From assembly GCF_004135385.1 (NCBI RefSeq), contig NZ_CP035493.1, forward strand, positions 806,001 through 870,000: a DNA stretch of 64,000 nucleotides, given 5' to 3'. The translations under genes were made by a program, and so were the position numbers. The DNA comes from Xylanimonas protaetiae. GTDB taxonomy: Bacteria > Actinomycetota > Actinomycetes > Actinomycetales > Cellulomonadaceae. The notes beneath the pieces were generated by a model that saw nothing but the letters and a program-made list of their open reading frames with translations, had not been told where the DNA came from and did not search any database. Below are positions 1-64,000 of this stretch, piece by piece (the stretch's first letter is position 1; each line of letters begins with the position of its first letter).

Positions 1-720
1 CCCGACCTCGTCGTCGACACGGGCGACAACCTCGCCGACGTCGGCGCCGTCGACCCGCTGCTCGACGCGCTCGATCCCCTGCTCGCGACGGCGCCCGGCG
101 TCTTCGTCATGGGCTCCAACGACTACTGGGCGCCGCGCCCCAAGAACCCGGCGCGGTACCTGCTCCCGGACGCGCGCGTGCACCGGCCCGAGCCGGTCCC
201 GCTGCCCTGGGACCGCATGGCGGCGGCCTTCACGGCCGCCGGCTGGAAGGACCTCGACAACCGCCGCGACGACGTCGTGCTCGCCGACGGGCGACGCCTG
301 TCGTTCGTCGGCACCGACGACGCGCACCTCGACCTCGACGCCATCCCGGAGCGCCCCGCCGGTGCACCCGCCGCAGGCGCGACGCACGACGACGCCGTGC
401 TGCACCTCGGGGTCACGCACGCGCCCTACCAGCGCGTGCTGAACGGCTTCCAGTCCGACGGCGCCGACCTGATCATCGCCGGCCACACGCACGGCGGGCA
501 GCTGCGGGTCCCGGGCTTCGGCGCCCTCGTCACCAACTGCGACCTCGACCGCCGCCGGGCGTCGGGGCTCCACGGCTGGCCGGGCGCCCGCCCGGACCGC
601 CGCAACGGGGCAGGCTCCACCTGGCTGCACGTCTCGGCCGGCGCGGGCACGTCCCCGTACGCGCCCGTGCGCTTCGCGTGCCGCCCCGAAGCCACGCTGC
701 TCACCCTCACGGCACGGTGA
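1..720 (+). CDS. Metallophosphoesterase, C-terminal part
   Basis: The reading frame is open from the first base, so the gene starts upstream; 239 codons are visible. It carries the calcineurin-like metallophosphoesterase signatures VVDTGDN (about codons 4-10), GSNDYW (about 38-43, the GN(H/D)-type motif) and the C-terminal GHTHGGQL (about 161-168). These residues bind a two-metal centre in phosphodiesterases and phosphatases. The missing N-terminus should carry the DxH motif. The protein resembles the YkuE-like actinobacterial metallophosphoesterases often found near penicillin-binding-protein genes, but the substrate cannot be deduced here. It is followed by about 100 bp of intergenic DNA and tRNA-Pro. 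Confidence 0.9.
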
Positions 721-821
721 GCCCCCTCACCCCGGACCGGTTTTCGTCCTGGGCCGATGCTCCGCTATGCTGAGCAGGCTTCACCGACCGGGTAGCCCTC
801 GGATCGGTGCAGGCAGTCCCT

Positions 822-901
<80 letters not shown>

Positions 902-914
<13 letters not shown>

Positions 915-947
915 TCCAGCGGAAATGCTGAGTTCGGAGGGCCTTTC
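902..947 (+). terminator. Terminator downstream of tRNA-Pro
   Basis: GAAAGGCCCTC pairs perfectly with GAGGGCCTTTC (11 bp, 24-nt loop). The left arm lies inside the 61-bp attachment core; the right arm is element DNA. A near-identical hairpin is rebuilt at the other end of the element (11918-11963). Confidence 0.7.
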
Positions 948-978
948 GCTTTGCCTGGAGAAGCCCCGAACCCCCGTG

Positions 979-1000
979 GAGGGCTTAACCGAGGGCTTAC
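979..1000 (+). repeat. Left arm-type integrase site candidate
   Basis: The tandem pair GAGGGCTTAAC-CGAGGGCTTAC contains two copies of GAGGGCTTA 12 bp apart. It overlaps the integrase stop codon by 3 bp. The same tandem pair with two changes occurs at 11765-11786 near the other end, in the same orientation. Direct repeats inside both att sites are typical arm sites for tyrosine integrases; the role here is inferred. Confidence 0.6.
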
Positions 1001-2223
1001 GCATGAGCGGTGCGCTCCTCTCCGGGCAGCCTGAACAGCGGTTCCATGTGCCAGTCGGGCGCGACGACGTCGACGGCGGCGAACCTGTTCATGAACGTCG
1101 CGCCGGTCTGGATCACCGGCCGCAACTCGTGCCGGTAGATGCGTTCCGTCGTCGAGGTATCGGAGTGCCCGACGACGTGTGCGATTTCTTCCACCGCTGC
1201 GCCGCCTGCCGACATGAGCGAGACGAACGAGTGCCGCAGCTCGCGCGGAGTCCACTCGGCAGGGTTAACGCTCGGCACCGCGCCGAGTGCTGACCGGAAC
1301 CCGCGTCGCACGTTCGCGGAGTCGAGAGCGGTGCCGAGTGTCGTCGTGAACACCAGGCCGGTGTCCTTCCAGTCGGCGCCCGCCTTGACGCGGTCGGCGT
1401 CCTGGTCCCGACGTCGTCGCCGGAGCACATCGACGGCGAGGTCCGGCATCGCGAGGGTCCGCCTGGACTTCCGGGTCTTGGTGTCCCCCGACTTCCGGAC
1501 CGACCGCCACACCGCGACCGTGGCGGGTTCGCTGTCGAGGTCGACCCGATCCCACGTCAGCGCCCGCATCTCCTCGGTGCGGATGCCCACGAGCATCGAG
1601 ACGACGATGTACGCGTACATCCAGTGCGCCTTGGTGAGCGTCAGGACTTCAAGTGCCTGGCGTTCCGTGAGGGACTTGGACTTCCGGCCGGTCGTGCCGC
1701 GCGGCGTGACGACCAGCTCGACGACGTTCCGGTCGACGAGGTCACGCGCCATGGCCCGCTTGATGGCTGAGTTCAGGCAGGCCCGGACGTCCGCGATGGT
1801 GCGGGTCGAGTGCGTGGCGACCATCGAGCGGAGCAGCTTCTCGACGTGCTTGGTCGTCAGCTTGCGGAGCAGGACGTCACCGATCCCGGCGTCGATGTGT
1901 GCGCAGTTGAACTCGCGCGTCTTGACCGTGTTGTCGTCGACCTGGCCCTGCCCGTAGAGGATCCAGTCCTTGACGACGTCGCTCACGGTCGTCTTATCGG
2001 CGCCCGGGGCGAGACCTCGCTCGTAGTCGCGGACGCGGAGCCGAAGCGCCTCCATCGCCGCCGAGCGGGACTTGCCGGAACCGCGCTTCCTGATCTCCTT
2101 GCCGCGGTCGTCGTAGCCCACGATCCGGGTCGCGACGAACCGCTCCAGGCGCTTGTCCCAGTAGACGGTGCCCTCCCCTCGAGCACGGCGCGGCGGCTTC
2201 CTCGGAACTGTCTGGTCGGTCAT
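997..2223 (-). CDS. Tyrosine site-specific integrase of the AICE
   Basis: A 408-residue protein that integrates and excises the element at tRNA-Pro. The N-terminal part (about 15-70) is an AP2-like arm-binding segment, about 78-165 is the core-binding SAM-like domain, and about 185-370 is the catalytic domain. Visible catalytic residues are Arg215 (GIRTEE), Arg330-His331 (TPRELRHSF), His353 (VVGHSD) and nucleophile Tyr363 (ERIYRHEL). The usual His of the HxxR box is Arg327 here, a substitution I recall in Streptomyces AICE integrases. The start at 2223 overlaps the excisionase stop (ATGA), so the two are probably translated in a coupled way. The stop codon lies within the left arm-site repeats. 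Confidence 0.95.
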   Translation of the reverse strand: MTDQTVPRKPPRRARGEGTVYWDKRLERFVATRIVGYDDRGKEIRKRGSGKSRSAAMEALRLRVRDYERGLAPGADKTTVSDVVKDWILYGQGQVDDNTVKTREFNCAHIDAGIGDVLLRKLTTKHVEKLLRSMVATHSTRTIADVRACLNSAIKRAMARDLVDRNVVELVVTPRGTTGRKSKSLTERQALEVLTLTKAHWMYAYIVVSMLVGIRTEEMRALTWDRVDLDSEPATVAVWRSVRKSGDTKTRKSRRTLAMPDLAVDVLRRRRRDQDADRVKAGADWKDTGLVFTTTLGTALDSANVRRGFRSALGAVPSVNPAEWTPRELRHSFVSLMSAGGAAVEEIAHVVGHSDTSTTERIYRHELRPVIQTGATFMNRFAAVDVVAPDWHMEPLFRLPGEERTAHA

Positions 2224-2429
2224 GCCGCACCGTCCAGGCTCTCGGCGTACTCCTTCAGCGCCGCGATGGGCACGAGTCGCCGCGTGCCGATCTTCACGGT
2301 GCGAAGCGCGCCGCAGCGGATCAGCTCGTACAGGATCGTGCGGTGGATCCCCAGCGCCTTGCACGCCACGTTCACGTCGCAGAGCACCGGGGCGACTTCG
2401 CTCACGGCGAGCGGTTCACGCTTGGTCAT
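2220..2429 (-). CDS. Excisionase, MerR-like helix-turn-helix (Xis)
   Basis: A 69-residue protein with one HTH_17-type winged helix: VNVACKALGIHRTILYELI for helix-turn-helix, then the wing VKIGTRRLVPIAALKEY. This is the usual architecture of AICE excisionases, which bend att DNA and tip the integrase toward excision. It overlaps rep by 14 bp upstream and int by 4 bp downstream. The rep-xis-int order is the classical pSAM2 arrangement, where expression is controlled together from an upstream activator. The start ATG at 2429 follows a GGGGGAGA-like Shine-Dalgarno inside rep. Confidence 0.9.
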   Translation of the reverse strand: MTKREPLAVSEVAPVLCDVNVACKALGIHRTILYELIRCGALRTVKIGTRRLVPIAALKEYAESLDGAA

Positions 2430-3993
2430 CTCTCCCCCTCGGGTCGTGGTTCTGGTTCGGCTGTCGGGCCGGGTTCGTGCGCTGTTCTGCTCGCCACTGC
2501 GCGTACTCGCGGGCACGGGATGCGGCGGCGTCGGCAAGGGCCTTGTCCCCCGCCCGAGGCCAGCCGGTGCCCTCGTAGCGCCAGGAACCGACGACGAGGG
2601 TGGTTTCCTCGGCGTACTCGGCCATGAGGCGCGCTTCCAGGTCGCGGGTGTCGAGCGTGGTGGCGTTGCGGCGGGCCTCGGAGGCGAGGCGCTGGAACCG
2701 ACGTCGAGCACGGCGGAGCGCACCGAGCGTCACTGAGTAGCGACGCGACTTGGTCGAGAAGTGCCCACGGAAGCCGAGCATCGACGCCCAGTGGCCCAGG
2801 AGCGCGTACGGACTCTCTGCGCAGTCGCCGCACAGGCCAGGGTGCCGATCTGCGGCACGGTCGGCGCACCCGAAGTGGCAGCCGGCGAAGGCGCGAGCTG
2901 CGAGCGTTCGGCAGGCCTCAGCCAGCGCGGCGAGGTGGGGGCGCGGTCGCGCCGGGTCGACACCTGCGGACTTGGTCGAGTACTTCGCCAGGTACGCGGC
3001 GACCTGCTCGGCCGTGACGTCACCGTCGATCACCGCGGCTTCGCGGACCACGCGCACGTCGGTCTGTGCGCCGAAACGGAGTATGCGGGCGACGTCGTCG
3101 GAGTCGATCGGGTCGACCTCATAGCGCACCGCGGCCACGGCAGCCGTCACGACCTCGGAGAGCGTGGCCGCGGGGATCGGCGCGGGCGACCCTGGACCAT
3201 CGGGCCCGTCGACGCGCACGAGCGCGTGGAAGTGGACCAGGCCCCGCGCTTGGAACTCGGCCACCTTGGCGTACTCGAGGCGCAGGTGTCGGTTCAGGGC
3301 TCCGCGGTTCACGCCGAGCGAGGCGGTCAGGTGGCGGCGCAGCGCGATCGTGAACCGGCGCCACAGCTCGGGCGCGAACCACTGCCACACGGCGGCGGTC
3401 GCGACGTCGTAGCACTCGGGACACAGCGGGGCGCCGACCTCGGCGTCGCCGTCCTCGTGGCGATCCCAGCAGGCGAACGAGCGGCCGTGCTCGCACACCG
3501 AACCGAGGGCGCGGGGCCGACACGGCTTCTCGCCGTCGCGCACACCGTGTACCGCGCCGAACGAGGGAGCCGTCAGCGTGACGAACAGCAGCGGGTTTCG
3601 GGCGACGTCGCCGGGCACGCCCTTGCCGCCGTGAAGGCCGGTCGAGATAAGTTCGAAGGTGTCGCGGGCGTAGATGCGCGAGCAAGCTTCGCACTCATCG
3701 GCGCGACGGTTGCCGCACGGCTTGTAGAGCATTCCGAGCGGCTGATCGACGGACCTGAATGTCTCGATGACCTCGCCGGTGCGGGCGTCGATGGTGTCGG
3801 CGCGGCCGACGAGGCGGATCGGGTGCGAGCAGTTGGCGACCCGGCCGAGGGTGTCCGCGAAGTCCTGCCACGACTTGTCAGCGATCCGGCCGACGATCCC
3901 GGCGACCGCGGCGGGGTCGAGGTCGGGCAGGTCTAGCGGGACGTCCGGGGAGTGTCCCCAGAAGCCCCCGCCGACCTGCTCGACCGTGGACAT
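2416..3993 (-). CDS. Rolling-circle replication initiator, RepSA family
   Basis: A 525-residue protein expected to nick the element's double-strand origin and start rolling-circle replication of the excised circle. The HUH metal-binding motif is VHFHALVRV (HFH at 254-256). Candidate nicking tyrosines lie in YLAKYSTKS (334 and 338). Cysteine pairs CGNRRADECEAC (93-104), C191-C194 and further CxxC pairs after residue 380 suggest zinc-binding modules, as in RepSA relatives. ATG 3993 was chosen because it overlaps the tra stop (TGATG); a GTG one codon upstream is the alternative. No origin could be identified with confidence. Confidence 0.92.
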   Translation of the reverse strand: MSTVEQVGGGFWGHSPDVPLDLPDLDPAAVAGIVGRIADKSWQDFADTLGRVANCSHPIRLVGRADTIDARTGEVIETFRSVDQPLGMLYKPCGNRRADECEACSRIYARDTFELISTGLHGGKGVPGDVARNPLLFVTLTAPSFGAVHGVRDGEKPCRPRALGSVCEHGRSFACWDRHEDGDAEVGAPLCPECYDVATAAVWQWFAPELWRRFTIALRRHLTASLGVNRGALNRHLRLEYAKVAEFQARGLVHFHALVRVDGPDGPGSPAPIPAATLSEVVTAAVAAVRYEVDPIDSDDVARILRFGAQTDVRVVREAAVIDGDVTAEQVAAYLAKYSTKSAGVDPARPRPHLAALAEACRTLAARAFAGCHFGCADRAADRHPGLCGDCAESPYALLGHWASMLGFRGHFSTKSRRYSVTLGALRRARRRFQRLASEARRNATTLDTRDLEARLMAEYAEETTLVVGSWRYEGTGWPRAGDKALADAAASRAREYAQWRAEQRTNPARQPNQNHDPRGRDDQA

Positions 3994-5495
3994 CACGCCG
4001 CCTCGGGGTCGCCATCACTCGACGTGGGCTGCGGAACCCGAGGGGCGCGGGGCTTGCGAGGCGTCCGTGGACGCGGAGGAGCACCGCTGAGCGTCACGCC
4101 GACCGGGGCGGGAGGCTCCGTCCCTGCGGGCTCAACCGTGACGCCCTCGTCGGGCAGCGGAGGCGCGGGAGGCGCCGGGTACGTGCCCGCGACCAGGCGG
4201 ATGAAGTCGTCCGCCCAGTAGTCCGCGCGAACGCGAGCGACAACGCCGTCGTCAGTCACGGCGTACCCGGCGCCGGGCATGGTCTGCGAGATGTGGTGAG
4301 CCGGGGCGAGCGCGGCCATGCCGTCCCCGAGCACCATGCGCGTCTCAGCGCCGGAGGCGAGGCGGAGCGCGACGGTTTGGGTGAACAGGTCGCGCATTCC
4401 CACGGTCTCCTTGCGTGGGTCCTGAACGAACGCGACGACCATCACCCCGAAGGCGCGGCCCTGCGTGAGGATCAGCTTGAGCAGGTTCACGGCCTCGTTG
4501 ACGACCTCCTTGGAGGCGTAGGCCGTGAGGACGGCGAGCTCGTCGATCATCAGGACGTGGACCGGGTCGCCGGGCGACGGTTCGAAGCTGCGCGACTGAC
4601 CGCGCATGACGGACTGCCGGTCGACGATCACGCGGTTGAGCCCGCGCAGGAGACCGACCGCATCGGCCTCGTTCATCGCGACGTGAGAGAACATCGGCGC
4701 ACCCACCGCGACCTCGACGCCGCCCTTCAGGTCGACGCCCCAGAGATGCACCATGCCCGCGTGCGCGGCCGGGGCCAGGTTCCCGGCGACACCCCAGAAC
4801 ACGGACCCCTTGCCCGACCCCGAACGCCCGACGACGAGCGTGTGGCGCCCGGCGAGGTCGAGCCGCCACGGCGTGCCGTCCGAGCAGCGGCCGATGGTCA
4901 CGCCGCGGAACTCGATCGCGGACGGGATCGTCGGGAGCGTTGCGACGTCCAGCAGTTCGCGCATCGTGAGGGACAACTCGACCCAGCCCGCGCCGAGCCG
5001 GTGCGCTTCGACAGCCTCGGCCCCGAGTGAGGTGGCGATGGCCTCGGCCGCGGCGGCAACGTCGTCGGCGGTCTGCCCGACCCGAGCGCGGACGTTGAAG
5101 GTGAGCATGTTGCCCGACGCCCGCACCCGACGCAGCCTCGGGATCACGCGGGCCTCGTCAACACGAGGTGCGGTGGCCAGGCCGCAGCGGTCCGCGATGC
5201 GCTTCCAGTTCCGGCGAAGGCGACGCTTCCAACCCCGACGACGAATCGGACCGCCAAGCACCGCCTCGTAGGTGAGCGGGTGCACGGCCCACCAGACCGC
5301 TCGCAGGAGCGAGAACGCGGGCACGCACCAGATCACGGCATATCCGGCGAAGGCGCGCTCCCCGATCAGAAGGAGGTTGCCCAGCATGACGCAGGCCAGA
5401 ACCAGCCGCCATGACCGGAAGGTCCAAACGAGCATGTACCAGACCGCACCGGCGACAGTGCGGGTGATGGCCCACGTCGTGCTGAGCGCGTCCAT
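3993..5495 (-). CDS. FtsK/SpoIIIE-type DNA transfer protein (Tra)
   Basis: A 500-residue AAA+ translocase expected to pump double-stranded element DNA between mycelial cells during AICE conjugation. Two hydrophobic segments near the N-terminus (about 17-48 and 50-70) anchor it in the membrane. Walker A is GRSGSGKGS (223-231) and Walker B is VLMIDEL (314-320). The frame is open for 99 codons upstream, but ATG 5495 fits the TGATG overlap with the previous gene and the hydrophobic N-terminus. It is a single-protein transfer system with no type IV secretion genes nearby, typical of AICEs. Confidence 0.92.
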   Translation of the reverse strand: MDALSTTWAITRTVAGAVWYMLVWTFRSWRLVLACVMLGNLLLIGERAFAGYAVIWCVPAFSLLRAVWWAVHPLTYEAVLGGPIRRRGWKRRLRRNWKRIADRCGLATAPRVDEARVIPRLRRVRASGNMLTFNVRARVGQTADDVAAAAEAIATSLGAEAVEAHRLGAGWVELSLTMRELLDVATLPTIPSAIEFRGVTIGRCSDGTPWRLDLAGRHTLVVGRSGSGKGSVFWGVAGNLAPAAHAGMVHLWGVDLKGGVEVAVGAPMFSHVAMNEADAVGLLRGLNRVIVDRQSVMRGQSRSFEPSPGDPVHVLMIDELAVLTAYASKEVVNEAVNLLKLILTQGRAFGVMVVAFVQDPRKETVGMRDLFTQTVALRLASGAETRMVLGDGMAALAPAHHISQTMPGAGYAVTDDGVVARVRADYWADDFIRLVAGTYPAPPAPPLPDEGVTVEPAGTEPPAPVGVTLSGAPPRPRTPRKPRAPRVPQPTSSDGDPEAA

Positions 5496-5878
5496 CACGC
5501 CGCCTCCGTCCCGAGGCCGCCGTCGTAGAAGCCGAGCCACCACGGCTCGGCCGGAGGGAACGCACGGACTGGGCGGACCAGCTCGGCCAAGCAGAAGACC
5601 GAGAACTGGACACCCGGGCCCGAGTTCGACGACCAAACGGTGAAGGCGTGCGACCCAGCCTCGGGTGGGAAGTCGGTCACCGTGCCGAGCGACAGCATCC
5701 GGGCTAGGCGCTCGGCGTCGTCCTGGGTCTCGACGTGAACGCCGACGTGGTTGTGGCCGACGTCGACCGACGAGACCCGACCGTCGACCCACGAGACGAG
5801 GTCGCAGGCGATCTCCATCAGCTCGCGGATCGAGGCGTCCTCACGCTCGACGATCTCGCCCGTGATCGCCGCGGACAT
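5495..5878 (-). CDS. Small AICE operon protein, unknown function
   Basis: A 127-residue soluble protein without a signal peptide or membrane segment. I do not recognise its family. It is acidic, with a region of mixed beta and alpha character (VSSVDVGHNHVGVHVETQDD) suggesting a small alpha/beta domain. It overlaps its neighbours by TGATG on both sides, so it belongs to the transfer-replication operon. Position just before tra suggests an accessory role in transfer or its regulation; this is inference only. Confidence 0.7.
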   Translation of the reverse strand: MSAAITGEIVEREDASIRELMEIACDLVSWVDGRVSSVDVGHNHVGVHVETQDDAERLARMLSLGTVTDFPPEAGSHAFTVWSSNSGPGVQFSVFCLAELVRPVRAFPPAEPWWLGFYDGGLGTEAA

Positions 5879-6315
5879 CAGGCCGCCGCCTTGGACTCAG
5901 GAGGCTTGGGCTGCTCGGCGCGGCCCTGCCCCGGCGCGACCATGCCCTCGGCCCGGAACGACCACTGAAGGCGCGGACGCTGCCCGTTGTCGTCGATCCA
6001 CGGCAGCGCCGTCAGACCCACGAACTCGACCGGCGTCCACGGCAGGGGCGAGGTGTTCTTCGGCGGGACTGGCTGCACCTCGGCCGCGAACTTCACCGAG
6101 ACGCCGATGTCCTTGCGGTTCGCGTCGTCGTCCGCGTCGATGACCGTGCACTGCCACATCGGCAGCCCCGACTCCTTGTCGCGCTGCTGCGGACGCGAAC
6201 CGTCAGCCCGCTTCTCGGCCTGGAAGTCCACTACCGGCTCGACCTCGCCACGCAGGAACGCCCCGTTGGGGAACGCGAGGCCGTGGGCGATGGGGAAACG
6301 CTTGGCGATAGCCAC
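5878..6315 (-). CDS. Conserved AICE protein upstream of tra
   Basis: A 145-residue soluble protein, first gene of the transfer operon. It contains a QQRDKESGLPMWQCTVIDAD stretch followed by VSVKF and FVGLTALPWID. I recall similar proteins beside tra in Streptomyces AICEs and plasmids, of unproven function. The frame is open to a GTG at 6336, but GTG 6315 has a GGAG Shine-Dalgarno 9 bp upstream and is preferred. Its beta-rich predicted form resembles single-strand-binding-like folds, but no motif proves this. The C-terminus is disordered and rich in Pro, Lys and Glu. Confidence 0.75.
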   Translation of the reverse strand: MAIAKRFPIAHGLAFPNGAFLRGEVEPVVDFQAEKRADGSRPQQRDKESGLPMWQCTVIDADDDANRKDIGVSVKFAAEVQPVPPKNTSPLPWTPVEFVGLTALPWIDDNGQRPRLQWSFRAEGMVAPGQGRAEQPKPPESKAAA

Positions 6316-6368
6316 TGGAACCAACTCCGTTCGCACATGGAGCGCGTGAATCGCTTCTCCTGCGAACG

Positions 6369-6397
6369 ACTACACACCCGAGCGAATCGTCTGTCAA
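6369..6397 (-). promoter_or_regulatory. Promoter of the AICE transfer-replication operon
   Basis: On the minus strand a consensus -35 TTGACA (6392-6397) is 17 bp from TGTAGT (6369-6374). It lies between the divergent regulator gene (6452) and the leftward operon (start 6315), with a leader of about 45 nt. Several GCGAATCG/CGATTCG-like repeats in 6335-6425 could be regulator sites. Confidence 0.65.
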
Positions 6398-6451
6398 GCG
6401 ATCTGGGCCATCTCATTCGCACGTGGGGCGATCCATGCCACACTGAGGAAC

Positions 6452-7354
6452 GTGAGCCAGACATGGGACGCTGTCGTTCGGGACGTGCTTGACCAGGCCC
6501 GACGCGCGGCCGGAGGGGGTGCGCCCCTCGCTCTCGCGCTGCGCTCCGCGAACGTCGGCCCGGAGTCGGGCACGTACTCCGAGTCAGCCGTGAGCAACTG
6601 GATCAAGGGCCGAGCGCGACCGCCGGCTGACGTCGTCCTCGCGGCGGCATCTCTGTACGGTCTGTCGCTCGACTCGCGGCTTGGCGTCGAAACGACGGCC
6701 GCCACTCCTGGACCCGAAGGCATCGACGAGCTGCGCGGCGCGGTGCACCGACTGGAAGCCCTCGTGCACGAGCGCCTGGCGCCGCCGAGCGAGCAATCCC
6801 TCATCTCGACGCGCGACGTTCGCGGCGTGTTCGCGACCCGCTCCGAGGCTCAGTCAGCCGTGCCCGTCCTGCGGACCCTCGCATCGGCCGAGCACGTCGA
6901 CGCCATGGGCCTCAGCCTCAACGCCCTCTGCCAGACCGTCTCTGACGTCACCCTCGCGGAACTCGTCGAGAACGGCCTCACGCTGCGCTGCCTCTTCCTC
7001 GACCCAGACGGCAAGGCGACCAAGGCCCGCGAACTCGAGGAAGGGCATCCGGTCGGGCATCTCGCCAAGCTGACACGCGCCAACCTGCTCGTGATCCAGC
7101 GCCTTCGGGAACGCCTTACCCCCGAGGCCGAGGGTCGCGTCCAGGTGCGCACCTACGACGAGCCCGTCCGGTTCAACATCACGAACATCGACGGCACGCG
7201 TTCGCTCGTGCAGCCATACCTTCCGAACCTGCGCGGGCTGGACGCGCCGACGTTCCTCATCGAGGCCGACGACGGCGAGCCGCACGGCCTGTTCCCCGTG
7301 TTTGAGCGGATCTTCACCGAGACCTGGGAGCGAAGCCGTGTCGTCAAGTATTGA
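6452..7354 (+). CDS. HTH transcriptional regulator with C-terminal DUF5919
   Basis: A 300-residue protein. Residues about 10-75 form an XRE-like helix-turn-helix (ESAVSNWIKGRARPPADVVLAAASLYGLSLD). A linker follows (about 80-115). The C-terminal half matches the DUF5919 type as I know it (EHVDAMGLSLNALCQ, then LRCLFLDPDG and NRTWE-like ends), a phospholipase-D-like fold of unknown ligand. GTG 6452 has GAGGAAC directly upstream. It is divergent from the transfer operon and overlaps the next gene, so it probably controls the element and is co-expressed with the phosphatase-like enzyme. It occupies the place of KorSA/Pra-type regulators in pSAM2. Confidence 0.8.
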   Translation: MSQTWDAVVRDVLDQARRAAGGGAPLALALRSANVGPESGTYSESAVSNWIKGRARPPADVVLAAASLYGLSLDSRLGVETTAATPGPEGIDELRGAVHRLEALVHERLAPPSEQSLISTRDVRGVFATRSEAQSAVPVLRTLASAEHVDAMGLSLNALCQTVSDVTLAELVENGLTLRCLFLDPDGKATKARELEEGHPVGHLAKLTRANLLVIQRLRERLTPEAEGRVQVRTYDEPVRFNITNIDGTRSLVQPYLPNLRGLDAPTFLIEADDGEPHGLFPVFERIFTETWERSRVVKY

Positions 7355-8108
7355 GAGCGTCGCAGCAGCCGCGGTAGACCTCGCACTCTCGATCCTGCGC
7401 CACGGGACCGACGGCCGCCGGACCTACAAGACCGACCGCGACTTCGCCACGACCACGGACTACGCCATCGAGGACGCTGTAAGGACGTTCCTCACCCGAG
7501 AGACACCCGAGTTCGGCTTCCTGGGCGAGGAACGCGGAGCCGAGGGCAGCACCGAGCGACTCTGGTGCCTCGATCCCATCGATGGCACCACCAACTTCAC
7601 GCGCGGGATACCCAACTTTGGTGTTTCGCTGGCGCTCGTCGAGGACGGCAAGCCCACCTTCGGGACCATCGCCCTCCCGATGCACCGCGAGCGGTACGTC
7701 ACGCGTGGCAGCGCCGCCTACCTCAACGACAAGCGGCTCCAGGTGTCAGCGACCAGTGAGCTGCACGAGGCAGTCGTCACCATGGGCGACTTCGCCACCG
7801 GCGCGGGAAGCACCGAGAAGAACAGGCGCCGACTCGCAACGATTGGGCGGTTGGCAAACGGCGTCGGCCGCGTCCGCATGCTCGGCTCCGCCGCCACGGA
7901 CCTCGCCTGGCTTGCCGCTGGACGCCTCGACGCCGTGCTGATCGACGCTAATCGAACCTGGGACGTTGCCGCGGGCGTCGCGCTCGCAACCGCGGCCGGC
8001 GCCACGATCACCCATAGCGACGGGAGCCTCTACTCCCTCGTCGGGCCAGACCTCATCGCAGCGGCACCACGGGTTCACCGCATCTTGCTCGACACAGTGG
8101 AGGCATGA
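7338..8108 (+). CDS. Inositol monophosphatase family protein
   Basis: A 256-residue Mg-dependent phosphatase of the IMPase/CysQ/FBPase fold. Metal ligands are visible: GEERG (Glu64-Glu65), DPIDGTTN (79-86) and TWDVAAG (Asp209). GTG 7338 has GGAG 7 bp upstream and overlaps the regulator gene by 17 bp, so the two are coupled. Possible substrates are inositol phosphates, 3'-phosphoadenosine 5'-phosphate or sugar phosphates; the sequence does not decide. It is unusual AICE cargo: pSAM2 carries a Nudix hydrolase (Pif) in a comparable place, so this may be a nucleotide- or metabolite-clearing accessory. That comparison is inference. Confidence 0.88.
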   Translation: MSSSIESVAAAAVDLALSILRHGTDGRRTYKTDRDFATTTDYAIEDAVRTFLTRETPEFGFLGEERGAEGSTERLWCLDPIDGTTNFTRGIPNFGVSLALVEDGKPTFGTIALPMHRERYVTRGSAAYLNDKRLQVSATSELHEAVVTMGDFATGAGSTEKNRRRLATIGRLANGVGRVRMLGSAATDLAWLAAGRLDAVLIDANRTWDVAAGVALATAAGATITHSDGSLYSLVGPDLIAAAPRVHRILLDTVEA

Positions 8109-8228
8109 CAACGCCGTGTCAGTGGCCACGTGCACGATCATCCCGTGGCGCACCGAGCAAGGGCCGGCTCCACAACCGCGTGCCGATGTCCCAGTCTCAG
8201 GACTCGAAGCGGGTAATCTGTGGCGGCA

Positions 8229-8256
8229 GGCCCGACCGGCGACGGCGGGCCGTTTT
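8229..8256 (+). terminator. Terminator after the regulator-phosphatase operon
   Basis: GGCCCG and CGGGCC flank an 11-nt loop and are followed by GTTTT, in the 223-bp gap before the methyltransferase genes. It separates the regulatory genes from the restriction-modification cargo. I see no convincing gene in the rest of the gap. Confidence 0.6.
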
Positions 8257-8331
8257 GCTAGCCGCAGGTAGCCCGCTCCAAGGACTCGGGAGCAACCAGC
8301 ACCATGGTCCGTCAGTACCGGGAGGGGAAAC

Positions 8332-9180
8332 ATGTCCGAAGAAGCTAAGCCCGAGATCGATCCTCGCAACCTGCTCAATGGGCTGACCGCCAAAGAGTGG
8401 CTCAGCGAGAGCACGAGCGTCTGGACGCAGCGCGGCCTCGGAGCTGGCCACAAGGAAGCAGAGATCGAGCGCCTCCATCCTGCGCCGTTCTCGTACACAG
8501 ACGTGGGCCGGATCATCCGCATGTTCACGAAGCCTGGGCAACTGGTGCTCGACCCGTTCGCTGGTGTGGGCTCAACCCTCAAGGCAGCCGCTCTCGACGG
8601 TCGACGCGGAGTCGGATTCGAGCTCTACCCGAGTTTCGCCCAGCTCGCCGAACTGCGATTGCAGACAGAGGTACCCTCAGACCTGCTTGACGCCAACCCC
8701 CAAGTTGTCATGCGTGGGGACTCGCGGAAACTCGCAGCTCGGCTTGACCCTGAGACCGTCGACCTCATTGTGACGTCTCCGCCGTACTGGTCGATCCTCA
8801 ACAAGAAGTCCGACCACAAGCAGCAGCAGACGCGCGAAGCGCACGGGCTCGTCACGACGTATGGTGACGACGAGCGCGACTTGGGAAACATCGAGGACTA
8901 CGACAAGTTCATTGAGGTTCTCGGCGACACACTCACTGCATCGGCAGCGGCCCTGAAGCACAAGGGCTACATGGTCCTGATCGTCGGAGACTTCCGCCAC
9001 AAGTCGCGCTACTACATGTTCCACGCTGACATCGCTCGCGAACTCGAGACGCGTGGCCTCACTCTCCAGGCAATGAACGTCCTCTGGCAGCGCCACAAGC
9101 GAGTGTTCCCGTACGGGTATCCCTTCGCATACGTGCCAAACGTGCACCACCAGAATGTCATCGTGATGAGGAAACTCTAG
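8332..9180 (+). CDS. DNA methyltransferase 1 of the AICE restriction system
   Basis: A 282-residue SAM-dependent DNA methyltransferase. The SAM-binding motif DPFAGVGST (74-82) precedes the catalytic motif TSPPYW (148-153). The SPPY form is commonest in N4-cytosine enzymes, but N6-adenine activity cannot be excluded. The I-before-IV order contrasts with its partner, where IV comes first. ATG 8332 follows GGGAGGGG. The stop overlaps the start of methyltransferase 2 by one base (TAGTG), so the two are translationally coupled. Two linked methyltransferases plus one endonuclease suggests an asymmetric recognition site with one enzyme per strand; this is inference. Confidence 0.88.
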   Translation: MSEEAKPEIDPRNLLNGLTAKEWLSESTSVWTQRGLGAGHKEAEIERLHPAPFSYTDVGRIIRMFTKPGQLVLDPFAGVGSTLKAAALDGRRGVGFELYPSFAQLAELRLQTEVPSDLLDANPQVVMRGDSRKLAARLDPETVDLIVTSPPYWSILNKKSDHKQQQTREAHGLVTTYGDDERDLGNIEDYDKFIEVLGDTLTASAAALKHKGYMVLIVGDFRHKSRYYMFHADIARELETRGLTLQAMNVLWQRHKRVFPYGYPFAYVPNVHHQNVIVMRKL

Positions 9181-9955
9181 TGGGGGAACTCATTCTCGGT
9201 GACTGCGTTGAGGAGCTAAAGCGCCTCCCTGACCGGTCCGCACAACTGATCATCGCCGACCCGCCATACAACATCGGTCCCGCCTTTGGAATCGAGCAGG
9301 AATGGACTCGGTCGCACGACTGGTTGCCGTGGGTTCGACTCTGGCTCACCGAGTGTGAGCGGATCCTCGCACCCGGGGGTCCATCTTCGTGTACGGGATT
9401 CATCACTACATCGGATTCGTCCAGGTGGAGATGTACAACCTCGGACTTGAGTACCGCCGAATGATCGTCTGGAACTACGAAAACGGGTGGAGTCGCAGCA
9501 CCAAAACGCTCGCCACGCATTACGAACCCATCCTGTGGTTCTCAAAACCGCCCGGGTTCAACTATGTTCCGATCCGCGAACCCTACAAGAGCACCGAGCG
9601 CCTCAAGCATCCGATCACCAAGAACGGGAAGGTATGGACACCACACCCGGACGGACGACTCGCAGGTGACGTCTGGCACTTCCCTGTTCTTGCAGGCCGC
9701 CGCTTTGCCGCCGAGCGCGTCGACCACCCAACGCAAAAGCCACTAGCATTGACGGACCGGATCGTCCGCCATTTCTCCAACGAGGGGGACCTTGTGGTGG
9801 TGCCGTTCGCCGGTAGTGGTACGGAGTGCGTCTCCGCGGCCCGTAATGGTCGACAGTACTGGGGATGCGAAATCAAGCCTGAGTATGTTGAGCTTGCAGC
9901 CCGACGCCTCGCCTCTACGGAAGCAGCGCCACCATTGCCTGACCGAGTGGGTTGA
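9180..9955 (+). pseudogene. DNA methyltransferase 2, frameshifted in a G run
   Basis: A beta-class-order methyltransferase. The catalytic motif ADPPYN lies near residue 27 and the SAM motif VVPFAGSGTECVSA near the C-terminus. Residues up to ILAPGG are in one frame (stop near 9464); the continuation SIFVYGIHHYIGF is in the +1-shifted frame running to 9955. Restoring one G in the five-G run at about 9376-9380 gives one continuous protein of about 258 residues. All motifs are otherwise intact. It may be a real mutation, a phase-variable tract, or a sequencing error; other frameshifts in this window make error plausible. The 3' end overlaps the convergent endonuclease gene by 41 bp. Confidence 0.8.
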
Positions 9956-11279
9956 GGGCCTCTACTGTTCCGTCCAAGTGAACTCGCAACGCACCAACAC
10001 CGGAGTGCTCCAGGAAGTCTCGAAGGTCCTGGTGAAGATCGTCATTGACAACGACGGTCTTCGTCGCCGGCGCTCCAGGGAATGCCTTCGCGACGTTGAA
10101 GTACGCGTAGTATGAGAGTTGCCCAATCGCGCGAATGATCTGAGGATCGGCGTCAGACTGGATCGTCTTCATTTCGAAGATGTGCCGCTCGGGAACGCCA
10201 GTCGGAGCCCAGACCAAGTCAAAGCTTGCCGGATCCTCCCAGAACTCACCCGCAGCATCACCAATCCGAGCCGCGAACTGCCGAACCAAGGCCTGATGCA
10301 CCGTCGTACGTTCACCCAGGCGCGTCTGTGCCTCGGCCTGCTGGTCGGGCGTGAGGGCTGCGGGAACTGTTCGGCTCACCGAGTGTGATCCGACCTGGTT
10401 CACTGAGCGCTTACGCCCGACAGTAAGGTTTCGACCCTGGCGCTGCGCACCACCTACAACGACATTGCCTCCCGAAGGGAGCGCCGTTGCGGTGGTAGGT
10501 GTCGGAGTTGCGGTCACACTCGTCGATGGCGACGGCAGCCCAATTGCTGCACGGCCGCTAGGCGTCAGATGAAAGTCGTGCTGGGCGTCCTCGACCACCA
10601 GTCCCGCGTACTTTGCCAGCGTGGGAAAGATCTTCCGGTTGTTCTTCTGCTGGTTCTCAGTGACACCAGTTGCAGCCCGGATCTGCGCGTCCGTGGCGTT
10701 CTGCTGATACAGACCGATAACACGACTTGTCTCCGAAGGCGAGTCGTCCAGGTTCTCCAACGCCAACTCTAGACCCAGGCGCCGGTGGCTCGGGGCCGCG
10801 TGAAGCAAGTGGAGCATCATCCGCACGGGATGGGAGACGCGGCCCGTGACCGCGTCCGCGACAGCAACACGCATCAGCCCGGCGGCGAGGAGGTCGCGCT
10901 CAGTCTGGCTTTGCGAAGCGCAGGCCAGCAGGGCCCGACCAGCGGACGTGACGGCACCCGTGGAGTCGAGCCACCCAAGGTCCCTGAGCGTTCTCCGGAG
11001 CTCACGTGCGTTCGTTCGCGCACCCTGGTCACCGCGTGGCTTCGCCTTCTCAAGCACAATACGAGCTTCGATGTCCTGCGCCGAAGCGGTCGTATAGTCG
11101 ATGCCTCGGAATGTGTAGTCCCGGCTTCGCGCGAGCTCATAGCCCAGCACGCCGTCATCCAGTACATCGAGGCCTTGGGCGTTCAGGCTGCTGATTGTGT
11201 TCAGAGTGCTCCTCACGCGCGAGAACTCAGCAGCTTGGTTCGGGTAGTTCTTCACGCAGTCCCCCACGCAGAGATGCAA
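9915..11279 (-). CDS. Restriction endonuclease, PD-(D/E)XK type
   Basis: A 454-residue protein convergent with the methyltransferases. Near the C-terminus Asp354 (SFDLVW) and Glu369-Met-Lys371 (HIFEMK) form a PD-(D/E)XK nuclease core, followed by an amphipathic helix (IIRAIGQLSYYAYF) typical of that fold. The N-terminal and middle parts contain winged-helix-like segments (LGWLDSTGAVTSAGRALL; AGLVVEDAQHDFHLTPSGRAA), suggesting separate DNA-recognition and cleavage domains as in type IIS enzymes. A low-complexity Thr/Pro/Ser linker separates them. The annotated start is a TTG at 11279 without a clear Shine-Dalgarno; GTG about 15 bp inside is an alternative. The recognition site is unknown. Confidence 0.78.
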   Translation of the reverse strand: MHLCVGDCVKNYPNQAAEFSRVRSTLNTISSLNAQGLDVLDDGVLGYELARSRDYTFRGIDYTTASAQDIEARIVLEKAKPRGDQGARTNARELRRTLRDLGWLDSTGAVTSAGRALLACASQSQTERDLLAAGLMRVAVADAVTGRVSHPVRMMLHLLHAAPSHRRLGLELALENLDDSPSETSRVIGLYQQNATDAQIRAATGVTENQQKNNRKIFPTLAKYAGLVVEDAQHDFHLTPSGRAAIGLPSPSTSVTATPTPTTATALPSGGNVVVGGAQRQGRNLTVGRKRSVNQVGSHSVSRTVPAALTPDQQAEAQTRLGERTTVHQALVRQFAARIGDAAGEFWEDPASFDLVWAPTGVPERHIFEMKTIQSDADPQIIRAIGQLSYYAYFNVAKAFPGAPATKTVVVNDDLHQDLRDFLEHSGVGALRVHLDGTVEALNPLGQAMVALLP

Positions 11280-11764
11280 CAGGTCGGCCCGGGCAACGTA
11301 CCAGTGACCTGCAGCTTCGCGCGTGGCGGTGGCGGCGACGGAGCGGGTGAGAACTTTCCTTACTGGCTCAAGCGCGCGGCTTCGCCGCGCGGGGCGGCCT
11401 CCCGGGCGGGGCCCCGCGCTCCGCTCGCTACGCTCGCTCCGCGCACCCCACCCGTCCAGCCGCCCACTCCCACAACGAAGGCGGCTCCGAGCTGACCCGG
11501 AACCGCCTCACCACTCAGCCTGGCCATCGCGCCTGCCTCGACGAGCTGCAGACCGTCACCCCGCCCGAGATACTGCACCACCTCGCGCCCGGACGCGCAC
11601 CGACAGCCGAGCATCCGGCCGACTCCACCCAGCGTCAAGGGCGCCTACGGCGTCGCAACGCGATGGGCTACGCCCACCCTTGACCCTGACCTCCGTCCGC
11701 CTCCTACGCTCCACTGTCGCCGCAGCGCCTCCGAGTGTCCCCACCTTCAAGACACCACCGCTCC
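11280..11764. other. Gene-poor right end of the AICE, with a decayed frame
   Basis: No convincing gene. A hairpin CGCGCGGC-TTC-GCCGCGCG lies near 11373-11391, and a GCTCCGCTCGCTACGCTCGC repeat near 11419-11449. A plus-strand frame without a good start runs to a stop at 11683 and contains HSHNEGGSELTRNRL, followed by an apparently protein-like tail. It could be the 3' remnant of a lost element gene. Nothing else was recognised. Confidence 0.4.
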
Positions 11765-11786
11765 GAGGGCTTAACGGAGGGCTTAT
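11765..11786 (+). repeat. Right arm-type integrase site candidate
   Basis: GAGGGCTTAAC-GGAGGGCTTAT, the counterpart of 979-1000, located 84 bp inside the right core repeat. It differs from the left copy at two of 22 positions. Confidence 0.6.
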
Positions 11787-11869
11787 CGATCCGGGCCGGG
11801 GCGAACACCGGCGAACGGCGAACAGCAGAACCACGCGGAACAGCGCTCCGAGCAACCCCTCAGAACTGA

Positions 11870-11930
<61 letters not shown>

Positions 11931-11996
11931 ACCAGTGGAAACGCTCGGTCCGGAGGGCCTTTCGCGTTGTCGAACACCGCGTGCGAGACATCGACG

Positions 11997-12461
11997 TCAC
12001 GCGTGGGGAACGACAGTCGGCGTGGGTGCCGACGGCGAGCCCGCGCGCCGCTGACGCAGGAGCGCCCCAACCACGGCGCACACCGTGCCCGGTACGAAGG
12101 AGGGACCGATCGCGAACCCGCCGAGGAACAGCACGAACACCACGAGGCTCACCGCCGACACCGTCGACAGCACGGTCCACGCCCGCCCGTGAGCGGCCAG
12201 TGGCAATGCCGCCAGCAGGACCGGGGCGGAGACCCAGGCCACCAACGACAGGTTCCCGGAGGTGAGGATGGCGCCCGGTGGGTCGCAGGTGTCCCAGGAC
12301 GAGACCAGCTCGCCGGACGGCGAGTAGCTCCCTCCCCCGGAGCACTCGGTCTGGGGTTGGTAGACCGGCGCCAGCAGCAGGTAGCCCGAGGCCAGGACGA
12401 CAAGGCCGAACGCCGCCACCTGCCACGCCCGCTTGGTGCTCCACCTCGGAGGACGGCTCAT
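11997..12461 (-). CDS. Predicted four-helix membrane protein
   Basis: A 154-residue protein with about four hydrophobic segments (near 13-30, 71-87, 94-110 and 112-132) and a loop after the first that contains two Cys (TECSGGG and WDTCDPP), likely extracytoplasmic and possibly disulfide-linked. The N-terminus is basic (SRPPRWSTKR). I do not recognise a family. It is the first chromosomal gene to the right of the AICE and is transcribed toward it, with no operon partner. Confidence 0.6.
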   Translation of the reverse strand: MSRPPRWSTKRAWQVAAFGLVVLASGYLLLAPVYQPQTECSGGGSYSPSGELVSSWDTCDPPGAILTSGNLSLVAWVSAPVLLAALPLAAHGRAWTVLSTVSAVSLVVFVLFLGGFAIGPSFVPGTVCAVVGALLRQRRAGSPSAPTPTVVPHA

Positions 12462-12480
12462 GCGTAGTCACCTCGCTGCA

Positions 12481-12735
12481 CTACCGATCGCGTACCCCAC
12501 CGTCGGCGTCAGGTCCGGCGTCGGGCGATGCCCGTGAGGCGAGGAGCGCGTGGTCGGCTGAAGGCACCAGCATGCCCACGGCGTCCGGGCGTACGCACAG
12601 CGGCACGTCGACCCGCGCACCGCTCAGGAGGAGGTGTCCGAGACGTCCCCTGTCGCGTGGCGACGCCGCGCCGAGGATCCCTGCGACTGAGGTGATGGCT
12701 GAGGTGATGTCGGGACGCCCTGTCCACAGCCGCAC
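12481..12735 (-). CDS. Doubtful small ORF, 84 codons
   Basis: A GTG-started frame with plausible composition (VDVPLCVRPDAVGMLVPSADHALLASRASP) but no recognised domain and no clear ribosome-binding site. The 350-bp stretch 12462-12812 holds nothing else that I can support. It could be a degraded gene or a chance open frame. Confidence 0.25.
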   Translation of the reverse strand: MRLWTGRPDITSAITSVAGILGAASPRDRGRLGHLLLSGARVDVPLCVRPDAVGMLVPSADHALLASRASPDAGPDADGGVRDR

Positions 12736-12812
12736 GACGCCCTCTGGCGCGCGCTCCCGGCTCCGGGCAGGATCGGCTGGGTCCGCAGGTGCCGAGCTCT
12801 CGGAGGGGTCAC

Positions 12813-14075
12813 GTGGCCAGCGAGCCGATCGTCGTCGTCGGGGGCGGGCTTGCCGCCGCCCGGGCCGTGGAGACGCTGCGCGGGGAGGGGTACGACGGCG
12901 ACGTCGTCGTCGTGACCTCCGAGCCGCACCGACCCTACGAGCGGCCGCCGCTCTCCAAGGACTACCTGCGCGGGCAGGCGGAGCGCGGGTCGGTGTTCCC
13001 GCTCGACGAGGCCTGGTACCGCGACCACGACGTCGAGCTGCGCACGCACGCCACCGCTGTCGGGCTGTCGCTCGACGACCACCGCGTCACGCTCGCTGAC
13101 GGCGCCTCCCTGCCGTTCGGGCGGCTGCTGCTGGCCACGGGATCGACGCCGCGGCCGCTGCCCGTGCCGGGCAACGACCTGCGCGGCGTGCACCTGCTGC
13201 GCACGCTCGACGACGCCGACCGGCTCTCGGGCGTGCTGCTCCAGGCGTCGCTCGAGGGCACCGAGCCGCACGTCGGGGCGGCGCGCGTCGCGGTGGTGGG
13301 CGACGGGTGGATCGGGCTGGAGGTGGCGGCGTCGGCGCGGCAGCTCGGACTGGACGTCACCGTCGTCGGGCAGGGCACGCACCCGCTCGGCCGCGTGCTG
13401 GGGCCGGAGCTCGGCGAGGTGTACGCGCAGCTGCACGAGCGGCACGGCGTCAGGCTGCACCGGCGTGCGACAGTCACGGGGCTCACGGGCACCGACGGGC
13501 AGGTGACCGGCGTCGACATGGCCGACGGGACGCACGTGGACGCCACGATCGTCGTCGTGGGCGTGGGCGTGACGCCCAACGTCGGGCTGGCGGCGTCGGC
13601 GGGGCTCGGTGTCCGACCCGCCGCGGAGGGCGGCGGGGTCGTCGTCGACGGGACGCTGCGGACCACGCACCCGGACGTCTGGGCCGCGGGCGACATCGCC
13701 GCGATCCCCTCGCCCACCTACGGGCGGGCGCTGCGCGTGGAGCACTGGGCGCGGGCGAACGACTCGGGCCCGCACGCCGCGAAGGCGATGCTCGGGGCCA
13801 CGGACGAGTACGACATCCTGCCGTACTTCTACTCCGACCAGTACGACCTGGGGATGGAGTACACGGGCTACGTGGACGGCCCGGGCGGGTACGACGACGT
13901 GGTCGTCGTCGGCGACCCGGCAGGCGAGGCGTTCGCCTTCTGGCTGCGCGGCGGGGTGGTGCAGGCCGGGATGGGGCTCAACGTGTGGGACCGCATGCCG
14001 GAGGTGGAGGCGTTCATCCGCAGCGGCCGGCCGACGGAGAAGGCGACGCTGGAGGGCTTCGTCGGTTCCGCGTGA
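12813..14075 (+). CDS. FAD/NAD(P)H-dependent oxidoreductase, ferredoxin-reductase type
   Basis: A 420-residue flavoprotein. The N-terminal FAD-binding Rossmann motif is VVVGGGLAAARAVE, with RPYERPPLSKDYLRG typical of ferredoxin (rubredoxin/putidaredoxin-like) reductases. The NAD(P)H-binding repeat is VAVVGDGWIGLEVAASAR (about residues 160-177). The second FAD motif is DVWAAGDIAAIPSP, and a reductase C-terminal domain follows (about 325-420). GTG 12813 was chosen for its GGAGGGG Shine-Dalgarno 5-10 bp upstream. The usual partner is a ferredoxin serving a P450 or dioxygenase, but none is adjacent, so the electron acceptor is unknown. Confidence 0.9.
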   Translation: MASEPIVVVGGGLAAARAVETLRGEGYDGDVVVVTSEPHRPYERPPLSKDYLRGQAERGSVFPLDEAWYRDHDVELRTHATAVGLSLDDHRVTLADGASLPFGRLLLATGSTPRPLPVPGNDLRGVHLLRTLDDADRLSGVLLQASLEGTEPHVGAARVAVVGDGWIGLEVAASARQLGLDVTVVGQGTHPLGRVLGPELGEVYAQLHERHGVRLHRRATVTGLTGTDGQVTGVDMADGTHVDATIVVVGVGVTPNVGLAASAGLGVRPAAEGGGVVVDGTLRTTHPDVWAAGDIAAIPSPTYGRALRVEHWARANDSGPHAAKAMLGATDEYDILPYFYSDQYDLGMEYTGYVDGPGGYDDVVVVGDPAGEAFAFWLRGGVVQAGMGLNVWDRMPEVEAFIRSGRPTEKATLEGFVGSA

Positions 14076-14082
14076 GGCGGTG

Positions 14083-14496
14083 TCAGCCGACGGCGGTCGT
14101 GGCTCCGGCCCAGCAGGCGTCCGACGCCGTCGAGTACGGGATCCAGGCGGGCTGGACGCCCTCGTAGGCCGCCTGCCGGGTGGGCGGGCGCTCGCCGATG
14201 GGGACCATCCCGTGCTCGTCGCGCGGGCGCGGCCCGGTCATGAAGGGCGTGGTCTCGACGATCTCCCAGCCCGCGTCGGCCATGCAGCGCGCGTAGTGCG
14301 TGTTGAGGGCGTACTCCTGCTCCAGCCACTCGGGCTCGGCGGCCGCGCGCAGCACGCCGGACGCCCCGACGGCCGCGATCGTCACGCCGACACCCAGGAA
14401 GACGACGGGCCACGACCACCGCCGACGCCGGCGGGGCTGCTCGGGCTCCGTGCGGGTGTGCAGGTCGTACCGAGGGAGCTGGACGGAGAAGGGCAT
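14083..14496 (-). CDS. Membrane-anchored hypothetical protein
   Basis: A 137-residue protein with a basic Pro/Arg-rich cytoplasmic N-terminus (EPEQPRRRRRWS), one transmembrane helix (about 29-48) and an exported C-terminal domain with two Cys (RCMADAGWEIV and DACWAGAT). The ALNTHYARCMADAGWEI stretch resembles secreted actinobacterial proteins of unknown function. It ends 7 bp from the convergent oxidoreductase stop. No operon partner is seen. Confidence 0.6.
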   Translation of the reverse strand: MPFSVQLPRYDLHTRTEPEQPRRRRRWSWPVVFLGVGVTIAAVGASGVLRAAAEPEWLEQEYALNTHYARCMADAGWEIVETTPFMTGPRPRDEHGMVPIGERPPTRQAAYEGVQPAWIPYSTASDACWAGATTAVG

Positions 14497-14630
14497 CGCG
14501 CGGCCTCTCGACGGTCGGTCGGCTGACCTCCATCCTCACGGGGTGACGGCCTTCGGGCAGCCCGGGTGTCCGTGTCCGTCGCGCGGCCCGCCCACCCGGA
14601 GCGGCTGTCGGCGCGCCGGGTCGAGGCCAT

Positions 14631-14668
14631 CGGCTCGGGTCGAGGGCTTGCGACCTCGACCCGAGCCG
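14631..14668 (-). terminator. Terminator downstream of DAHP synthase
   Basis: A perfect 15-bp stem, CGGCTCGGGTCGAGG/CCTCGACCCGAGCCG, with an 8-nt loop, about 75 bp past the DAHP synthase stop in its direction. No strong U tract follows, as is common in high-GC actinobacteria. Confidence 0.65.
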
Positions 14669-14680
14669 GACACCTCGACC

Positions 14681-14725
14681 GACGCGGCCGGGTCCGACGC
14701 GGCCGGGTCCGACGCGGTCCGGTCC
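14681..14725 (+). repeat. Three tandem 15-bp repeats
   Basis: GACGCGGCCGGGTCC occurs twice, then once as GACGCGGTCCGGTCC. The array lies between the DAHP synthase stop (14745) and its terminator hairpin. Confidence 0.85.
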
Positions 14726-14744
14726 GGCCCGAGTCAGCGGCCCG

Positions 14745-15914
14745 TCAGAGCGCCCGGCGGGTCGCGACGGAGGCCGCCAGCTCGCGCAGCAGGTCCGCCG
14801 TCGTGTCCCAGTCGATGCACTTGTCGGTGACCGACTTGCCGTAGACGAGCGTGGGCAGCGGCCCCGGGTTCTGGGCGCCGGCCTCGATGAAGCTCTCCAT
14901 CATGAGGCCCGTGACGCCCCGCTCGCCCTCGGCGAGCCGGGCCGCGATCTCGCGCACGACGCCCGCCTGGCGCACATGGTCCTTGCCCGAGTTGCCGTGG
15001 GAGGCGTCGACGATCAGGCCGTGCGACACGGCGCCGTCGAGCCCGGACCTGCGGGCCACGTCGAGGGCGGCATCGACGTCGGGGCGGGAGTAGTTGGGGC
15101 CGCCGCGGCCGCCGCGCAGGATGATGTGGCAGTCCGGGTTGCCGGTCGTCGCGACGGAGGCGGCACGCCCCTCCGAGTCCGCGCCGAAGAACGTGTGCTC
15201 CGAGGCCGCGGTGATGCACGCGTCGACGGCGGTCTGCACGTCGCCGTCGGTGGCGTTCTTCATGCCGACGGGCATCGACAGGCCCGACGCGAGCTGACGG
15301 TGCACCTGCGACTCGACGTTGCGCGCGCCGATCGCACCCCAGGTGACGGCGTCGGCGATGTACTGCGGGCTGGTCGGCTCGAGGAACTCGGTGGCGACGG
15401 GCACGCCGGCGTCGAGCACGCCGAGCAGCACCTCGCGGGCGAGGCGCAGGCCGTGGAGCACGTCGTGCGACCCGTCCAGGTGCGGGTCGTTGATGAGGCC
15501 CTTCCACCCGACGGTGGTGCGCGGCTTCTCGAAGTACACGCGCATGACGACGAGCAGCTCGTCGGCGAGCTCGGCCGCCAGCGGCGCGAGGCGCGACGCG
15601 TAGTCGAGCGCCGCGGCGGGGTCGTGCACGGAGCACGGGCCGACGATGACGAGCAGGCGGTCGTCCTCGCCGACGAGCACGTCGCGCACGGCGCGGCGCG
15701 ACATCGCGACGAGGTCGCTGCGCTCGGTGCCCAGCGGCTGCTCGAGGCGCACGTCCCGGGGGGCGGGCAGCGCGTCGAGGGCGCGGATGCGGAGGTCGGA
15801 GGTCTCGGCCAACAGCTCAGCCTTCCGGTCAAGGGCGGCGGGCTGGGTGCCCGGGCCGCCGGAAAGGCTATCGCGCGCCGTCAGATCGCTCGGTGCGGTG
15901 TGGCTCATCGTCAT
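14745..15914 (-). CDS. 3-deoxy-7-phosphoheptulonate (DAHP) synthase, class I
   Basis: A 389-residue enzyme that condenses phosphoenolpyruvate and erythrose 4-phosphate in the first shikimate-pathway step. Family motifs are VGPCSVHDP (about 90-98), MRVYFEKPRTTVGWKGLINDP split over about 122-143, GARNVESQ, MKNATDGD, DCHIILRGG (substrate pocket) and DASHGNSGKDH (metal site His). The length matches AroF/G/H enzymes, and it is the aromatic-amino-acid-sensitive class; which allosteric effector acts is not clear from sequence. It is transcribed alone behind a leader peptide rich in Trp, Tyr and Phe with terminator structures (16030-16165), pointing to ribosome-mediated attenuation. Confidence 0.95.
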   Translation of the reverse strand: MTMSHTAPSDLTARDSLSGGPGTQPAALDRKAELLAETSDLRIRALDALPAPRDVRLEQPLGTERSDLVAMSRRAVRDVLVGEDDRLLVIVGPCSVHDPAAALDYASRLAPLAAELADELLVVMRVYFEKPRTTVGWKGLINDPHLDGSHDVLHGLRLAREVLLGVLDAGVPVATEFLEPTSPQYIADAVTWGAIGARNVESQVHRQLASGLSMPVGMKNATDGDVQTAVDACITAASEHTFFGADSEGRAASVATTGNPDCHIILRGGRGGPNYSRPDVDAALDVARRSGLDGAVSHGLIVDASHGNSGKDHVRQAGVVREIAARLAEGERGVTGLMMESFIEAGAQNPGPLPTLVYGKSVTDKCIDWDTTADLLRELAASVATRRAL

Positions 15915-16029
15915 GGCGGTTCTGGCTCCTGGGGATCCGGGTCTGAGGTTCGGGGTGTCGTCGTGCGGACGGCGTCCCGGCCCCGGGACGGACCCGAGGG
16001 GCGACCGGAGCGCCTCGTCTCACGACGAA

Positions 16030-16058
16030 GGCCCCCGACGCGTCCTGCGTCGAAGGCC
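16030..16058 (-). terminator. Attenuator hairpin upstream of DAHP synthase
   Basis: On the minus strand GGCCTTCGACGC pairs with GCGTCGGGGGCC (12 bp including two G-U pairs, 5-nt loop), followed by TTCGTCGT. Upstream, GGCTCC-GTGG-GGAGCC inside the leader peptide gene forms its own hairpin, and its left part (GGCTCCGTGGGG) can instead pair with CCCCACCGGAGCC just before the terminator. These are competing structures, as in attenuators. Confidence 0.65.
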
Positions 16059-16086
16059 TCTGCTGGCTCCGGTGGGGATGTGTTGG

Positions 16087-16152
16087 TCAGGCGTCAGCCC
16101 GCACGGCTCCCCACGGAGCCGGCGTAAAGCGCCAATACCAACGGTTGTTCAC
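16087..16152 (-). CDS. Leader peptide of the DAHP synthase attenuator
   Basis: A 21-residue ORF starting at GTG 16152. It begins with NNRWYWRF and has a further PW before the stop: three Trp, one Tyr and one Phe in 21 residues. There is no Shine-Dalgarno, but TACCGT (16160-16165) ends exactly 7 bp before the GTG, and TTGGGG (16184-16189) lies 18 bp further up, so the leader is probably leaderless with transcription starting at the GTG. Stalling at the aromatic codons for lack of charged tRNA would favour an antiterminator and raise DAHP synthase expression. Attenuation by aromatic-rich leaders is established; its operation here is inferred. Confidence 0.8.
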   Translation of the reverse strand: MNNRWYWRFTPAPWGAVRADA

Positions 16153-16207
16153 GGTGACGACGGTACGTCAGGTCTCCGGCGGTCCCCAAACTGATTCCAC
16201 GATGTGG

Positions 16208-16705
16208 CTACGTGAGGAACAGGGCGGCGGCCGATCCTGCCGCCTCGAACCTCTCGAGCAGCCCCAGCCGGAACACCGTCGAGCCCATGAGGTCCTCCGG
16301 CAGCGCGTCGGGCTCGAACCAGCCGACGGCCAGGTTCTCCTCGTCGCCGACGGCCGCGGCCGCAGCCGCCTCGGGTGACACGGCCCGGGCCGTGAACAGC
16401 AGGTCCAGGTACACGCTCCGGTCGCCGTTCTCGTAGACGACCTCCGGCGTCGTCGACACCGCGGCGAGCGCCTGCACGACGACGTCGACGCACGTCTCCT
16501 CCGCGACCTCGCGGGCGGCGGCGACGGCGGGCTCCTCCCCCGGGTCGACGATGCCGCTGACGAGCGCCCACCGGCCCGTGTCGGAGCGCTGCGCGAGGAG
16601 CAGTCGGCCGACGTCGTCACGCACGACGACGGTCACCCCGGGCATCCACAACATCTCGTGACCCACGAGCGCTCGCAACCCGGCGACATACGACGGAATC
16701 GGCAT
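16208..16705 (-). CDS. Nudix hydrolase
   Basis: A 165-residue pyrophosphohydrolase. The Nudix box is GIVDPGEEPAVAAAREVAEE-TC (about 51-72), matching Gx5Ex7REVxEE with Cys at the usual Gly position near the end. Metal-binding glutamates of REVAEE are present. The upstream PGVTVVVRDDVGRLLLAQR is typical of MutT/ADP-ribose-type members. The substrate is unresolved. The start ATG (16705) is divergent from the SGNH hydrolase gene, with a striking inverted repeat between them. Confidence 0.9.
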   Translation of the reverse strand: MPIPSYVAGLRALVGHEMLWMPGVTVVVRDDVGRLLLAQRSDTGRWALVSGIVDPGEEPAVAAAREVAEETCVDVVVQALAAVSTTPEVVYENGDRSVYLDLLFTARAVSPEAAAAAAVGDEENLAVGWFEPDALPEDLMGSTVFRLGLLERFEAAGSAAALFLT

Positions 16706-16730
16706 GCAGAAACCCTAACGGCGCCGGGCG

Positions 16731-16798
16731 GCTGATCGTCGGTTCGCGGTCTGATCGTCGGATCCGACCGACGATCAGAGAGCGAACCGACGATCAGC
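16731..16798. promoter_or_regulatory. 68-bp nested inverted repeat between divergent genes
   Basis: Four copies of CTGATCGTCGG, two per strand. Outer arms GCTGATCGTCGGTTCGC (16731-16747) and its exact complement (16782-16798) enclose inner arms CTGATCGTCGG (16751-16761) and CCGACGATCAG (16768-16778). It lies 26 bp from the Nudix start and 43 bp from the SGNH gene start. It could be a dual operator or a cruciform or REP-like element; no regulator gene adjoins it. Confidence 0.75.
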
Positions 16799-16840
16799 CC
16801 GGGCGCGGGCGCGGGCGCGGCGGCGGCCTAGGGTGGCGGC

Positions 16841-18001
16841 ATGCAGAGTTCCGTCAGTGCGGCGTTCGTTCACGGCGCTGTGGAGATCGAGGTCACCGCT
16901 GTCGGGGTGCGGGCGCACCGGCTGCCCGCGTGGGCGCGGGCGCGTGGCGACGCGCAGCTCAAGCTCGCGGAGGCGCAGCCCGCCGGAGTCCGGCTCGCGT
17001 TCGCGACGACGGCGCAGCGGGTCGCGCTGACAGCGCTCGCGACGCGCTTCGGCTACGCGGGCGTGCCGCCGCGCGCGCCTGGCGTGTTCGACGCCGTCGT
17101 CGACGGCTCGCTGGTCGCGTCGCACTCGCTGGGCAGCGCCGTCGTCGTCACGCTCGACATGGCCACCGGACGCACGACGACGTCGGAGGCGGAGCCGGAG
17201 ACGCTCGTCTTCGACCTCGGGCCCAGCGGGCCCGAGCGGCACGTCGAGATCTGGCTGCCGCACACGGAGTCGGTCGAGCTCGTCGCGCTCGAGGCCGACG
17301 CGCCCCTGCGGCCCGTCGCGGGCACGGGCCGGACGTGGCTGCACCACGGGTCCTCGATCAGCCAGGGGTCCAACGCCGCAACGCCGACGGGCACGTGGGC
17401 GTCGGTCGCCGCGCGGGCGGCGCGCGTCGACCTGGTCAACCTCGGGTTCGGCGGCAGCTCGCTGCTGGACCCGTTCGTGGCCCGCGTCATGCGCGACACG
17501 CCCGCCGACCTGGTCTCGCTCGCGGCCGGGATCAACATCGTCAACAGCGACCTCATGCGGCGACGGGCCTTCACGCCCGCCGTGCACGGGTTCCTCGACA
17601 CTGTCCGCGACGGGCACCCGGACACCCCGCTGCTCGTGATGACGCCGATCCTGTGCCCCATCCACGAGGAGACGCCGGGGCCGGGCGCCTTCGACGTCGC
17701 GGCGCTCGCGGAGGGCGTCACGCGCTTCCGCGCGACGGGCGACCCGGCGGAGGTCGCGGCCGGGAAGCTCACGCTCCAGGTGGTGCGGGCCGAGCTCGAG
17801 CGCGTCGTCAAGGACCGCAAGGACCCGCACCTGCACCTGGTGGACGGGCTCACGCTCTACGGCCCCGACGACGTCGACGCGCACCCGCTGCCCGACTCGC
17901 TCCACCCGGACGCGGAGACGCACCGGCTGATCGGGGAGCGGTTCACGGAGACGGTGTTCGGGGCAGGCGGGGCGTTCGCGGGCGGGCCCTTCGTGGGCTG
18001 A
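16841..18001 (+). CDS. SGNH/GDSL-family hydrolase
   Basis: A 386-residue esterase or lipase-like enzyme. Block I is HGSSISQG (Ser172 as nucleophile, GSSIS replacing GDSL), block II is GFGGSSLLD, block III is AAGINIVNS, and block V is DSLHPD (Asp352, His355). The N-terminal 150 residues form a beta-rich domain as in carbohydrate-esterase-like two-domain SGNH enzymes. There is no signal peptide, so it is probably cytoplasmic. The ATG 16841 lacks a strong Shine-Dalgarno. Acetyl or other acyl groups on sugars are plausible substrates, by family only. Confidence 0.85.
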   Translation: MQSSVSAAFVHGAVEIEVTAVGVRAHRLPAWARARGDAQLKLAEAQPAGVRLAFATTAQRVALTALATRFGYAGVPPRAPGVFDAVVDGSLVASHSLGSAVVVTLDMATGRTTTSEAEPETLVFDLGPSGPERHVEIWLPHTESVELVALEADAPLRPVAGTGRTWLHHGSSISQGSNAATPTGTWASVAARAARVDLVNLGFGGSSLLDPFVARVMRDTPADLVSLAAGINIVNSDLMRRRAFTPAVHGFLDTVRDGHPDTPLLVMTPILCPIHEETPGPGAFDVAALAEGVTRFRATGDPAEVAAGKLTLQVVRAELERVVKDRKDPHLHLVDGLTLYGPDDVDAHPLPDSLHPDAETHRLIGERFTETVFGAGGAFAGGPFVG

Positions 18002-18331
18002 GCGCCGGGCGCGTCGCGGCGGTCCCCGGCTGCCTCTCGCCGCTCGTGGCCGCCGACGCCGCCGACCCGGCGGTGTCGAGCGCGACGCGCCGCTCGCCAC
18101 CCCGGCTCGGCCCGCGCGCGAGCGCCGCCAGCGCGGCTCCAAGGCGGCCGCCTCGGCCCGCGAGCGCCGTCGCGCGCGGGCCGAGCCCGTGACCGCGGAG
18201 AGCGCGGGGCCGGCACGCCCAGGACGGCGGCCGCGCGTCCCCGACCGCCGGCCCCTGGCGTCCGTGCCGTCATGGTTCGCCCGCACGCAGACCTCTAGCG
18301 TGCGATGCAAGAAACCACTAGCGTGTACCGC
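18002..18331. other. Non-coding stretch before padR
   Basis: No supported gene; very high GC with short inverted repeats. The direct repeat CTAGCGTG occurs at 18296-18303 and 18318-18325. The second copy contains TAGCGT (18319-18324), exactly 7 bp before the PadR ATG, a probable -10 of a leaderless transcript; the repeats may also be the autoregulatory PadR site. Confidence 0.5.
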
Positions 18332-18673
18332 ATGGAACCGACGCCGGACGCCGTCCTCACGCAGCTCCGCAAGGGAGTCGTGGAGTACTGCGTCCTGGCC
18401 TGCCTGCGGTCCGGGCGCGCGTACGGGCTCGAGCTCGCCGAGCGGCTCGGCGCCGGCAAGGTGCTCCTGACCAGCGAGGGCACGCTCTACCCCCTGCTCT
18501 CCCGGCTGCGGCAGCAGGGCTGGGTCACGACGACGCTGGGCCCGTCCCCTGTCGGGCCGCCCCGCCGCTACTACGAGCTCACCCCCCAGGGCCTCGCCGC
18601 CCTCGAGACGTTCCGCAGCACCTGGGACCTGTTCGCCGCCGACGTCCACCATGCGCTCGAGGAGTCGAGATGA
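18332..18673 (+). CDS. PadR-family transcriptional regulator
   Basis: A 113-residue winged-helix regulator with the typical PadR N-terminus LRKGVVEYCVLACLRSGRAYGLELAERL, the recognition part TSEGTLYPLLSRLRQQGWV, and PPRRYYELTPQGLAALE as the wing. A short C-terminal dimerisation helix follows. ATG 18332 is preferred over an in-frame ATG 27 bp upstream because a TANNNT box ends 7 bp before it. The stop overlaps the next gene (ATGA). PadR-HAAS pairs are a known arrangement in which the regulator controls the membrane partner. Confidence 0.92.
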   Translation: MEPTPDAVLTQLRKGVVEYCVLACLRSGRAYGLELAERLGAGKVLLTSEGTLYPLLSRLRQQGWVTTTLGPSPVGPPRRYYELTPQGLAALETFRSTWDLFAADVHHALEESR

Positions 18674-19209
18674 CCGAGATCCGCACCCTGCCGCCGCTGG
18701 TCGAGGCCTACCTGGCCGACCTCGACCGCGCCCTGACGGCGGCCGACCCGCGCGAGCGCGCCGAGACCCTCGCCGCCGTCCGCGAGCACGTCACGGAGTC
18801 GCTCGCCCTGCACGGCACCGACGACGACGCCGTCGCCCGCGTGCTGGCCGACCTCGGCCCGGTGGACGCGATCGCCGCGACCGCGACACCCCTGCCCGGC
18901 GCACCGTCCCCGGCCCGGGGCGACGGCTGGCTGCTCGTCCTCGCCGTCGCCGGGCTCGTCGGCTTCTGGCTCCCGCCGCTCGCGATCGCAGCCCTGATCT
19001 GGGCGATCGTCCGCCTGCGCGCGCGGACGGGAACCCGCAGCACGCAGCTGGCCGCGCTGTGGATCGCCGTCGCGTCGCTCGCCGTCGCCGCGACCGCCGC
19101 GGCCGGGCTCGTGGCCTGGACAGACCTGTCGCCCACGTGCACGGGGGCGGTCACGCAGGCCGGCCCGGGAGCGACGACTGGAGCGACGACGACGCAGACC
19201 TGCGACTGA
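18670..19209 (+). CDS. HAAS-domain membrane protein
   Basis: A 179-residue protein. Residues 1-75 form the helical HAAS (DUF1700-like) domain found beside PadR regulators (VEAYLADLDRALTAADPRERAETLAAVREH, given here only as that region). Two or three hydrophobic segments follow (about 88-105, 107-118 and 135-158) and a Thr/Gly-rich tail with two Cys. It is translationally coupled to padR through an ATGA overlap. It probably acts as a membrane-linked sensor or effector in the PadR circuit; its exact function is unknown. Confidence 0.85.
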   Translation: MTEIRTLPPLVEAYLADLDRALTAADPRERAETLAAVREHVTESLALHGTDDDAVARVLADLGPVDAIAATATPLPGAPSPARGDGWLLVLAVAGLVGFWLPPLAIAALIWAIVRLRARTGTRSTQLAALWIAVASLAVAATAAAGLVAWTDLSPTCTGAVTQAGPGATTGATTTQTCD

Positions 19210-19262
19210 CGCGGCCGGGTGCCACCCTCCCCGGCCGAGGCCGCACCGCGTCGACGCGCAGG

Positions 19263-19682
19263 TCAGCGCCGACCCTCTGGTGGCGAGTGGTCCGGCTCGT
19301 CCGCGTACGTCAGCACGTCGCCGGGCTGGCAGCCCAGCTCGCGACAGATCGCGGCGAGGGTGGAGAACCGGACGGCGCGGGCGCGGCCGTTCTTCAGGAT
19401 CGACAGGTTGGCGAGCGTGATGCCGACGCGGGAGGCGAGCTCGGTCAGCGTCATCTCCCGCGCCGCGAGCACGCGGACCACGAGGACGGTCGCGAGTGCG
19501 ATCGTCACGGCGTAGACGAGGCCCGGCGTCGCGCTGAGCACGCGAAGGTGCAGGGGCAGGTCGTCGAGGAACATCGACTCGCCCGGCCGGATGTCGGCCT
19601 GCAGGAGCTGAGGAAGGTCGGCGAGCGGCTTGCGGGGGTCGGTGATCCCGTCGGTCCAGAGGTACCGGCCGGTCGCCGTCAT
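19263..19682 (-). CDS. DUF2975-like membrane segment fused to YozG-type HTH
   Basis: 139 codons. The N-terminal part (TDPRKPLADLPQLLQ to about residue 58) and a hydrophobic helix (LVYAVTIALATVLVVRVLAA, about 57-76) look like the first half of a DUF2975 protein. They run directly into a Cro/C1-type HTH (MTLTELASRVGITLANLSIL, then RFSTLAAICRELGCQPGDVL) that is normally a separate gene downstream of DUF2975. A deletion seems to have joined them in frame, possibly giving a membrane-tethered DNA-binding protein. Alternatively only the HTH is made, from an internal GTG or ATG near residue 60-78. The HTH call is firm; the fusion is inference. Confidence 0.65.
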   Translation of the reverse strand: MTATGRYLWTDGITDPRKPLADLPQLLQADIRPGESMFLDDLPLHLRVLSATPGLVYAVTIALATVLVVRVLAAREMTLTELASRVGITLANLSILKNGRARAVRFSTLAAICRELGCQPGDVLTYADEPDHSPPEGRR

Positions 19683-19801
19683 CCAGACCTGGGCCGCTGG
19701 AGCAGCGCGGCGACGCCGCCCACGACCAGGACCGCCGCGACCGCCACGCCGAGGAGGGCCGGGCGCTTCTCTCGACGCAGCGGTGTCGGCTCCGAGAGCA
19801 T
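19679..19801 (-). CDS. Short N-terminal membrane fragment before the HTH gene
   Basis: 40 codons (LSEPTPLRREKRPALLGVAV, then a Val/Ala helix) with a good GGGAG Shine-Dalgarno before ATG 19801. It ends by overlapping the next frame (ATGA at 19679-19682). It resembles the first transmembrane helix of a DUF2975 protein cut off by a frameshift near 19690. The upstream region holds the partial palindrome TTGACAACGTCGACAAACG, perhaps the operator. Confidence 0.45.
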   Translation of the reverse strand: MLSEPTPLRREKRPALLGVAVAAVLVVGGVAALLQRPRSG

Positions 19802-19899
19802 GACTCCCTTATCGTTTGTCGACGTTGTCAAGAAGCGACAAGGGTCGTCGCGGCTCCGCACAACCCCTCGTGGCGCCCGGGTGCCGTAACCTCGGGGGT

Positions 19900-19972
<73 letters not shown>

Positions 19973-20225
19973 CTCTCTGAGCAGCGCGTTTTGCCGAGTC
20001 CTTGCGTTGATGGCCATTGTTGTGTAGCAGACGTGTAGCAGCGGCCGTTACGGCGTGCCACGAGAGCACTGCCCGACGCCGGACTGCGCGAGCAGCGTCG
20101 GAACACAGTGGCTGAAATCGCCCCTTCCGCACTGTTCACCGGCGTTTCACCCTCGTCTCCTGTGGAATCCTGCGGGTGAGCAGCCCGGTTCCTGGTGGCT
20201 GCCGTTCGCACGCAACGGAGTGCAC

Positions 20226-20894
20226 ATGGGCTTCATGGACAAGATCAAGGACGCCGCGTCGCAGGCGGTCGACCAGGCGAAGGAGTCGGCTCAGCAGCGG
20301 ATCGCAGAGCTGAACCCGCTGGACCCGACCACGAGGGTGAAGGCTCCCGTCACCGCGAGAGGTCCCGTGCCGATCATCCAGGTCGAGTCCCACATCGACG
20401 GCAAGAACGCGCTCGTGCGCCTATGGCCCGATCGGATCGAGTGGATGCGCGAGTCGCTTGGCGGGATGAACAAGGCCGCAGCCTGGGCGACGCTGGGCGC
20501 CTCGGTGGCGGTCACGGGCCGGACCGGCACCTCTGCGAGCGACACGCTGCTCCTACGGCACGTCACGAGCGTGACCACGAGGAAGGATGGTCTGCGGTTC
20601 TACGCTGTCGACGTCCAGACGTCGGCTGGCGCGGTGGCTAACACGATCTCGTTCCGCGTCGACAAGGACGAGGCGACCGCCTTCCGGGATGCCGTGCTCA
20701 ACGCTGTGCGCGACCTCAACGCGCCCGCCGCCGGGCCCACCGTGGTCGTCAACGCAGCGGCCCCCGTCGCACCTGCCGCCCCCGCTGAGACGTCAGTCGC
20801 CGACAAGGTAAAGCAGCTCGCCGATCTCCACGCAGCTGGCGTGCTCACTGACGAGGAGTTCGCGGCCGCGAAGGCGAAGGCGCTCGGAATCTGA
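20226..20894 (+). CDS. SHOCT-domain protein with central PH-like region
   Basis: A 222-residue soluble protein. The N-terminus is an amphipathic helix (MDKIKDAASQAVDQAKES). The middle (about 45-165) is beta-rich, with VRLWPDRIEWMRE and LLLRHVTSVTTRKDGLRFYAV as in bacterial PH-like domains. The C-terminus (KVKQLADLHAAGVLTDEEFA) is a SHOCT motif, a short oligomerisation or binding module. The start ATG 20226 has ACGGAG 5 bp upstream; a second ATG lies 9 bp on. It is followed by a terminator (20917-20955). The function is unknown; it is island cargo. Confidence 0.75.
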   Translation: MGFMDKIKDAASQAVDQAKESAQQRIAELNPLDPTTRVKAPVTARGPVPIIQVESHIDGKNALVRLWPDRIEWMRESLGGMNKAAAWATLGASVAVTGRTGTSASDTLLLRHVTSVTTRKDGLRFYAVDVQTSAGAVANTISFRVDKDEATAFRDAVLNAVRDLNAPAAGPTVVVNAAAPVAPAAPAETSVADKVKQLADLHAAGVLTDEEFAAAKAKALGI

Positions 20895-20916
20895 ATCGAC
20901 CCTAGACGCACGAACG

Positions 20917-20955
20917 CGTCCCCGCACACCCGTGAGGGTGAGCGGGGGCGTTTGC
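20917..20955 (+). terminator. Terminator after the SHOCT gene
   Basis: CGTCCCCGC pairs with GCGGGGGCG across a 16-nt loop, followed by TTTGCTT. Confidence 0.8.
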
Positions 20956-21037
20956 TTGCCGGGTGCTTGCAGGGTCACCCGGGGCCGCATCGCATGATGC
21001 GAGCGACCGTGGCGGGGCATTCGGCGCACCGGGGCCG

Positions 21038-21412
21038 ATGTCGTCGTCTGGGGGCGGGTCCGTGCGCTGGTCAGCCATCATCGTCAGGCGGCGGGGACTG
21101 ACCGGCGTCGAGGCGGCGACGGACCGTGCGGTCAAGGGGGATCTGAACGGGGCGGCCGTCGACGCCGCCTACCTCGCGAACACGTTGCGCAAGGGCTTCT
21201 TCTACTTCGCCCTCGCGGCCGTCGGGTTGACGCCCCTGGCGAGGGTCGCCCTGATGGGCTTCTACGTCTGGTCGGAGTGGAACGAGGTCGTCCCCGGCGT
21301 CGTGATCGCGTGGTTCTCGGCCAACGTGGTCCAGATGCTGGGCCTGGCGTACATCATGGCGCGGCACCTCTATCCCAACGGAGCCAACGGATCGGCAGCA
21401 ACCACGAACTGA
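21038..21412 (+). CDS. Small two-helix membrane protein of the island
   Basis: 124 codons from ATG 21038; GTG 21062 is an alternative and no start has a strong Shine-Dalgarno. Residues about 20-45 form a charged helix (GVEAATDRAVKGDLNGAAVD) and two transmembrane segments follow (about 53-76 and 84-106). The family is not recognised. It shares the island with the SHOCT protein in the same direction but is separated from it by a terminator, so it needs its own promoter. Confidence 0.6.
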   Translation: MSSSGGGSVRWSAIIVRRRGLTGVEAATDRAVKGDLNGAAVDAAYLANTLRKGFFYFALAAVGLTPLARVALMGFYVWSEWNEVVPGVVIAWFSANVVQMLGLAYIMARHLYPNGANGSAATTN

Positions 21413-21423
21413 GCGCGACGACG

Positions 21424-21459
21424 ATCGGCCCCTCCCGCGAGTCCACGGGAGGGGCCGAT
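21424..21459 (+). terminator. Strong terminator after the island membrane protein
   Basis: A perfect 13-bp stem, ATCGGCCCCTCCC/GGGAGGGGCCGAT, with a 10-nt loop followed by CTGTGT. Confidence 0.85.
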
Positions 21460-21606
21460 CTGTGTAGCAAACCGATGCTTCACGCGGCCTTACCCGGCTG
21501 CATGACGAGCTAGCCGCGCGCACCGTTCATGCTGATCAGAGCCGATTTCAGCTGCGTCGGACTGCAGGGCGCTACCCCGCCTTTCACCTCCCGAGACGGA
21601 CTTCAG

Positions 21607-21643
21607 TCCGTAGGTCCAGGGTTCGAATCCCTGCTGAGGCACT
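21607..21643 (+). repeat. Partial tRNA-Lys copy (right end of island)
   Basis: TCCGTAGGTCCAGGGTTCG and the rest of the T arm match tRNA-Lys exactly for 30 bp, then with one change. The anticodon arm is shortened (CGGAC-TTCA-GTCCG) and there is no D arm or 5' strand, so it is not a working tRNA. It also includes the stop codon of the next leftward gene. Confidence 0.85.
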
Positions 21644-22227
21644 CACGCCCGCCCGTGCAGCCACCCGGACAGCCGGGCGGTCATCCACGGCAGCACCCAG
21701 TACGACATGATCGGCGTCAGCACGAGCGTCGACACCAGCACGCGCAGCGGCAGCGGCCACGCCTCCGCCGCCGGGACTGCCAGCCCGAACAGCCACGTGA
21801 ACAGCAGGTTCACCGGGAAGAACGCCATCCAGATGACGGCCGCCTGCTTCCAGCGCGGCGGCGCGGGGAGGATCGGCGGCCCGGACGGCTCGTCCTGCCG
21901 CGCGGGCGCGTCGAACCAGCCCTCGATGCCGGTGCGCCGCACGACGCGCTCCTCGGCGACGAGGCCGGCGCCGCCCACGAGCCAGGCCAGGCGCTCCGGC
22001 GAGTCCTCCCACGCCGCCAGCCGCGAGGCGTCCGCGAACCGGTAGAGCATGTACCAGTCGCGGGACCCCTCGGCCGCCCGGATCCAGCCCGACCCGAGGA
22101 AGCCCGGGTACCGGTTGGCCAGGTTCACGCCCTCCTGCACCCACGCCGTCACCTGCGGCACGAGCTCGGGACTGACGACGCGATGGATGGACACCGTCAC
22201 CGGGTCGGCGGCCGCGGGTGGTCTCAT
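21643..22227 (-). CDS. Antibiotic-biosynthesis-monooxygenase-fold protein with membrane tail
   Basis: A 194-residue protein. Residues about 10-100 form an ABM-type ferredoxin-like domain (TVSIHRVVSPELVPQVTAW, then YPGFLGSGWI and WYMLYRFADASRLAAWEDS). After a Pro-rich linker, two transmembrane helices follow (about 128-150 and 158-180, ending PIMSYWVLPWMTARL). This two-part layout is known in uncharacterised actinobacterial proteins. It may bind haem or a small organic ligand at the membrane; no catalytic residues are evident. The stop lies in the tRNA-Lys remnant, so the island's right boundary abuts this gene. Confidence 0.85.
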   Translation of the reverse strand: MRPPAAADPVTVSIHRVVSPELVPQVTAWVQEGVNLANRYPGFLGSGWIRAAEGSRDWYMLYRFADASRLAAWEDSPERLAWLVGGAGLVAEERVVRRTGIEGWFDAPARQDEPSGPPILPAPPRWKQAAVIWMAFFPVNLLFTWLFGLAVPAAEAWPLPLRVLVSTLVLTPIMSYWVLPWMTARLSGWLHGRA

Positions 22228-22332
22228 GCGGGCCAGTCAACACCGGGGTGGCGAGCGTCCGCCTCGCACGCGCGGCGCCCGCGCCAGGCGGCAGCGCGCG
22301 TCGCGCCGCACGGTCGGCCCGGTGGTGCGACG

Positions 22333-23088
22333 ATGACGCTCGTGCCCTCCTCCCCCGCAGTCATCGCCCACCGCGGCAACAGCTGGATCGCGCCCCAGAA
22401 CACGCTCGCCGCGTTCGAGGCGGCCTGGCGCGCGGACGCCGACATGGTCGAGCTCGACATCCAGCTCTCCGCCGACGGCGAGATCGTCGTCATCCACGAC
22501 GACACCGTGGACGCGACGACGGACGGCGCGGGCGAGGTCGGCGCCATGACCCTCACGCAGCTCCGCGCCCTCGACGCCGGCTCGTGGTTCGCCCCCGCCT
22601 TCGCGGGCCAGCGCATCCCCACGCTCGGCGAGGTGCTCGGCTTCCTGGCCGACCGCCCCGGCACGGACCTGCTGCTCGAGCTCAAGGACGTGTGGGCGCC
22701 CGGCGACGCCGCGCGCGTCACATCGGCGGTCGAGGCGGCCGGGCTGCGCGACCGCGTCGTCGTCCAGTCCTTCTACCCGCAGACGGTCGCCGCCCTGCGC
22801 GACGCCGCCCCGGCGCTGCGGCGCGGGCTCCTCGTCGAGCGCCACCACGACGGTCTGCTCGAGGGGTGCGCCGAGCTCGGCGTGATGACGTGCAACCCGT
22901 CCGTCGAGCTCGTCCTCGGCGACGCCGGCCTGGTCCCCGCGCTGCACGCGGCCGGCCTCCAGGTCATGGTGTGGACCGCCGACGACGTCGCCCAGTGGCA
23001 GGCGCTCACCGCCGCCGGGGTCGACGCCATCATCACCGACCGGCCCGACCGCCTGGCGGGTTGGCTCGGCGGGCGCGGCGCGCGCTGA
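22333..23088 (+). CDS. Glycerophosphodiester phosphodiesterase
   Basis: A 251-residue GDPD-type TIM-barrel enzyme that hydrolyses glycerophosphodiesters to glycerol 3-phosphate and an alcohol. Catalytic and metal residues are visible: IAHRGNSWIAPQNT (His and Arg near residue 13), ELDIQLSADGEIVVIHDDT (Glu-Asp metal ligands and the second catalytic His), LLLELK (Lys pocket), QSFYPQTV and the C-terminal VWTADDVAQWQ. No signal peptide is seen, so it is cytoplasmic (UgpQ-like). ATG 22333 lies in a longer open frame; family alignment supports this start. Confidence 0.92.
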   Translation: MTLVPSSPAVIAHRGNSWIAPQNTLAAFEAAWRADADMVELDIQLSADGEIVVIHDDTVDATTDGAGEVGAMTLTQLRALDAGSWFAPAFAGQRIPTLGEVLGFLADRPGTDLLLELKDVWAPGDAARVTSAVEAAGLRDRVVVQSFYPQTVAALRDAAPALRRGLLVERHHDGLLEGCAELGVMTCNPSVELVLGDAGLVPALHAAGLQVMVWTADDVAQWQALTAAGVDAIITDRPDRLAGWLGGRGAR

Positions 23089-23310
23089 CCCATCGCTGGC
23101 GCGCCGCGACCGGCGCGCGACGCGCGGTCGCGGCGCGCTCCGATGCGTCCGGCGCGCGCCACCCATGGCGCACGACGCGCCACCCGTTGTCCCGGCGGGG
23201 CCACTCAGGCCCCCACGGTGGGCTCACCTAAGTACGCCGGAGCCCCGCCCCTCGGTCGATGCGGCCGTGGTCTGGTCTTACCACACCACGCCACGACCGA
23301 GGAGCAACCC

Positions 23311-24546
23311 GTGCCCCAGCTGCAGCCGACCCGCGCTTCCCTGCGCACGTCGACGCGCGCCCGTCGCACTCCGCGCTTTCGCGCCGTCACCACCGGTGTC
23401 GTCGTCGTCACCGCGGCCGCGCTGGCCGCCACGACGCTCCCCACGCACCAGGACGCGCGGCCCGCGGTCCGTGCGACCGCCACGCCGGGCGCCCAGGCCG
23501 TCACCGTCTCCTCGTCGGACGCCGCCGGCGCCGAGATCGCCCCCATCGACGCGGCCCCCGAGGTCGTCGCCGCCGTCGGTGCCGCCGTCGCGCAGGCCTC
23601 CGGCGCCCTCGCCGCGGCCGAGCACGTCGCCGCGGAGGGCAACGGGACCCCCGCGGACCAGATCGCCCAGATCCAGCAGACGACGTCCGTGGTCCGCGAG
23701 CTCGTCCGCCGCGTCAGCACCACGGGCGAGCCGGCCGCCGCGTCGACGGCCGCGGCCGCGACGACGCCCGTCGCCGCCGGCGTGCCCGCCTCGACCACCA
23801 CGACGGCCGCGGCCCCCGCGGACGCCGCGGCCACGCTGGGCGAGAGCGCCGCGACGGACGAGTCCTCGGACGCCGCCCGTGCGACCGTCGCCCCCGAGAT
23901 CGGTGCCGCCGCCGACGCCGCGGTCTCCGCCGCCGGCGCCGCGTCGGCGGACGCCGCCGAGCCGCAGGTCGTCGCGACCGCGCTCACGCAGCAGACCGCC
24001 GTCCTGACGCAGCTCATCGACGCGAACCCGGCCGCCGCCATCGCCGTCGTGCCCGGGCCGTCGCCCGAGGAGGTCGCGGCGCAGCAGGCGGCCGAGCAGC
24101 AGGCGGCCGAGGCCGCGCACCTCGCGGCGCTCGCCGCCGAGGCCATGCAGTACGGCAACGGCCAGATCCCCGAGCACCTGCTGGCCCCGATCCCGTGGTC
24201 GACGACGGGCAGCAAGCTGCGCGCCGACGCCGCCGCCGCGCTCGTCCGCCTCAACGACGCGTTCCGCGCCGCCTTCGGCACGGACCTGGGCATCACCGAC
24301 TCGTACCGGTCGTACGCCGACCAGGTGGCCGTCAAGCAGCTGCGCGGGCGCTGGGCCGCCGTGCCGGGCTACTCCAACCACGGGTTCGGCGTCGCCGTCG
24401 ACCTCGGCACGGGCGTCGCCGACTTCAGCTCCCCGCAGTTCGCGTGGATGAAGGCCAACGCCCCCGCCTACGGCTGGATCCACCCCGACTGGGCCGCCCC
24501 CGGCGGTTCCAAGCCGGAGGCCTGGCACTGGGAGTTCGTGGGCTGA
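23311..24546 (+). CDS. VanY-type D-alanyl-D-alanine carboxypeptidase, copy 1
   Basis: 411 residues from GTG 23311 (Shine-Dalgarno GAGGAG). The N-terminus has a twin-Arg-rich basic start and one hydrophobic helix (about 28-45), so it is exported or anchored. A long Ala-rich, coiled-coil-prone spacer (about 70-290) precedes an M15B peptidase domain (about 300-411). Zinc ligands are His357 (SNHGFG), Asp364 (AVDLG) and His406 (WHWEF); the TDSYRSYADQ substrate loop is present. It should trim D-Ala from peptidoglycan stems. It is followed by a close paralogue, a tandem duplication. Confidence 0.9.
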   Translation: MPQLQPTRASLRTSTRARRTPRFRAVTTGVVVVTAAALAATTLPTHQDARPAVRATATPGAQAVTVSSSDAAGAEIAPIDAAPEVVAAVGAAVAQASGALAAAEHVAAEGNGTPADQIAQIQQTTSVVRELVRRVSTTGEPAAASTAAAATTPVAAGVPASTTTTAAAPADAAATLGESAATDESSDAARATVAPEIGAAADAAVSAAGAASADAAEPQVVATALTQQTAVLTQLIDANPAAAIAVVPGPSPEEVAAQQAAEQQAAEAAHLAALAAEAMQYGNGQIPEHLLAPIPWSTTGSKLRADAAAALVRLNDAFRAAFGTDLGITDSYRSYADQVAVKQLRGRWAAVPGYSNHGFGVAVDLGTGVADFSSPQFAWMKANAPAYGWIHPDWAAPGGSKPEAWHWEFVG

Positions 24547-24620
24547 GCCCGGCTCGCCCACCGCACCCGGGGACGACGTCGTCGCCGGGTGCCCCGCACC
24601 GTCACGACCGAGGAGCACCC

Positions 24621-25874
24621 GTGCCCCAGCAGTTCCCCCGCCGCGCGTCCCTGCGCGCACGCCGCGCCCGCCGCACGCCCGCCGCGCGGGCCGTCACCAC
24701 CAGCCTCGCCGCCGTCACGGCCGCCGCCCTGGCCGCGACGACGGCCGTCCCCGCCGTCCTGACCGCCACGCCGCACGCCGCGCGCACCACGGCGACGTTC
24801 GAGGCGCGGGCCGTCGACGTCGCGGGGTCGTCCGTCGCGACGGCGGAGGTCGCGCCCGTCCATGCCGATCCGGTCAGCGTGGACCCGGTCGCCGCCGATC
24901 CCGCCGCCGGCCAGACCGACCCCCGCCAGACCGACCCCCGCCAGGCCGGTTCCGCGCAGGCCGACCCCGCGGTCGTCGCCGCCGTCGCGCAGGCGTCCGG
25001 CACGCTCGCCGGGGCCGAGCACGTCACCACCGAGGGCAACGGCGCGCCGCCCGAGCAGATCGCGCAGATCCAGCAGGCCACCTCCGTGGTCCGCGAGCTC
25101 GTCCGCCGCGCCACCGCGGCCGCCACGCCCGCCGCCGTCCCGACGACGACGCTGCCGGAGGTCGGCGCCGCCGCCGACGCCGCGGTCACCGCCGCCATCG
25201 GCACCGCGACGACCGGCGACGTCGACGCCCAGGCCGTCACGGCCGCCCTCGCGCAGCAGACCGCCGCGCTCGCCGAGCTCGTCGAGGCCACGCCGGCGGC
25301 GGCCATCGCCGTCGCGCCGGCACCGCCGACGCCCGAGGAGATCGCGGCCCAGCGGGCCGCCGAGGAGGCCGCAGCCCGCGCCGCGGCAGCGCAGGCCGCC
25401 GCGCAGCGCGCGGCAGAGGAAGCCGCCGCGCGTGCGGCCGAGCAGTCCCGGCTGGCGAGCGTCGTCGCGGAGGCCAAGAAGCACGGCAACGGGCGGATCC
25501 CCGCGCGCCTGCTCGCCTCGCTCCCCTGGTCGCCCGGCAACACGCTGCGCGCGGACGCCGCCGCGGCGCTCACGCGCCTCAACGACGCGTTCCGGGCCGC
25601 CTTCGGCACCGACCTGGGCGTCACCGACTCGTACCGGTCGTACGCGAGCCAGGTGGCCGTGAAGCGGTCGCGCGGCTTCTGGGCGGCCCGGCCCGGCCAC
25701 TCCAACCACGGGCTCGGCCTCGCCGTCGACCTCGGCACGGGCGTGTCGAGCTTCGGCACGCCGCAGTACCGGTGGATGAAGGCCAACGCCCCGAAGTTCG
25801 GCTGGACCCACCCCGACTGGGCCGAGCCCGGCGGCCGCAAGCCCGAGCCCTGGCACTGGGAGTTCACCGGCTGA
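24621..25874 (+). CDS. VanY-type D-alanyl-D-alanine carboxypeptidase, copy 2
   Basis: 417 residues, a paralogue of the preceding gene with the same layout: basic N-terminus and hydrophobic helix, Ala-rich spacer, M15B domain. Zinc ligands are His363 (SNHGLG), Asp370 (AVDLG) and His412 (WHWEF). The spacer differs most: it has PARQTDPRQTDPRQ-like short repeats and an Ala/Glu coiled coil (about 235-285). The leader CACGACCGAGGAGCA-CCC-GTG is almost identical to copy 1. The pair probably forms an operon of cell-wall hydrolases with different reach. Confidence 0.9.
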   Translation: MPQQFPRRASLRARRARRTPAARAVTTSLAAVTAAALAATTAVPAVLTATPHAARTTATFEARAVDVAGSSVATAEVAPVHADPVSVDPVAADPAAGQTDPRQTDPRQAGSAQADPAVVAAVAQASGTLAGAEHVTTEGNGAPPEQIAQIQQATSVVRELVRRATAAATPAAVPTTTLPEVGAAADAAVTAAIGTATTGDVDAQAVTAALAQQTAALAELVEATPAAAIAVAPAPPTPEEIAAQRAAEEAAARAAAAQAAAQRAAEEAAARAAEQSRLASVVAEAKKHGNGRIPARLLASLPWSPGNTLRADAAAALTRLNDAFRAAFGTDLGVTDSYRSYASQVAVKRSRGFWAARPGHSNHGLGLAVDLGTGVSSFGTPQYRWMKANAPKFGWTHPDWAEPGGRKPEPWHWEFTG

Positions 25875-26010
25875 GCCGGAGGTGCAGCGGAGGGTGAGGG
25901 CCGAGGGACGAGGCACTCGCCCGGAGCGGAACCGCAGGCTCAGCCGGCAGACAACACCGGCTGAGCCACCAGATCGGACACACCCTCGACCCCGGCCCGA
26001 CGCGGCTGGC

Positions 26011-26016
26011 TAGGGT
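26011..26016 (+). promoter_or_regulatory. -10 box of leaderless galE
   Basis: TAGGGT ends exactly 7 bp before the galE ATG, and no Shine-Dalgarno exists, so transcription probably begins at the start codon. Confidence 0.55.
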
Positions 26017-26023
26017 AGAGGCC

Positions 26024-27070
26024 ATGCGCGTTCTCGTCACCGGCGGAGCCGGGTACATCGGGTCTCACACCGTCCTGGCTCTCCTGGCCGCCGGCCACGA
26101 CGCCGTCATCGCGGACGACTTCTCGAACTCCAAGCGGACGGTGATCCCCCGGATCGAGGAGCTCGCGGGCCGTGCGGTCCCCGTGCACGAGGTCGACCTC
26201 ACCGACGCGGCCGCGACCGAGGCGCTCTTCGCCGCCGAGCAGTTCGACGCCGTCATCCACTTCGCGGGCTTCAAGGCCGTCGGCGAGTCGGTCGCCAAGC
26301 CGGCGCTGTACTACCGCAACAACCTCGACTCGACCCTCGCCGTCGTCGAGGCGATGCAGCGCCACGGCGTCCACCGGCTGGTGTTCTCGTCGTCGGCCAC
26401 CGTGTACGGCGAGAAGGCGCCGGTGCCGTACGGCGAGGGCTGGGAGTTCCTCGAGGCCACCAACCCGTACGGGCAGACGAAGGTGATCGTCGAGCGCATC
26501 CTCACCGACGTCGCGGCCGTCACCGAGGGCTGGAAGGTCGCCCTGCTGCGCTACTTCAACCCGGTGGGCGCGCACGCCTCGGGCCGCATCGGCGAGGACC
26601 CGAACGGCATCCCGAACAACCTCATGCCGTTCCTCTCGCAGGTGGCCGTGGGACGCCGCGAGAAGCTCACCGTCTTCGGCGACGACTACGAGACCGCCGA
26701 CGGCACCGGCGAGCGCGACTACATCCACGTCGTCGACCTGGCCGCCGGGCACGTCGCCGCGCTCGAGCACCTGGACGCGATGACGGAGCCGGCGCGCGCG
26801 TTCAACCTGGGCACCGGCACGGGCACCTCGGTGCTGGCGCTGCTGCACGCGTTCGAGCGTGCGGTCGGCCGGGAGCTGCCGTACGTGGTCGGACCGCGCC
26901 GCGCGGGCGACCTCGCGGCGTCCTACGCCGACCCGACCCGGGCGCGCGAGGAGCTCGGCTGGACGGCCCGGCTCACCATCGAGGACATGTGCGCGGACAC
27001 GTGGCGCTGGCAGTCGGCGAACCCGGAGGGGTTCCCCGACGACGAGCCGGCGACCGCGCCCGGCGCGTAG
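26024..27070 (+). CDS. galE: UDP-glucose 4-epimerase
   Basis: A 348-residue NAD-dependent extended-SDR enzyme interconverting UDP-glucose and UDP-galactose. The NAD site is TGGAGYIGSH (6-15), the catalytic Ser is in SSSATVYG, and Tyr-Lys are in NPYGQTK. RYFNPVGAHASGRIGEDP and the GERDYIHVVDLAAGH stretch are typical of GalE. Full length for the family. It is transcribed alone, probably leaderless, and faces a convergent zinc-peptidase gene only 3 bp away. Confidence 0.95.
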   Translation: MRVLVTGGAGYIGSHTVLALLAAGHDAVIADDFSNSKRTVIPRIEELAGRAVPVHEVDLTDAAATEALFAAEQFDAVIHFAGFKAVGESVAKPALYYRNNLDSTLAVVEAMQRHGVHRLVFSSSATVYGEKAPVPYGEGWEFLEATNPYGQTKVIVERILTDVAAVTEGWKVALLRYFNPVGAHASGRIGEDPNGIPNNLMPFLSQVAVGRREKLTVFGDDYETADGTGERDYIHVVDLAAGHVAALEHLDAMTEPARAFNLGTGTGTSVLALLHAFERAVGRELPYVVGPRRAGDLAASYADPTRAREELGWTARLTIEDMCADTWRWQSANPEGFPDDEPATAPGA

Positions 27071-27073
27071 CCG

Positions 27074-27436
27074 TCAGTCCCAGCCCAGCTCGTGGAGGCG
27101 GTCGTCGTCGATCCCGAAGTGGTGCGCGATCTCGTGCACGACCGTGACGGCGACCTCCTCGACGACCTCCTCGCGCGTCTCGCAGATGGCGAGCGTCGGG
27201 TTGCGGAAGATCGTGATCCGGTCGGGCAGCGCGCCCGCCGCCCAGAACTCGCCCCGCTCCGTGAGCGGCACGCCGTCGTAGAGCCCGAGCAGCTCGGGGT
27301 CGTCGGCCGGCGCGTCGTCCTCCACGAGCACGACGACGTTGTCCATCATCGCGGTGAGCTCTTCGGGGATGGCGTCGAGGGCGTCGGAGACGGCATCCTC
27401 GAAGTCGGCGCGGGAGAACTCCATCATCTGGCTCAT
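27074..27436 (-). CDS. Minimal zinc metallopeptidase (zincin family)
   Basis: A 120-residue protein of the small actinobacterial zincin type. The zinc motif HEIAHHFGIDD (HExxHxxG/xxD) is near residues 101-111, and FRNPTLAICETREEVVEEVAVTV precedes it as in family members (about 78-100). Such proteins have a compact metalloprotease-like fold with little known activity. ATG 27436 is used; ATGs 4-5 codons on are alternatives. It is convergent with galE and followed on the other side by a tRNA cluster. Confidence 0.85.
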   Translation of the reverse strand: MSQMMEFSRADFEDAVSDALDAIPEELTAMMDNVVVLVEDDAPADDPELLGLYDGVPLTERGEFWAAGALPDRITIFRNPTLAICETREEVVEEVAVTVVHEIAHHFGIDDDRLHELGWD

Positions 27437-27531
27437 CCTGCCCGGTCCACGCCTGCGGTGACGTCCCCGAGGGCGTCCGTCGGCCCGTTGTCGGCGCCGC
27501 AGACGCGTCCCGGTAGGATGTCGGACGTCCA

Positions 27532-27604
27532 GCCCCCATCGTCTAGCGGCCTAGGACCCCGCCCTTTCACGGCGGTAGCACGGGTTCGAATCCCGTTGGG
27601 GGTA
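27532..27604 (+). tRNA. tRNA-Glu(TTC)
   Basis: Acceptor GCCCCCA/TGGGGGT, anticodon loop CTTTCAC, T arm ACGGGTTCGAATCCCGT. CCA not encoded. First of three clustered tRNAs. Confidence 0.95.
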
Positions 27605-27704
27605 CTCGGGAGCGCATCGTCGCAGGTCAGAGGCCGATTTCAGGTTTCCGGCCGGTTCGGGGTACGCTTCTACCCGGCCCAAGCGAGGGAATCGCGAAGG
27701 CCAA

Positions 27705-27778
27705 GGCCCTGTAGCGCAGTTGGTTAGCGCGCCGCCCTGTCACGGCGGAGGTCGCGGGTTCAAGTCCCGTCAGGGTCG
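27705..27778 (+). tRNA. tRNA-Asp(GTC)
   Basis: Acceptor GGCCCTG/CAGGGTC, anticodon loop CTGTCAC, T arm GCGGGTTCAAGTCCCGT. CCA not encoded. Confidence 0.95.
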
Positions 27779-27788
27779 CTCACGAAGC

Positions 27789-27821
27789 GCCCGGTCAGTC
27801 GGAAACGGCAACCGGGCTTTT
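27789..27821 (+). terminator. Terminator between tRNA-Asp and tRNA-Phe
   Basis: GCCCGGT/ACCGGGC with a 15-nt loop followed by TTTT. Confidence 0.75.
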
Positions 27822-27829
27822 GTGTCCGA

Positions 27830-27902
27830 GGCTCTGTAGCTCAGTTGGTAGAGCGCACGACTGAAAATCGTGAGGTCAGGGGATCGACGCCCCTCGGAGC
27901 CA
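27830..27902 (+). tRNA. tRNA-Phe(GAA)
   Basis: Acceptor GGCTCTG/CGGAGCC, anticodon loop CTGAAAA, T arm AGGGGATCGACGCCCCT. CCA not encoded. Confidence 0.95.
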
Positions 27903-27907
27903 CCGTC

Positions 27908-27939
27908 AAGGCCCCGGGTCCACCAGGATCCGGGGCCTT
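27908..27939 (+). terminator. Terminator after tRNA-Phe
   Basis: A perfect 10-bp stem, AAGGCCCCGG/CCGGGGCCTT, with a 12-nt loop. Confidence 0.8.
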
Positions 27940-28020
27940 CGCCGTTCCCGGACGAGGCCCTGCCGGCCATCCGACGCCCCAGGAATTGCCGCGACCAGTG
28001 ACAACGGGTTGCATGGGAGC

Positions 28021-28437
28021 ATGACCGACCCGGACACCGAGCCCACCCTGGGCAGGCTCGTCGAACAGCTCTCCGAGCAGACCAGCCGCCTGGTGCGGGC
28101 CGAGGTCGCGCTCGCCAAGGCGGAGATGGCGCAGAAGGCCAAGTCCTCAGGGCTCGGCATCGGCCTGTTCCTCGCCGCCGGCGCCATCTCGCTGTACGCG
28201 CTCGGCGTGCTGATCTGGTCGGCGGTGCTCGGCCTCGGCGAGGCGTGGCCCCTGTGGCTGTCCGCGCTCGTCATCGGGTTCGCGATGCTGCTGCTCGCCG
28301 GCGGGCTCGTCGCCGTCGGCGTCCGGCTCCTCCAGCACGCCTCGGGCAAGCCCGAGGCCATCGACCGCGTCAAGAGCGACATCGCGACGGTCCGTGCCAA
28401 CCTCTCCTCCACCGCCCGCAAGGAGAAGCTCCCGTGA
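28021..28437 (+). CDS. Phage-holin-family (DUF1469-like) membrane protein
   Basis: A 138-residue protein. An N-terminal amphipathic helix (LVEQLSEQTSRLVRAEVALAKAEM) is followed by two transmembrane helices (about 48-70 and 80-103) and a C-terminal charged helix. This is the Phage_holin_3_6-type layout of actinobacterial chromosomal proteins, which are not true holins. It overlaps the next gene by the GTGA start-stop and forms a typical pair with a DUF3618 protein; both are probably membrane-organising proteins of unknown role. Confidence 0.88.
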   Translation: MTDPDTEPTLGRLVEQLSEQTSRLVRAEVALAKAEMAQKAKSSGLGIGLFLAAGAISLYALGVLIWSAVLGLGEAWPLWLSALVIGFAMLLLAGGLVAVGVRLLQHASGKPEAIDRVKSDIATVRANLSSTARKEKLP

Positions 28438-28807
28438 GCGCCGAGTCCCAGCTCCCCCAGCCCGCCGACGGGTCCCCGCGGGGCGCGGGGCGGCGCCGAC
28501 CGGCAAGGCGCCCACGCGGGCCGAGCTCCAGGCGGAGATCGAGCGCAGCCGCGCCGAGCTCGGCGCGACCATCGACGCGCTCACCACCCAGCTCTCCCCG
28601 AAGTACCAGGCCAAGAAGGCCGCCAGGACGACGCGCGTCGCGGCGTCCGACGCCGGGGCGTTCCTCACCGGCGGAGGCATGCCCGTGGGTGACGACCGCC
28701 GCGCGCGCAACGTCAAGGTGCTGCTGGGCGCGGTGGCGGTGGTCGCGGCCGTCGTCGTTCTGAACGTCGTCGTCGGCCGTGTCGCCGCGAAGAAGCCGCG
28801 CGGCTGA
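28434..28807 (+). CDS. DUF3618 membrane protein, apparent frameshift near start
   Basis: The DUF3618 core (ELQAEIERSRAELGATIDAL, about residues 30-50 of the product) and a C-terminal transmembrane helix (VLLGAVAVVAAVVVLNVVV) are clear and end at 28807. The natural start is GTG 28434, overlapping the holin stop and preceded by AAGGAG, but it is in another frame (SAESQLPQPADG). A one-base change in the G-rich tract at about 28480-28497 would join them. A GTG at 28394 in the core's frame gives an unnatural Pro/Arg-rich N-terminus. So either a sequencing error or a real frameshift is likely. Confidence 0.75.
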
Positions 28808-28839
28808 CGTCGTCGTCAGCCGCGCCGGCAGGGGTCGCC

Positions 28840-29049
28840 TTACTGCGCGGGGTGCTCCGCGGCCTCCGACGCCGCGCCGAGCAGCGCCCGGACCTCGGCC
28901 TCCTTGTACCGGCGGTGACCGCCGAGCGTACGGATGGACGAGAGCTTGCCCGCCTTGGCCCACCGGGTGACCGTCTTGGGGTCGACCCGGAACAGGCTCG
29001 CCACCTCGGCCGGCGTCAGCAGGACCTCCGACTCACCGTGAAGCGACAT
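28840..29049 (-). CDS. bldC: BldC-type MerR-like transcription factor
   Basis: 69 residues, a single winged HTH: LLTPAEVASLFRVDPKTVTR (helix-turn-helix), then WAKAGKLSSIRTLGGHRRYK as recognition and wing. This is nearly the whole family consensus. In Streptomyces BldC binds direct repeats head to tail and controls development; in other actinobacteria its role is broader. Transcribed alone, divergent from the DUF3073 gene across 323 bp. Confidence 0.95.
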   Translation of the reverse strand: MSLHGESEVLLTPAEVASLFRVDPKTVTRWAKAGKLSSIRTLGGHRRYKEAEVRALLGAASEAAEHPAQ

Positions 29050-29372
29050 CCGGTACCTCTCCTGTCATCGAGCTGCGGCCGAAACCCAGACGGCGCCTGG
29101 TGCTGGTCGCTCGGCCGTGGTCACCATTGTCACGCCACGGGGCACTTGTGCGACTTGGTTTCGCGGATGAAATCCCGTGTCGGCGCGCCTCGACCACGCG
29201 ACGGCGCGCTCCCGCCGGGGTGTGTTCCAGCGTCATGTAGGCCTCATTTGGCCTACGGAGTGGAGGGAATGCCTCACGGGCGTGTACCGTTGTCGACTGA
29301 ACAGACACGCACTTACTAACGGGGCCGCACGTCTGGAGACGTTGCCGCCCCGCTCCACGTTGAGGGGGAGCC
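29050..29372. other. bldC-DUF3073 intergenic region
   Basis: 323 bp without a supported gene. GTAGGCC-TCATTT-GGCCTAC (29236-29255) is a perfect 7-bp inverted repeat, a possible regulatory site. GGTGACAATG-like AT-richer DNA near 29120-29160 and GTGTACCGTTG at 29281 may hold the divergent promoters. No small RNA can be claimed. Confidence 0.4.
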
Positions 29373-29573
29373 ATGGGCCGCGGCCGTCAGAAGGCAAAGC
29401 AGACCAAGGTTGCTCGCGAGCTGAAGTACTTCAGCCCCGCGACGAACTACCACGCGCTGGAGGCGGAGCTGAGTGGCGGCGGTCGCACCGACGTCGCCAC
29501 CGAGGACCGCTTCCCGGCGCGGGACGACGACTTCGACAACACCTACTCCGCATGGGACGACGACGAGCGCTGA
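29373..29573 (+). CDS. DUF3073 family protein
   Basis: A 66-residue protein conserved in actinobacteria: MGRGRQKAKQTKVARELKYF followed by SPATNYHALEAEL and an acidic C-terminus. Strong Shine-Dalgarno GAGGGGGAG. The basic N-terminus and acidic tail suggest nucleic-acid or ribosome association, but its function is unknown. Commonly found beside bldC and purM, as here. Followed by a strong terminator. Confidence 0.95.
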   Translation: MGRGRQKAKQTKVARELKYFSPATNYHALEAELSGGGRTDVATEDRFPARDDDFDNTYSAWDDDER

Positions 29574-29608
29574 CGCAGCGTCGCACCACGTGAGTCGCAC
29601 CACATGAC

Positions 29609-29641
29609 GAAGGCCCGGACGGCGTTGCCGTCCGGGCCTTC
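29609..29641. terminator. Bidirectional terminator, DUF3073 and purM
   Basis: A perfect 15-bp stem, GAAGGCCCGGACGGC/GCCGTCCGGGCCTTC, with a 3-nt loop between the convergent genes. Confidence 0.9.
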
Positions 29642-29659
29642 GTGCGAGACGGGGTCTCG

Positions 29660-30781
29660 TCAGAAGCGGTAGTCGGCGACCAGGCGGACGGCGCCACCGT
29701 CCACGCCCTTCGTTCCCGCCACCAGGTCCGACGACGACGTCGCGTCGTCGAGCTCCGCGACCGTGCCGAGCACCCACGCGGGGACGCCCAGCGAGGCGAG
29801 GCGCGCCAGGGCCGCGTCCGCGCCGTCGGCGCCGACGACGGCGACCATGCCGACGCCCAGGTTGAGCGTGCCCTCGATGTCCGACGTCGGGACCTGGCCG
29901 AGCGTGCGCACCAGGCCGAACACCGCCGGGACGTCCCACGAGGAACGGTCCACGGTGGCGACGAGGCCCGTGGGCAGCACGCGCGCGAGGTTCGCGGCCA
30001 GGCCGCCGCCCGTGACGTGCGTGAACGCGTGGACCTGCGCTGCGTCGTCCGCGGCGAGGGCGAGGACGTCGCTGGCGTAGACGCGCGTGGGCTCGAGGAG
30101 CTCCTCGCCGAGCGTGCGGCCGAGCTCGTCGACGTGGCGGTCGAGCTCCCAGCCGGCGTGCTTCACGACGGCGCGCACGAGCGAGTAGCCGTTGGAGTGC
30201 AGGCCCGAGGACGCCATGGCGACGAGCACGTCACCCGCACGGACGCGGTCCGGGCCGAGCACGCGGTCGGCCTCGACGATGCCCGTGGCGGCGCCGGCGA
30301 CGTCGTACTCGTCAGGGGCGAGCAGGCCGGGGTGCTCGGCGGTCTCGCCGCCCACGAGCGCGGTGCCGGCGACCTCGCACGCCTGCGCGATGCCGCGCAC
30401 GATGTCGGCGATGCGCTCCGGGACCACCTTGCCCGTGGCGATGTAGTCCGTCATGAAGAGCGGCTTGGCGCCCACCACGACGATGTCGTCCACGACCATG
30501 CCGACCAGGTCGAAGCCGATGGTGTCGTGCTTGTCGAGGGCCTGGGCGATGGCGACCTTGGTGCCGACGCCGTCGGTGGAGGTGGCCAGCAGCGGGGCGC
30601 GGTACTCCTTGAAGGCCGACAGGTCGTAGAGCCCGGCGAACCCGCCCACTCCCCCGAGCACGGCCGGGCCGTGCGTGCGGCGGACGGCGTCCTTCATGAG
30701 CTCGACGGCCTTGTCGCCGGCTTCGGTGTCGACACCGGCCGAGGCATAGGTCAGGCCCGTCGTCTGGTCACTGCTCGTCAC
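29660..30781 (-). CDS. purM: Phosphoribosylformylglycinamidine cyclo-ligase
   Basis: A 373-residue AIR synthetase that closes the imidazole ring in purine synthesis using ATP. Motifs are YASAGVDTEAGD, LLATSTDGVGTKV, DLVGMVVDDIVVVGAKPLFM split over about 91-110, ALVGGETAEHPG and FTHVTGGGLAANL. Full length. It lies 57 bp after purF in the same direction, forming a purF-purM operon. Confidence 0.97.
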   Translation of the reverse strand: MTSSDQTTGLTYASAGVDTEAGDKAVELMKDAVRRTHGPAVLGGVGGFAGLYDLSAFKEYRAPLLATSTDGVGTKVAIAQALDKHDTIGFDLVGMVVDDIVVVGAKPLFMTDYIATGKVVPERIADIVRGIAQACEVAGTALVGGETAEHPGLLAPDEYDVAGAATGIVEADRVLGPDRVRAGDVLVAMASSGLHSNGYSLVRAVVKHAGWELDRHVDELGRTLGEELLEPTRVYASDVLALAADDAAQVHAFTHVTGGGLAANLARVLPTGLVATVDRSSWDVPAVFGLVRTLGQVPTSDIEGTLNLGVGMVAVVGADGADAALARLASLGVPAWVLGTVAELDDATSSSDLVAGTKGVDGGAVRLVADYRF

Positions 30782-30838
30782 GATCTCTCCTGGCCGGTGG
30801 TTGAGCGTCTCGAAACCACCATCGGTCGGTCCTGGGTG

Positions 30839-32386
30839 TTACGGGTGGGCGAGCGCACCGGCGCCGCCCGCGGAGACGGACAGCGAGTGCAGGCCGTCCT
30901 CGGGCGCTCCGAGCGGCAGCTCCTCCTGCTCGAGCAGGTGCTTGCCGAGCTGGTCCTCGGGCGGCAGCTCGATCGGGTACCTGCCCGTGAAACAGGCGGT
31001 GCACAGCTGCGACTCGGCCTGCTGCGTCGCGGCGATCATGCCGTCGAGCGAGATGTAGCCGAGCGAGTCGGCGCCCAGCGACTTGCCGATCTCGTCCGCG
31101 GACAGGCCGTTGGCGATGAGCTCGGCGCGCGACGCGAAGTCGATGCCGTAGAAGCACGGCCACTTCACGGGCGGCGAGGAGATGCGGATGTGCACCTCGG
31201 CCGCGCCGGCCTCGCGCAGCATGCGCACGAGGGCGCGCTGCGTGTTGCCGCGCACGATCGAGTCGTCGACGACGACGAGGCGCTTGCCCCGGATGACCTC
31301 GCGCAGCGGGTTGAGCTTGAGCCGGATGCCGAGCTGGCGCAGCGTGTCGGACGGCTGGATGAAGGTGCGGCCCACGTAGGCGTTCTTCGTCAGGCCCTGC
31401 CCGAACGGGATGCCGGACTCCTGCGCGTACCCGACGGCGGCCGGCGTGCCGGACTCCGGCGTCGGGATGACCAGGTCGGCCTCGACAGGGTGCTCCTTGG
31501 CCAGGGCCTTGCCCATCTCGACGCGCGCCGCGTGGACGGACCGGCCGTTGATCGCGGCGTCGGGCCGGGCCAGGTAGACGTACTCGAAGACGCAGCCGGC
31601 GCGGTCGACCGGGGCGAAGCGCTGCGAGCGCAGCCCGTCGCCGTCGATCATGATGAGCTCGCCCGGCTCGACCTCGCGCACGAACGACGCGCCGACGATG
31701 TCGAGGGCGGGGCCCTCGGAGGCGACGACCCAGCCGCGCTCGAGGCGGCCCAGCACCAGCGGACGCACGCCCTGCGGGTCGCGGGCGGCGTAGAGCGTGT
31801 TCTCGTCCATGAACACGAGCGAGAAGGCGCCGCGCAGCTTCGGCAGCACCTCGAGGGCGGTCTGCTCGAGCGTGTGGTCGGCGTCGCCCGCGAGCAGAGC
31901 CGTGACCAGCGCCGTGTCCGTGGTGTTGCCGCGGGCGAGCTCGCCCCGGCGCTGCGCGCCGTAGCGCTCCGCGACGAGGTTGACGAGCTCGGCGGAGTTC
32001 GTGAGGTTGCCGTTGTGGCCGAGCGCCACGGTGCCCGACGCCGTCGCGCCGAGCGTCGGCTGGGCGTTCTCCCAGGTCACGCCGCCCGTCGTGGAGTAGC
32101 GGCAGTGCCCGACGGCGATGTGGCCGCGCAGGGCGCCGAGGGCGGTCTCGTCGAACACCTGCGAGACCAGACCCATGTCCTTGTAGACGAGGATCTGCTC
32201 ACCGTTCGAGGTGGCGATACCGGCCGACTCCTGGCCACGGTGCTGCAGGGCGTAGAGGCCGAAGTACGCGAGCTTCGCGACCTCCTCGCCGGGAGCCCAG
32301 ACTCCGAAGACCCCGCAGGCGTCCTGCGGGCCCTTCTCGCCGGGCATCAGGTCATGGTTGAGGCGTCCGTCAGGGCGCAGAGGCAT
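30839..32386 (-). CDS. purF: Amidophosphoribosyltransferase
   Basis: A 515-residue enzyme that makes 5-phosphoribosylamine from PRPP and glutamine, the first purine step. The N-terminal Ntn glutaminase has Cys24 (DACGVFGV), to be exposed by propeptide removal, then LQHRGQESAG and HNGNLTN. The PRTase part has VVVDDSIVRGNT, the PRPP loop. Cysteines near the C-terminus (LCTACFTG) match Bacillus-type Fe-S enzymes. ATG 32386 is used; ATG 32347 would shorten the propeptide. Confidence 0.97.
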   Translation of the reverse strand: MPLRPDGRLNHDLMPGEKGPQDACGVFGVWAPGEEVAKLAYFGLYALQHRGQESAGIATSNGEQILVYKDMGLVSQVFDETALGALRGHIAVGHCRYSTTGGVTWENAQPTLGATASGTVALGHNGNLTNSAELVNLVAERYGAQRRGELARGNTTDTALVTALLAGDADHTLEQTALEVLPKLRGAFSLVFMDENTLYAARDPQGVRPLVLGRLERGWVVASEGPALDIVGASFVREVEPGELIMIDGDGLRSQRFAPVDRAGCVFEYVYLARPDAAINGRSVHAARVEMGKALAKEHPVEADLVIPTPESGTPAAVGYAQESGIPFGQGLTKNAYVGRTFIQPSDTLRQLGIRLKLNPLREVIRGKRLVVVDDSIVRGNTQRALVRMLREAGAAEVHIRISSPPVKWPCFYGIDFASRAELIANGLSADEIGKSLGADSLGYISLDGMIAATQQAESQLCTACFTGRYPIELPPEDQLGKHLLEQEELPLGAPEDGLHSLSVSAGGAGALAHP

Positions 32387-32396
32387 GGCCCAAGTA

Positions 32397-32753
32397 TCAC
32401 ACGCCGGGCTCGGCGTCCTGTCGGATGTCGTGCTGAGCGCTCCAGCGCTTGAGGGAGCGCCGGTCGAGGATTGTCGCGAGCAGGCCCGCGAGCAAGATCG
32501 CGACCGTCGTCGTGGCGGCGACCGTCACGGTGAGCCAGACGCCCGGCTTGTCCATGTACTGGTCGCGGCTCGGGTCGTACGTCGCGAGCAGGTACAGGCC
32601 GAGGGCCAGCCCGGCCACGAAGCCGACGATGCCGCCCGTGACCAGGAACCCCTTGTAGCGGGGCGCGCGGCGCACGCTCGCGGGGTCGACCACCGAGCGG
32701 AGGTCGACGTCGTCGGCGGGCTTGTCCCCGGGCTGCTCGGGCGCGTTGCTCAC
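32397..32753 (-). CDS. Conserved membrane protein upstream of purF
   Basis: 118 residues with a charged N-terminus (QPGDKPADDVDLRSVVDP) and two transmembrane helices (about 37-58 and 74-95), ending in a cytoplasmic tail. It ends 10 bp before purF and is probably co-transcribed. Similar proteins sit next to purF in related actinobacteria as I recall; the function is unknown. Confidence 0.75.
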   Translation of the reverse strand: MSNAPEQPGDKPADDVDLRSVVDPASVRRAPRYKGFLVTGGIVGFVAGLALGLYLLATYDPSRDQYMDKPGVWLTVTVAATTTVAILLAGLLATILDRRSLKRWSAQHDIRQDAEPGV

Positions 32754-32791
32754 CCGGCCAGCCTATCCGCCGCGGCAGGACGGACAGACGC

Positions 32792-32834
32792 GGGCCGGTG
32801 CCCCGAACGAGCGGCTCGTTCGGGGCACCGGCCC
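32792..32834. terminator. Terminator after the secreted nuclease gene
   Basis: A perfect 20-bp stem from GGGCCGGTGCCCCGAACGAG to its complement with a 3-nt loop; 23 bp past the nuclease stop. Confidence 0.9.
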
Positions 32835-32857
32835 CCGTTGCCTCTACCGCGACGGTG

Positions 32858-35800
32858 TCAGATCGCCCCCAGGTCCGCCCAGGGGCCCCACTGCTCGGCA
32901 CCCGGCTCCTGGTTGCGGGTCCACCACTGCGCCTTCCAGAGGTGGCCGTCGTGCACCACGGTCTCGCCGCCGACGTAGACCCACGAGTCGGTCCACTCGC
33001 GGAAGGTGCCCTTCGAGGTCTTCACCTCGGCACCGATCTCCATCCACGAGCCCCACGGCGAGGCACCCGGGGCCGCGCCCTGGGTCCACCACTGGGCCTG
33101 GTACGCCTTGCCGCGGTAGGTCACCTTCTCGCCACCGGTGTAGACGGTGGTCGCCGAGAAGGCCGGGTACGCCGGTGCCGGGGCGGCCTTGACCGTGACG
33201 GGCACGAGCGCCGTCGTGCCCGACGGCGAGACGACCACCTTGAGCGCGTACTCGCCCGCGGCCGTGGCCGCCGGGATCGTGACGGCCACGTCGGCCGCCC
33301 CGCCGGAGACCGTGACGTCGCCCAGGTCGACGCCGGCGGCCGCGGTGTCGGCCGCCGGGACGAGCGCCACCGTGGCCGCCGTGCTCGCCGGGGAGCCGAG
33401 CGAGGTGAGGTCCAGCCCGGTCAGGGACACCGAGGCCGTGCCGCCCGCCTGGACGGTCTCCGGCAGCGCGTCCGCGACCACCCGGGTGCGGGCGAACGAC
33501 GGCGTGAGCGGCGAGTTCGCGCGGATGTAGTCGATCCACGCGTCGCGGTCCACGAGGCCCGAGTCGCGCACGTCCGTGGCGTCCTGGAACGCCCAGAAGT
33601 TGTCGCCACCCGTGCCGAGGAAGCTGAACGTCGCCACGCGGAACGTGTCGTCCGGCTGCACGAGCTTGCCGTCGACGTACACCGCGAGCACGTTGTGCCC
33701 CGGCGCCGCGTTGACGTCGGCCGTCTTCGCCACCCAGGTGACGTTGTCGGACAGGCCGAGCGCCAGGTACGGGCGCGACGGGCGGTTGCCGTTCGCGTCC
33801 ACCTGCCACTGCTGCTCGAGCACCTCGGTGAGCTGGGCGCCCGTGAGCGTCAGCGTCCAGAGGTTGTTGACGAACGGCAGCACCCCGTTGGCCTCGGCGT
33901 ACGTGATGACGCCGTCGTCGCCCCGGAGGAGCTCGGCACGCAGGCCGCCCGGGTTGACGATGCCGATCTCGGCGCCGCCCCGGTCGGTCGACGCGAGCGA
34001 GTCGCGCAGCGCGTTGCCCACGAGGTTGCCGAGCGCCGACTCCGACGCGCGGTCGTCGCGGGTGCCGCCGGTCCAGACGCCGTTCACGAACGAGCCGCCC
34101 GAGAACGCCGTCGTGATGTCGCCCGTGACCGAGCCGACCGGCTGGTTGCCGATGACGTCCGCCTGCGCGAGCGCGGCGTCGACGATCGTCTTGACCTGCG
34201 CGACGCGCGGGTACGTGGCGACCAGGTCGGCGTCGGCCGTGGTGGTGCGGGCGACGTTCTCGACCGTGTAGGCCGTGACCTCGTGCGTGTCGCGGTCGAT
34301 GGTCAGCGACGTGTGGCCGACGTACTCGCCGTAGCTGCCCGTCTGGATGATCGGGCGGGTGCGGTCCGTGCCCGTGATGGGGGCGTCCCACGCGTACTGC
34401 TTGTGGGTGTGGCCCGTGAGGATGGCCGCGACGCGCGGGTCGGTGTCGGTCACGATCTTCGCGAAGGGGCCGCCGGCGGCGACCTCCTGCTCGAGCGTGG
34501 CACCGTCCGGCGTGCCCGCGGGGGCTCCGTCGTGCACCAGGGCGACGACGACGTCCGCCTCGCCGTTGGCGGGGTTGCCGTCCTTCAGCTGGGCGGTGAC
34601 GCGGTTGAGCGCCGCGACCGGGTCGCCGAAGTCGAGGCCCGCGACGCCGGCCGGCGAGACGAGCGACGGGGTCTCCTGCGTGACGACGCCCACGAAGCCG
34701 ACGTCGAGGCCGTCGACCTGCTCGACGTCGTACTCCGGCAGCGCCGGCGTCGTCGTGCCCTGGGTGTAGACGTTGGCGCCCAGGTACGGGAAGTCCGCGG
34801 CGTCGGCCACGCGGCCGGTGAGGTCCGCGAAGCCCTGGTCGAACTCGTGGTTGCCCACGGCGCTGACCTTGAGGTCGAGGGCGTTGAGCACGTCGAGGGT
34901 CGGCTGGTCCTGCTGGAGCGCCGAGGCGAACAGCGAGGCGCCGATGTTGTCGCCCGCCGACACGAAGAGCGTGCCGTCCGGGTTCTGGGCGCGGAGCTGC
35001 TCGACCGTGCCCGCGACCTTGACCGTGTTGGCGTCGATGCGGCCGTGGAAGTCGTTGACGTTCACGAGGTCGAGGTCGACCGGCCCGCTCGGCGCGACCG
35101 CGCCGCGCGTCAGCCCGACGACGACCGGGTCGTGGTCGGACGACGCGTACGGGTCCGGCGCGTAGAAGAGCGTGCCGTGGTAGTTGTACCGGCTGTACTC
35201 CAGCGCGATGGACTCCTCCGCGTTGATCTCCCAGATGTCCGCGCCGGTCGCGCGCTCGAGCGCGGGGCCGTTGAGGAGCACGTGGTCCAGCGAGCCGGAC
35301 AGGCCGCTGAACGAGTAGGAGTACTGGCCCTGCGACAGGTGGGCCGCGGCGTCCGTGTAGCCCGCCTGGTAGAGCACCTCCAGCGGGTCCTCCTGCGTGT
35401 AGGAGTTGAAGTCGCCGACGAGCGCGACGGCCTCGCCGGGCGTCGTCACGGTGCCGATCCAGTCGCGCAGCGCGGTGGCCTGGAGCACGCGGGACCCGTT
35501 CGAGGCGCCCTGCCCGTCGCCCGTGTCGGCGTCACCGGGGTGACCGCCGGCCGAGCCCTTCGACTTGAGGTGGTTGACCGCGACGAAGAACGGCTCGCCG
35601 CCGCCCACGGGGGCGAACTCCTGCCCGACGGGCGTGCGGGCGTCGTCGAACGCCTGGCCGGGGGCCGACTGGTCGCCCAGCGCCCGCGAGTCGCCGACGC
35701 GCTCGACCGAGGCCTTCTTGTAGATGAGGGCCGTCGTGATGACGTCCATCTGCGAGAGGTCGGTGGGCAGCTCGGCCGACGACGGCACGAAGGCCCACAC

Positions 35801-37639
35801 GTCGGAGCCCGCGGCCGTGTTCAGCGCGGCCGTGAGCGTGGCGAGCGCCGAGTCCTTGGGCTTGCCCAGGACGACCGAGTTCTCGATCTCCATGAGGCCC
35901 ACGACGTCGGCGTCCACGGCGTTGATCGCCGCGACGATCTTGTCCTGCTGGCGCTTCAGGCTCGTCGCGTCCCAGGCGCCGCGCGGGCCGCGCGCACCGC
36001 AGTCGTTGACGGCGACGGGGTTGCCCTGGCGGTCGGCGTAGTACGTGCAGCCGGGGAAGCTGTCGCCCGTCGTCGTGAAGTAGTTGAGCACGTTGAACGT
36101 GGCGACCTTGAGGTCGCCGCCCACGGCCTCGGGGGCCGCCGTGCGCGTGTTCTCGAACGTCACGGGCTTGGCGCCGCCGGCGACGGCCTGCTGCGTGGGC
36201 TGGAGCTTCCACAGGTTGTTGCGGTAGTCGACGATCACCGGCCCGGTGAAGGTCACGGCCGCGCCCACGCGCAGCGGCTCGCTGAGCGAGACGTACGGCG
36301 GCGTGAGCGACGAGTTCGCCCCCGACAGGAAGTTGATCGACGAGCCGTCGTCGAGGACGACGCCGCGGGCCGCGTTGTCGGCCTTGATCGCGTCGGCCTC
36401 CGGCGTGCCCGGGCGGGCGGCGTCGGTCCACTGGACGAGCGGCTTGTCGCCCGCGGCCAGGCCCACCTCGGAGTACTGGTTGGCCGTGTACGCGTTCGAC
36501 ACCGTGAAGTCGCCCTGCGGCGCCACGAGCATCGACTCGAGCGACTCGCGCTGGGCGTCGGTGGCGGGCCACGCGACGGTGGCCGGGGCGACCGGGGCGG
36601 CGTCGGCGAGCACGCGCAGGTTCGCGGCGCTCGTCACGCTGATCTCGGTGAGGCCCGAGAACTCGCTGACCGCACCCGTGACCTGCACGGTCTGGCCGAT
36701 GCGCACGGACCCGACGGTCGAGGACGAGAAGACGTAGATCGCGTCCGACGCCGTGTGCGTCGCGAGGTCGAGCGCGCCGCCCGTGCCGGGCGTCTGGATG
36801 ACGTAGCCGTTGAAGCCGCCCGCGGGGTACGCGGCGGTGACCACGCCCGACGTCGTCACGGTCTGGCCCACGAGCGGCGACGACGCGCCCGTGCCCTGGA
36901 TCTGCGCGATCGTGTGCGTGTCCGCGCCGGGGGCCGGCGGGTCGGTCGGGTCGGGGTCGGGCCCCGGGTCGGTCGCGCTGCCGCTGTTGGCCGGCGTCGG
37001 CGCGCCCGCCGTGAAGTCCGCGGCGTTGTCGGCGGTGTTCCGGTGGTCGCCGTTGCGCGCGACGGACGTGGCGTTCGTCGTGCCCGGGGCGGGGGCGGTG
37101 CCCGCGAAGGCGCTCGCCGCCGAGCCCCAGCCGACCAGGTCGACGACCTGCGGCAGCGCGGCGCAGGCGGCGCCCGAGCAGCTGATGGGCGTCGTCGTGC
37201 TGACGAGCGCGACCTTGGCGCCCGTGCCCGACATCGCGATGGTGCCGGTGACGTCCGGCGTCGGGAGGTCGGCCTGGTCGAGGTTGGCCCCGAACGCCTC
37301 CCCCACGAGGAAGTGGCCGTGGGCGGGGACGGTGCCCGTGAGGGGCGTCGTCAGGCTGGCGCCGAACGCGCCGGCCGAGCTCGCGTACTGGATCGACCAC
37401 CCCGCGAGGCTCACGGGCTGGTCGGTGGTGTTCCACAGCTCGACGAAGTCCTGGTCGAAGGCGGCACCGCTGTTGCCGCCTCCCCCGTAGACCTCGTCGA
37501 TGATCACGGGCGCCGTCGGGCCGACGGCCGCCGCGGCGGGTGCGGCGAGCGCCGCGGCGGTGGGGACGGCGATGGCCGCGGACAGGAGGGCTGCGAGGGC
37601 ACTCCGGGTCCAGGGCCTCGCCAGGGGCGTGGTGGTCAC
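32858..37639 (-). CDS. Secreted ExeM/NucH-type nuclease fused to 5'-nucleotidase
   Basis: A 1593-residue extracellular enzyme. Domains in order: signal peptide (1-38, ending AAPAAAA); lamin-tail domain (about 45-155); Pro/Asp linker; OB-fold (about 240-340, TIAQIQGTG); endonuclease/exonuclease/phosphatase domain (about 508-835, with VATFNVLNYF, LMEIEN, NHLKSKG, VGDFNSY and SSDHDP); metallophosphoesterase (about 855-1100, NVNDFHGRI, AGDNIGAS, VGNHEFDQG, GHTHKQY); 5'-nucleotidase C-terminal domain (about 1150-1340, VNPGGLRAEL); Ig-like part; and two Trp-rich chitin-binding-type modules (about 1485-1593, AYQAQWWTQG, LWKAQWWTRNQEPG). It could degrade DNA to nucleosides and phosphate outside the cell, tethered to polysaccharide. 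A PHO-box-like site lies upstream. Confidence 0.93.
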   Translation of the reverse strand: MTTTPLARPWTRSALAALLSAAIAVPTAAALAAPAAAAVGPTAPVIIDEVYGGGGNSGAAFDQDFVELWNTTDQPVSLAGWSIQYASSAGAFGASLTTPLTGTVPAHGHFLVGEAFGANLDQADLPTPDVTGTIAMSGTGAKVALVSTTTPISCSGAACAALPQVVDLVGWGSAASAFAGTAPAPGTTNATSVARNGDHRNTADNAADFTAGAPTPANSGSATDPGPDPDPTDPPAPGADTHTIAQIQGTGASSPLVGQTVTTSGVVTAAYPAGGFNGYVIQTPGTGGALDLATHTASDAIYVFSSSTVGSVRIGQTVQVTGAVSEFSGLTEISVTSAANLRVLADAAPVAPATVAWPATDAQRESLESMLVAPQGDFTVSNAYTANQYSEVGLAAGDKPLVQWTDAARPGTPEADAIKADNAARGVVLDDGSSINFLSGANSSLTPPYVSLSEPLRVGAAVTFTGPVIVDYRNNLWKLQPTQQAVAGGAKPVTFENTRTAAPEAVGGDLKVATFNVLNYFTTTGDSFPGCTYYADRQGNPVAVNDCGARGPRGAWDATSLKRQQDKIVAAINAVDADVVGLMEIENSVVLGKPKDSALATLTAALNTAAGSDVWAFVPSSAELPTDLSQMDVITTALIYKKASVERVGDSRALGDQSAPGQAFDDARTPVGQEFAPVGGGEPFFVAVNHLKSKGSAGGHPGDADTGDGQGASNGSRVLQATALRDWIGTVTTPGEAVALVGDFNSYTQEDPLEVLYQAGYTDAAAHLSQGQYSYSFSGLSGSLDHVLLNGPALERATGADIWEINAEESIALEYSRYNYHGTLFYAPDPYASSDHDPVVVGLTRGAVAPSGPVDLDLVNVNDFHGRIDANTVKVAGTVEQLRAQNPDGTLFVSAGDNIGASLFASALQQDQPTLDVLNALDLKVSAVGNHEFDQGFADLTGRVADAADFPYLGANVYTQGTTTPALPEYDVEQVDGLDVGFVGVVTQETPSLVSPAGVAGLDFGDPVAALNRVTAQLKDGNPANGEADVVVALVHDGAPAGTPDGATLEQEVAAGGPFAKIVTDTDPRVAAILTGHTHKQYAWDAPITGTDRTRPIIQTGSYGEYVGHTSLTIDRDTHEVTAYTVENVARTTTADADLVATYPRVAQVKTIVDAALAQADVIGNQPVGSVTGDITTAFSGGSFVNGVWTGGTRDDRASESALGNLVGNALRDSLASTDRGGAEIGIVNPGGLRAELLRGDDGVITYAEANGVLPFVNNLWTLTLTGAQLTEVLEQQWQVDANGNRPSRPYLALGLSDNVTWVAKTADVNAAPGHNVLAVYVDGKLVQPDDTFRVATFSFLGTGGDNFWAFQDATDVRDSGLVDRDAWIDYIRANSPLTPSFARTRVVADALPETVQAGGTASVSLTGLDLTSLGSPASTAATVALVPAADTAAAGVDLGDVTVSGGAADVAVTIPAATAAGEYALKVVVSPSGTTALVPVTVKAAPAPAYPAFSATTVYTGGEKVTYRGKAYQAQWWTQGAAPGASPWGSWMEIGAEVKTSKGTFREWTDSWVYVGGETVVHDGHLWKAQWWTRNQEPGAEQWGPWADLGAI

Positions 37640-37688
37640 ACTGGCTCCTCATCGAGAACGCGCTGATAGGCGCAGACAGGCAAGCAGT

Positions 37689-37710
37689 GACAGGTGAAGC
37701 GGCGATGAAC
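37689..37710 (-). promoter_or_regulatory. PHO-box-like direct repeat upstream of the nuclease
   Basis: On the minus strand GTTCATCGCCG is followed directly by CTTCACCTGTC, two 11-bp units resembling the PhoP site of Streptomyces (G-T-T-C-A-type units). It lies 50-71 bp before the ATG, with TATCAG (about 37661-37666) as a possible -10. Phosphate-starvation control would fit a phosphate-releasing enzyme. Inference from a degenerate motif. Confidence 0.45.
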
Positions 37711-37848
37711 GCCGGGTCACGCCCCGACGACGAACAGGAGGCCGCAGCGCAGCGGCTCCCCGTCCAGGGGCGATGTGTCCGGGTTCACGCTGGTCGGCAC
37801 GCTAGCGGCGATGACCGCGGACGTCATCCCGTCAGCCCAGGTCACCCG

Positions 37849-38220
37849 TCAGCGCGGGCGCGCCGCCTGGAGCGGGAGGTACGCGGACAGGTCGCTGCGC
37901 TCGCCCGAGGCGCGCACCGTGCCGGCCGCGACGGCGTCGTCCCACGCCAGGCGGCCCGTCGCGAGGGCGAGCCACGTCTCGACGTCGGTCTCGACGACGT
38001 TGGGCGGCGTGCCGCGCGTGTGCCGCGGGCCCGGGATCGCCTGCACGGCGCCGGCGGGCGGCACGCGCACCTCGACGGCGTTGCCGGGCGCGACGTCGGC
38101 GAGCTCCTCGAGCGTGAAGCGCACGGCCGTGGTCACGTCGGCGCGGGCGGCCGCCCCGCGCAGCCAGGCCTGGACGGCGGCCCGCCCGGCGGCGGGCTCG
38201 GTGCGGCGGCGCGGAGGCAT
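37849..38220 (-). CDS. Sterol-carrier-type protein
   Basis: 123 residues resembling the actinobacterial sterol carrier family: [20 protein letters not shown], then [40 protein letters not shown] (region about 60-80) and [22 protein letters not shown]. It should bind lipids or other hydrophobic ligands in the cytoplasm. ATG 38220 opens after a basic PPRRRTEPA. It sits just downstream of the RNB gene in the same direction (29 bp apart). Confidence 0.8.
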
Positions 38221-38249
38221 GCGCCCAGGGTAGGTGCCCAGGGGAGATG

Positions 38250-39736
38250 TCAGGGCAGCGTGAAGCGGACCTTGCGTTCCGGCACCGACGCCGTCGTCAG
38301 CGTGACGCGGACGCGCTCGCCGAGCGGCAGCGCCTCGCCGTCGAGCCGGGCGCGGACGGCCGGGTCGCGCAGCACCACCTCGCCCCGCGTGGCGGGGCCG
38401 CCGTCCTTCTTGGTCTCCGTCTCGACGACGACGCCGTCGAAGCGCTGCCCCAGCCGGTGCCCGAGCAGCGCGGCCTCGACGATGTCGACGCACGAGCGCT
38501 CGAACCCGGACGCGACGCGCCCCGTGGCGGCCATCGTCTGGGGCAGGCCGGGCAGCGCGTCGCCCACCCAGCGCGGCACGTCCCTGCCGGCGGAGTGGGC
38601 GAGGCAGACCTCGGTGCCGTACCGGTCGACGAGCCGCCGCAGCGGGGCCGTGACGTGCGCGTACTCGGCCGCGATGGCGGCGTGGCGGGACGTCCCTTCG
38701 GCGGGGTCGGCGGGCAGGCGCACCACGGCGCCGTCCTCGCCGGGGACGCCGAACGCGAGGTACCCGGCGCCGCGGAAGAGCGTCGTCGCCTCGTTGAGGA
38801 ACGCGGCGTGCGCGGGCTTGCGCGACTCGAGGCGGTGGAGCAGCTCGGCGTAGCCGACGTCCGGCGGCCAGTCGATGCCGAGGGCCTGCGCGGTGCGGTG
38901 CAGCCGGGCGAGGTCGCGCGGGTCGGCGGGGGCAGCGTGCGGAAGATGCCGACGCCGGCCTCGCGCATGATGCGCGCGGCGGCGATGCCGGTCAGGAGCG
39001 AGATCTGCGCGTTCCAGCCCTCGACGGGCAGGGTGCGGCGGAACGACAGGGCGAACGTGCCGTCCTCCTTCTGCGCGACCTCCTGCTCGGGGACGTCCAG
39101 GGACGTGCCGCCGCGCTCGCGCTCACGGGCCTGGCGCAGCCTGCCGACGTCGGCGAGGAGCTGGAGGGACTCGGGGGCGCTGCCGTCGTCGAGCGCGGAC
39201 TGCGCCTCGCCGTACGTGAGCCGGGCGCGCGAGCGCACGATGGCACGCGCGACGGTCGCGGAGGTGATCTCGCCGTGGGAGTCGAGGCCGATCGTCCACA
39301 GGGCCGCGGGGCGGTCCTGGTCGGGCAGCAGGCTGGCCGCGCCCTCGCTCAGCACGGGCGGGTGCAGCGGCGTGCGCGTGTCGGGCCCGTAGACCGTGGT
39401 GCCGCGGCGGTTGACCTCGAGGTCGAGCGCGCTGCCGGGCGTCACGAACGCGGCGAGGTCCGCGATGGCGTACCGCACGATGTAGCCGTCGCCCGACGAC
39501 GCGACGTGCACGGCCTGGTCGAGGTCCATGGAGCCGGGCGGGTCGATGGTGACGAAGTCGATGTCGCGGCGGTCCTGCCGGTCGCGCGTGACGTCGCGCT
39601 GCGCGGCGGCGCGCGCCTCGTCGACGACGGCGGGCGGGAACATCGCGGGCAGGCCGATCTCCGCCCGCAGCGCGGCGAGCGCGGACCGGACCTCTTCGGT
39701 GGTGGTCGAGGCGAGGCTGAGATGACGCGAGGGCAC
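38250..39736 (-). pseudogene. RNB-domain (RNase II/R family) ribonuclease, frameshifted
   Basis: Hydrolytic 3'-5' exoribonuclease. The first frame has FVTIDPPGSMDLDQAVHV (catalytic Asp cluster), YAIADLAAFVTPGS, VYGPDTRTPLHPPVLSEG and [15 protein letters not shown], then loses frame at FRTLPP. The other frame continues with [20 protein letters not shown] to a normal end ([10 protein letters not shown], 38250). One missing C in the CCCCCGCC tract (about 38924-38932) explains it. GTG 39736 is preferred to the upstream ATG 39868: TACTGT ends 7 bp before it (leaderless) and PSRHLSLAS matches the family start. Sequencing error is likely. Confidence 0.85.
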
Positions 39737-39909
39737 GATCCCGACAGTAGGGCCGAGCAGCGCGGACGGCGCGGGGACGGGCCCTGGCGGCGCTGTGAGC
39801 GCGACCAACGTCACGGTGTCGCCGCCGAGCGGCTCGCCGTCGACAGGGGTACAGTGGTAAGACCACATCCGCCACGCCCTGCCGTGCCCATCGAGAGCCC
39901 GAGGCCGTC

Positions 39910-40800
39910 GTGTCCCCTGTCCTGACCGTCGAGAGCACCCCTGCGTCCGACGCCCACCCCGACCGGCTGCCCGCGGCCACGCGCGACCGGGTGCCCACCG
40001 ACGTCGTCGACCGCATGGTGGAGTCCGGCGCCTACAAGGCCCACCGCAGCTCGCGCAAGGTCTTCGTGCAGGCCGTGCTCGGCTCGTTCGTATTCGGCGC
40101 GGTGGTCATGCTCGCCGGGACGATCGTCTCGCAGACCGGCCTGCCGTTCCTGGGCGCGGTCGTGTTCCCGATGGCGTTCGTCATCGTCATCCTGCTGGGC
40201 CTCGAGCTCGTCACCTCGTCCATGGGCCTGGTGCCCCTGGCCTGGTGGCGCAAGCGGGCCACGGGCCGCGACACGCTGCGCACCCTCGGCGTCGCGATCG
40301 CGGGCCACATCGTCGGCTGCGCCCTGTTCGCCCTCGTGTTCTGGGCGACGGTCACCGAGATGGGCCACACCTACGACGCCCCGCTCGCCGTCTGGATCCG
40401 CGACCTCGCCCTGCACAAGACGCACGGCTACCAGGCGCTCGGCGCGGGCGCCGGCCTGAGCCTGGTGTTCCTGCGCGCGGTGCTGTGCAACTGGCTGGTC
40501 TCCCTCGGCGCCGTCATGGGCATGACCACGCGCTCCACGGGCGCGCGCATCGCCGCCATCTGGATGCCGATCATGCTGTTCTTCGCGCTCCAGTGGGAGC
40601 ACTCGGTGGTCAACCTGTTCGTCATCCCCGCCGCGATGCTCGTGGGCGCGCCCATCACGTTCGGCGACTGGTGGCTGTGGAACGAGATCCCCGTGCTGCT
40701 CGGCAACGTCGTCGGCGCGGCCGTGCTCACCGCCATGGGCCTGTGGGTGTCGCAGCGCGGCACCCTGCCCTGGAAGCGCGACACGTTCGAGACCCTCTGA
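39910..40800 (+). CDS. Formate/nitrite transporter family channel
   Basis: A 296-residue FNT-type pentameric channel for small monovalent anions (formate, nitrite or hydrosulfide). Six hydrophobic segments are visible between about 55 and 280. Motifs include GLELVTSSM near the second helix, LRAVLCNWLVSLGAVM (the FNT CNxxV region) and HSVVNLF (the conserved His-containing loop). GTG 39910 and an upstream TACAGT suggest its own promoter. The substrate cannot be set from sequence. Hydrosulfide is conceivable given the sulfur region nearby, but weakly supported. It is followed after 2 bp by a GNAT gene. Confidence 0.88.
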   Translation: MSPVLTVESTPASDAHPDRLPAATRDRVPTDVVDRMVESGAYKAHRSSRKVFVQAVLGSFVFGAVVMLAGTIVSQTGLPFLGAVVFPMAFVIVILLGLELVTSSMGLVPLAWWRKRATGRDTLRTLGVAIAGHIVGCALFALVFWATVTEMGHTYDAPLAVWIRDLALHKTHGYQALGAGAGLSLVFLRAVLCNWLVSLGAVMGMTTRSTGARIAAIWMPIMLFFALQWEHSVVNLFVIPAAMLVGAPITFGDWWLWNEIPVLLGNVVGAAVLTAMGLWVSQRGTLPWKRDTFETL

Positions 40801-40802
40801 CC

Positions 40803-41492
40803 GTGACCCCGCGCGACGAGGCGATCCTCGACCACGCCACCTGGTCCGCGATCACCGGCCCCCTGGCACCGCTCGCGGTGGGCGACGGCGACGCGCGCGG
40901 GTTCCAGCCGGACGTCTGCTCGTTCACGGCCGTGCGCGACTGGCACGCCCCCGGCGTCTGGGACGCGATCGTCGACCTGGTGGGCCCCGGGGGCGACTTC
41001 GCCCTCCCGCCGGCCGGCGTCGCCCTCCCGGCCGGGTGGGAGGTCACCTTCACGCTCGACGGCGTCCAGCTCGTCGAGACCGACCGGCTCGAGACCCGCC
41101 CCGACGACGAGGCCGTGGAGCTCGGCGCGGACGACGTGCCGGAGATGCTCGGCCTCGTCGCCCTCGCGCAGCCCGGTCCGTTCCTGCCGCGCACTTACCT
41201 CATGGGGCGCTACGTCGGGATCCGCCGCGGCGGCGCCCTCGTGGCGATGGCCGGGGAGCGCATGCACCCCGTCGGCTGGACCGAGATCAGCGCCGTCGCG
41301 ACGCACCCCGACCACCGCGGCCAGGGCCTGGCCGCGCGGCTGGTCCGGGACGTCGCGCACCACATCCGCGAGCGCGGCGACGGCGTCTACCTGCACACGA
41401 CGGCCACCAACCCGGCCCGGGCGCTCTACGCCGGGCTGGGCTTCCGCCTGCGTCAGGAGCTGACGTTCGGCTCCGTCCGCACGCCCGCCTGA
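40803..41492 (+). CDS. GNAT-family N-acetyltransferase, paralogue A
   Basis: 229 residues from GTG 40803. The C-terminal GNAT fold has the acetyl-CoA loop HPDHRGQGLAARLVRDV (about 161-177) and NPARALYAGLGFRLRQE (about 202-218). The N-terminal half contains WHAPGVWDAIVDLVGPGG and LVETDRLETRPDDEAVELG. It is clearly paralogous to 44245-44949 over its whole length. It follows the FNT gene by 2 bp, so it is in an operon with it. Acceptor substrate unknown. Confidence 0.88.
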   Translation: MTPRDEAILDHATWSAITGPLAPLAVGDGDARGFQPDVCSFTAVRDWHAPGVWDAIVDLVGPGGDFALPPAGVALPAGWEVTFTLDGVQLVETDRLETRPDDEAVELGADDVPEMLGLVALAQPGPFLPRTYLMGRYVGIRRGGALVAMAGERMHPVGWTEISAVATHPDHRGQGLAARLVRDVAHHIRERGDGVYLHTTATNPARALYAGLGFRLRQELTFGSVRTPA

Positions 41493-41543
41493 GCCGTCGC
41501 GCTGAGCCACCGCACGCCCGCCTGAGCCGCAGCGATCGGCCAC

Positions 41544-42062
41544 TCACGCCTGCGACGCGCGGTGCCGCTCCGCGAGGGCCTGGTACTCGACGGCGTTGCG
41601 GCGCACGCGCTCGCGGCCCTCGGCGTCGAGCTCGCCGCGGTCCTTGGCCGGGACGCCGACGGCGAGGTGGTGCGGCGGGACCTCCTGGCCCTCGCGAACC
41701 AGGGCGCCCGCCGCGACGAACGCGCCCTCGCCCACCACGGCCCCGTTGAGGAGCGTCGCTGCCATGCCGACGAGCGCGCCGTCGCCGACGGTCGCGCCGT
41801 GGACGATCGCTGCGTGCCCGACGCCCACGTGCGCGCCGATGCGCGTCGGCACGCCGGTGTCCGTGTGCACGACGACGTTGTCCTGGAGGTTGCTGCCCTC
41901 GCCCAGCACGATCTCGTCCATGTCGCCGCGCAGCACGGCGCCGTACCAGACGCTCGCGCGCGGGCCGATGCGGACCCGGCCGATCACCGTGGCCGTCGGC
42001 GCGAGCCACGCGGTCGGGTCGATCTGCGGGACATGACCGTCGAAGGGCAGCACCGTCGCCAT
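41544..42062 (-). CDS. Gamma-carbonic-anhydrase-like hexapeptide-repeat protein
   Basis: A 172-residue left-handed beta-helix protein. Repeats such as ATVIGRVRIGPRASVWYGAV, LGEGSNLQDNVVVHTD and VGVGHAAIVHGATVGDGALV carry the three His expected for metal binding (VVHTD, VGHAA, IVHGA). The C-terminal helix ends ERVRRNAVEYQALAERH. It may hydrate CO2 or be an acyl-thioester relative. It lies 10 bp after the LLM gene and is probably in its SAM-IV-controlled operon. Confidence 0.9.
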   Translation of the reverse strand: MATVLPFDGHVPQIDPTAWLAPTATVIGRVRIGPRASVWYGAVLRGDMDEIVLGEGSNLQDNVVVHTDTGVPTRIGAHVGVGHAAIVHGATVGDGALVGMAATLLNGAVVGEGAFVAAGALVREGQEVPPHHLAVGVPAKDRGELDAEGRERVRRNAVEYQALAERHRASQA

Positions 42063-42072
42063 GGCGGCGACC

Positions 42073-43227
42073 CTACCCGGCACGCACCAGGGCGTCGTCG
42101 CGCCGGGCGTCCGACGCGGCCGCGTACCCCGGCACCGGCAGCCCGAGCGCCTCGCGCAGCGTGCTCGGCTCGCGGGACGTGCGGAACCTCCCGCGCGCCT
42201 GGAGCGCCGGGACGAGCCCGTGCACGACGGCGTCGAGGTCGGCGTCGAGCGCCGAGGGGCGCAGCAGGAACCCGTCGGCGACGCCCCCGTCGACCCAGTC
42301 GGTGACGGTGTGCGTGAGGTCCGCGGGGGTGCCCGCGACGACGAGCGCACCGCCGCCGACGCCGGGGCCCTCGAGCGCCTCGACCATCGCGAGGCGCGCG
42401 AGGGCGCTCTCGCGGTCGGAGGCGAGCACGACGTAGGCCTCGACGAGGTACCGCAGGGTGCGCGGGTCGCGCCCGGCGGCGAGCGCGGCGGCGTGCACGG
42501 CCTCGCGCGTCGCGCGCGCCTCCTCGCGGCCCGGGGCGACGATGCGGACGACGTCGGCGGTCGTCGCGGCGGGGACGATGCACCGGGGCGACTGGACGCG
42601 CATCACGACGGGCGGGCGGCCCTGCGGGAGCGGGCTGCGGCCGGCGACGCTGCGGCGCACGGCGAAGCGGATGCCGTCGTGGTCGACGCGGACGCGGCCG
42701 TCGGGGCCGGGCTCGGCGCCCGCCGAGCCCTCCTGGTCCCAACTGCGCACGACGCGCCCGGCGTCGGCGACGGACTGCACGGGCCAGCGCTCGTCGGCCG
42801 GGGTGACGCCCGTGGGGCAGCCCACCTGCCAGGCGGAGCGGCCGTCGCTGGCACGGTCGACCGCGGCGATCGCGTCGGCGACGGCCGACGCCTCGAGGTG
42901 CATGGTGTCGAGCGCGGCGACGAGGCCGATGCCGTGCGTCAGCGGGGCGACGCGTGCCGCGGCGACGGCGGAGTCGAGGCGGCCGCTGACCCGGCCGCGG
43001 CCGGGGTGCAGCAGAAACGGCTCGTCGAGCACCACGAGGTCGAGCAGCGCCTGGTCGGCGGTCCGCACGAGGCGCACGAACCGCTCGCCGTCGAACGGGC
43101 GGGCGACCGGGGCGCCGGGGGTGCGCAGCGCGCGTGCCCCGGCGGTGGTGAGGTCGACGCCGAGGACGACGGGCTTCGCGGTGCGGGGCCCGGACGCGGA
43201 CGCGACGGTCGCGGACGTGACAGACAT
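42073..43227 (-). CDS. LLM class flavin-dependent oxidoreductase 1
   Basis: 384 residues of the bacterial luciferase-like TIM-barrel family (FMNH2/F420-dependent). Visible parts: VVLGVDLTTAGARALR start, LVRTADQALLDLVVLDEPFLL, then IGLVAALDTMHLEASAVADA and the C-terminal VADGFLLRPSALDADLDAVVH with STLREALGLP. It resembles the N-acetyl-S-(2-succino)cysteine or FMNH2-monooxygenase branch used in organosulfur breakdown, but the substrate is unknown. ATG 43227 has GAAGGAG. It is preceded by a SAM-IV riboswitch and an apparent promoter, and is a partner of paralogue 44959-46083. Confidence 0.88.
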   Translation of the reverse strand: MSVTSATVASASGPRTAKPVVLGVDLTTAGARALRTPGAPVARPFDGERFVRLVRTADQALLDLVVLDEPFLLHPGRGRVSGRLDSAVAAARVAPLTHGIGLVAALDTMHLEASAVADAIAAVDRASDGRSAWQVGCPTGVTPADERWPVQSVADAGRVVRSWDQEGSAGAEPGPDGRVRVDHDGIRFAVRRSVAGRSPLPQGRPPVVMRVQSPRCIVPAATTADVVRIVAPGREEARATREAVHAAALAAGRDPRTLRYLVEAYVVLASDRESALARLAMVEALEGPGVGGGALVVAGTPADLTHTVTDWVDGGVADGFLLRPSALDADLDAVVHGLVPALQARGRFRTSREPSTLREALGLPVPGYAAASDARRDDALVRAG

Positions 43228-43256
43228 GGCGGCTCCTTCGTACCCCGCACCGTGGC

Positions 43257-43370
43257 GGGTTCGCGCGTTGTCCGCCGCTGGTGCGGCGGACCTGGTCTTC
43301 ACCCGGGGCACCCACCCGCGCGGGGGGTTGCCGTCCGACGAGCCGGGGCTTGGCGTCGGAACTCATGACC
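43257..43370 (-). promoter_or_regulatory. SAM-IV riboswitch A, controlling LLM 1
   Basis: On the minus strand: GGTCATGAG (P1 5' side), GACGCCAAGCCCCGGC, GGCAACCCCC, GGTGGGTGCCCCGGGTGA and GACCAGG, then a 9-bp hairpin GTCCGCCGC-ACCA-GCGGCGGAC and a CGCGCGAACCC tail. This order matches the SAM-IV aptamer consensus of actinobacteria. GAAGGAG for the LLM gene follows at about 20 nt, so translation control is likely. Strongly similar to riboswitch C over its entire length. Confidence 0.88.
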
Positions 43371-43397
43371 CGAGGCCTCGCGACCTCGACGTGACGG

Positions 43398-43427
43398 ACT
43401 TTAGGCGGCGGACTGTCAGCACATCAA
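43398..43427 (-). promoter_or_regulatory. Promoter of riboswitch A
   Basis: Minus-strand TTGATG (43422-43427), 18 bp, then TAAAGT (43398-43403), about 28 bp before the aptamer. Confidence 0.5.
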
Positions 43428-43558
43428 TGGGCGTTTCGCATCGCGAGACTGATGTCCACGTGGTAAGGAGCCGCTTCTTGTTGAGTATTTCGGTCCACAT
43501 TGTGGGAAGTCCGGCCCGAACCGTTGCGGCAGCCGGTTCCTCGCGTTGACTACGGGCA

Positions 43559-43688
43559 GGTCACGAGACCCAGCGACAAGCCCCGGCTTGCTGGGCAGCA
43601 ACCCCACGACACGGCGGGGTGCTCCGGGAGATGACCCGGCCGCCGGCCGCCCTCCGGGGCGAGTCGCCGCGCGGCAAGCGTGATCGAC
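43559..43688 (+). promoter_or_regulatory. SAM-IV riboswitch B, controlling the reductase-LLM operon
   Basis: GGTCACGAG, GCGACAAGCCCCGGCTTGCTGG, split here at 43572-43593, GCAACCCC, GGCGGGGTGCTCCGGGAGATGACC region, hairpin near 43640-43665, and the GCGGCAAGCG tail (43671-43680) typical of the SAM-IV 3' pseudoknot. The GAGGAG Shine-Dalgarno of the flavin reductase (about 43690) is immediately adjacent, fitting occlusion of translation by SAM binding. Divergent from riboswitch A. Confidence 0.88.
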
Positions 43689-43700
43689 CGAGGAGCCACG

Positions 43701-44243
43701 ATGACCTCTCCTTCGTTTCCCCAGGCATTCGAACGCCTGATCTCGGAGCTCGACGAGCCGCAGCTGACGCCCGAGCAGTTCAAGGCGGTGTTCCGTCAGC
43801 ACCCCGCCGGCGTCGCCGTCGTCGCGCTCACGCACGAGGACCGGCCCGTCGGGTTCACCGCGACGTCGGTGATCTCCGTGTCCGCCGAGCCGCCGCTGCT
43901 GGCGTTCTCCCTGGCCTCCACGTCGTCGTCGTGGCCGGCCGTCCGCGAGGCGACGACGCTCGCCGTCAGCTTCCTGGCCGACCACCAGGACGACGTCTCG
44001 GCGCGCTTCGCGACGAGCGGCATCGACCGCTTCGCGCCGGGCGGGTGGAGCACGCTGCCCACGGGCGAGCCCGTCATCGACGGCGCCGTCTCCTGGCTCC
44101 GCGCCCGCGTGGTGCAGCGCACCCCGGTGGGCGACAGCTACCTCGTGTCGCTGCGCGCCCTCGACGCCGGCGTCACCGACGCCTCGGCGCTGCTCTACCG
44201 CGACCGCGAGTACCACCGCATCGGCCGTCACACGGCGATCTGA
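43701..44243 (+). CDS. Flavin reductase family protein
   Basis: 180 residues. Fold markers are FRQHPAGVAVVALTHEDRPVG (about 33-53), ATSVISVSAEPPLLAFSL, SSSWPAVREATTLAVSFLAD and the HRIGRHT end, typical of the NADH:FMN reductase domain that supplies FMNH2 to two-component monooxygenases. It is first gene of the rightward operon and should feed the LLM enzymes of the whole region. ATG 43701 has GAGGAG. Confidence 0.93.
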   Translation: MTSPSFPQAFERLISELDEPQLTPEQFKAVFRQHPAGVAVVALTHEDRPVGFTATSVISVSAEPPLLAFSLASTSSSWPAVREATTLAVSFLADHQDDVSARFATSGIDRFAPGGWSTLPTGEPVIDGAVSWLRARVVQRTPVGDSYLVSLRALDAGVTDASALLYRDREYHRIGRHTAI

Positions 44244-44244
44244 G

Positions 44245-44949
44245 ATGACGACGCTCACCCTCCCGGACCTCGGCGTCCTCGACGCACCGCAGTGGTCCTC
44301 GCTCACGGGCGCGCACGCGCACCTCGCCGAGGGCAACGACCTGGTGCTGCGCTACCCCGTCGACGTCTCGCCCTTCGCGGCCGTCCGCTCGTGGGACCAC
44401 CCCGACGTCTGGGACGCGATCGTCGACGTCGTCGGGCACGGCGCTACGTTCCCCGGGCCGCCCGTCGGGGTCGCCGTCCCGCCCGGCTGGCGGCAGCTCG
44501 AGCAGCACGGCGGCGTCCAGCTCGTCGAGACCGAGGCCCTGCGGCCGCGGCCCGACGCCGAGGCCGTCGTGCTTGGCGAGGCCGACGTGCCCGAGATGCT
44601 CGCGCTCGTGGAGCGCTCGCGCCCCGGGCCGTTCCTGCCGCGCACCTACACGCTGGGCCGCTACGTCGGGTTCCGGCGCGAGGGCCGCCTCGTCGCCATG
44701 GCCGGGGAGCGGCTGCGCCCCACCGGCTGGACCGAGATCAGCGCCGTCACCACCGACCCCGAGCACCGCGGCCAGGGCCTCGCCACGCGCCTGGTGCTCG
44801 ACGTCGCCCACCACGTCCGCCGACGCGGCGACCACGTGATGCTGCACGCGTCCGCCGCGAACGACACCGCCATCCGCCTCTACCGCGGCCTCGGCTTCGC
44901 GCTGCGGCGCACCACCGACTTCGGCGCCGTGCTCACGCCCGAGGCATAG
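44245..44949 (+). CDS. GNAT-family N-acetyltransferase, paralogue B
   Basis: 234 residues, one base after the reductase stop. GNAT loop DPEHRGQGLATRLVLDV (about 171-187) and NDTAIRLYRGLGFALRR near the end. Paralogue of 40803-41492. Its place between reductase and monooxygenases suggests it acetylates a sulfur compound such as an S-alkyl-cysteine, as in known N-acetylation routes of S-substituted cysteine breakdown; this is inference. Confidence 0.88.
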   Translation: MTTLTLPDLGVLDAPQWSSLTGAHAHLAEGNDLVLRYPVDVSPFAAVRSWDHPDVWDAIVDVVGHGATFPGPPVGVAVPPGWRQLEQHGGVQLVETEALRPRPDAEAVVLGEADVPEMLALVERSRPGPFLPRTYTLGRYVGFRREGRLVAMAGERLRPTGWTEISAVTTDPEHRGQGLATRLVLDVAHHVRRRGDHVMLHASAANDTAIRLYRGLGFALRRTTDFGAVLTPEA

Positions 44950-44958
44950 GAGAACCCC

Positions 44959-46083
44959 ATGACCACCCCCTTCTTCATCGGCCTCGACGTCGACGGCGCG
45001 GGCGCGCACCCCGCGGCCGCCGTCGCGTCAGGGCTCGTCCCCGCCGAGCTCGTCTCGGGCACCCGGTTGGCCCGCGCGGTGCGCCAGGCCGAGAACGCCG
45101 GCGTCACCTTCGTGACGTTCACCGATGCCCTGCTCCCCGCCGCGCCAGGCGCCGCGTCGTCGGCCCGCCTGGAGTCCGTGACACGGGCCGCGTTCGTCTC
45201 GCGCACGACGACGGCGGTCGGCCTCGTGCCGCAGGCGCCCACCACCTACCCGGAGCCGTTCCACCTCGCGGCCCAGCTCGCCTCGCTCGACATCGCGGCC
45301 GCGGGCCGCGGCGGCTGGCTCGCGGGCGTCACCCGCACGCCGGAGACCGCGCAGGCCTACGGCCGTGGCCCCGTGGCGGACGTCGAGCGCGAGGCGCGCG
45401 ACGTCGTCCAGGTGGTGCGCGACCTGTGGGACACGTGGGAGGACGACGCCGTCATCCGCGACGTCGCCACCGGGCGCTACGTGGACCGCGACCGCATCCA
45501 CTACCCCGAGTTCGAGGGCGAGAGCTTCTCCGTCAAGGGCCCGCTCATCACGCCGCGCCCGCCGCAGGGCCAGCTCGTGGTGGTCGCCGCCGCGGGCGAC
45601 GTCGCGCCGTCGGTGCGCGACGAGCGGCTCGTCGACGTCACGCTCGTGGGCGGGGCCGACGTCGCCACGGCGGTGGCCGCCGCCGAGGCCGCGCGGGCGG
45701 GCTCGCCGCGCGCCGGCGTCGACCTCGAGGTCGTGCTCGACGGCGCGGACCGCACCGCGGCCGAGCGGCTTGCCGCGCTCGACGCCGCCGTCCCCGCCGG
45801 CGCCCGCTCCCCGTGGGGCACCGGGGCGCTGCGCTACGAGGGCCACGCGGCCGGGCTCGTCACGCTCCTCGAAGGGCTGGCCCAGGCCGGCGTCGACGGC
45901 GTGCGCCTGCTGCCCGCCGTGCTCGACGAGGACCTGCCCGTGCTCGCGCGCGACGTGCTGCCCGCGCTGCGCGCCGCCCGCCTCACCGCCGCTCCCCAGC
46001 CGGGCGCGACGCTGCGCGACTCCCTGGGCCTGGCACGGCCCGCCAACCGCTACGACGCGCGCGACGCCGTCGCCGTCGCCTGA
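44959..46083 (+). CDS. LLM class flavin-dependent oxidoreductase 2
   Basis: 374 residues, a luciferase-like TIM barrel: IGLDVDGAGAHPAA start, LARAVRQAENAGVTFVTFTD, TTTAVGLVPQAPTTYPEPFH, LAAQLASLDIAAAGRGGWLA and the C-terminal PGATLRDSLGLARP shared with LLM 1. It retains the ERERARDVVQVVRDLWDTW-like helix of the SnaA/NtaA group. Substrate unknown, probably an organosulfur compound. Strong GGAG before ATG 44959; 12 bp upstream of LLM 3. Confidence 0.88.
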   Translation: MTTPFFIGLDVDGAGAHPAAAVASGLVPAELVSGTRLARAVRQAENAGVTFVTFTDALLPAAPGAASSARLESVTRAAFVSRTTTAVGLVPQAPTTYPEPFHLAAQLASLDIAAAGRGGWLAGVTRTPETAQAYGRGPVADVEREARDVVQVVRDLWDTWEDDAVIRDVATGRYVDRDRIHYPEFEGESFSVKGPLITPRPPQGQLVVVAAAGDVAPSVRDERLVDVTLVGGADVATAVAAAEAARAGSPRAGVDLEVVLDGADRTAAERLAALDAAVPAGARSPWGTGALRYEGHAAGLVTLLEGLAQAGVDGVRLLPAVLDEDLPVLARDVLPALRAARLTAAPQPGATLRDSLGLARPANRYDARDAVAVA

Positions 46084-46094
46084 GGAGCCAGACC

Positions 46095-47468
46095 ATGACC
46101 GACCACCCCCTCGTCCGGCCGCACGCCCAGGTCCACTTCGGCGTGTTCTTCCAGGGCGTCAACCACACCACCATCTGGTCCGACCCGGAGTCGGGCTCGC
46201 AGACGGACTTCGCGTCGTTCGAGCGCGTCGTCCGCACCGCCGAGCGCGGCCTCTTCGACGCGTTCTTCCTGGGAGAGGGCCTGCGCCTGCGCGAGTCGCG
46301 CGGCCGCCTGCACGACCTCGACGTCGTCGGGCGCCCCGACGCCGTCACGCAGCTCGCGGCGCTCGCCGCCGTGACCGAGCGCATCGGGCTGGTGGCCACG
46401 CAGAACACCACGTACAACGACCCGGCCGACCTGGCCCGGCGCCTCCAGAGCCTCGACGTGCTCTCCGGCGGGCGGGCGGCGTGGAACGTCGTCACCACGG
46501 ACAACGCGTGGACCGGCGCGAACTTCCGCCGCGGCGGCTACCTCGACCACGCCGAGCGGTACGAGCGGGCCGCGGCCGTGCTGCGCACGGCCCGCGCGAT
46601 CTGGGACGCATTCCCCGACGCCGGCGACGACGTCTCTCGCGTCGAGGTCGCGGGGTCGGCGCTGCGCACGCCCGCCGACGTCGCCATCGACCCGACGACG
46701 CCGCGCAGCCCGCAGGGCCACCCGGTGATCTTCCAGGCCGGCGACTCCCCCGCCGGGCGCGACTTCGCGGCCGCGCACGCGGACGTCATCTTCTCCGCGC
46801 ACGGCTCGGTGCTGGACGACGCGCTGGCGTTCGCCGCCGACGTGCGCCGCCGCGTCGTCGCCGCCGGCCGGCCCGAGGACGACCTCAAGATCTTCCCCGG
46901 CACCAGCATCATCGTCGGCGACACCCCCGCCGACGCCGAGGAGAAGGCCCGCTGGGTCCGCTCGCAGCAGGTCACCCCGGCCACGGCGCTCTCGATCGTC
47001 GGCAACGTCTGGGGCGAGGACCTCTCCGGCTACGACCCCGACGGCCCGCTGCCCGCGCACGACCCCGTCGTCGAGGAGCTGGGCGGCGAGCGGGGCTCCG
47101 CCACGACGGGCGCCCGCACGCGCGAGATCGCGCAGAAGTGGCGCGCGATCTCCGAGGCGGAGGGGCTGTCGATCCGCCAGCTCGTCATCCGCAACAGCGG
47201 CGAACGTGGGTTCGTCGGCACGCCGTCGACCGTGGCCGAGGAGCTCACCCGGTGGGTGCGCACCGGCGCCGTGGACGGGTTCAACATCACGCCCTGGATC
47301 GTCCCGAGCGGCCTCGACGACATCGTCGACCGCGTGGTCCCCGAGCTGCAGGAGCGCGGCGCCTACCGCACCGCGTACGAGGGCACCACCCTGCGCGAGC
47401 ACGTCGGGCTGCGGGAGCCGCTCACGAGGCGCGCCGCGGCCGCCGACGTCGAGGCACCGGCGGCCTGA
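46095..47468 (+). CDS. LLM class monooxygenase 3, NtaA/SnaA/DmoA-type
   Basis: 457 residues, the full length of the NtaA/SnaA/DszA/DmoA subfamily. Markers: FGVFFQGVNHTTIWSDPESG, FDAFFLGEGLRLRES, LQSLDVLSGGRAAWNVVTT (FMN site), FRRGGYLDHAERYERA, HPVIFQAGDSPAGRDFAA and FNITPWIVPSGLDDIVD. These enzymes oxygenate aminocarboxylates, dimethyl sulfide or aromatic sulfones with FMNH2. SAM-IV control favours a sulfur substrate. Last gene of the operon, before a 17-bp terminator stem. Confidence 0.92.
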   Translation: MTDHPLVRPHAQVHFGVFFQGVNHTTIWSDPESGSQTDFASFERVVRTAERGLFDAFFLGEGLRLRESRGRLHDLDVVGRPDAVTQLAALAAVTERIGLVATQNTTYNDPADLARRLQSLDVLSGGRAAWNVVTTDNAWTGANFRRGGYLDHAERYERAAAVLRTARAIWDAFPDAGDDVSRVEVAGSALRTPADVAIDPTTPRSPQGHPVIFQAGDSPAGRDFAAAHADVIFSAHGSVLDDALAFAADVRRRVVAAGRPEDDLKIFPGTSIIVGDTPADAEEKARWVRSQQVTPATALSIVGNVWGEDLSGYDPDGPLPAHDPVVEELGGERGSATTGARTREIAQKWRAISEAEGLSIRQLVIRNSGERGFVGTPSTVAEELTRWVRTGAVDGFNITPWIVPSGLDDIVDRVVPELQERGAYRTAYEGTTLREHVGLREPLTRRAAAADVEAPAA

Positions 47469-47494
47469 GCACCGGCGGCCCGGCTCGACACGGC

Positions 47495-47531
47495 GACGCC
47501 CGGCGAGAGCGATCCGCTCTCGCCGGGCGTC
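47495..47531. terminator. Terminator of the rightward sulfur operon
   Basis: A perfect 17-bp stem, GACGCCCGGCGAGAGCG and complement, with a 3-nt loop. The remaining 47532-47579 holds nothing recognisable. Confidence 0.9.
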
Positions 47532-47579
47532 GTCGTCACGCTCGCTGGCCGACACGTTCTGGTTGCGGGCGGTGCCGCG

Positions 47580-48017
47580 TCAGGCGACCGGACCCCTGCG
47601 GGGGTCGTCGGTGACGGGGTCGGTGACGTCGAAACCGAGGGCGAGGGCGGCCGTGGCCATCTGCTTGCCATGCGTGGCCACGGTGATCGTTCTTGTCCCG
47701 ACGCGCAGTGCCGTCGCGACGTGGATCGAGTCGGCTCCGCCGAGACGTTGCTCGGTCGCGACTGCTTCGTCGAGGAGGTCGTCGGGGATGTGGATCAGGA
47801 CGAACTCGTCGAGGTACTCGGTGACGACGTCTTGATCGCCTCCGATGGTGCGGACGGCACGCCTGACCTCGACCTCCAAGAGGCGGGATGCGACGAGCCT
47901 GTCGCCGTTCGCCACCACGGCCTCGAACCAGGCGCTGGCTGCTCGAGACGAGTCCACGATGGCGCGCAGGAGCACCGACGAGTCGACGTACCAGGTGCGG
48001 TGGGCACTAGTAGCCAA
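47580..48017 (-). CDS. PIN-domain ribonuclease toxin (VapC-like)
   Basis: 145 residues. PIN signatures: VDSSVLLRAI (first acidic residue), SRLLEVEVRRAV (Glu), GGADSIHVATAL (Asp-Ser-Ile-His) and a final Asp near VTDDP. It should cleave RNA unless bound by its antitoxin. The start is a TTG at 48017 inside the antitoxin gene (11-bp overlap); no better start exists, and GGGA lies upstream. It forms a toxin-antitoxin pair with the next gene. Confidence 0.88.
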   Translation of the reverse strand: MATSAHRTWYVDSSVLLRAIVDSSRAASAWFEAVVANGDRLVASRLLEVEVRRAVRTIGGDQDVVTEYLDEFVLIHIPDDLLDEAVATEQRLGGADSIHVATALRVGTRTITVATHGKQMATAALALGFDVTDPVTDDPRRGPVA

Positions 48018-48282
48018 GGCGGTCCCTGTCGGCGTCGAGCAGCGCTCCCGCGTCCTGGTCGGTGGCAGTGTGCTTGAAGCGGGTCACCTTGGCTGCCTTG
48101 CGCGGCGGCGTGGCGAGCCCGGACTGGATGAGGGCGTCGATCGGGTCTTCTGGGTGCTCGACCTTCGTGAGCCGATAGGCCGCGGCGCCGCGGCGCAGCA
48201 CGATGACCTCACCGTCGTCGGCCAGCCGGGTGGCCCTCGACGGGTTCTGGTTGAACTCTGTCAGCGACAGCGTCGTGGTCAT
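48007..48282 (-). CDS. Phd/YefM-type antitoxin
   Basis: 91 residues. The Phd/YefM DNA-binding N-terminus is LSLTEFNQNPSRATRLADDG with EVIVLRRGAAAYRLTKVE; the C-terminus (ATDQDAGALLDADRDRLGY) would wrap the toxin. TAGAAT (48290-48295) ends 7 bp before the ATG, a leaderless promoter, and the imperfect palindrome TAGCATTGATACTA (48294-48307) overlaps it as a likely autoregulatory operator. Its ATG also overlaps the MFS stop, so read-through from the sulfur operon is possible. Confidence 0.88.
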   Translation of the reverse strand: MTTTLSLTEFNQNPSRATRLADDGEVIVLRRGAAAYRLTKVEHPEDPIDALIQSGLATPPRKAAKVTRFKHTATDQDAGALLDADRDRLGY

Positions 48283-49925
48283 GATGGAGATTCTAGCATT
48301 GATACTACTGTTGAGCGCGTCCGGCGACGGCGGGCGATCGCGTCGTCGGCGAGGCTCGCCGCGAGCGCCGCGGCCGCGAGCGCGATGGTGATGCCGGTGG
48401 CGACGGCGAGGGCCGCGCGGTGTCCGGTCGTGGCGCCCGGGTGCCCGACGACGGCGTGCGGGCCGGCGACGGCGACGTAGGCGCCCGTCATGGCGGCGAG
48501 GCAGACGGTGGAGCTGATGCGCTGCGCGAGCTGGAGCGCGCCGGCGGCGACGCCGTGGCGGCCGGGGGCGGCGTGCTCGAGGGTGAGCGTCTGGTTGGGC
48601 GAGAAGCTGACCCCGGCGAGGGCGCCGGTGACCACCTGGGCGACCACGAGCGTGGCCACGAACCCGCGCTCCGGCACGACGAGGACCGCGACGAGCACGC
48701 CGATGCTGGTCACGACCTTGGCGGCGTACGCGGCGGTGACGCCCGCGCGTCCCCAGCGGCGCAGCACCCGCCAGGAGAGGTTGCCGACGACGCCGGAGAC
48801 GATCGCGCCGGGCGTGGTGACGAGCCCGGCCTGGACGGGGCTGAGCCCGAGACCGTCCTGGAGGAACAGCATGAGCACGGCGGAGTACCCGAGGGCCTGC
48901 CCGAACGAGAAGGTCGCGACGAGGCAGCCGAGGACGTAGCCGGGCGAGCGCACGAGCTCGGGGGCGAGGACCGGCACCCGGCCGGAGCGGGCGTAGCGCC
49001 GCTCCCACAGGGCGAGCGCGGGCACGACGACGGCGAGCGGCGCGGCGAACAGCACCCGCCGCGCGAGGGACGCGTCCTGGAGCACGAACGGGACGAGCAG
49101 CGCGAGCACGCTGAGCGTGATGAGCACGAGGCCGACGACGTCGAGCCCGTCGCGGGGCGCGCGCCGCGGGCGGCCGCGCCGGCGAAGGGCTCGGGTCGCG
49201 CGGCGTGCGGCGTCGGCGGCGGCGTCGGCGTCGGCGTCGGCGTCGGACGACAGGACCGCGGAGGCGGCGGACGGCACGTGTGCGGGCGCGGCGGGCACGA
49301 GCCAGAGCGCGAGCACCACCACCACGACGGCGGACGGGATGTTGAGGCCGACGACGAGGCGCCAGCCGAGCTCGGGGCCGGCCGCGGCGATGACGCTGCC
49401 GCCGACGAGCGGGGCGATGACGGCCGAGAACGCGCCGATCGACCCGTACGCGCCGAAGGCCCGTGCGCGGCCCGAGCCGGTGAAGTGGTCCTGCATCAGG
49501 CCGATGACCTGGGGGTTCGCGATGCCCGCGCCGATGCCCTGGAGCAGCCGGGCGAGCACCAGCACCCCGGCGCCGGACGCGGTGGCACCCACCAGGGAGG
49601 AGCCGCTGAAGACCACGATCCCGGCGACCAGCAGCAGGCGGCGGCCGACGAGGTCCCCGAGCCGTCCGGCGGGGACCAGCGCGATGCCGAACGTCAGCGA
49701 GTACCCCGCGAGGATCCACTGGAGCTGCGCGGTGCTCGCGCCGAGCTCGCCGCGCAGCACGGGGACGGCGACGGTGAGCATCGACTGGTCGAGCAGGGTG
49801 GTGAAGCCGGTGGCGAGGCACACCACCAGGACGGCGGCACGGACGGCCTGCGGGGTCCGGCGCGAGCGCACCGGACCCCGCAGACGACCGTCCACCGTGG
49901 ACCGCGCGGGGACGGCGACCGTCAT
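48279..49925 (-). CDS. MFS transporter, DHA2 (EmrB/QacA-like)
   Basis: A 548-residue drug-efflux-type transporter with about 14 transmembrane helices. Motif A-like GRLGDLVGRRLLLVAG, motif C-like LARLLQGIGAGIANPQVIGL and WRLVVGLNIPSAVVVVV are visible. A cytoplasmic loop has a short Asp-Ala microsatellite (DADADADAAADAA) encoded by GTCGGC repeats. ATG 49925 overlaps the LLM stop (ATGA). As the last gene of the sulfur operon it may export the desulfonated carbon skeleton or another product; inference. Confidence 0.9.
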   Translation of the reverse strand: MTVAVPARSTVDGRLRGPVRSRRTPQAVRAAVLVVCLATGFTTLLDQSMLTVAVPVLRGELGASTAQLQWILAGYSLTFGIALVPAGRLGDLVGRRLLLVAGIVVFSGSSLVGATASGAGVLVLARLLQGIGAGIANPQVIGLMQDHFTGSGRARAFGAYGSIGAFSAVIAPLVGGSVIAAAGPELGWRLVVGLNIPSAVVVVVLALWLVPAAPAHVPSAASAVLSSDADADADAAADAARRATRALRRRGRPRRAPRDGLDVVGLVLITLSVLALLVPFVLQDASLARRVLFAAPLAVVVPALALWERRYARSGRVPVLAPELVRSPGYVLGCLVATFSFGQALGYSAVLMLFLQDGLGLSPVQAGLVTTPGAIVSGVVGNLSWRVLRRWGRAGVTAAYAAKVVTSIGVLVAVLVVPERGFVATLVVAQVVTGALAGVSFSPNQTLTLEHAAPGRHGVAAGALQLAQRISSTVCLAAMTGAYVAVAGPHAVVGHPGATTGHRAALAVATGITIALAAAALAASLADDAIARRRRTRSTVVSMLESPS

Positions 49926-51061
49926 GCGCGCGGGGCGGCGTCGCCCTCTGCCGGGTTGGTGCCGCCGGCCGTGAACCCCTTGGCGCGGCGCTCGTCGGCC
50001 GCCGTCCACAGGTCGGTGCGCACCTCGGCCTGGACGACCGGGACGACCTCCTCGGCGAAGCGGCGCAGCACGTCCTCCTGCTGCGTGGGCGGCAGCAGGT
50101 GGTTGACGGAGACCGACTGGAGCACGTGGCCGAAGCTCTCGTGGTAGTCGAGGATCTTCTCCGCGACCCGCTCCGGGGAGCCGACGAGCGCCGGGCCGCG
50201 CTCGACGGCCTCCTCGACCGTCTCGAAGGCCAGCGCCTTGCCGACGTGCGTGGCCGGGTCGTAGCCCCGGCGCCGCATCGCGGCGACCTGCGCCTCGTAC
50301 AGCGGCCGGTACTGCTCGACCGCCTCCTCCGTGGTGTCCGCGAGGAACAGGCCGCCCGAGCCGGAGCCGACGTACCCGTACTGCGGGTCGAAGCCGTGCG
50401 CGAGGTACAGCTCGCGGTAGTGGTCGATGAGCACCTGGTAGTTCTCCCGCGGCTGCAGCGCGTTCGCGCTGATGATGGGGTCACCGTGCTTGGCGGCCAG
50501 CTCGACGGCGAACTTCGACGTCGCCGAGCCGTGCCAGATGCGGAAGGGTCCCGCGAAGGGCCGGGGCAGCGTGGTGGCGTTCTCGAGGCGATGCCGGTGG
50601 CGGCCCTCCCAGGTCACGTCCTCCTCGCTCAGCAGCAGGCGGAGCAGCTCGTAGTTCTCCTCGAGGTACTCGTACTGCTTGGTGATGTCGAGGCCCAGCA
50701 GCGGGTACTGGAGGTCCTCGTTGCCCTTGCCGATGGTGATCTCGAGGCGCCCGCGCGAGAGCTGGTCCACCGTCGCGAGATCCTCGGCCACGCGGATCGG
50801 GTCGAGCAGCGAGAGCACCGTGACGCCCGTGCTCAGCAGGATCCGCTCGGTGGCCTGCGCCACCGCCCCGAGGATCACCGTGGGCGCCGACGACAGGACG
50901 TCGCCCGCGTGCCGCTCCCCCACCGCGAACGAGTCGAAGCCGAGCTCCTCCGCGAGCACCGCGTGCTCGACGACGCGCGCGAGCCGGTCCGACGGCGGCA
51001 CCGCCTCGCCCGTGACGGGGTGCGGCGGGTTGAAGACGATGTCGAGCAGCTGGAACCGCAT
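49922..51061 (-). CDS. LLM class flavin-dependent oxidoreductase 4
   Basis: 379 residues. Markers: FDSFAVGERHAGDVLSSAPT, LLSTGVTVLSLLDPIRVAED, DQLSRGRLEITIGKGNE, FAGPFRIWHGSATSKFAVEL and LVGSPERVAEKILDYHESFG. It belongs to the classical two-component monooxygenase group. TGATG overlap with the upstream SsuD-like gene and ATGA overlap with the MFS gene make it tightly coupled. Substrate unknown. Confidence 0.9.
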   Translation of the reverse strand: MRFQLLDIVFNPPHPVTGEAVPPSDRLARVVEHAVLAEELGFDSFAVGERHAGDVLSSAPTVILGAVAQATERILLSTGVTVLSLLDPIRVAEDLATVDQLSRGRLEITIGKGNEDLQYPLLGLDITKQYEYLEENYELLRLLLSEEDVTWEGRHRHRLENATTLPRPFAGPFRIWHGSATSKFAVELAAKHGDPIISANALQPRENYQVLIDHYRELYLAHGFDPQYGYVGSGSGGLFLADTTEEAVEQYRPLYEAQVAAMRRRGYDPATHVGKALAFETVEEAVERGPALVGSPERVAEKILDYHESFGHVLQSVSVNHLLPPTQQEDVLRRFAEEVVPVVQAEVRTDLWTAADERRAKGFTAGGTNPAEGDAAPRA

Positions 51062-52188
51062 CAGGCAGCCACCTCCGCGGCGGCGGCCTCGGCGAGCGCG
51101 GCGTCGCGCTTGGCGACCTCCTCGCGCACGATCGGGATGACGTACCGGCCGAAGTCGACGGCGTCGTCGAGCAGGTCGTACCCGCGCGCCGAGATGACCC
51201 GGACACCCAGGTCGTAGTACGCCAGCAGCGCCTCGGCGACCTGCTCGGGCGTGCCCACGAGGGCGTTCGAGTTGCCCGCGCCACCCGTGGCCTTGGCCGT
51301 GGCGGTCCACAGGACGGAGTCGAACCGCTCACCCTGCGCGGCGATCTCCAGCAGGCGCTGCGAGCCCGCGTTCTCCGGCTTGTCGATCGGGTGACGGCGG
51401 CTGAGCGTGCCGCCGAGGGCGGCCTTGCGCTCCTCGATGCGGCCCAGGATGCGGTGCGCCTTCTCCCACGCGAGCTCCTCGGTGGGCGCGACGATCGGGC
51501 GGAACGCGGCGTGGATGCGCGGCGGCGTGGCACGGCCCGCGGCGGCGGCCTCGGTGTGCACGCGCTCGATCTGCTCGCGCGTGCGGTCCAGCGGCTCGCC
51601 CCAGACGGCGTAGATGTCGGCCTCGGCCGCCCCGACCTTGAACGCGGCGTCGGAGGACCCGCCGAACGAGACGGTGGGCGTGTGCCCGGCGACAGGCCTG
51701 GTGTCGAGCACGAAGTCGTCGAAGTCGTAGAAGTCGCCGTGGTGGTCGAACGGCTCCGCGCTCGCCCACGCCTGCTTCACGATGCGGATGTACTCGTGCG
51801 TGCGGGCGTACCGCTCGTCCTTGGTGAGAGTGTCGCCCTCGCGGCCCTGCTCGTAGTCGTTGCCGCCCGTGATGAAGTGCACGCTGAGGCGGCCGCCCGA
51901 GAGCTGGTCGAGCGTCGCGAACGTCTTGGCGGCGTACGTCGGGTAGGAGACGTTGGGGCGGTGCGCGAGCAGCAGCTCGATGCTCTGCAGGCGCGCGGCC
52001 GTGTACGCGGCGAGGGCCGACGGCTCCGGGCCGGACGAGCCGTACGCGAACAGCACGCGCGTCCAGCCGTTGTCCTCGTGGGCGCGCACGATGCGCTCGA
52101 GGTAGCCAGGGTCGAACGCGGCGGTGGTGCGGGCGGTGGTCTCGCTCGCGTCGTTGGTGGTGGCGATGCCGAGGAACTCGACGGGCAT
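51061..52188 (-). CDS. Alkanesulfonate-monooxygenase-like (SsuD-type) LLM
   Basis: 375 residues, SsuD length. Markers: VEFLGIATTNDASET start, DNGWTRVLFAYGSSGPEPSA, LLLAHRPNVSYPTYAAKTFA, LDQLSGGRLSVHFITGGND, FDHHGDFYDFDDFVLDTRP and VSFGGSSDAAFKVGAA with YAVWGEPLD. These are strong SsuD/msuD-family features (FMNH2-dependent release of sulfite from sulfonates). It is part of the sulfur operon with rhodanese upstream. Best specific assignment in the cluster, though the exact sulfonate is unknown. Confidence 0.92.
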   Translation of the reverse strand: MPVEFLGIATTNDASETTARTTAAFDPGYLERIVRAHEDNGWTRVLFAYGSSGPEPSALAAYTAARLQSIELLLAHRPNVSYPTYAAKTFATLDQLSGGRLSVHFITGGNDYEQGREGDTLTKDERYARTHEYIRIVKQAWASAEPFDHHGDFYDFDDFVLDTRPVAGHTPTVSFGGSSDAAFKVGAAEADIYAVWGEPLDRTREQIERVHTEAAAAGRATPPRIHAAFRPIVAPTEELAWEKAHRILGRIEERKAALGGTLSRRHPIDKPENAGSQRLLEIAAQGERFDSVLWTATAKATGGAGNSNALVGTPEQVAEALLAYYDLGVRVISARGYDLLDDAVDFGRYVIPIVREEVAKRDAALAEAAAAEVAA

Positions 52189-52207
52189 GGTGGTGCTCCT
52201 GTCCGGG

Positions 52208-52567
52208 TCAGACGTGCGCGGCGTCGGCGGCGGGCTCGGTCGCGGGCAGGCCCGCGGCCTTCCAGGCGGGGAAGCCGCCGTCGACGTGGGAGACGCGGGT
52301 GTACCCGCGCGCCGCGAGCGCCTCGGCGACGGGACCGGACCCGTTGACGGACCCGCACACGACGACGACGGGCGTGTCGAGCGAGACGAGCGGCGCCGAC
52401 GTGGTGCCGAAGAGGGCGTCGAGGTCGTTCCGGTCGGCCAGGGTGGCGCCGGGGATCTCGCCGGTGGACGCGCGGCCCGCGGCGGAGCGGACGTCGATCA
52501 GCAGGGCGCCGTCGGCCACCTTGACGCCGGCGGCGTCGGGGGTCTGCAGCTCGGGGGTGGTGCTCAT
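52208..52567 (-). CDS. Rhodanese-like sulfurtransferase
   Basis: 119 residues, one rhodanese domain: GALLIDVRSAAGRASTGEIP, then VVVVCGSVNGSGPVAEALAA with the active-site Cys in CGSVNGSG, and RVSHVDGGFPAWKAAGLP. It should carry a persulfide and handle sulfane sulfur. Lies between two monooxygenases in the operon, 19 bp and 36 bp from its neighbours. It supports a sulfur role for the cluster. Confidence 0.93.
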   Translation of the reverse strand: MSTTPELQTPDAAGVKVADGALLIDVRSAAGRASTGEIPGATLADRNDLDALFGTTSAPLVSLDTPVVVVCGSVNGSGPVAEALAARGYTRVSHVDGGFPAWKAAGLPATEPAADAAHV

Positions 52568-52603
52568 GGTCTTTTCCTCCAGGTGTGGTGGGGCCGGGCG
52601 CGT

Positions 52604-53791
52604 TCAGCGCGCGAGCGCGAGGGGGTGGTCGGCGGCCGCGGCGGGGTCGCCCACGCCCCAGGCCTCGGCCAGGAGCGCGTACGAGCGGCGCGCGTCGGCC
52701 GGGTCGTGGGCGGCGGTGGTGATGAGCAGCTCGTCGGCGCCCGTGACGCGCTGGAGCGTCTCGAGGCGCTCGACGACGGTGGCGGCGTCCCCGACGACGC
52801 GCGTGTCGACGCGGTCGGCGACGACGGCGCGCTCGGCCTCGGTGCGGGCGGCCCAGTCGGAGGCGTCCTGCGGCCGCGGGTACGCGATCGCGCCGTCGGC
52901 GCCGCGGCGGATGGACGCGACCCAGTCGGCGAAGGGCGTGGCGAGAGCGCGCGCCCGGTCGGTGGTCTCGGCCACGAGCACGTCGGCCGAGACGACGACG
53001 TAGGGCGCGTCGAGGACGCCCGGCCGGAACGCCGCACGGTAGGCGGCGACGGTGTCGAGCGTGGTGTGCGGGCTCACGTGGAAGTTCGCGGCGATGGGCA
53101 GGCCCAGCTCGCCGGCGACCCGCGCCGACTCCCCCGCCGAGGAGGCGAGCACGAACAGGTCGAACAGCGCACCCTCGACGGGCGGCGAGGTGTAGCGGTG
53201 CCCGGACTCGTCGGCGAACGTGCCGGCCCGCAGCCCGAGCACCAGCTCGAGCTCCGCGCGGAAGCTCGCGGGACGCCGCGAGGCGCCGACGACCGCCGTC
53301 TGGGCGAGGAACCGTTCACGCAGCACGGAGTCGCCCAGCGACGGCGGCGCCGCGGGCACGTAGAGCCCGTCGACGACGCGCGGGCCCGCCACGGAGGGCG
53401 CCGGGCGGGCGGGTGCCGAGCCCGCGGCCCCGGTCGGCGGCGGGGTGAACGCCCGCCCCAGGCCGAGGTCCACGCGCCCCGGGTGCAGGGCGGCGATCGT
53501 GCCGAACTGCTCCGCCCCGATCAGCGGGCTCGTGGTGCTCAGCAGCGTCGCCCCCGACCCCACCCGGATGCGCTCGGTCCGCGCGGCCACGGCCGCGGCC
53601 AGCACCGACGGCGACGCCGAGGCCACGCCCGGCGACAGGTGGTGCTCCGCGTACCAGACGCGGTGGTAGCCGAGCCGGTCGAGCTGGACGGCGGTGTCGA
53701 CGGCGTCGCGCACCGCCTGCGCGCCCGTGCCGCCCGCGGGGACGAGCGCGAGGTCGAGCACGGACAGGGGCACCCGGGTGGGGAGGGACAT
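52604..53791 (-). CDS. LLM class flavin-dependent oxidoreductase 5 (MsnO8-type)
   Basis: 395 residues. Markers: PLSVLDLALVPAGGTGAQAV, LGYHRVWYAEHHLSPGVASA, RVGSGATLLSTTSPLIGAEQ, ALHPGRVDLGLGRAF and VASSAGESARVAGELGLPIA. The first markers are typical of the MsnO8 single-domain LLM group. An insertion rich in Pro/Ala (about 115-140) separates parts of the barrel. In operon between the amino-acid-type ABC genes and rhodanese. Confidence 0.88.
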   Translation of the reverse strand: MSLPTRVPLSVLDLALVPAGGTGAQAVRDAVDTAVQLDRLGYHRVWYAEHHLSPGVASASPSVLAAAVAARTERIRVGSGATLLSTTSPLIGAEQFGTIAALHPGRVDLGLGRAFTPPPTGAAGSAPARPAPSVAGPRVVDGLYVPAAPPSLGDSVLRERFLAQTAVVGASRRPASFRAELELVLGLRAGTFADESGHRYTSPPVEGALFDLFVLASSAGESARVAGELGLPIAANFHVSPHTTLDTVAAYRAAFRPGVLDAPYVVVSADVLVAETTDRARALATPFADWVASIRRGADGAIAYPRPQDASDWAARTEAERAVVADRVDTRVVGDAATVVERLETLQRVTGADELLITTAAHDPADARRSYALLAEAWGVGDPAAAADHPLALAR

Positions 53792-53829
53792 GGTGGATCT
53801 CCTGGGTCGTTACGGGGTGGGGCGGCCGG

Positions 53830-54828
53830 TCACTCGGTCTTGGGCAGGCCCGGCGGGTTGGTCTCGGGCTTGGCGATGGCCTCGGCCTCCAGGCCCCAGC
53901 GCTGGAGGACCTTCTGGTACGAGCCGTCGTCGAACGCGCCCTGCAGCGCGACCGTCACGGCGTCGACGAGGCCGTTGCCCTTGAGCGTGGTGACGGCGAT
54001 CTGGGCGGTGTTGGGCCAGCCGCCGTTGAGCGTGCCGACCACCGCGAAGTCCTTCGGCGAGACGCGCGCCTTGTACGCCGCCGAGGCGTTGGGGCCGAAC
54101 GACGCGTCGATGCGGCCCGACTGGAGCGCGAGGATGGTGTCGGCGTCGTTCTCGAAGTACTCGACCTTGACGGGCTCGAGGCCCGCGTCGGTGTTCTGCT
54201 TGTCCCAGGCGAGCAGGATCTTCTCCTGGTTGGTGCCCGAGCCGACGGCCACCGTGAGGCCCGCGATGTCCTTGGGCTCGTCGATCTTCGTGATGTCGCC
54301 GCCGGCCTTGACGAGCCAGCCGAGCTGGTCGTTGCGGTAGGAGGAGAAGTCGTAGAGCTCCTTGCGCTCCTCGGTCACGGTGACGTTGGTGATGACGGCG
54401 TCGACGTCGCCCGACTGCACGGCCAGCGGCCAGTCGGCCCACGCCTTGACCTCGAGCTCGAGCTTCTTGCCGAGCGCGTCGGCGACGAGCTGGGCGATGT
54501 CGGTCTCGTTGCCGATGGGGGTCTTCTCGTCGTCGGCGAGGAAGGTCAGCGGCGGGGCGCCGCCCGCGCTGACGGCCACCTTGAAGGTGTCCTTGGCGGC
54601 GAACTCGGCCGGGAGGAGCTTGACGGCAGCGGGGTTCTCGGCCGTGTGGATGCGGTCCTGCTCCGGCGTGGTGTTCACCTGGAGTCCGGCAGCGTCCGCG
54701 GCGGCCTGCAGGTCGCTGTCCCCCGCGGCCGCGGACGCCCCGCTGCACGCGGCGAGCAGCGCGACGACGGGCAGGGCGGCGAGGAGTGCGAGGGCGGCGC
54801 GGGGGCGCCGGCGGGCGTGGGTGCTCAT
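53830..54828 (-). CDS. ABC transporter substrate-binding lipoprotein, amino-acid type
   Basis: 332 residues. A lipobox LLAACSG places the lipid on Cys28. The SBP_bac_3 domain has [74 protein letters not shown] and [15 protein letters not shown]. These proteins bind polar amino acids or related compounds such as cystine or taurine-like molecules. With the next two genes it forms a complete importer. The SAM-IV context suggests a sulfur amino acid ligand. Confidence 0.92.
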
Positions 54829-54852
54829 GGTTGCCTCTCGTGGGGGTGGGGG

Positions 54853-55629
54853 TCACAGGACCTTGGCGAGGAACGCCTGGGTCCGCTCGTGGCGGGGGTG
54901 GGACAGGACCTGGTCGGGCGGTCCCTGCTCGACGACGCGGCCGGCGTCCATGAAGACGACCGTGTCGGCGACCTCGCGGGCGAAGCCGATCTCGTGCGTG
55001 ACGACGACGAGCGTGGTGCCGCCGTGCGCGAGGTCGCGGATGACGTCGAGGACCTCGCCGACCAGCTCGGGGTCGAGGGCCGACGTCGGCTCGTCGAACA
55101 GGAGGACCGACGGGCGCATGGCGAGCGCCCGCGCGATGGCGACGCGCTGCTGCTGGCCGCCCGAGAGCTGGCGTGGCCGGGCGTCGGCCTTGTCGGCCAG
55201 GCCCACGCGGGTCAGCAGCTCGCGCGCCTCGGGCTCGACGTCGGCGCGGCGGCGCCCCTGGGCGGACACGGGCGCCTCGACGACGTTCTCGAGCACGGTC
55301 AGGTGCGGGAAGAGGTTGAAGGACTGGAACACGAACCCGATCCGGGTGCGCTGCCGCAGGACGTCCTTCTCCTTGAGCTCGCGCAGCACCTCGCCGCGGC
55401 GCGTGGTGCGCCGCTCGTAGCCGACGAGCTCGCCGTCCAGCTCCACGAACCCGGCGTCGACCTTCTCGAGGTGGTTGACCAGGCGCAGCAGCGTGGACTT
55501 GCCCGAGCCGGACGGCCCGAGGATCACGGTGACCTCGCCGGGGCGGACCTCGAGGTCGACCTCGTGCAGCACCTCGAGGGTGCCGTAGGACTTGCGCAGC
55601 CCGTGCAGGCGCAGGTGGCCGCCGCTCAT
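54853..55629 (-). CDS. Amino-acid-type ABC transporter ATP-binding protein
   Basis: 258 residues. Walker [11 protein letters not shown] loop [17 protein letters not shown], signature [16 protein letters not shown], Walker [16 protein letters not shown] and switch His in [13 protein letters not shown]. This is the GlnQ/HisP group, matching the SBP_bac_3 protein and HisM-type permease beside it. ATG 55629 overlaps the permease stop. Confidence 0.95.
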
Positions 55630-56588
55630 GCCCGGCCCCCGCCCTGCGCGACGCGCGTGAGGTGGCCGCGCGTACGCAGCAGCGCCAGCACCCGCTGGCG
55701 CGGGGTGGGCGGCAGGGTGCGCAGTGCGCCCTTGGCGTAGTGCCGCTCCAGGTAGTACTGCGCGACGGTCAGCACCGTGGTGATGACGAGGTACCAGATG
55801 CCCGCGACGAGCAGCAGCGGGACGACCCGCTGGTTGCGGCCGTAGATGATGCCGACCATGTAGAAGAGCTCGCCGTACGCGAGCACGTACACCACCGACG
55901 TGCCCTTGACGAGGCCGATGATCTCGTTGACCGACGTCGGCACGATGGTGCGCATGGCCTGCGGCAGGACGACGCGCCACTGCTGGCGCCAGCGCGGGAT
56001 GCCGAGCGACGCGGCGGCCTCGTGCTGCCCCTGATCGACGCCGAGGATGCCGGCACGCACGATCTCGGCGCTGTAGGCGGCCTGCGAGAGGCCCAGGCCC
56101 AGGACGGCGGCACCGAACTTGTCGACGACGTCGAGCGTCTCGACGTGGACGAACCCGGGGCCGAACGGGATGCCGAGGCTCAGCTCCGGGTACAGGTACG
56201 CGAGGTTGTACCAGAGCAGGAGCTGCAGGATGAGCGGCACCGAGCGGAACACCCACATGTAGCCCCACGCCACGGACTGGAGCAGCGGCGAGCGCGAGAG
56301 GCGCATGAGCGCCAGCACGGTGCCCAGGCCGAAGCCGATGACCGTGGCCGTCGCGGCGAGGCGGAGGGTGCCCCAGAGCCCTTCGAGCACCGAGGGCCAG
56401 GTGAGGTACGTCGCGACGACGTCCCACTCCCAGTGCTCGTTGCGGACGAGCGAGCTGACCACCATCGCGAGCAGCAGGGCGACGCCCGCGGTGGCGACCC
56501 AGCGCCCCGGGTGGCGCGCGGGGACCACCCGCAGGCCGGCGTAGGGCGGGGCGACCGCCGCGGTGGGCGGTGCGGCGACGGCCGTCAC
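55626..56588 (-). CDS. Amino-acid-type ABC transporter permease
   Basis: 320 residues from GTG 56588. A HisM/GlnP-type permease with about five or six transmembrane helices. [21 protein letters not shown] marks the domain start, [16 protein letters not shown] is the conserved TM2 region, and [20 protein letters not shown] is the EAA coupling loop. An N-terminal extension of about 60 residues includes one extra helix. The start overlaps the DUF1684 stop (GTGA). Confidence 0.93.
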
Positions 56589-57466
56589 CGGGGTGCCTTC
56601 TCGCCCGCGGTGACGGCGAACGGCACGTGGTTGCCCGGCACGGGGGCGGGGCACGTACCGTGGTCGCTGAACGCGTAGGGCAGGTTGATGGTGCGGTTGA
56701 GGTCGACGCGCACGGTGCCCTCGGCGCCGGGGGCGAGCGTCTCGGGCAGGTCGAGCCACAGCACGCGCCACGGGGCGACGCCGGCCGCCTCGTCGGAGAA
56801 CAGCAGCAGCGTGGCGCCGCCGGGCTTGCCCGTGAGCGCGAGCGTCACCGTGCGGGCCGGGTCGCCCGGGTACGGCAGGTCGACCTCGCCGACCACCTGC
56901 GTGCGGTGGACGAGCCCGATGCGCGCCGCGCCGACGGTCTCCGCGCGCGGCTCCGCAAAGAGCCGGACGGTGGCGTCGAGCACCCAGGCGTCGTCGTGCC
57001 CGAACACCGGCACGCCCGCGAACCCGAGCAGGGCGGGCGCGTGCGGGTCGCGGACGCGGACGGCGTAGCGCCCCGTGCGCCGCACGAGCTCGACGGCGAC
57101 CTCGGCGGTCGCGCCCGGGTCGGCGTCGAGCGGCGAGCGGCCCGCGGGCAGGAACGTGCCCAGGATGCGCGAGGCGCCCTCGGCGACGACGGCGTCCGCG
57201 GAGCCGTCGACGACATCGTCGGCGTGCAGGGAGCCGTGCTCGTCGGGCGCGGAGCCGGGGCGCGTGCGGGCACCGTCGGCGTCGGCCCACCACAGCCCGG
57301 GAAGGCCGGGCAGGCGGGACGGCTCGGCGGGGAGCCAGTGGTAGGCGACGAGGCTCAGCCAGCCGTGCGGCGTGGCCAGGTCGCGCTCGCGCTCGGCGTG
57401 CCAGGCGGCCCACCGCTGGGCGGTCCGGGTGCCGACGGGCGTGACCTCGGTGGTCGGTGCGGTCAT
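56585..57466 (-). CDS. DUF1684 domain protein
   Basis: 293 residues with the DUF1684 pattern: [20 protein letters not shown] at the start, [39 protein letters not shown], and near the C-terminus [20 protein letters not shown] with [15 protein letters not shown]. The conserved His/Cys/Asn cluster there may be a metal site or active site. Function is unproven. Its place between two importers and near-overlap with both makes it part of the uptake-and-use pathway. Confidence 0.9.
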
Positions 57467-57480
57467 GTCGTGCCTCTCCT

Positions 57481-59249
<1,769 letters not shown>

Positions 59250-59253
<4 letters not shown>

Positions 59254-60143
59254 CGCACTGCCCTCCGGTCGTGGGAGAAAGCGCGCCCGAGGCGTCCGAC
59301 GGCGACCACGAAGGCCGCGATCACGACACCGGGCAGGGTGGAGTACCACCAGGCGGTGGCGAGGTAGTTGCGGCCCTCGGCCACGAGCGAGCCCCACTCG
59401 GGGGTGGGCGGGGCCGCGCCGAAGCCGAGGAAGCTGAGCGCGGACACCGCCAGGACGACGGCGCCGAGCTCGACGGCGGCGAGCACCAGCACGGGCCCGG
59501 CGGCGCCGGGCAGCACGTGCCGCAGCACGACGGCGGTCTCGCGCGCGCCGGCGAGGCGTGCGGCCTCGACGTAGGTGGCGCCGCGCACGCGCAGCACCTC
59601 GACGCGCATGACGCGGGCGAAGGTCGCGACGGTCGCGACGCCCACGGCGACGGCCACCTTGAGCGTGCCGAACCCGAGCGCCGTGACGACGGCCAGCGAG
59701 AGCAGCAGGCCGGGGATGGCGAGCAGCACGTCGGAGGCCCGCATGACGAGCGTGTCGACCCAGCCGCCCGCGAACCCGGCGACCAGGCCGAGCGCGCCGC
59801 CGACGACGAGCGAGATCCCGATGGCCACGAACGCCGCCGTGAGCGACAGCCCCGTGCCGTGCACGGTCCGGCTGAACAGGTCCCGGCCGAGGTGGTCGGT
59901 GCCGAACCAGTGCGCGGCGCTGGGCGCCTGGAGCTTGTCGGCGGGCACGCCCGTGATCGGGTCCTGCGCGGCGAACAGGCCGGGCGCGACGGCCCAGGCG
60001 AGCACCACCAGCACGACGGCGGCCGCGAGGACCGCGCCGGGACGCAGGAACGGCCGGGCCAGGCGCCGGGCGCGCGGCGCCGTCGTCGGGCTTCCCGCGG
60101 CGGCCCCGGCGGACGGGGCGCGGACGACGGACAGGACGCTCAT
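59250..60143 (-). CDS. Peptide-type ABC transporter permease (DppC-like)
   Basis: 297 residues. N-terminal helix about 34-56, then the DppC/OppC signatures HWFGTDHLGRDLFSRTVHGT, ALGLVAGFAGGWVDTLVMRA and the EAA-like YVEAARLAGARETAVVLRHV, ending WWYSTLPGVVIAAFVVAVGR. Overlaps both neighbours by 4 bp. Partner of the DppB-like permease. Confidence 0.95.
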
Positions 60144-61183
60144 GCGGCACTCCTCAGCTCGGCGGGGGCGGCGGGGACGGCGGCGCGGCCGGGCACCCCG
60201 GCGGAGCGGGAGCGCCGCGGCAGGCGCAGCAGGCCGCGGCCCGCGGCCGCCGTCAGGTCGATGCGCGGGTCCAGCAGCGGGTACGCGAGGTCGACGAGCA
60301 GGTTGACCAGCACGAACACCACGGCCGCGACGACCACGAGGCCCTGCACCACGGGGATGTCCTGGACGGTCACCGCCTCCTCGACGAGCCGCCCGAAGCC
60401 CTGGCGGGAGAACACGGTCTCGGCCACGACGGACCCCGCGAGCAGGTGGCCGACGAGCACGCCCAGCACGGTCAGCGCCGGGAGCACCGCGTTGCGCACC
60501 ACGTGCCGCGTGAGCACGCGGGTGCGGGTGGCGCCCTTGGCGAGCGCCGTCTCCACGTAGGGCGAGCGCCACGCGGCGTCGAGCCCCTGCGCGAGCACCT
60601 GGGCCACCGACGCCGACGCCGGGATCGCCAGCGTGACGGCCGGGAGCACGAGGGACGCGAAGCCCTCGTTGCCCACCGCGGGGAACCAGTACCAGCGGAA
60701 GGAGAAGAGCTGGAGGAGCAGCAGCCCCACCCAGAAGCCCGGCACGGCCACGCCGAGCGGAGGCAGCGCGAGCAGCAGCCCGCGCAGCCGGTCGGAGCGG
60801 GTCCAGGAGGCCAGCAGGGCGACGCCTCCGCCGACGACGACGGCGATCACGAGCGCGAGCCCCGCGAGCGCCGCCGTCTGCGGCAGGGCCTGGCCGATGA
60901 GCTCGCGCACCGGGGCGCCGCTCGAGAGCGAGGTGCCGAGGTCGCCGGTCAGGGTGTGCCCGAGCTGCGACAGGTACTGCTGGAGCGGTCCCTGGTCGAA
61001 GCCGTAGCGGGCGCGGAGCGCCGCGACCTGGGCCGGGTCGACGGACTGGCCGGCGGACGCGTTGTCGAGCATGACGCTCACGGGGTCGGACGGGAGCAGG
61101 TAGAGCACCACGAACGACACGGTGAAGGCGGCCCACAGCACGGCGGCGGCCGCGAGGACCCGGCCCAGGACGTAGCGCGTCAT
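60140..61183 (-). CDS. Peptide-type ABC transporter permease (DppB-like)
   Basis: 347 residues. DppB/OppB features: [20 protein letters not shown] as the first helix, [20 protein letters not shown] periplasmic segment, [20 protein letters not shown] and the EAA region [20 protein letters not shown]. About six helices. Starts one base after the substrate-binding protein stop. Confidence 0.95.
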
Positions 61184-61184
61184 G

Positions 61185-62825
61185 TCACTTCCCCGCGATC
61201 CAGGCGTCGTGGAAGAGCAGGCGGCTGGAGGCGTCGAAGGTCACGCCGTGGACGTCCTTCGCGACGCCGATGGACTGCGCGAGCTCGAAGAGCGGGATGG
61301 CGTAGACCTGGTCGAGCACGGCCTCCTGGGCCTTGCCGATCGCGTCGGCGCGCGCGGCGGCGTCGGCCTGCGTGAGCTCGCCGGCGAGGAGGCCGTCGAG
61401 CACCGGGTCGGCGCCGCGCTTGTTGAGGTTGCTGCCCTGGACGCCGAACTGCGGGCGCAGGATGTCGCCGTCGGCGCGCGTGACGTTGTAGTAGTACGTG
61501 TCGTAGTCGCCGCTCTTCTGGGCGGCCGTCTGCTCGGCCTGGGTGAGCTGGCGCAGCTCCAGCTCGACGCCGACGGCGCGGAGCTGCTGCTGGACGAGCT
61601 CGAGCACGGCCTGCGAGCCGGTGAAGTTGGGGGCGTAGATGACGTCGAACGACAGCTTCTGACCGTCCTTCTCGCGGACGCCGTCGGCGCCCTTCGCCCA
61701 GCCGGCCGCGTCGAGCGCGGCGGTCGCGGCGTCGGCGTCGAAGGCGAGGTCCTTCGAGAGGTCGACGTAGCCGGGCGTGGTGGAGGCGAGCACGCTCGTG
61801 GCGGGCTTGAACGCGTCGGAGAGCACGGTGTCGACGAGCTCCTGGCGGTTGATCGCCTGGCTCACCGCGCGGCGCACCGCGACGTCGGCGAGCGGGCCGC
61901 TGGCGACGTTGGGCTGCAGGACGAACACGACGCCCGGGTTGGTGCGCGTGAGCAGCGAGCCGCCCGCACCGGAGATCTGCTGGACGTCCTGCGGCAGCAC
62001 GTCACCGACGGCGTCGAACTGGCCGGAGGCGAGGCCGCCGGCGCGGACGCCCGACTCGGGGACGATGGAGAAGTCGATCTCGTCGACGTAGGCGGCGCCC
62101 TCGTGGTCGGCGACGCCGGAGGCCCACGCGTAGTCGGCGCGCTTGGTGATCACGGCGCCCTGGTCCTGCGTGTACGACTTCAGGACGAACGGGCCGGAGC
62201 CGACGACCTTGCCCTGGAGGCGGGCGGCCGGGTCGGCGGTCGCGGTGGCGTCCGAGAGGATCGCGAGCGTGACGGTCGAGCTGGCCTGGAGGAACTGGGC
62301 GTTCGCGGCCGCGAACACGACCGTGACGGTGTGCTCGTCGACGACCTTGGTCTCCTGGTAGCCCGCGAGGTAGCTGGCCGCGAGCGGCGCCGACGCGCCG
62401 AGGGGGCCGGTGAGGGCGTCGAAGTTCGCCTTGACCGTCGTCGCCGTCAGCGGCGTGCCGTCCGAGAACGTGACGTCGTCGCGCAGGTGGAACGTGAACT
62501 GCGTCAGGTCGTCGCTGACCTCCCAGGAGGTGGCGAGCCAGGGCTTGATCTCGCCCGTCTCCGGGTCCTGGTCGGTCAGCGAGTCGGCGAGCTGGCGGGC
62601 GATGTAGATGCTCACGTTCGAGCCCACCTGCTGCGGGTCGACGCCCGACGGCGAGGCGCCGAGCGCGAACCGCAGCGTGCCGCCCTCGACGGGCGTGCCG
62701 GCGTCGGCGGAGGGCGCACCCCCGGCGGCGGTGCCCGGTCCGGCGCAGGCCGTGAGGGCCAGCGCGGGGGCGACGACGAGGGCTGCGGCGGCGAGGCGCC
62801 AGCGTGCGGGGACGGTTCGAGGCAT
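61185..62825 (-). CDS. Peptide-type ABC transporter substrate-binding lipoprotein
   Basis: 546 residues of SBP_bac_5 type. Lipobox ALTACAG with Cys27. Markers: [60 protein letters not shown] and [20 protein letters not shown]. The family binds peptides, nickel chelates, glutathione or other solutes. In this operon a sulfur-containing peptide or conjugate is likely but unproven. First structural gene of the riboswitch C operon; ATG 62825 with GGAG. Confidence 0.95.
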
Positions 62826-62982
62826 GGGTGTCTCCAGGAAGGGGGTACGCCAAGGCGCGGCGTAGGCCGAGGGGACCCGTCAGGACGACGACGGGCAGCG
62901 GGGTCGAGGGGGACCGCCAGGGGGCGGTGTCGGGAGGTGCTGCGGGGCTGCCGCCCCGGGCCGCAGGTCGCGGCGTCGCGTG

Positions 62983-63018
62983 TCAGCGACAGCTACGACG
63001 ACACAGGCTCCGGTTCAT
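62983..63018 (-). CDS. 11-residue Cys-containing leader peptide
   Basis: ATG 63018 with the excellent Shine-Dalgarno AGGAGG encodes [11 protein letters not shown], ending 157 bp before the transporter gene. It lies between riboswitch C and the operon. Short Cys-bearing peptides upstream of sulfur genes are known in actinobacteria, and in mycobacteria Cys-rich leaders act as cysteine-responsive attenuators. Downstream hairpins CGGGGC-GGCA-GCCCCG and ACCGCC-CCCT-GGCGGT (minus strand, about 62890-62965) could be the responding structures. Function inferred. Confidence 0.65.
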
Positions 63019-63046
63019 TGCTTCTCCTCCTGTCCCGCACGGGGCG

Positions 63047-63162
63047 GGGTTCGCGTGTTGTCTCGCCGACGGTGCCGGCGAACCTGGTCCTCACCCGGGG
63101 CACCCACCCACGCGGGGGGTTGCCGTCCGACAAGCCGGGGCTGAACGTCGGAGCTCATGACC
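63047..63162 (-). promoter_or_regulatory. SAM-IV riboswitch C, controlling the 14.5 kb operon
   Basis: Minus strand: GGTCATGAG, GACGTTCAGCCCCGGC, TTGTCGGACGGCAACCCCCC, GGTGGGTGCCCCGGGTGA, GACCAGG, hairpin TCGCCG-GCACCGT-CGGCGA and CACGCGAACCC. Nearly the same as riboswitch A, with TTCAG replacing the CCAAG of A before CCCCGGC. The next Shine-Dalgarno downstream belongs to the leader peptide, not to the transporter. Confidence 0.87.
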
Positions 63163-63191
63163 ACCGGGGCCGTGGGACCCCGGTACGCAGG

Positions 63192-63229
63192 ACTCTACGA
63201 ATCGACATTGTTGAGGGCAACACTCAACA
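63192..63229. promoter_or_regulatory. Promoter and dyad operator between operon C and icd
   Basis: Minus strand: TTGCCC (63215-63220), 17 bp, TAGAGT (63192-63197), about 30 bp before riboswitch C. The dyad TGTTGAG-GGCAACA-CTCAACA (63209-63229) covers the -35 and also a plus-strand TTGTTG -35 candidate with TATCTA (63231-63236) toward icd. A half-matching copy, TGTTGAG-N7-GTCCACA, is at 43479-43499 before riboswitch B. Confidence 0.55.
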
Positions 63230-63377
63230 TTATCTATTTCACATGGCGAGACGGCGTCCCGCAGAAGGGTCCACCCCGGTCGATGCGAGACGCCCGCGCG
63301 CGCTGAAGTATCTTGATGTCGAGAAAACTCCGCCCCGCTGCACAGCAGCGCCGACGCACCAGGGAGCGACGCCGCCC

Positions 63378-64000
63378 ATGGCCGGTCCGAGCACGATCAT
63401 CTACACCCACACCGACGAGGCACCGCTGCTGGCGACGTACTCGTTCCTGCCGATCGTCCAGGCCTTCGCGGGCCAGGCCGGCGTCGAGCTCGAGACGCGC
63501 GACATCTCCGTCGCGGCGCGCATCCTCGCGCAGTTCCCGGAGCGCCTGACCCCGGAGCAGCAGGTCCCGGACGCGCTCGCCGAGCTCGGGCGCCTCGCCG
63601 AGGAGCCCACGGCCAACATCATCAAGCTCCCCAACGTCTCCGCGTCGGTGCCGCAGCTCAAGGCCGCGATCGCCGAGCTCCGGGCGCAGGGCTTCGACGT
63701 GCCCGACTACCCCGAGGCGCCGGCCACCGACGAGGAGCGCGACGTGCGCGCCCGCTACGACCGCGTCAAGGGCTCGGCCGTCAACCCCGTGCTCCGCCAG
63801 GGCAACTCCGACCGCCGCGCCCCCGGCTCGGTCAAGGCGTACGCCAAGGCGCACCCGCACCGCATGGGCGCCTGGTCGCCGACGTCGCAGACCAACGTCG
63901 CGACCATGACCGAGGGCGACTTCTTCCACAACGAGAAGTCGGTCGTCATCCCCGCCGACGACACCCTGACGATCCGCCTCGTCGCCGACGACGGCACGGT
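63378..64000 (+). CDS. icd: Monomeric NADP-dependent isocitrate dehydrogenase, N-terminal part
   Basis: 207 codons are visible; the gene runs past the window (family length about 740). Start [20 protein letters not shown], then [59 protein letters not shown] and [19 protein letters not shown]. These are diagnostic of the monomeric type, which converts isocitrate to 2-oxoglutarate with NADP in the TCA cycle. A 5' leader of about 135 nt follows the candidate promoter near 63208-63236. ATG 63378 has a GGGAG at some distance (13 bp). Confidence 0.95.

Follow-up and report, generated by a model that had tools for sequence, protein, structure and literature searches.

The window analysed here is a stretch of 64,000 nucleotides from Xylanimonas protaetiae, and the locus of interest lies on its minus strand. 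It begins with a SAM-IV riboswitch aptamer (63162-63050 (-)), found by cmscan as a full-length match to the RF00634 covariance model (model positions 1-116), with a score of 84.8 bits (gathering threshold, 38). After a GC-rich stretch and the Shine-Dalgarno sequence AGGAGG (63031-63026 (-), 7 nt before the ATG), a leader ORF of 11 residues starts 31 nt behind the aptamer (63018-62983 (-)), with the codons ATG AAC CGG AGC CTG TGT CGT CGT AGC TGT CGC TGA. Its two Cys codons, at positions 6 and 10, are both UGU. The coordinates, the peptide and the AGGAGG given for this leader in a preliminary description of the locus are correct. The first operon gene follows 157 nt further on (62825-61185 (-)) and encodes, by profile match, the family-5 extracellular solute-binding protein of an ABC transporter (SBP_bac_5, TIGR04028-like; the best NCBIfam match, TIGR04028, reaches 365 bits and stays under the cut-off of 468.5). 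The rest of the transporter, two permeases and then a two-domain ATPase, was also recognized by profile match (61183-57481 (-)). Beyond it, ORFs of the same direction resemble an amino-acid ABC transporter, a luciferase-like MsnO8-family monooxygenase and an alkanesulphonate monooxygenase.

Three possible hairpins can be drawn at the end of the leader. The first one (62990-62975 (-), GUCGC / UGACAC / GCGAC) covers the last Cys-Arg-stop and is unchanged in three of three same-genus sequences; the second one (62974-62960 (-), GCCGC/GCGGC) is paired in all three, one G-C having become G-U. The third one (62958-62943 (-), CGGGGC/GCCCCG) was seen by eye, and the letters of its stem differ in the same-genus relatives. 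From the stop codon onwards, a tract of 110 nt (62982-62873 (-)) is rich in C (0.51) and poor in G (0.30), which makes it a candidate Rho-loading region. On the other side of the locus, a perfect inverted repeat, TGTTGAG-TGTTGCC-CTCAACA (63229-63209 (-)), lies just 5' of the aptamer, likely in the promoter region; on the plus strand, it is also picked up as a terminator followed by a T-rich tail, and it is a candidate operator or terminator. By eye, it is absent from two same-genus relatives. Elsewhere in the window, two divergent SAM-IV aptamers (43258-43370 (-) and 43559-43686 (+)) are each located directly before a gene, without leader peptide.

The search for the same peptide at the orthologous place, proposed in the preliminary description, was successful in two same-genus genomes, which carry MYRSQCRCCCR (G051) and MRRSQTRCCCR (G009), both behind a SAM-IV aptamer (89.8 and 80 bits). 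The three loci share the sequence of their upstream neighbour, which, by eye, we take to be the start of an isocitrate dehydrogenase gene. The alignment of the three is close over the leader and up to the second hairpin, and they drift beyond it. In G051 and G009, the leader is followed first by a luciferase-like gene and not, as in the window, by the binding protein gene, which indicates that the leader was kept while the operon content changed. In another same-genus genome, no Cys leader was found by a blind ORF rule behind any of the six SAM-IV aptamers. A pattern search (GGAG, ATG and TGTCGCTGA) covering 150 family genomes matched 72 of them, against about 30 for the backward control, counted by hand; 11 of the 55 matches listed can be read in frame to Cys-Arg-stop, and the SAM-IV context was checked for the three same-genus rows among these 11. 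Other in-frame short ORFs ending with Cys-Arg-stop were seen in five genomes, MRMILVRILVPCR, MSCAAPTPSCRCR and MRRSCR among them; MRMILVRILVPCR resembles a branched-chain leader.

A family-wide survey gives a view of such ORFs that does not depend on this pattern. It used all 112 SAM-IV matches listed in 53 family genomes, 49 of which had a match, and the first ORF led by a Shine-Dalgarno sequence was taken blindly behind each aptamer. By this rule, 84 of these ORFs are long and 27 are short, while one aptamer has no such ORF. The 27 unselected short ORFs were compared with 995 control short ORFs that this rule yields in other parts of the loci. Their fraction of Cys is 0.0865 versus 0.0273 in controls; 23 of them contain at least one Cys (controls, 441/995) and 18 have one within the last five residues (controls, 134/995). 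The C-terminus is CR in 11 of the 27 versus 16 of the 995, and a CR end or a CC in the last six residues was found in 16/27 versus 25/995 (Fisher p 1.7e-17), the p-values of the whole analysis being too strong since the relatives are not independent. In the two off-frames of the same 27 ORFs, any Cys occurs in 35 of 54 (fraction 0.0423) and none of the 54 has a Cys in the last five residues.

Nineteen of the 27 short ORFs have a Cys in their last eight residues and eight do not. One of the 19, MSVPATPDGCPATSR, which is chance-like and has a G-rich tail, was dropped, leaving 18 accepted leaders. These span 12 of the 25 genera sampled, a spread that does not depend on p-values, and include MRMCCCRH, MRMRCCHP and peptides ending with RSCCR, LECCR, VACCR, CADRCCQR or SCRRSCR. 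The last Cys is 0-4 codons from the stop in these 18 leaders, which were chosen for a Cys near the end. The peptide of the window, with two separated Cys codons, has fewer of them than most of its relatives.

The choice of the Cys codons, to which the selection of leaders was blind, is also peculiar. UGU, rare in the genes located directly behind SAM-IV (30/282, versus 252/282 for UGC), accounts for 41 of the 57 Cys codons of the 19 leaders (UGC, 16/57) and is the final Cys codon in 18 of the 19. A Cys-reading leader stacked on a SAM-IV aptamer, as suggested in the preliminary description, is therefore supported at the level of sequence by the conserved peptide, the Cys enrichment, the UGU bias and the recurrence of the arrangement. 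Charged Arg-tRNA had been put forward there as another possible input. This candidate was rejected, Arg being merely 1.25-fold enriched versus 4.3-fold for Cys in the 18 accepted leaders, a comparison made on leaders that had been picked for Cys near the end. In the same 18 leaders, Met shows a 2.9-fold enrichment (0.037 versus 0.013), often as Arg-Met-Cys.

A scan of the first genes after the leaders took in 12 of the 18 (five leaders gave no gene by the rule and one genome was left out; for G051, the luciferase-like frame was scanned instead of the shorter ORF given by the rule). Eight of these 12 genes encode luciferase-like monooxygenases, one an ABC ATPase, one a solute-binding protein, and two have no match. 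The short Cys-ended ORF hence recurs before genes that, judging from their family membership, would act in sulphur supply.

The two modules are not always associated. Among 30 loci encoding relatives of the binding protein, 19 were scanned with Rfam: five, including the window, have both the SAM-IV aptamer and the Cys leader, five have SAM-IV only, five have the Cys leader only and four have neither in the stretch read. In one of these four, the pair is found one gene further up. The five leaders without SAM-IV, of a Promicromonospora type, use UGU for all their Cys codons except one final UGC. Several of them lie, by eye, behind an inverted repeat CCTATCA...CGATAGG or similar, which may be the operator of an unknown regulator. 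Named genomes gave 80 relatives of the binding protein, 77 of them with enough upstream sequence; the rule found nine matches there versus three on the antisense strand. Six of 11 Streptomyces loci carrying relatives of the operon have a SAM-IV aptamer, and the same six have a different Cys leader that starts exactly 34 nt behind the aptamer and has SCLCR, SCLCQ or GCLCH just one residue short of the C-terminus. Neither SAM-IV nor such a leader was found by the same rule in the other five.

At the level of the class, 13 of the 50 SAM-IV matches read (of 52 outside the own genome) are followed by a short ORF; a few of these ORFs are Cys-rich, several contain Arg-Met-Arg without Cys, and some may be due to chance. 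A GTG-started ORF of six codons, MS[K/Q]RMR, was seen behind SAM-IV in four sampled genomes from one genus of one other family, where it precedes a gene resembling a cysteine desulfurase. Together with MNHHRMRR and MSCQRMPRR, found behind SAM-IV in two other genomes, these peptides are possible Met-codon leaders. One of the family loci associates SAM-IV and MRMCCCRH with a gene encoding an ABC ATPase that looks MetN-like by eye, its profile match being just ABC_tran. In S. lividans, the leader named metL that precedes metNIQ is MSTTSDRTPATEATTTPGARCMCRRMCAF in the accessible part of the report (PMC8079986) and has several Cys; it may belong to the Cys leaders and not to the Met leaders.

The anatomy of the locus, its conservation, the clustering of Cys codons, mostly the rare UGU, at the C-terminus and the C-rich tract that runs from the stop are direct observations. 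The window probably contains a real Cys-codon leader gene whose start is under SAM-IV, the operon being controlled by SAM, Cys and Rho together; all these functions are predicted from sequence. SAM-IV probably gates translation of the leader because leader starts sit about where directly controlled genes start, the median distance from aptamer to start being 30 nt for leaders versus 34 nt for genes directly behind SAM-IV. The suggestion, made previously, that SAM binding could block translation of the peptide fits this spacing. SAM bound to the aptamer would block initiation on the leader, as it likely does at genes directly behind SAM-IV, and the leader would be translated when SAM is low. 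If Cys-tRNA is charged, the ribosome would finish and leave, and the bare C-rich RNA would let Rho stop transcription ahead of the transporter genes. With Cys-tRNA scarce, the ribosome would stall on the UGU codons beside the stop and would cover the Rho-loading region or delay loading, so that the operon is made. The SAM gate and the stalling on Cys codons would thus restrict expression of the operon to conditions of low SAM together with low cysteine.

The step attributed to Rho is suggested by base composition. Over the 110 nt following the stop of the 18 leaders, C minus G is +0.21, versus 0.018 in 1455 coding windows and 0.015 upstream of 111 aptamers. 5'UTRs that carry no leader peptide are also somewhat C-rich: in 18 long ones, from genes directly behind SAM-IV, C minus G reaches 0.10, and the leaders are higher (p 3.4e-6). 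In the 18 leaders, the value jumps at the stop: the final 15 nt of the ORFs give -0.04 and the 15 nt after them +0.25, and it stays positive over the 150 nt looked at. Terminal Cys codons immediately followed by a C-rich tract would be expected if a stalled ribosome keeps Rho off. A stalled leader ribosome can keep Rho off, as in the tna operon. A remark in the same direction is found in the available part of a study of actinobacterial leaders (PMC1262725), in which Seliverstov and colleagues (2005) raised Rho for the mycobacterial cys leaders while calling the prediction weak. The C-rich, G-poor tract starting at the leader stop, joined to the lack of a terminator or Shine-Dalgarno switch, favours a Rho-dependent attenuation.

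The best surviving alternative, which we nevertheless regard as unlikely, is a translational attenuation in which the leader ribosome would control, by RNA pairing, access to the Shine-Dalgarno sequence of the first gene. Such a mode is stated for the Cys leaders of M. smegmatis in the passages seen of papers citing Canestrari 2020, and this sequence is mostly paired in the folds computed here, its mean accessibility being 0.20 in the 13 of 18 leaders whose first gene could be named by the rule. However, masking the RNA covered by a leader ribosome leaves this mean unchanged (0.20 free versus 0.19 stalled, Wilcoxon p 1.0), folding of GC-rich RNA being a weak test, and the first gene is 126-252 nt away from the leader. 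Single leaders shift both ways (0.20 to 0.37 in one genome, 0.48 to 0.06 in G009) and the window goes from 0.43 to 0.45. Unmasking of the Shine-Dalgarno sequence by a stalled ribosome was rejected, given that there is no mean change in these 13 leaders nor a change in the window.

A relay in which the short ORF merely couples the state of the riboswitch to Rho or to mRNA decay, whatever amino acids it encodes, is improbable. A riboswitch acting through a translated uORF is known from the B12 riboswitch of M. tuberculosis (PMC11260477, in the part available), and some SAM-IV aptamers outside the family precede very short Cys-free ORFs such as MSKRMR, but the C-terminal Cys enrichment and the UGU bias would be hard to explain without a role in Cys decoding.

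Slightly less probable still is a classical transcription attenuation, with hairpins competing around the Cys codons. The preliminary description had noted hairpin-forming segments after the leader: they can be formed on paper and the first two are kept in the same-genus relatives, but they show no covariation (among the three same-genus sequences, none of the 10 pairs in these two hairpins has changed at both of its positions) and the fold of the whole stretch from leader to gene is unexceptional (z -1.04; 24 of 200 shuffles as good). The conservation of hairpins over and after the stop speaks for this reading, as does the stretch around the stop, which in 13 leaders folds somewhat better than shuffled sequences (mean z of -1.07, with values from -3.25 to 0.8). 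Against it, the hairpin over the stop is mostly no better than in shuffled sequences: it outperformed every one of 100 shuffles in a single leader out of 19, while 54 of 100 were as good for the window. The idea that a hairpin spanning the stop codon is conserved was rejected on this count and for the missing covariation in three sequences. Furthermore, no stem followed by a U-tract was found on the minus strand between 62780 and 63380, so that attenuation by an intrinsic terminator was rejected too; for want of a U-tract on the leader strand, Rho-dependent attenuation fits better than the hairpin version. Lastly, a chance ORF in a GC-rich 5'UTR is hardly credible: short ORFs led by a Shine-Dalgarno sequence are common and 441 of 995 controls contain Cys, but counterparts of this one exist in two genomes of the same genus and across 12 genera.

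Rho-dependent attenuation under a SAM gate could apply beyond the window. We tentatively put forward, as a serious possibility, a widespread actinobacterial relay in which a SAM riboswitch, instead of acting on its target gene, licenses a ribosome that measures cysteine, i.e., a serial NOR gate for sulphur scavenging that is read by Rho. The sequences suggest that the pairing of SAM-IV with a Cys leader forms a two-input sensor for the supply of SAM and cysteine in many actinobacteria. A bolder extension is that the Met codons of many leaders (Arg-Met-Cys, Arg-Met-Arg) would add charged Met-tRNA as an input. Riboswitches and tRNA-sensing leaders are usually treated as alternative ways of sensing a pathway; here, one sensor would turn the other on. 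If SAM-IV gates the Cys leader, one short RNA would respond both to SAM as end product and to Cys as sulphur donor, and some SAM-IV sites assumed to lie before a gene would actually precede an unannotated peptide. As relatives of the operon exist with SAM-IV only, with the leader only or with both, this logic is directly testable by exchange.

Cys leaders, SAM-IV aptamers and riboswitch-controlled uORFs are each known, and their serial arrangement is the new part: no recognised description of a SAM-IV aptamer followed by a Cys leader was found among the papers listed by searches of the open-access literature. The leaders of actinobacterial cys operons in Mycobacterium and P. acnes have, in the available part of PMC1262725, Cys codons near the stop and no obvious terminator. 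Like the families described by NCBIfam (cis_reg_atten NF042934, leader_Ms4527A NF042936, leader_Ms5788A NF042933), the window leader is a short ORF with Cys codons near the stop; it differs from them by its position behind a SAM-IV aptamer, its own Shine-Dalgarno sequence and its 11 codons. Three of four related leaders pass NF042934, namely a Streptomyces one (27.7 for a cut-off of 27) and those of two other SAM-IV sites (40.2 and 31.4), while a Promicromonospora-type leader does not pass it and three further related leaders have no profile match. The polycysteine sORFs of M. smegmatis (Canestrari 2020, as presented in parts of citing papers) are also short ORFs with Cys codons and provide there a Cys-responsive attenuation of operons. 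However, they are leaderless, whereas the ORF of the window is preceded by AGGAGG and a 5' aptamer, and their Cys codons are contiguous, in contrast to the CRRSC of the window, two same-genus relatives having CCC.

With regard to SAM-IV itself, the aptamer of the window passes the threshold of RF00634 and its distance to the next start is that of directly controlled genes. In the usual case, however, this first start is that of the target gene, whereas here it is that of a leader peptide. A parallel in layout is the M. tuberculosis B12 riboswitch with its uORF uPPE2 (PMC11260477), where the riboswitch governs the translated uORF and this uORF governs the gene, the version of the window being predicted. 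The uORF uPPE2 overlaps its gene and works by termination-reinitiation, the part of that paper available reporting no amino-acid sensing; the leader of the window, in contrast, lies 157 nt from its gene, and its Cys codons recur among its relatives.
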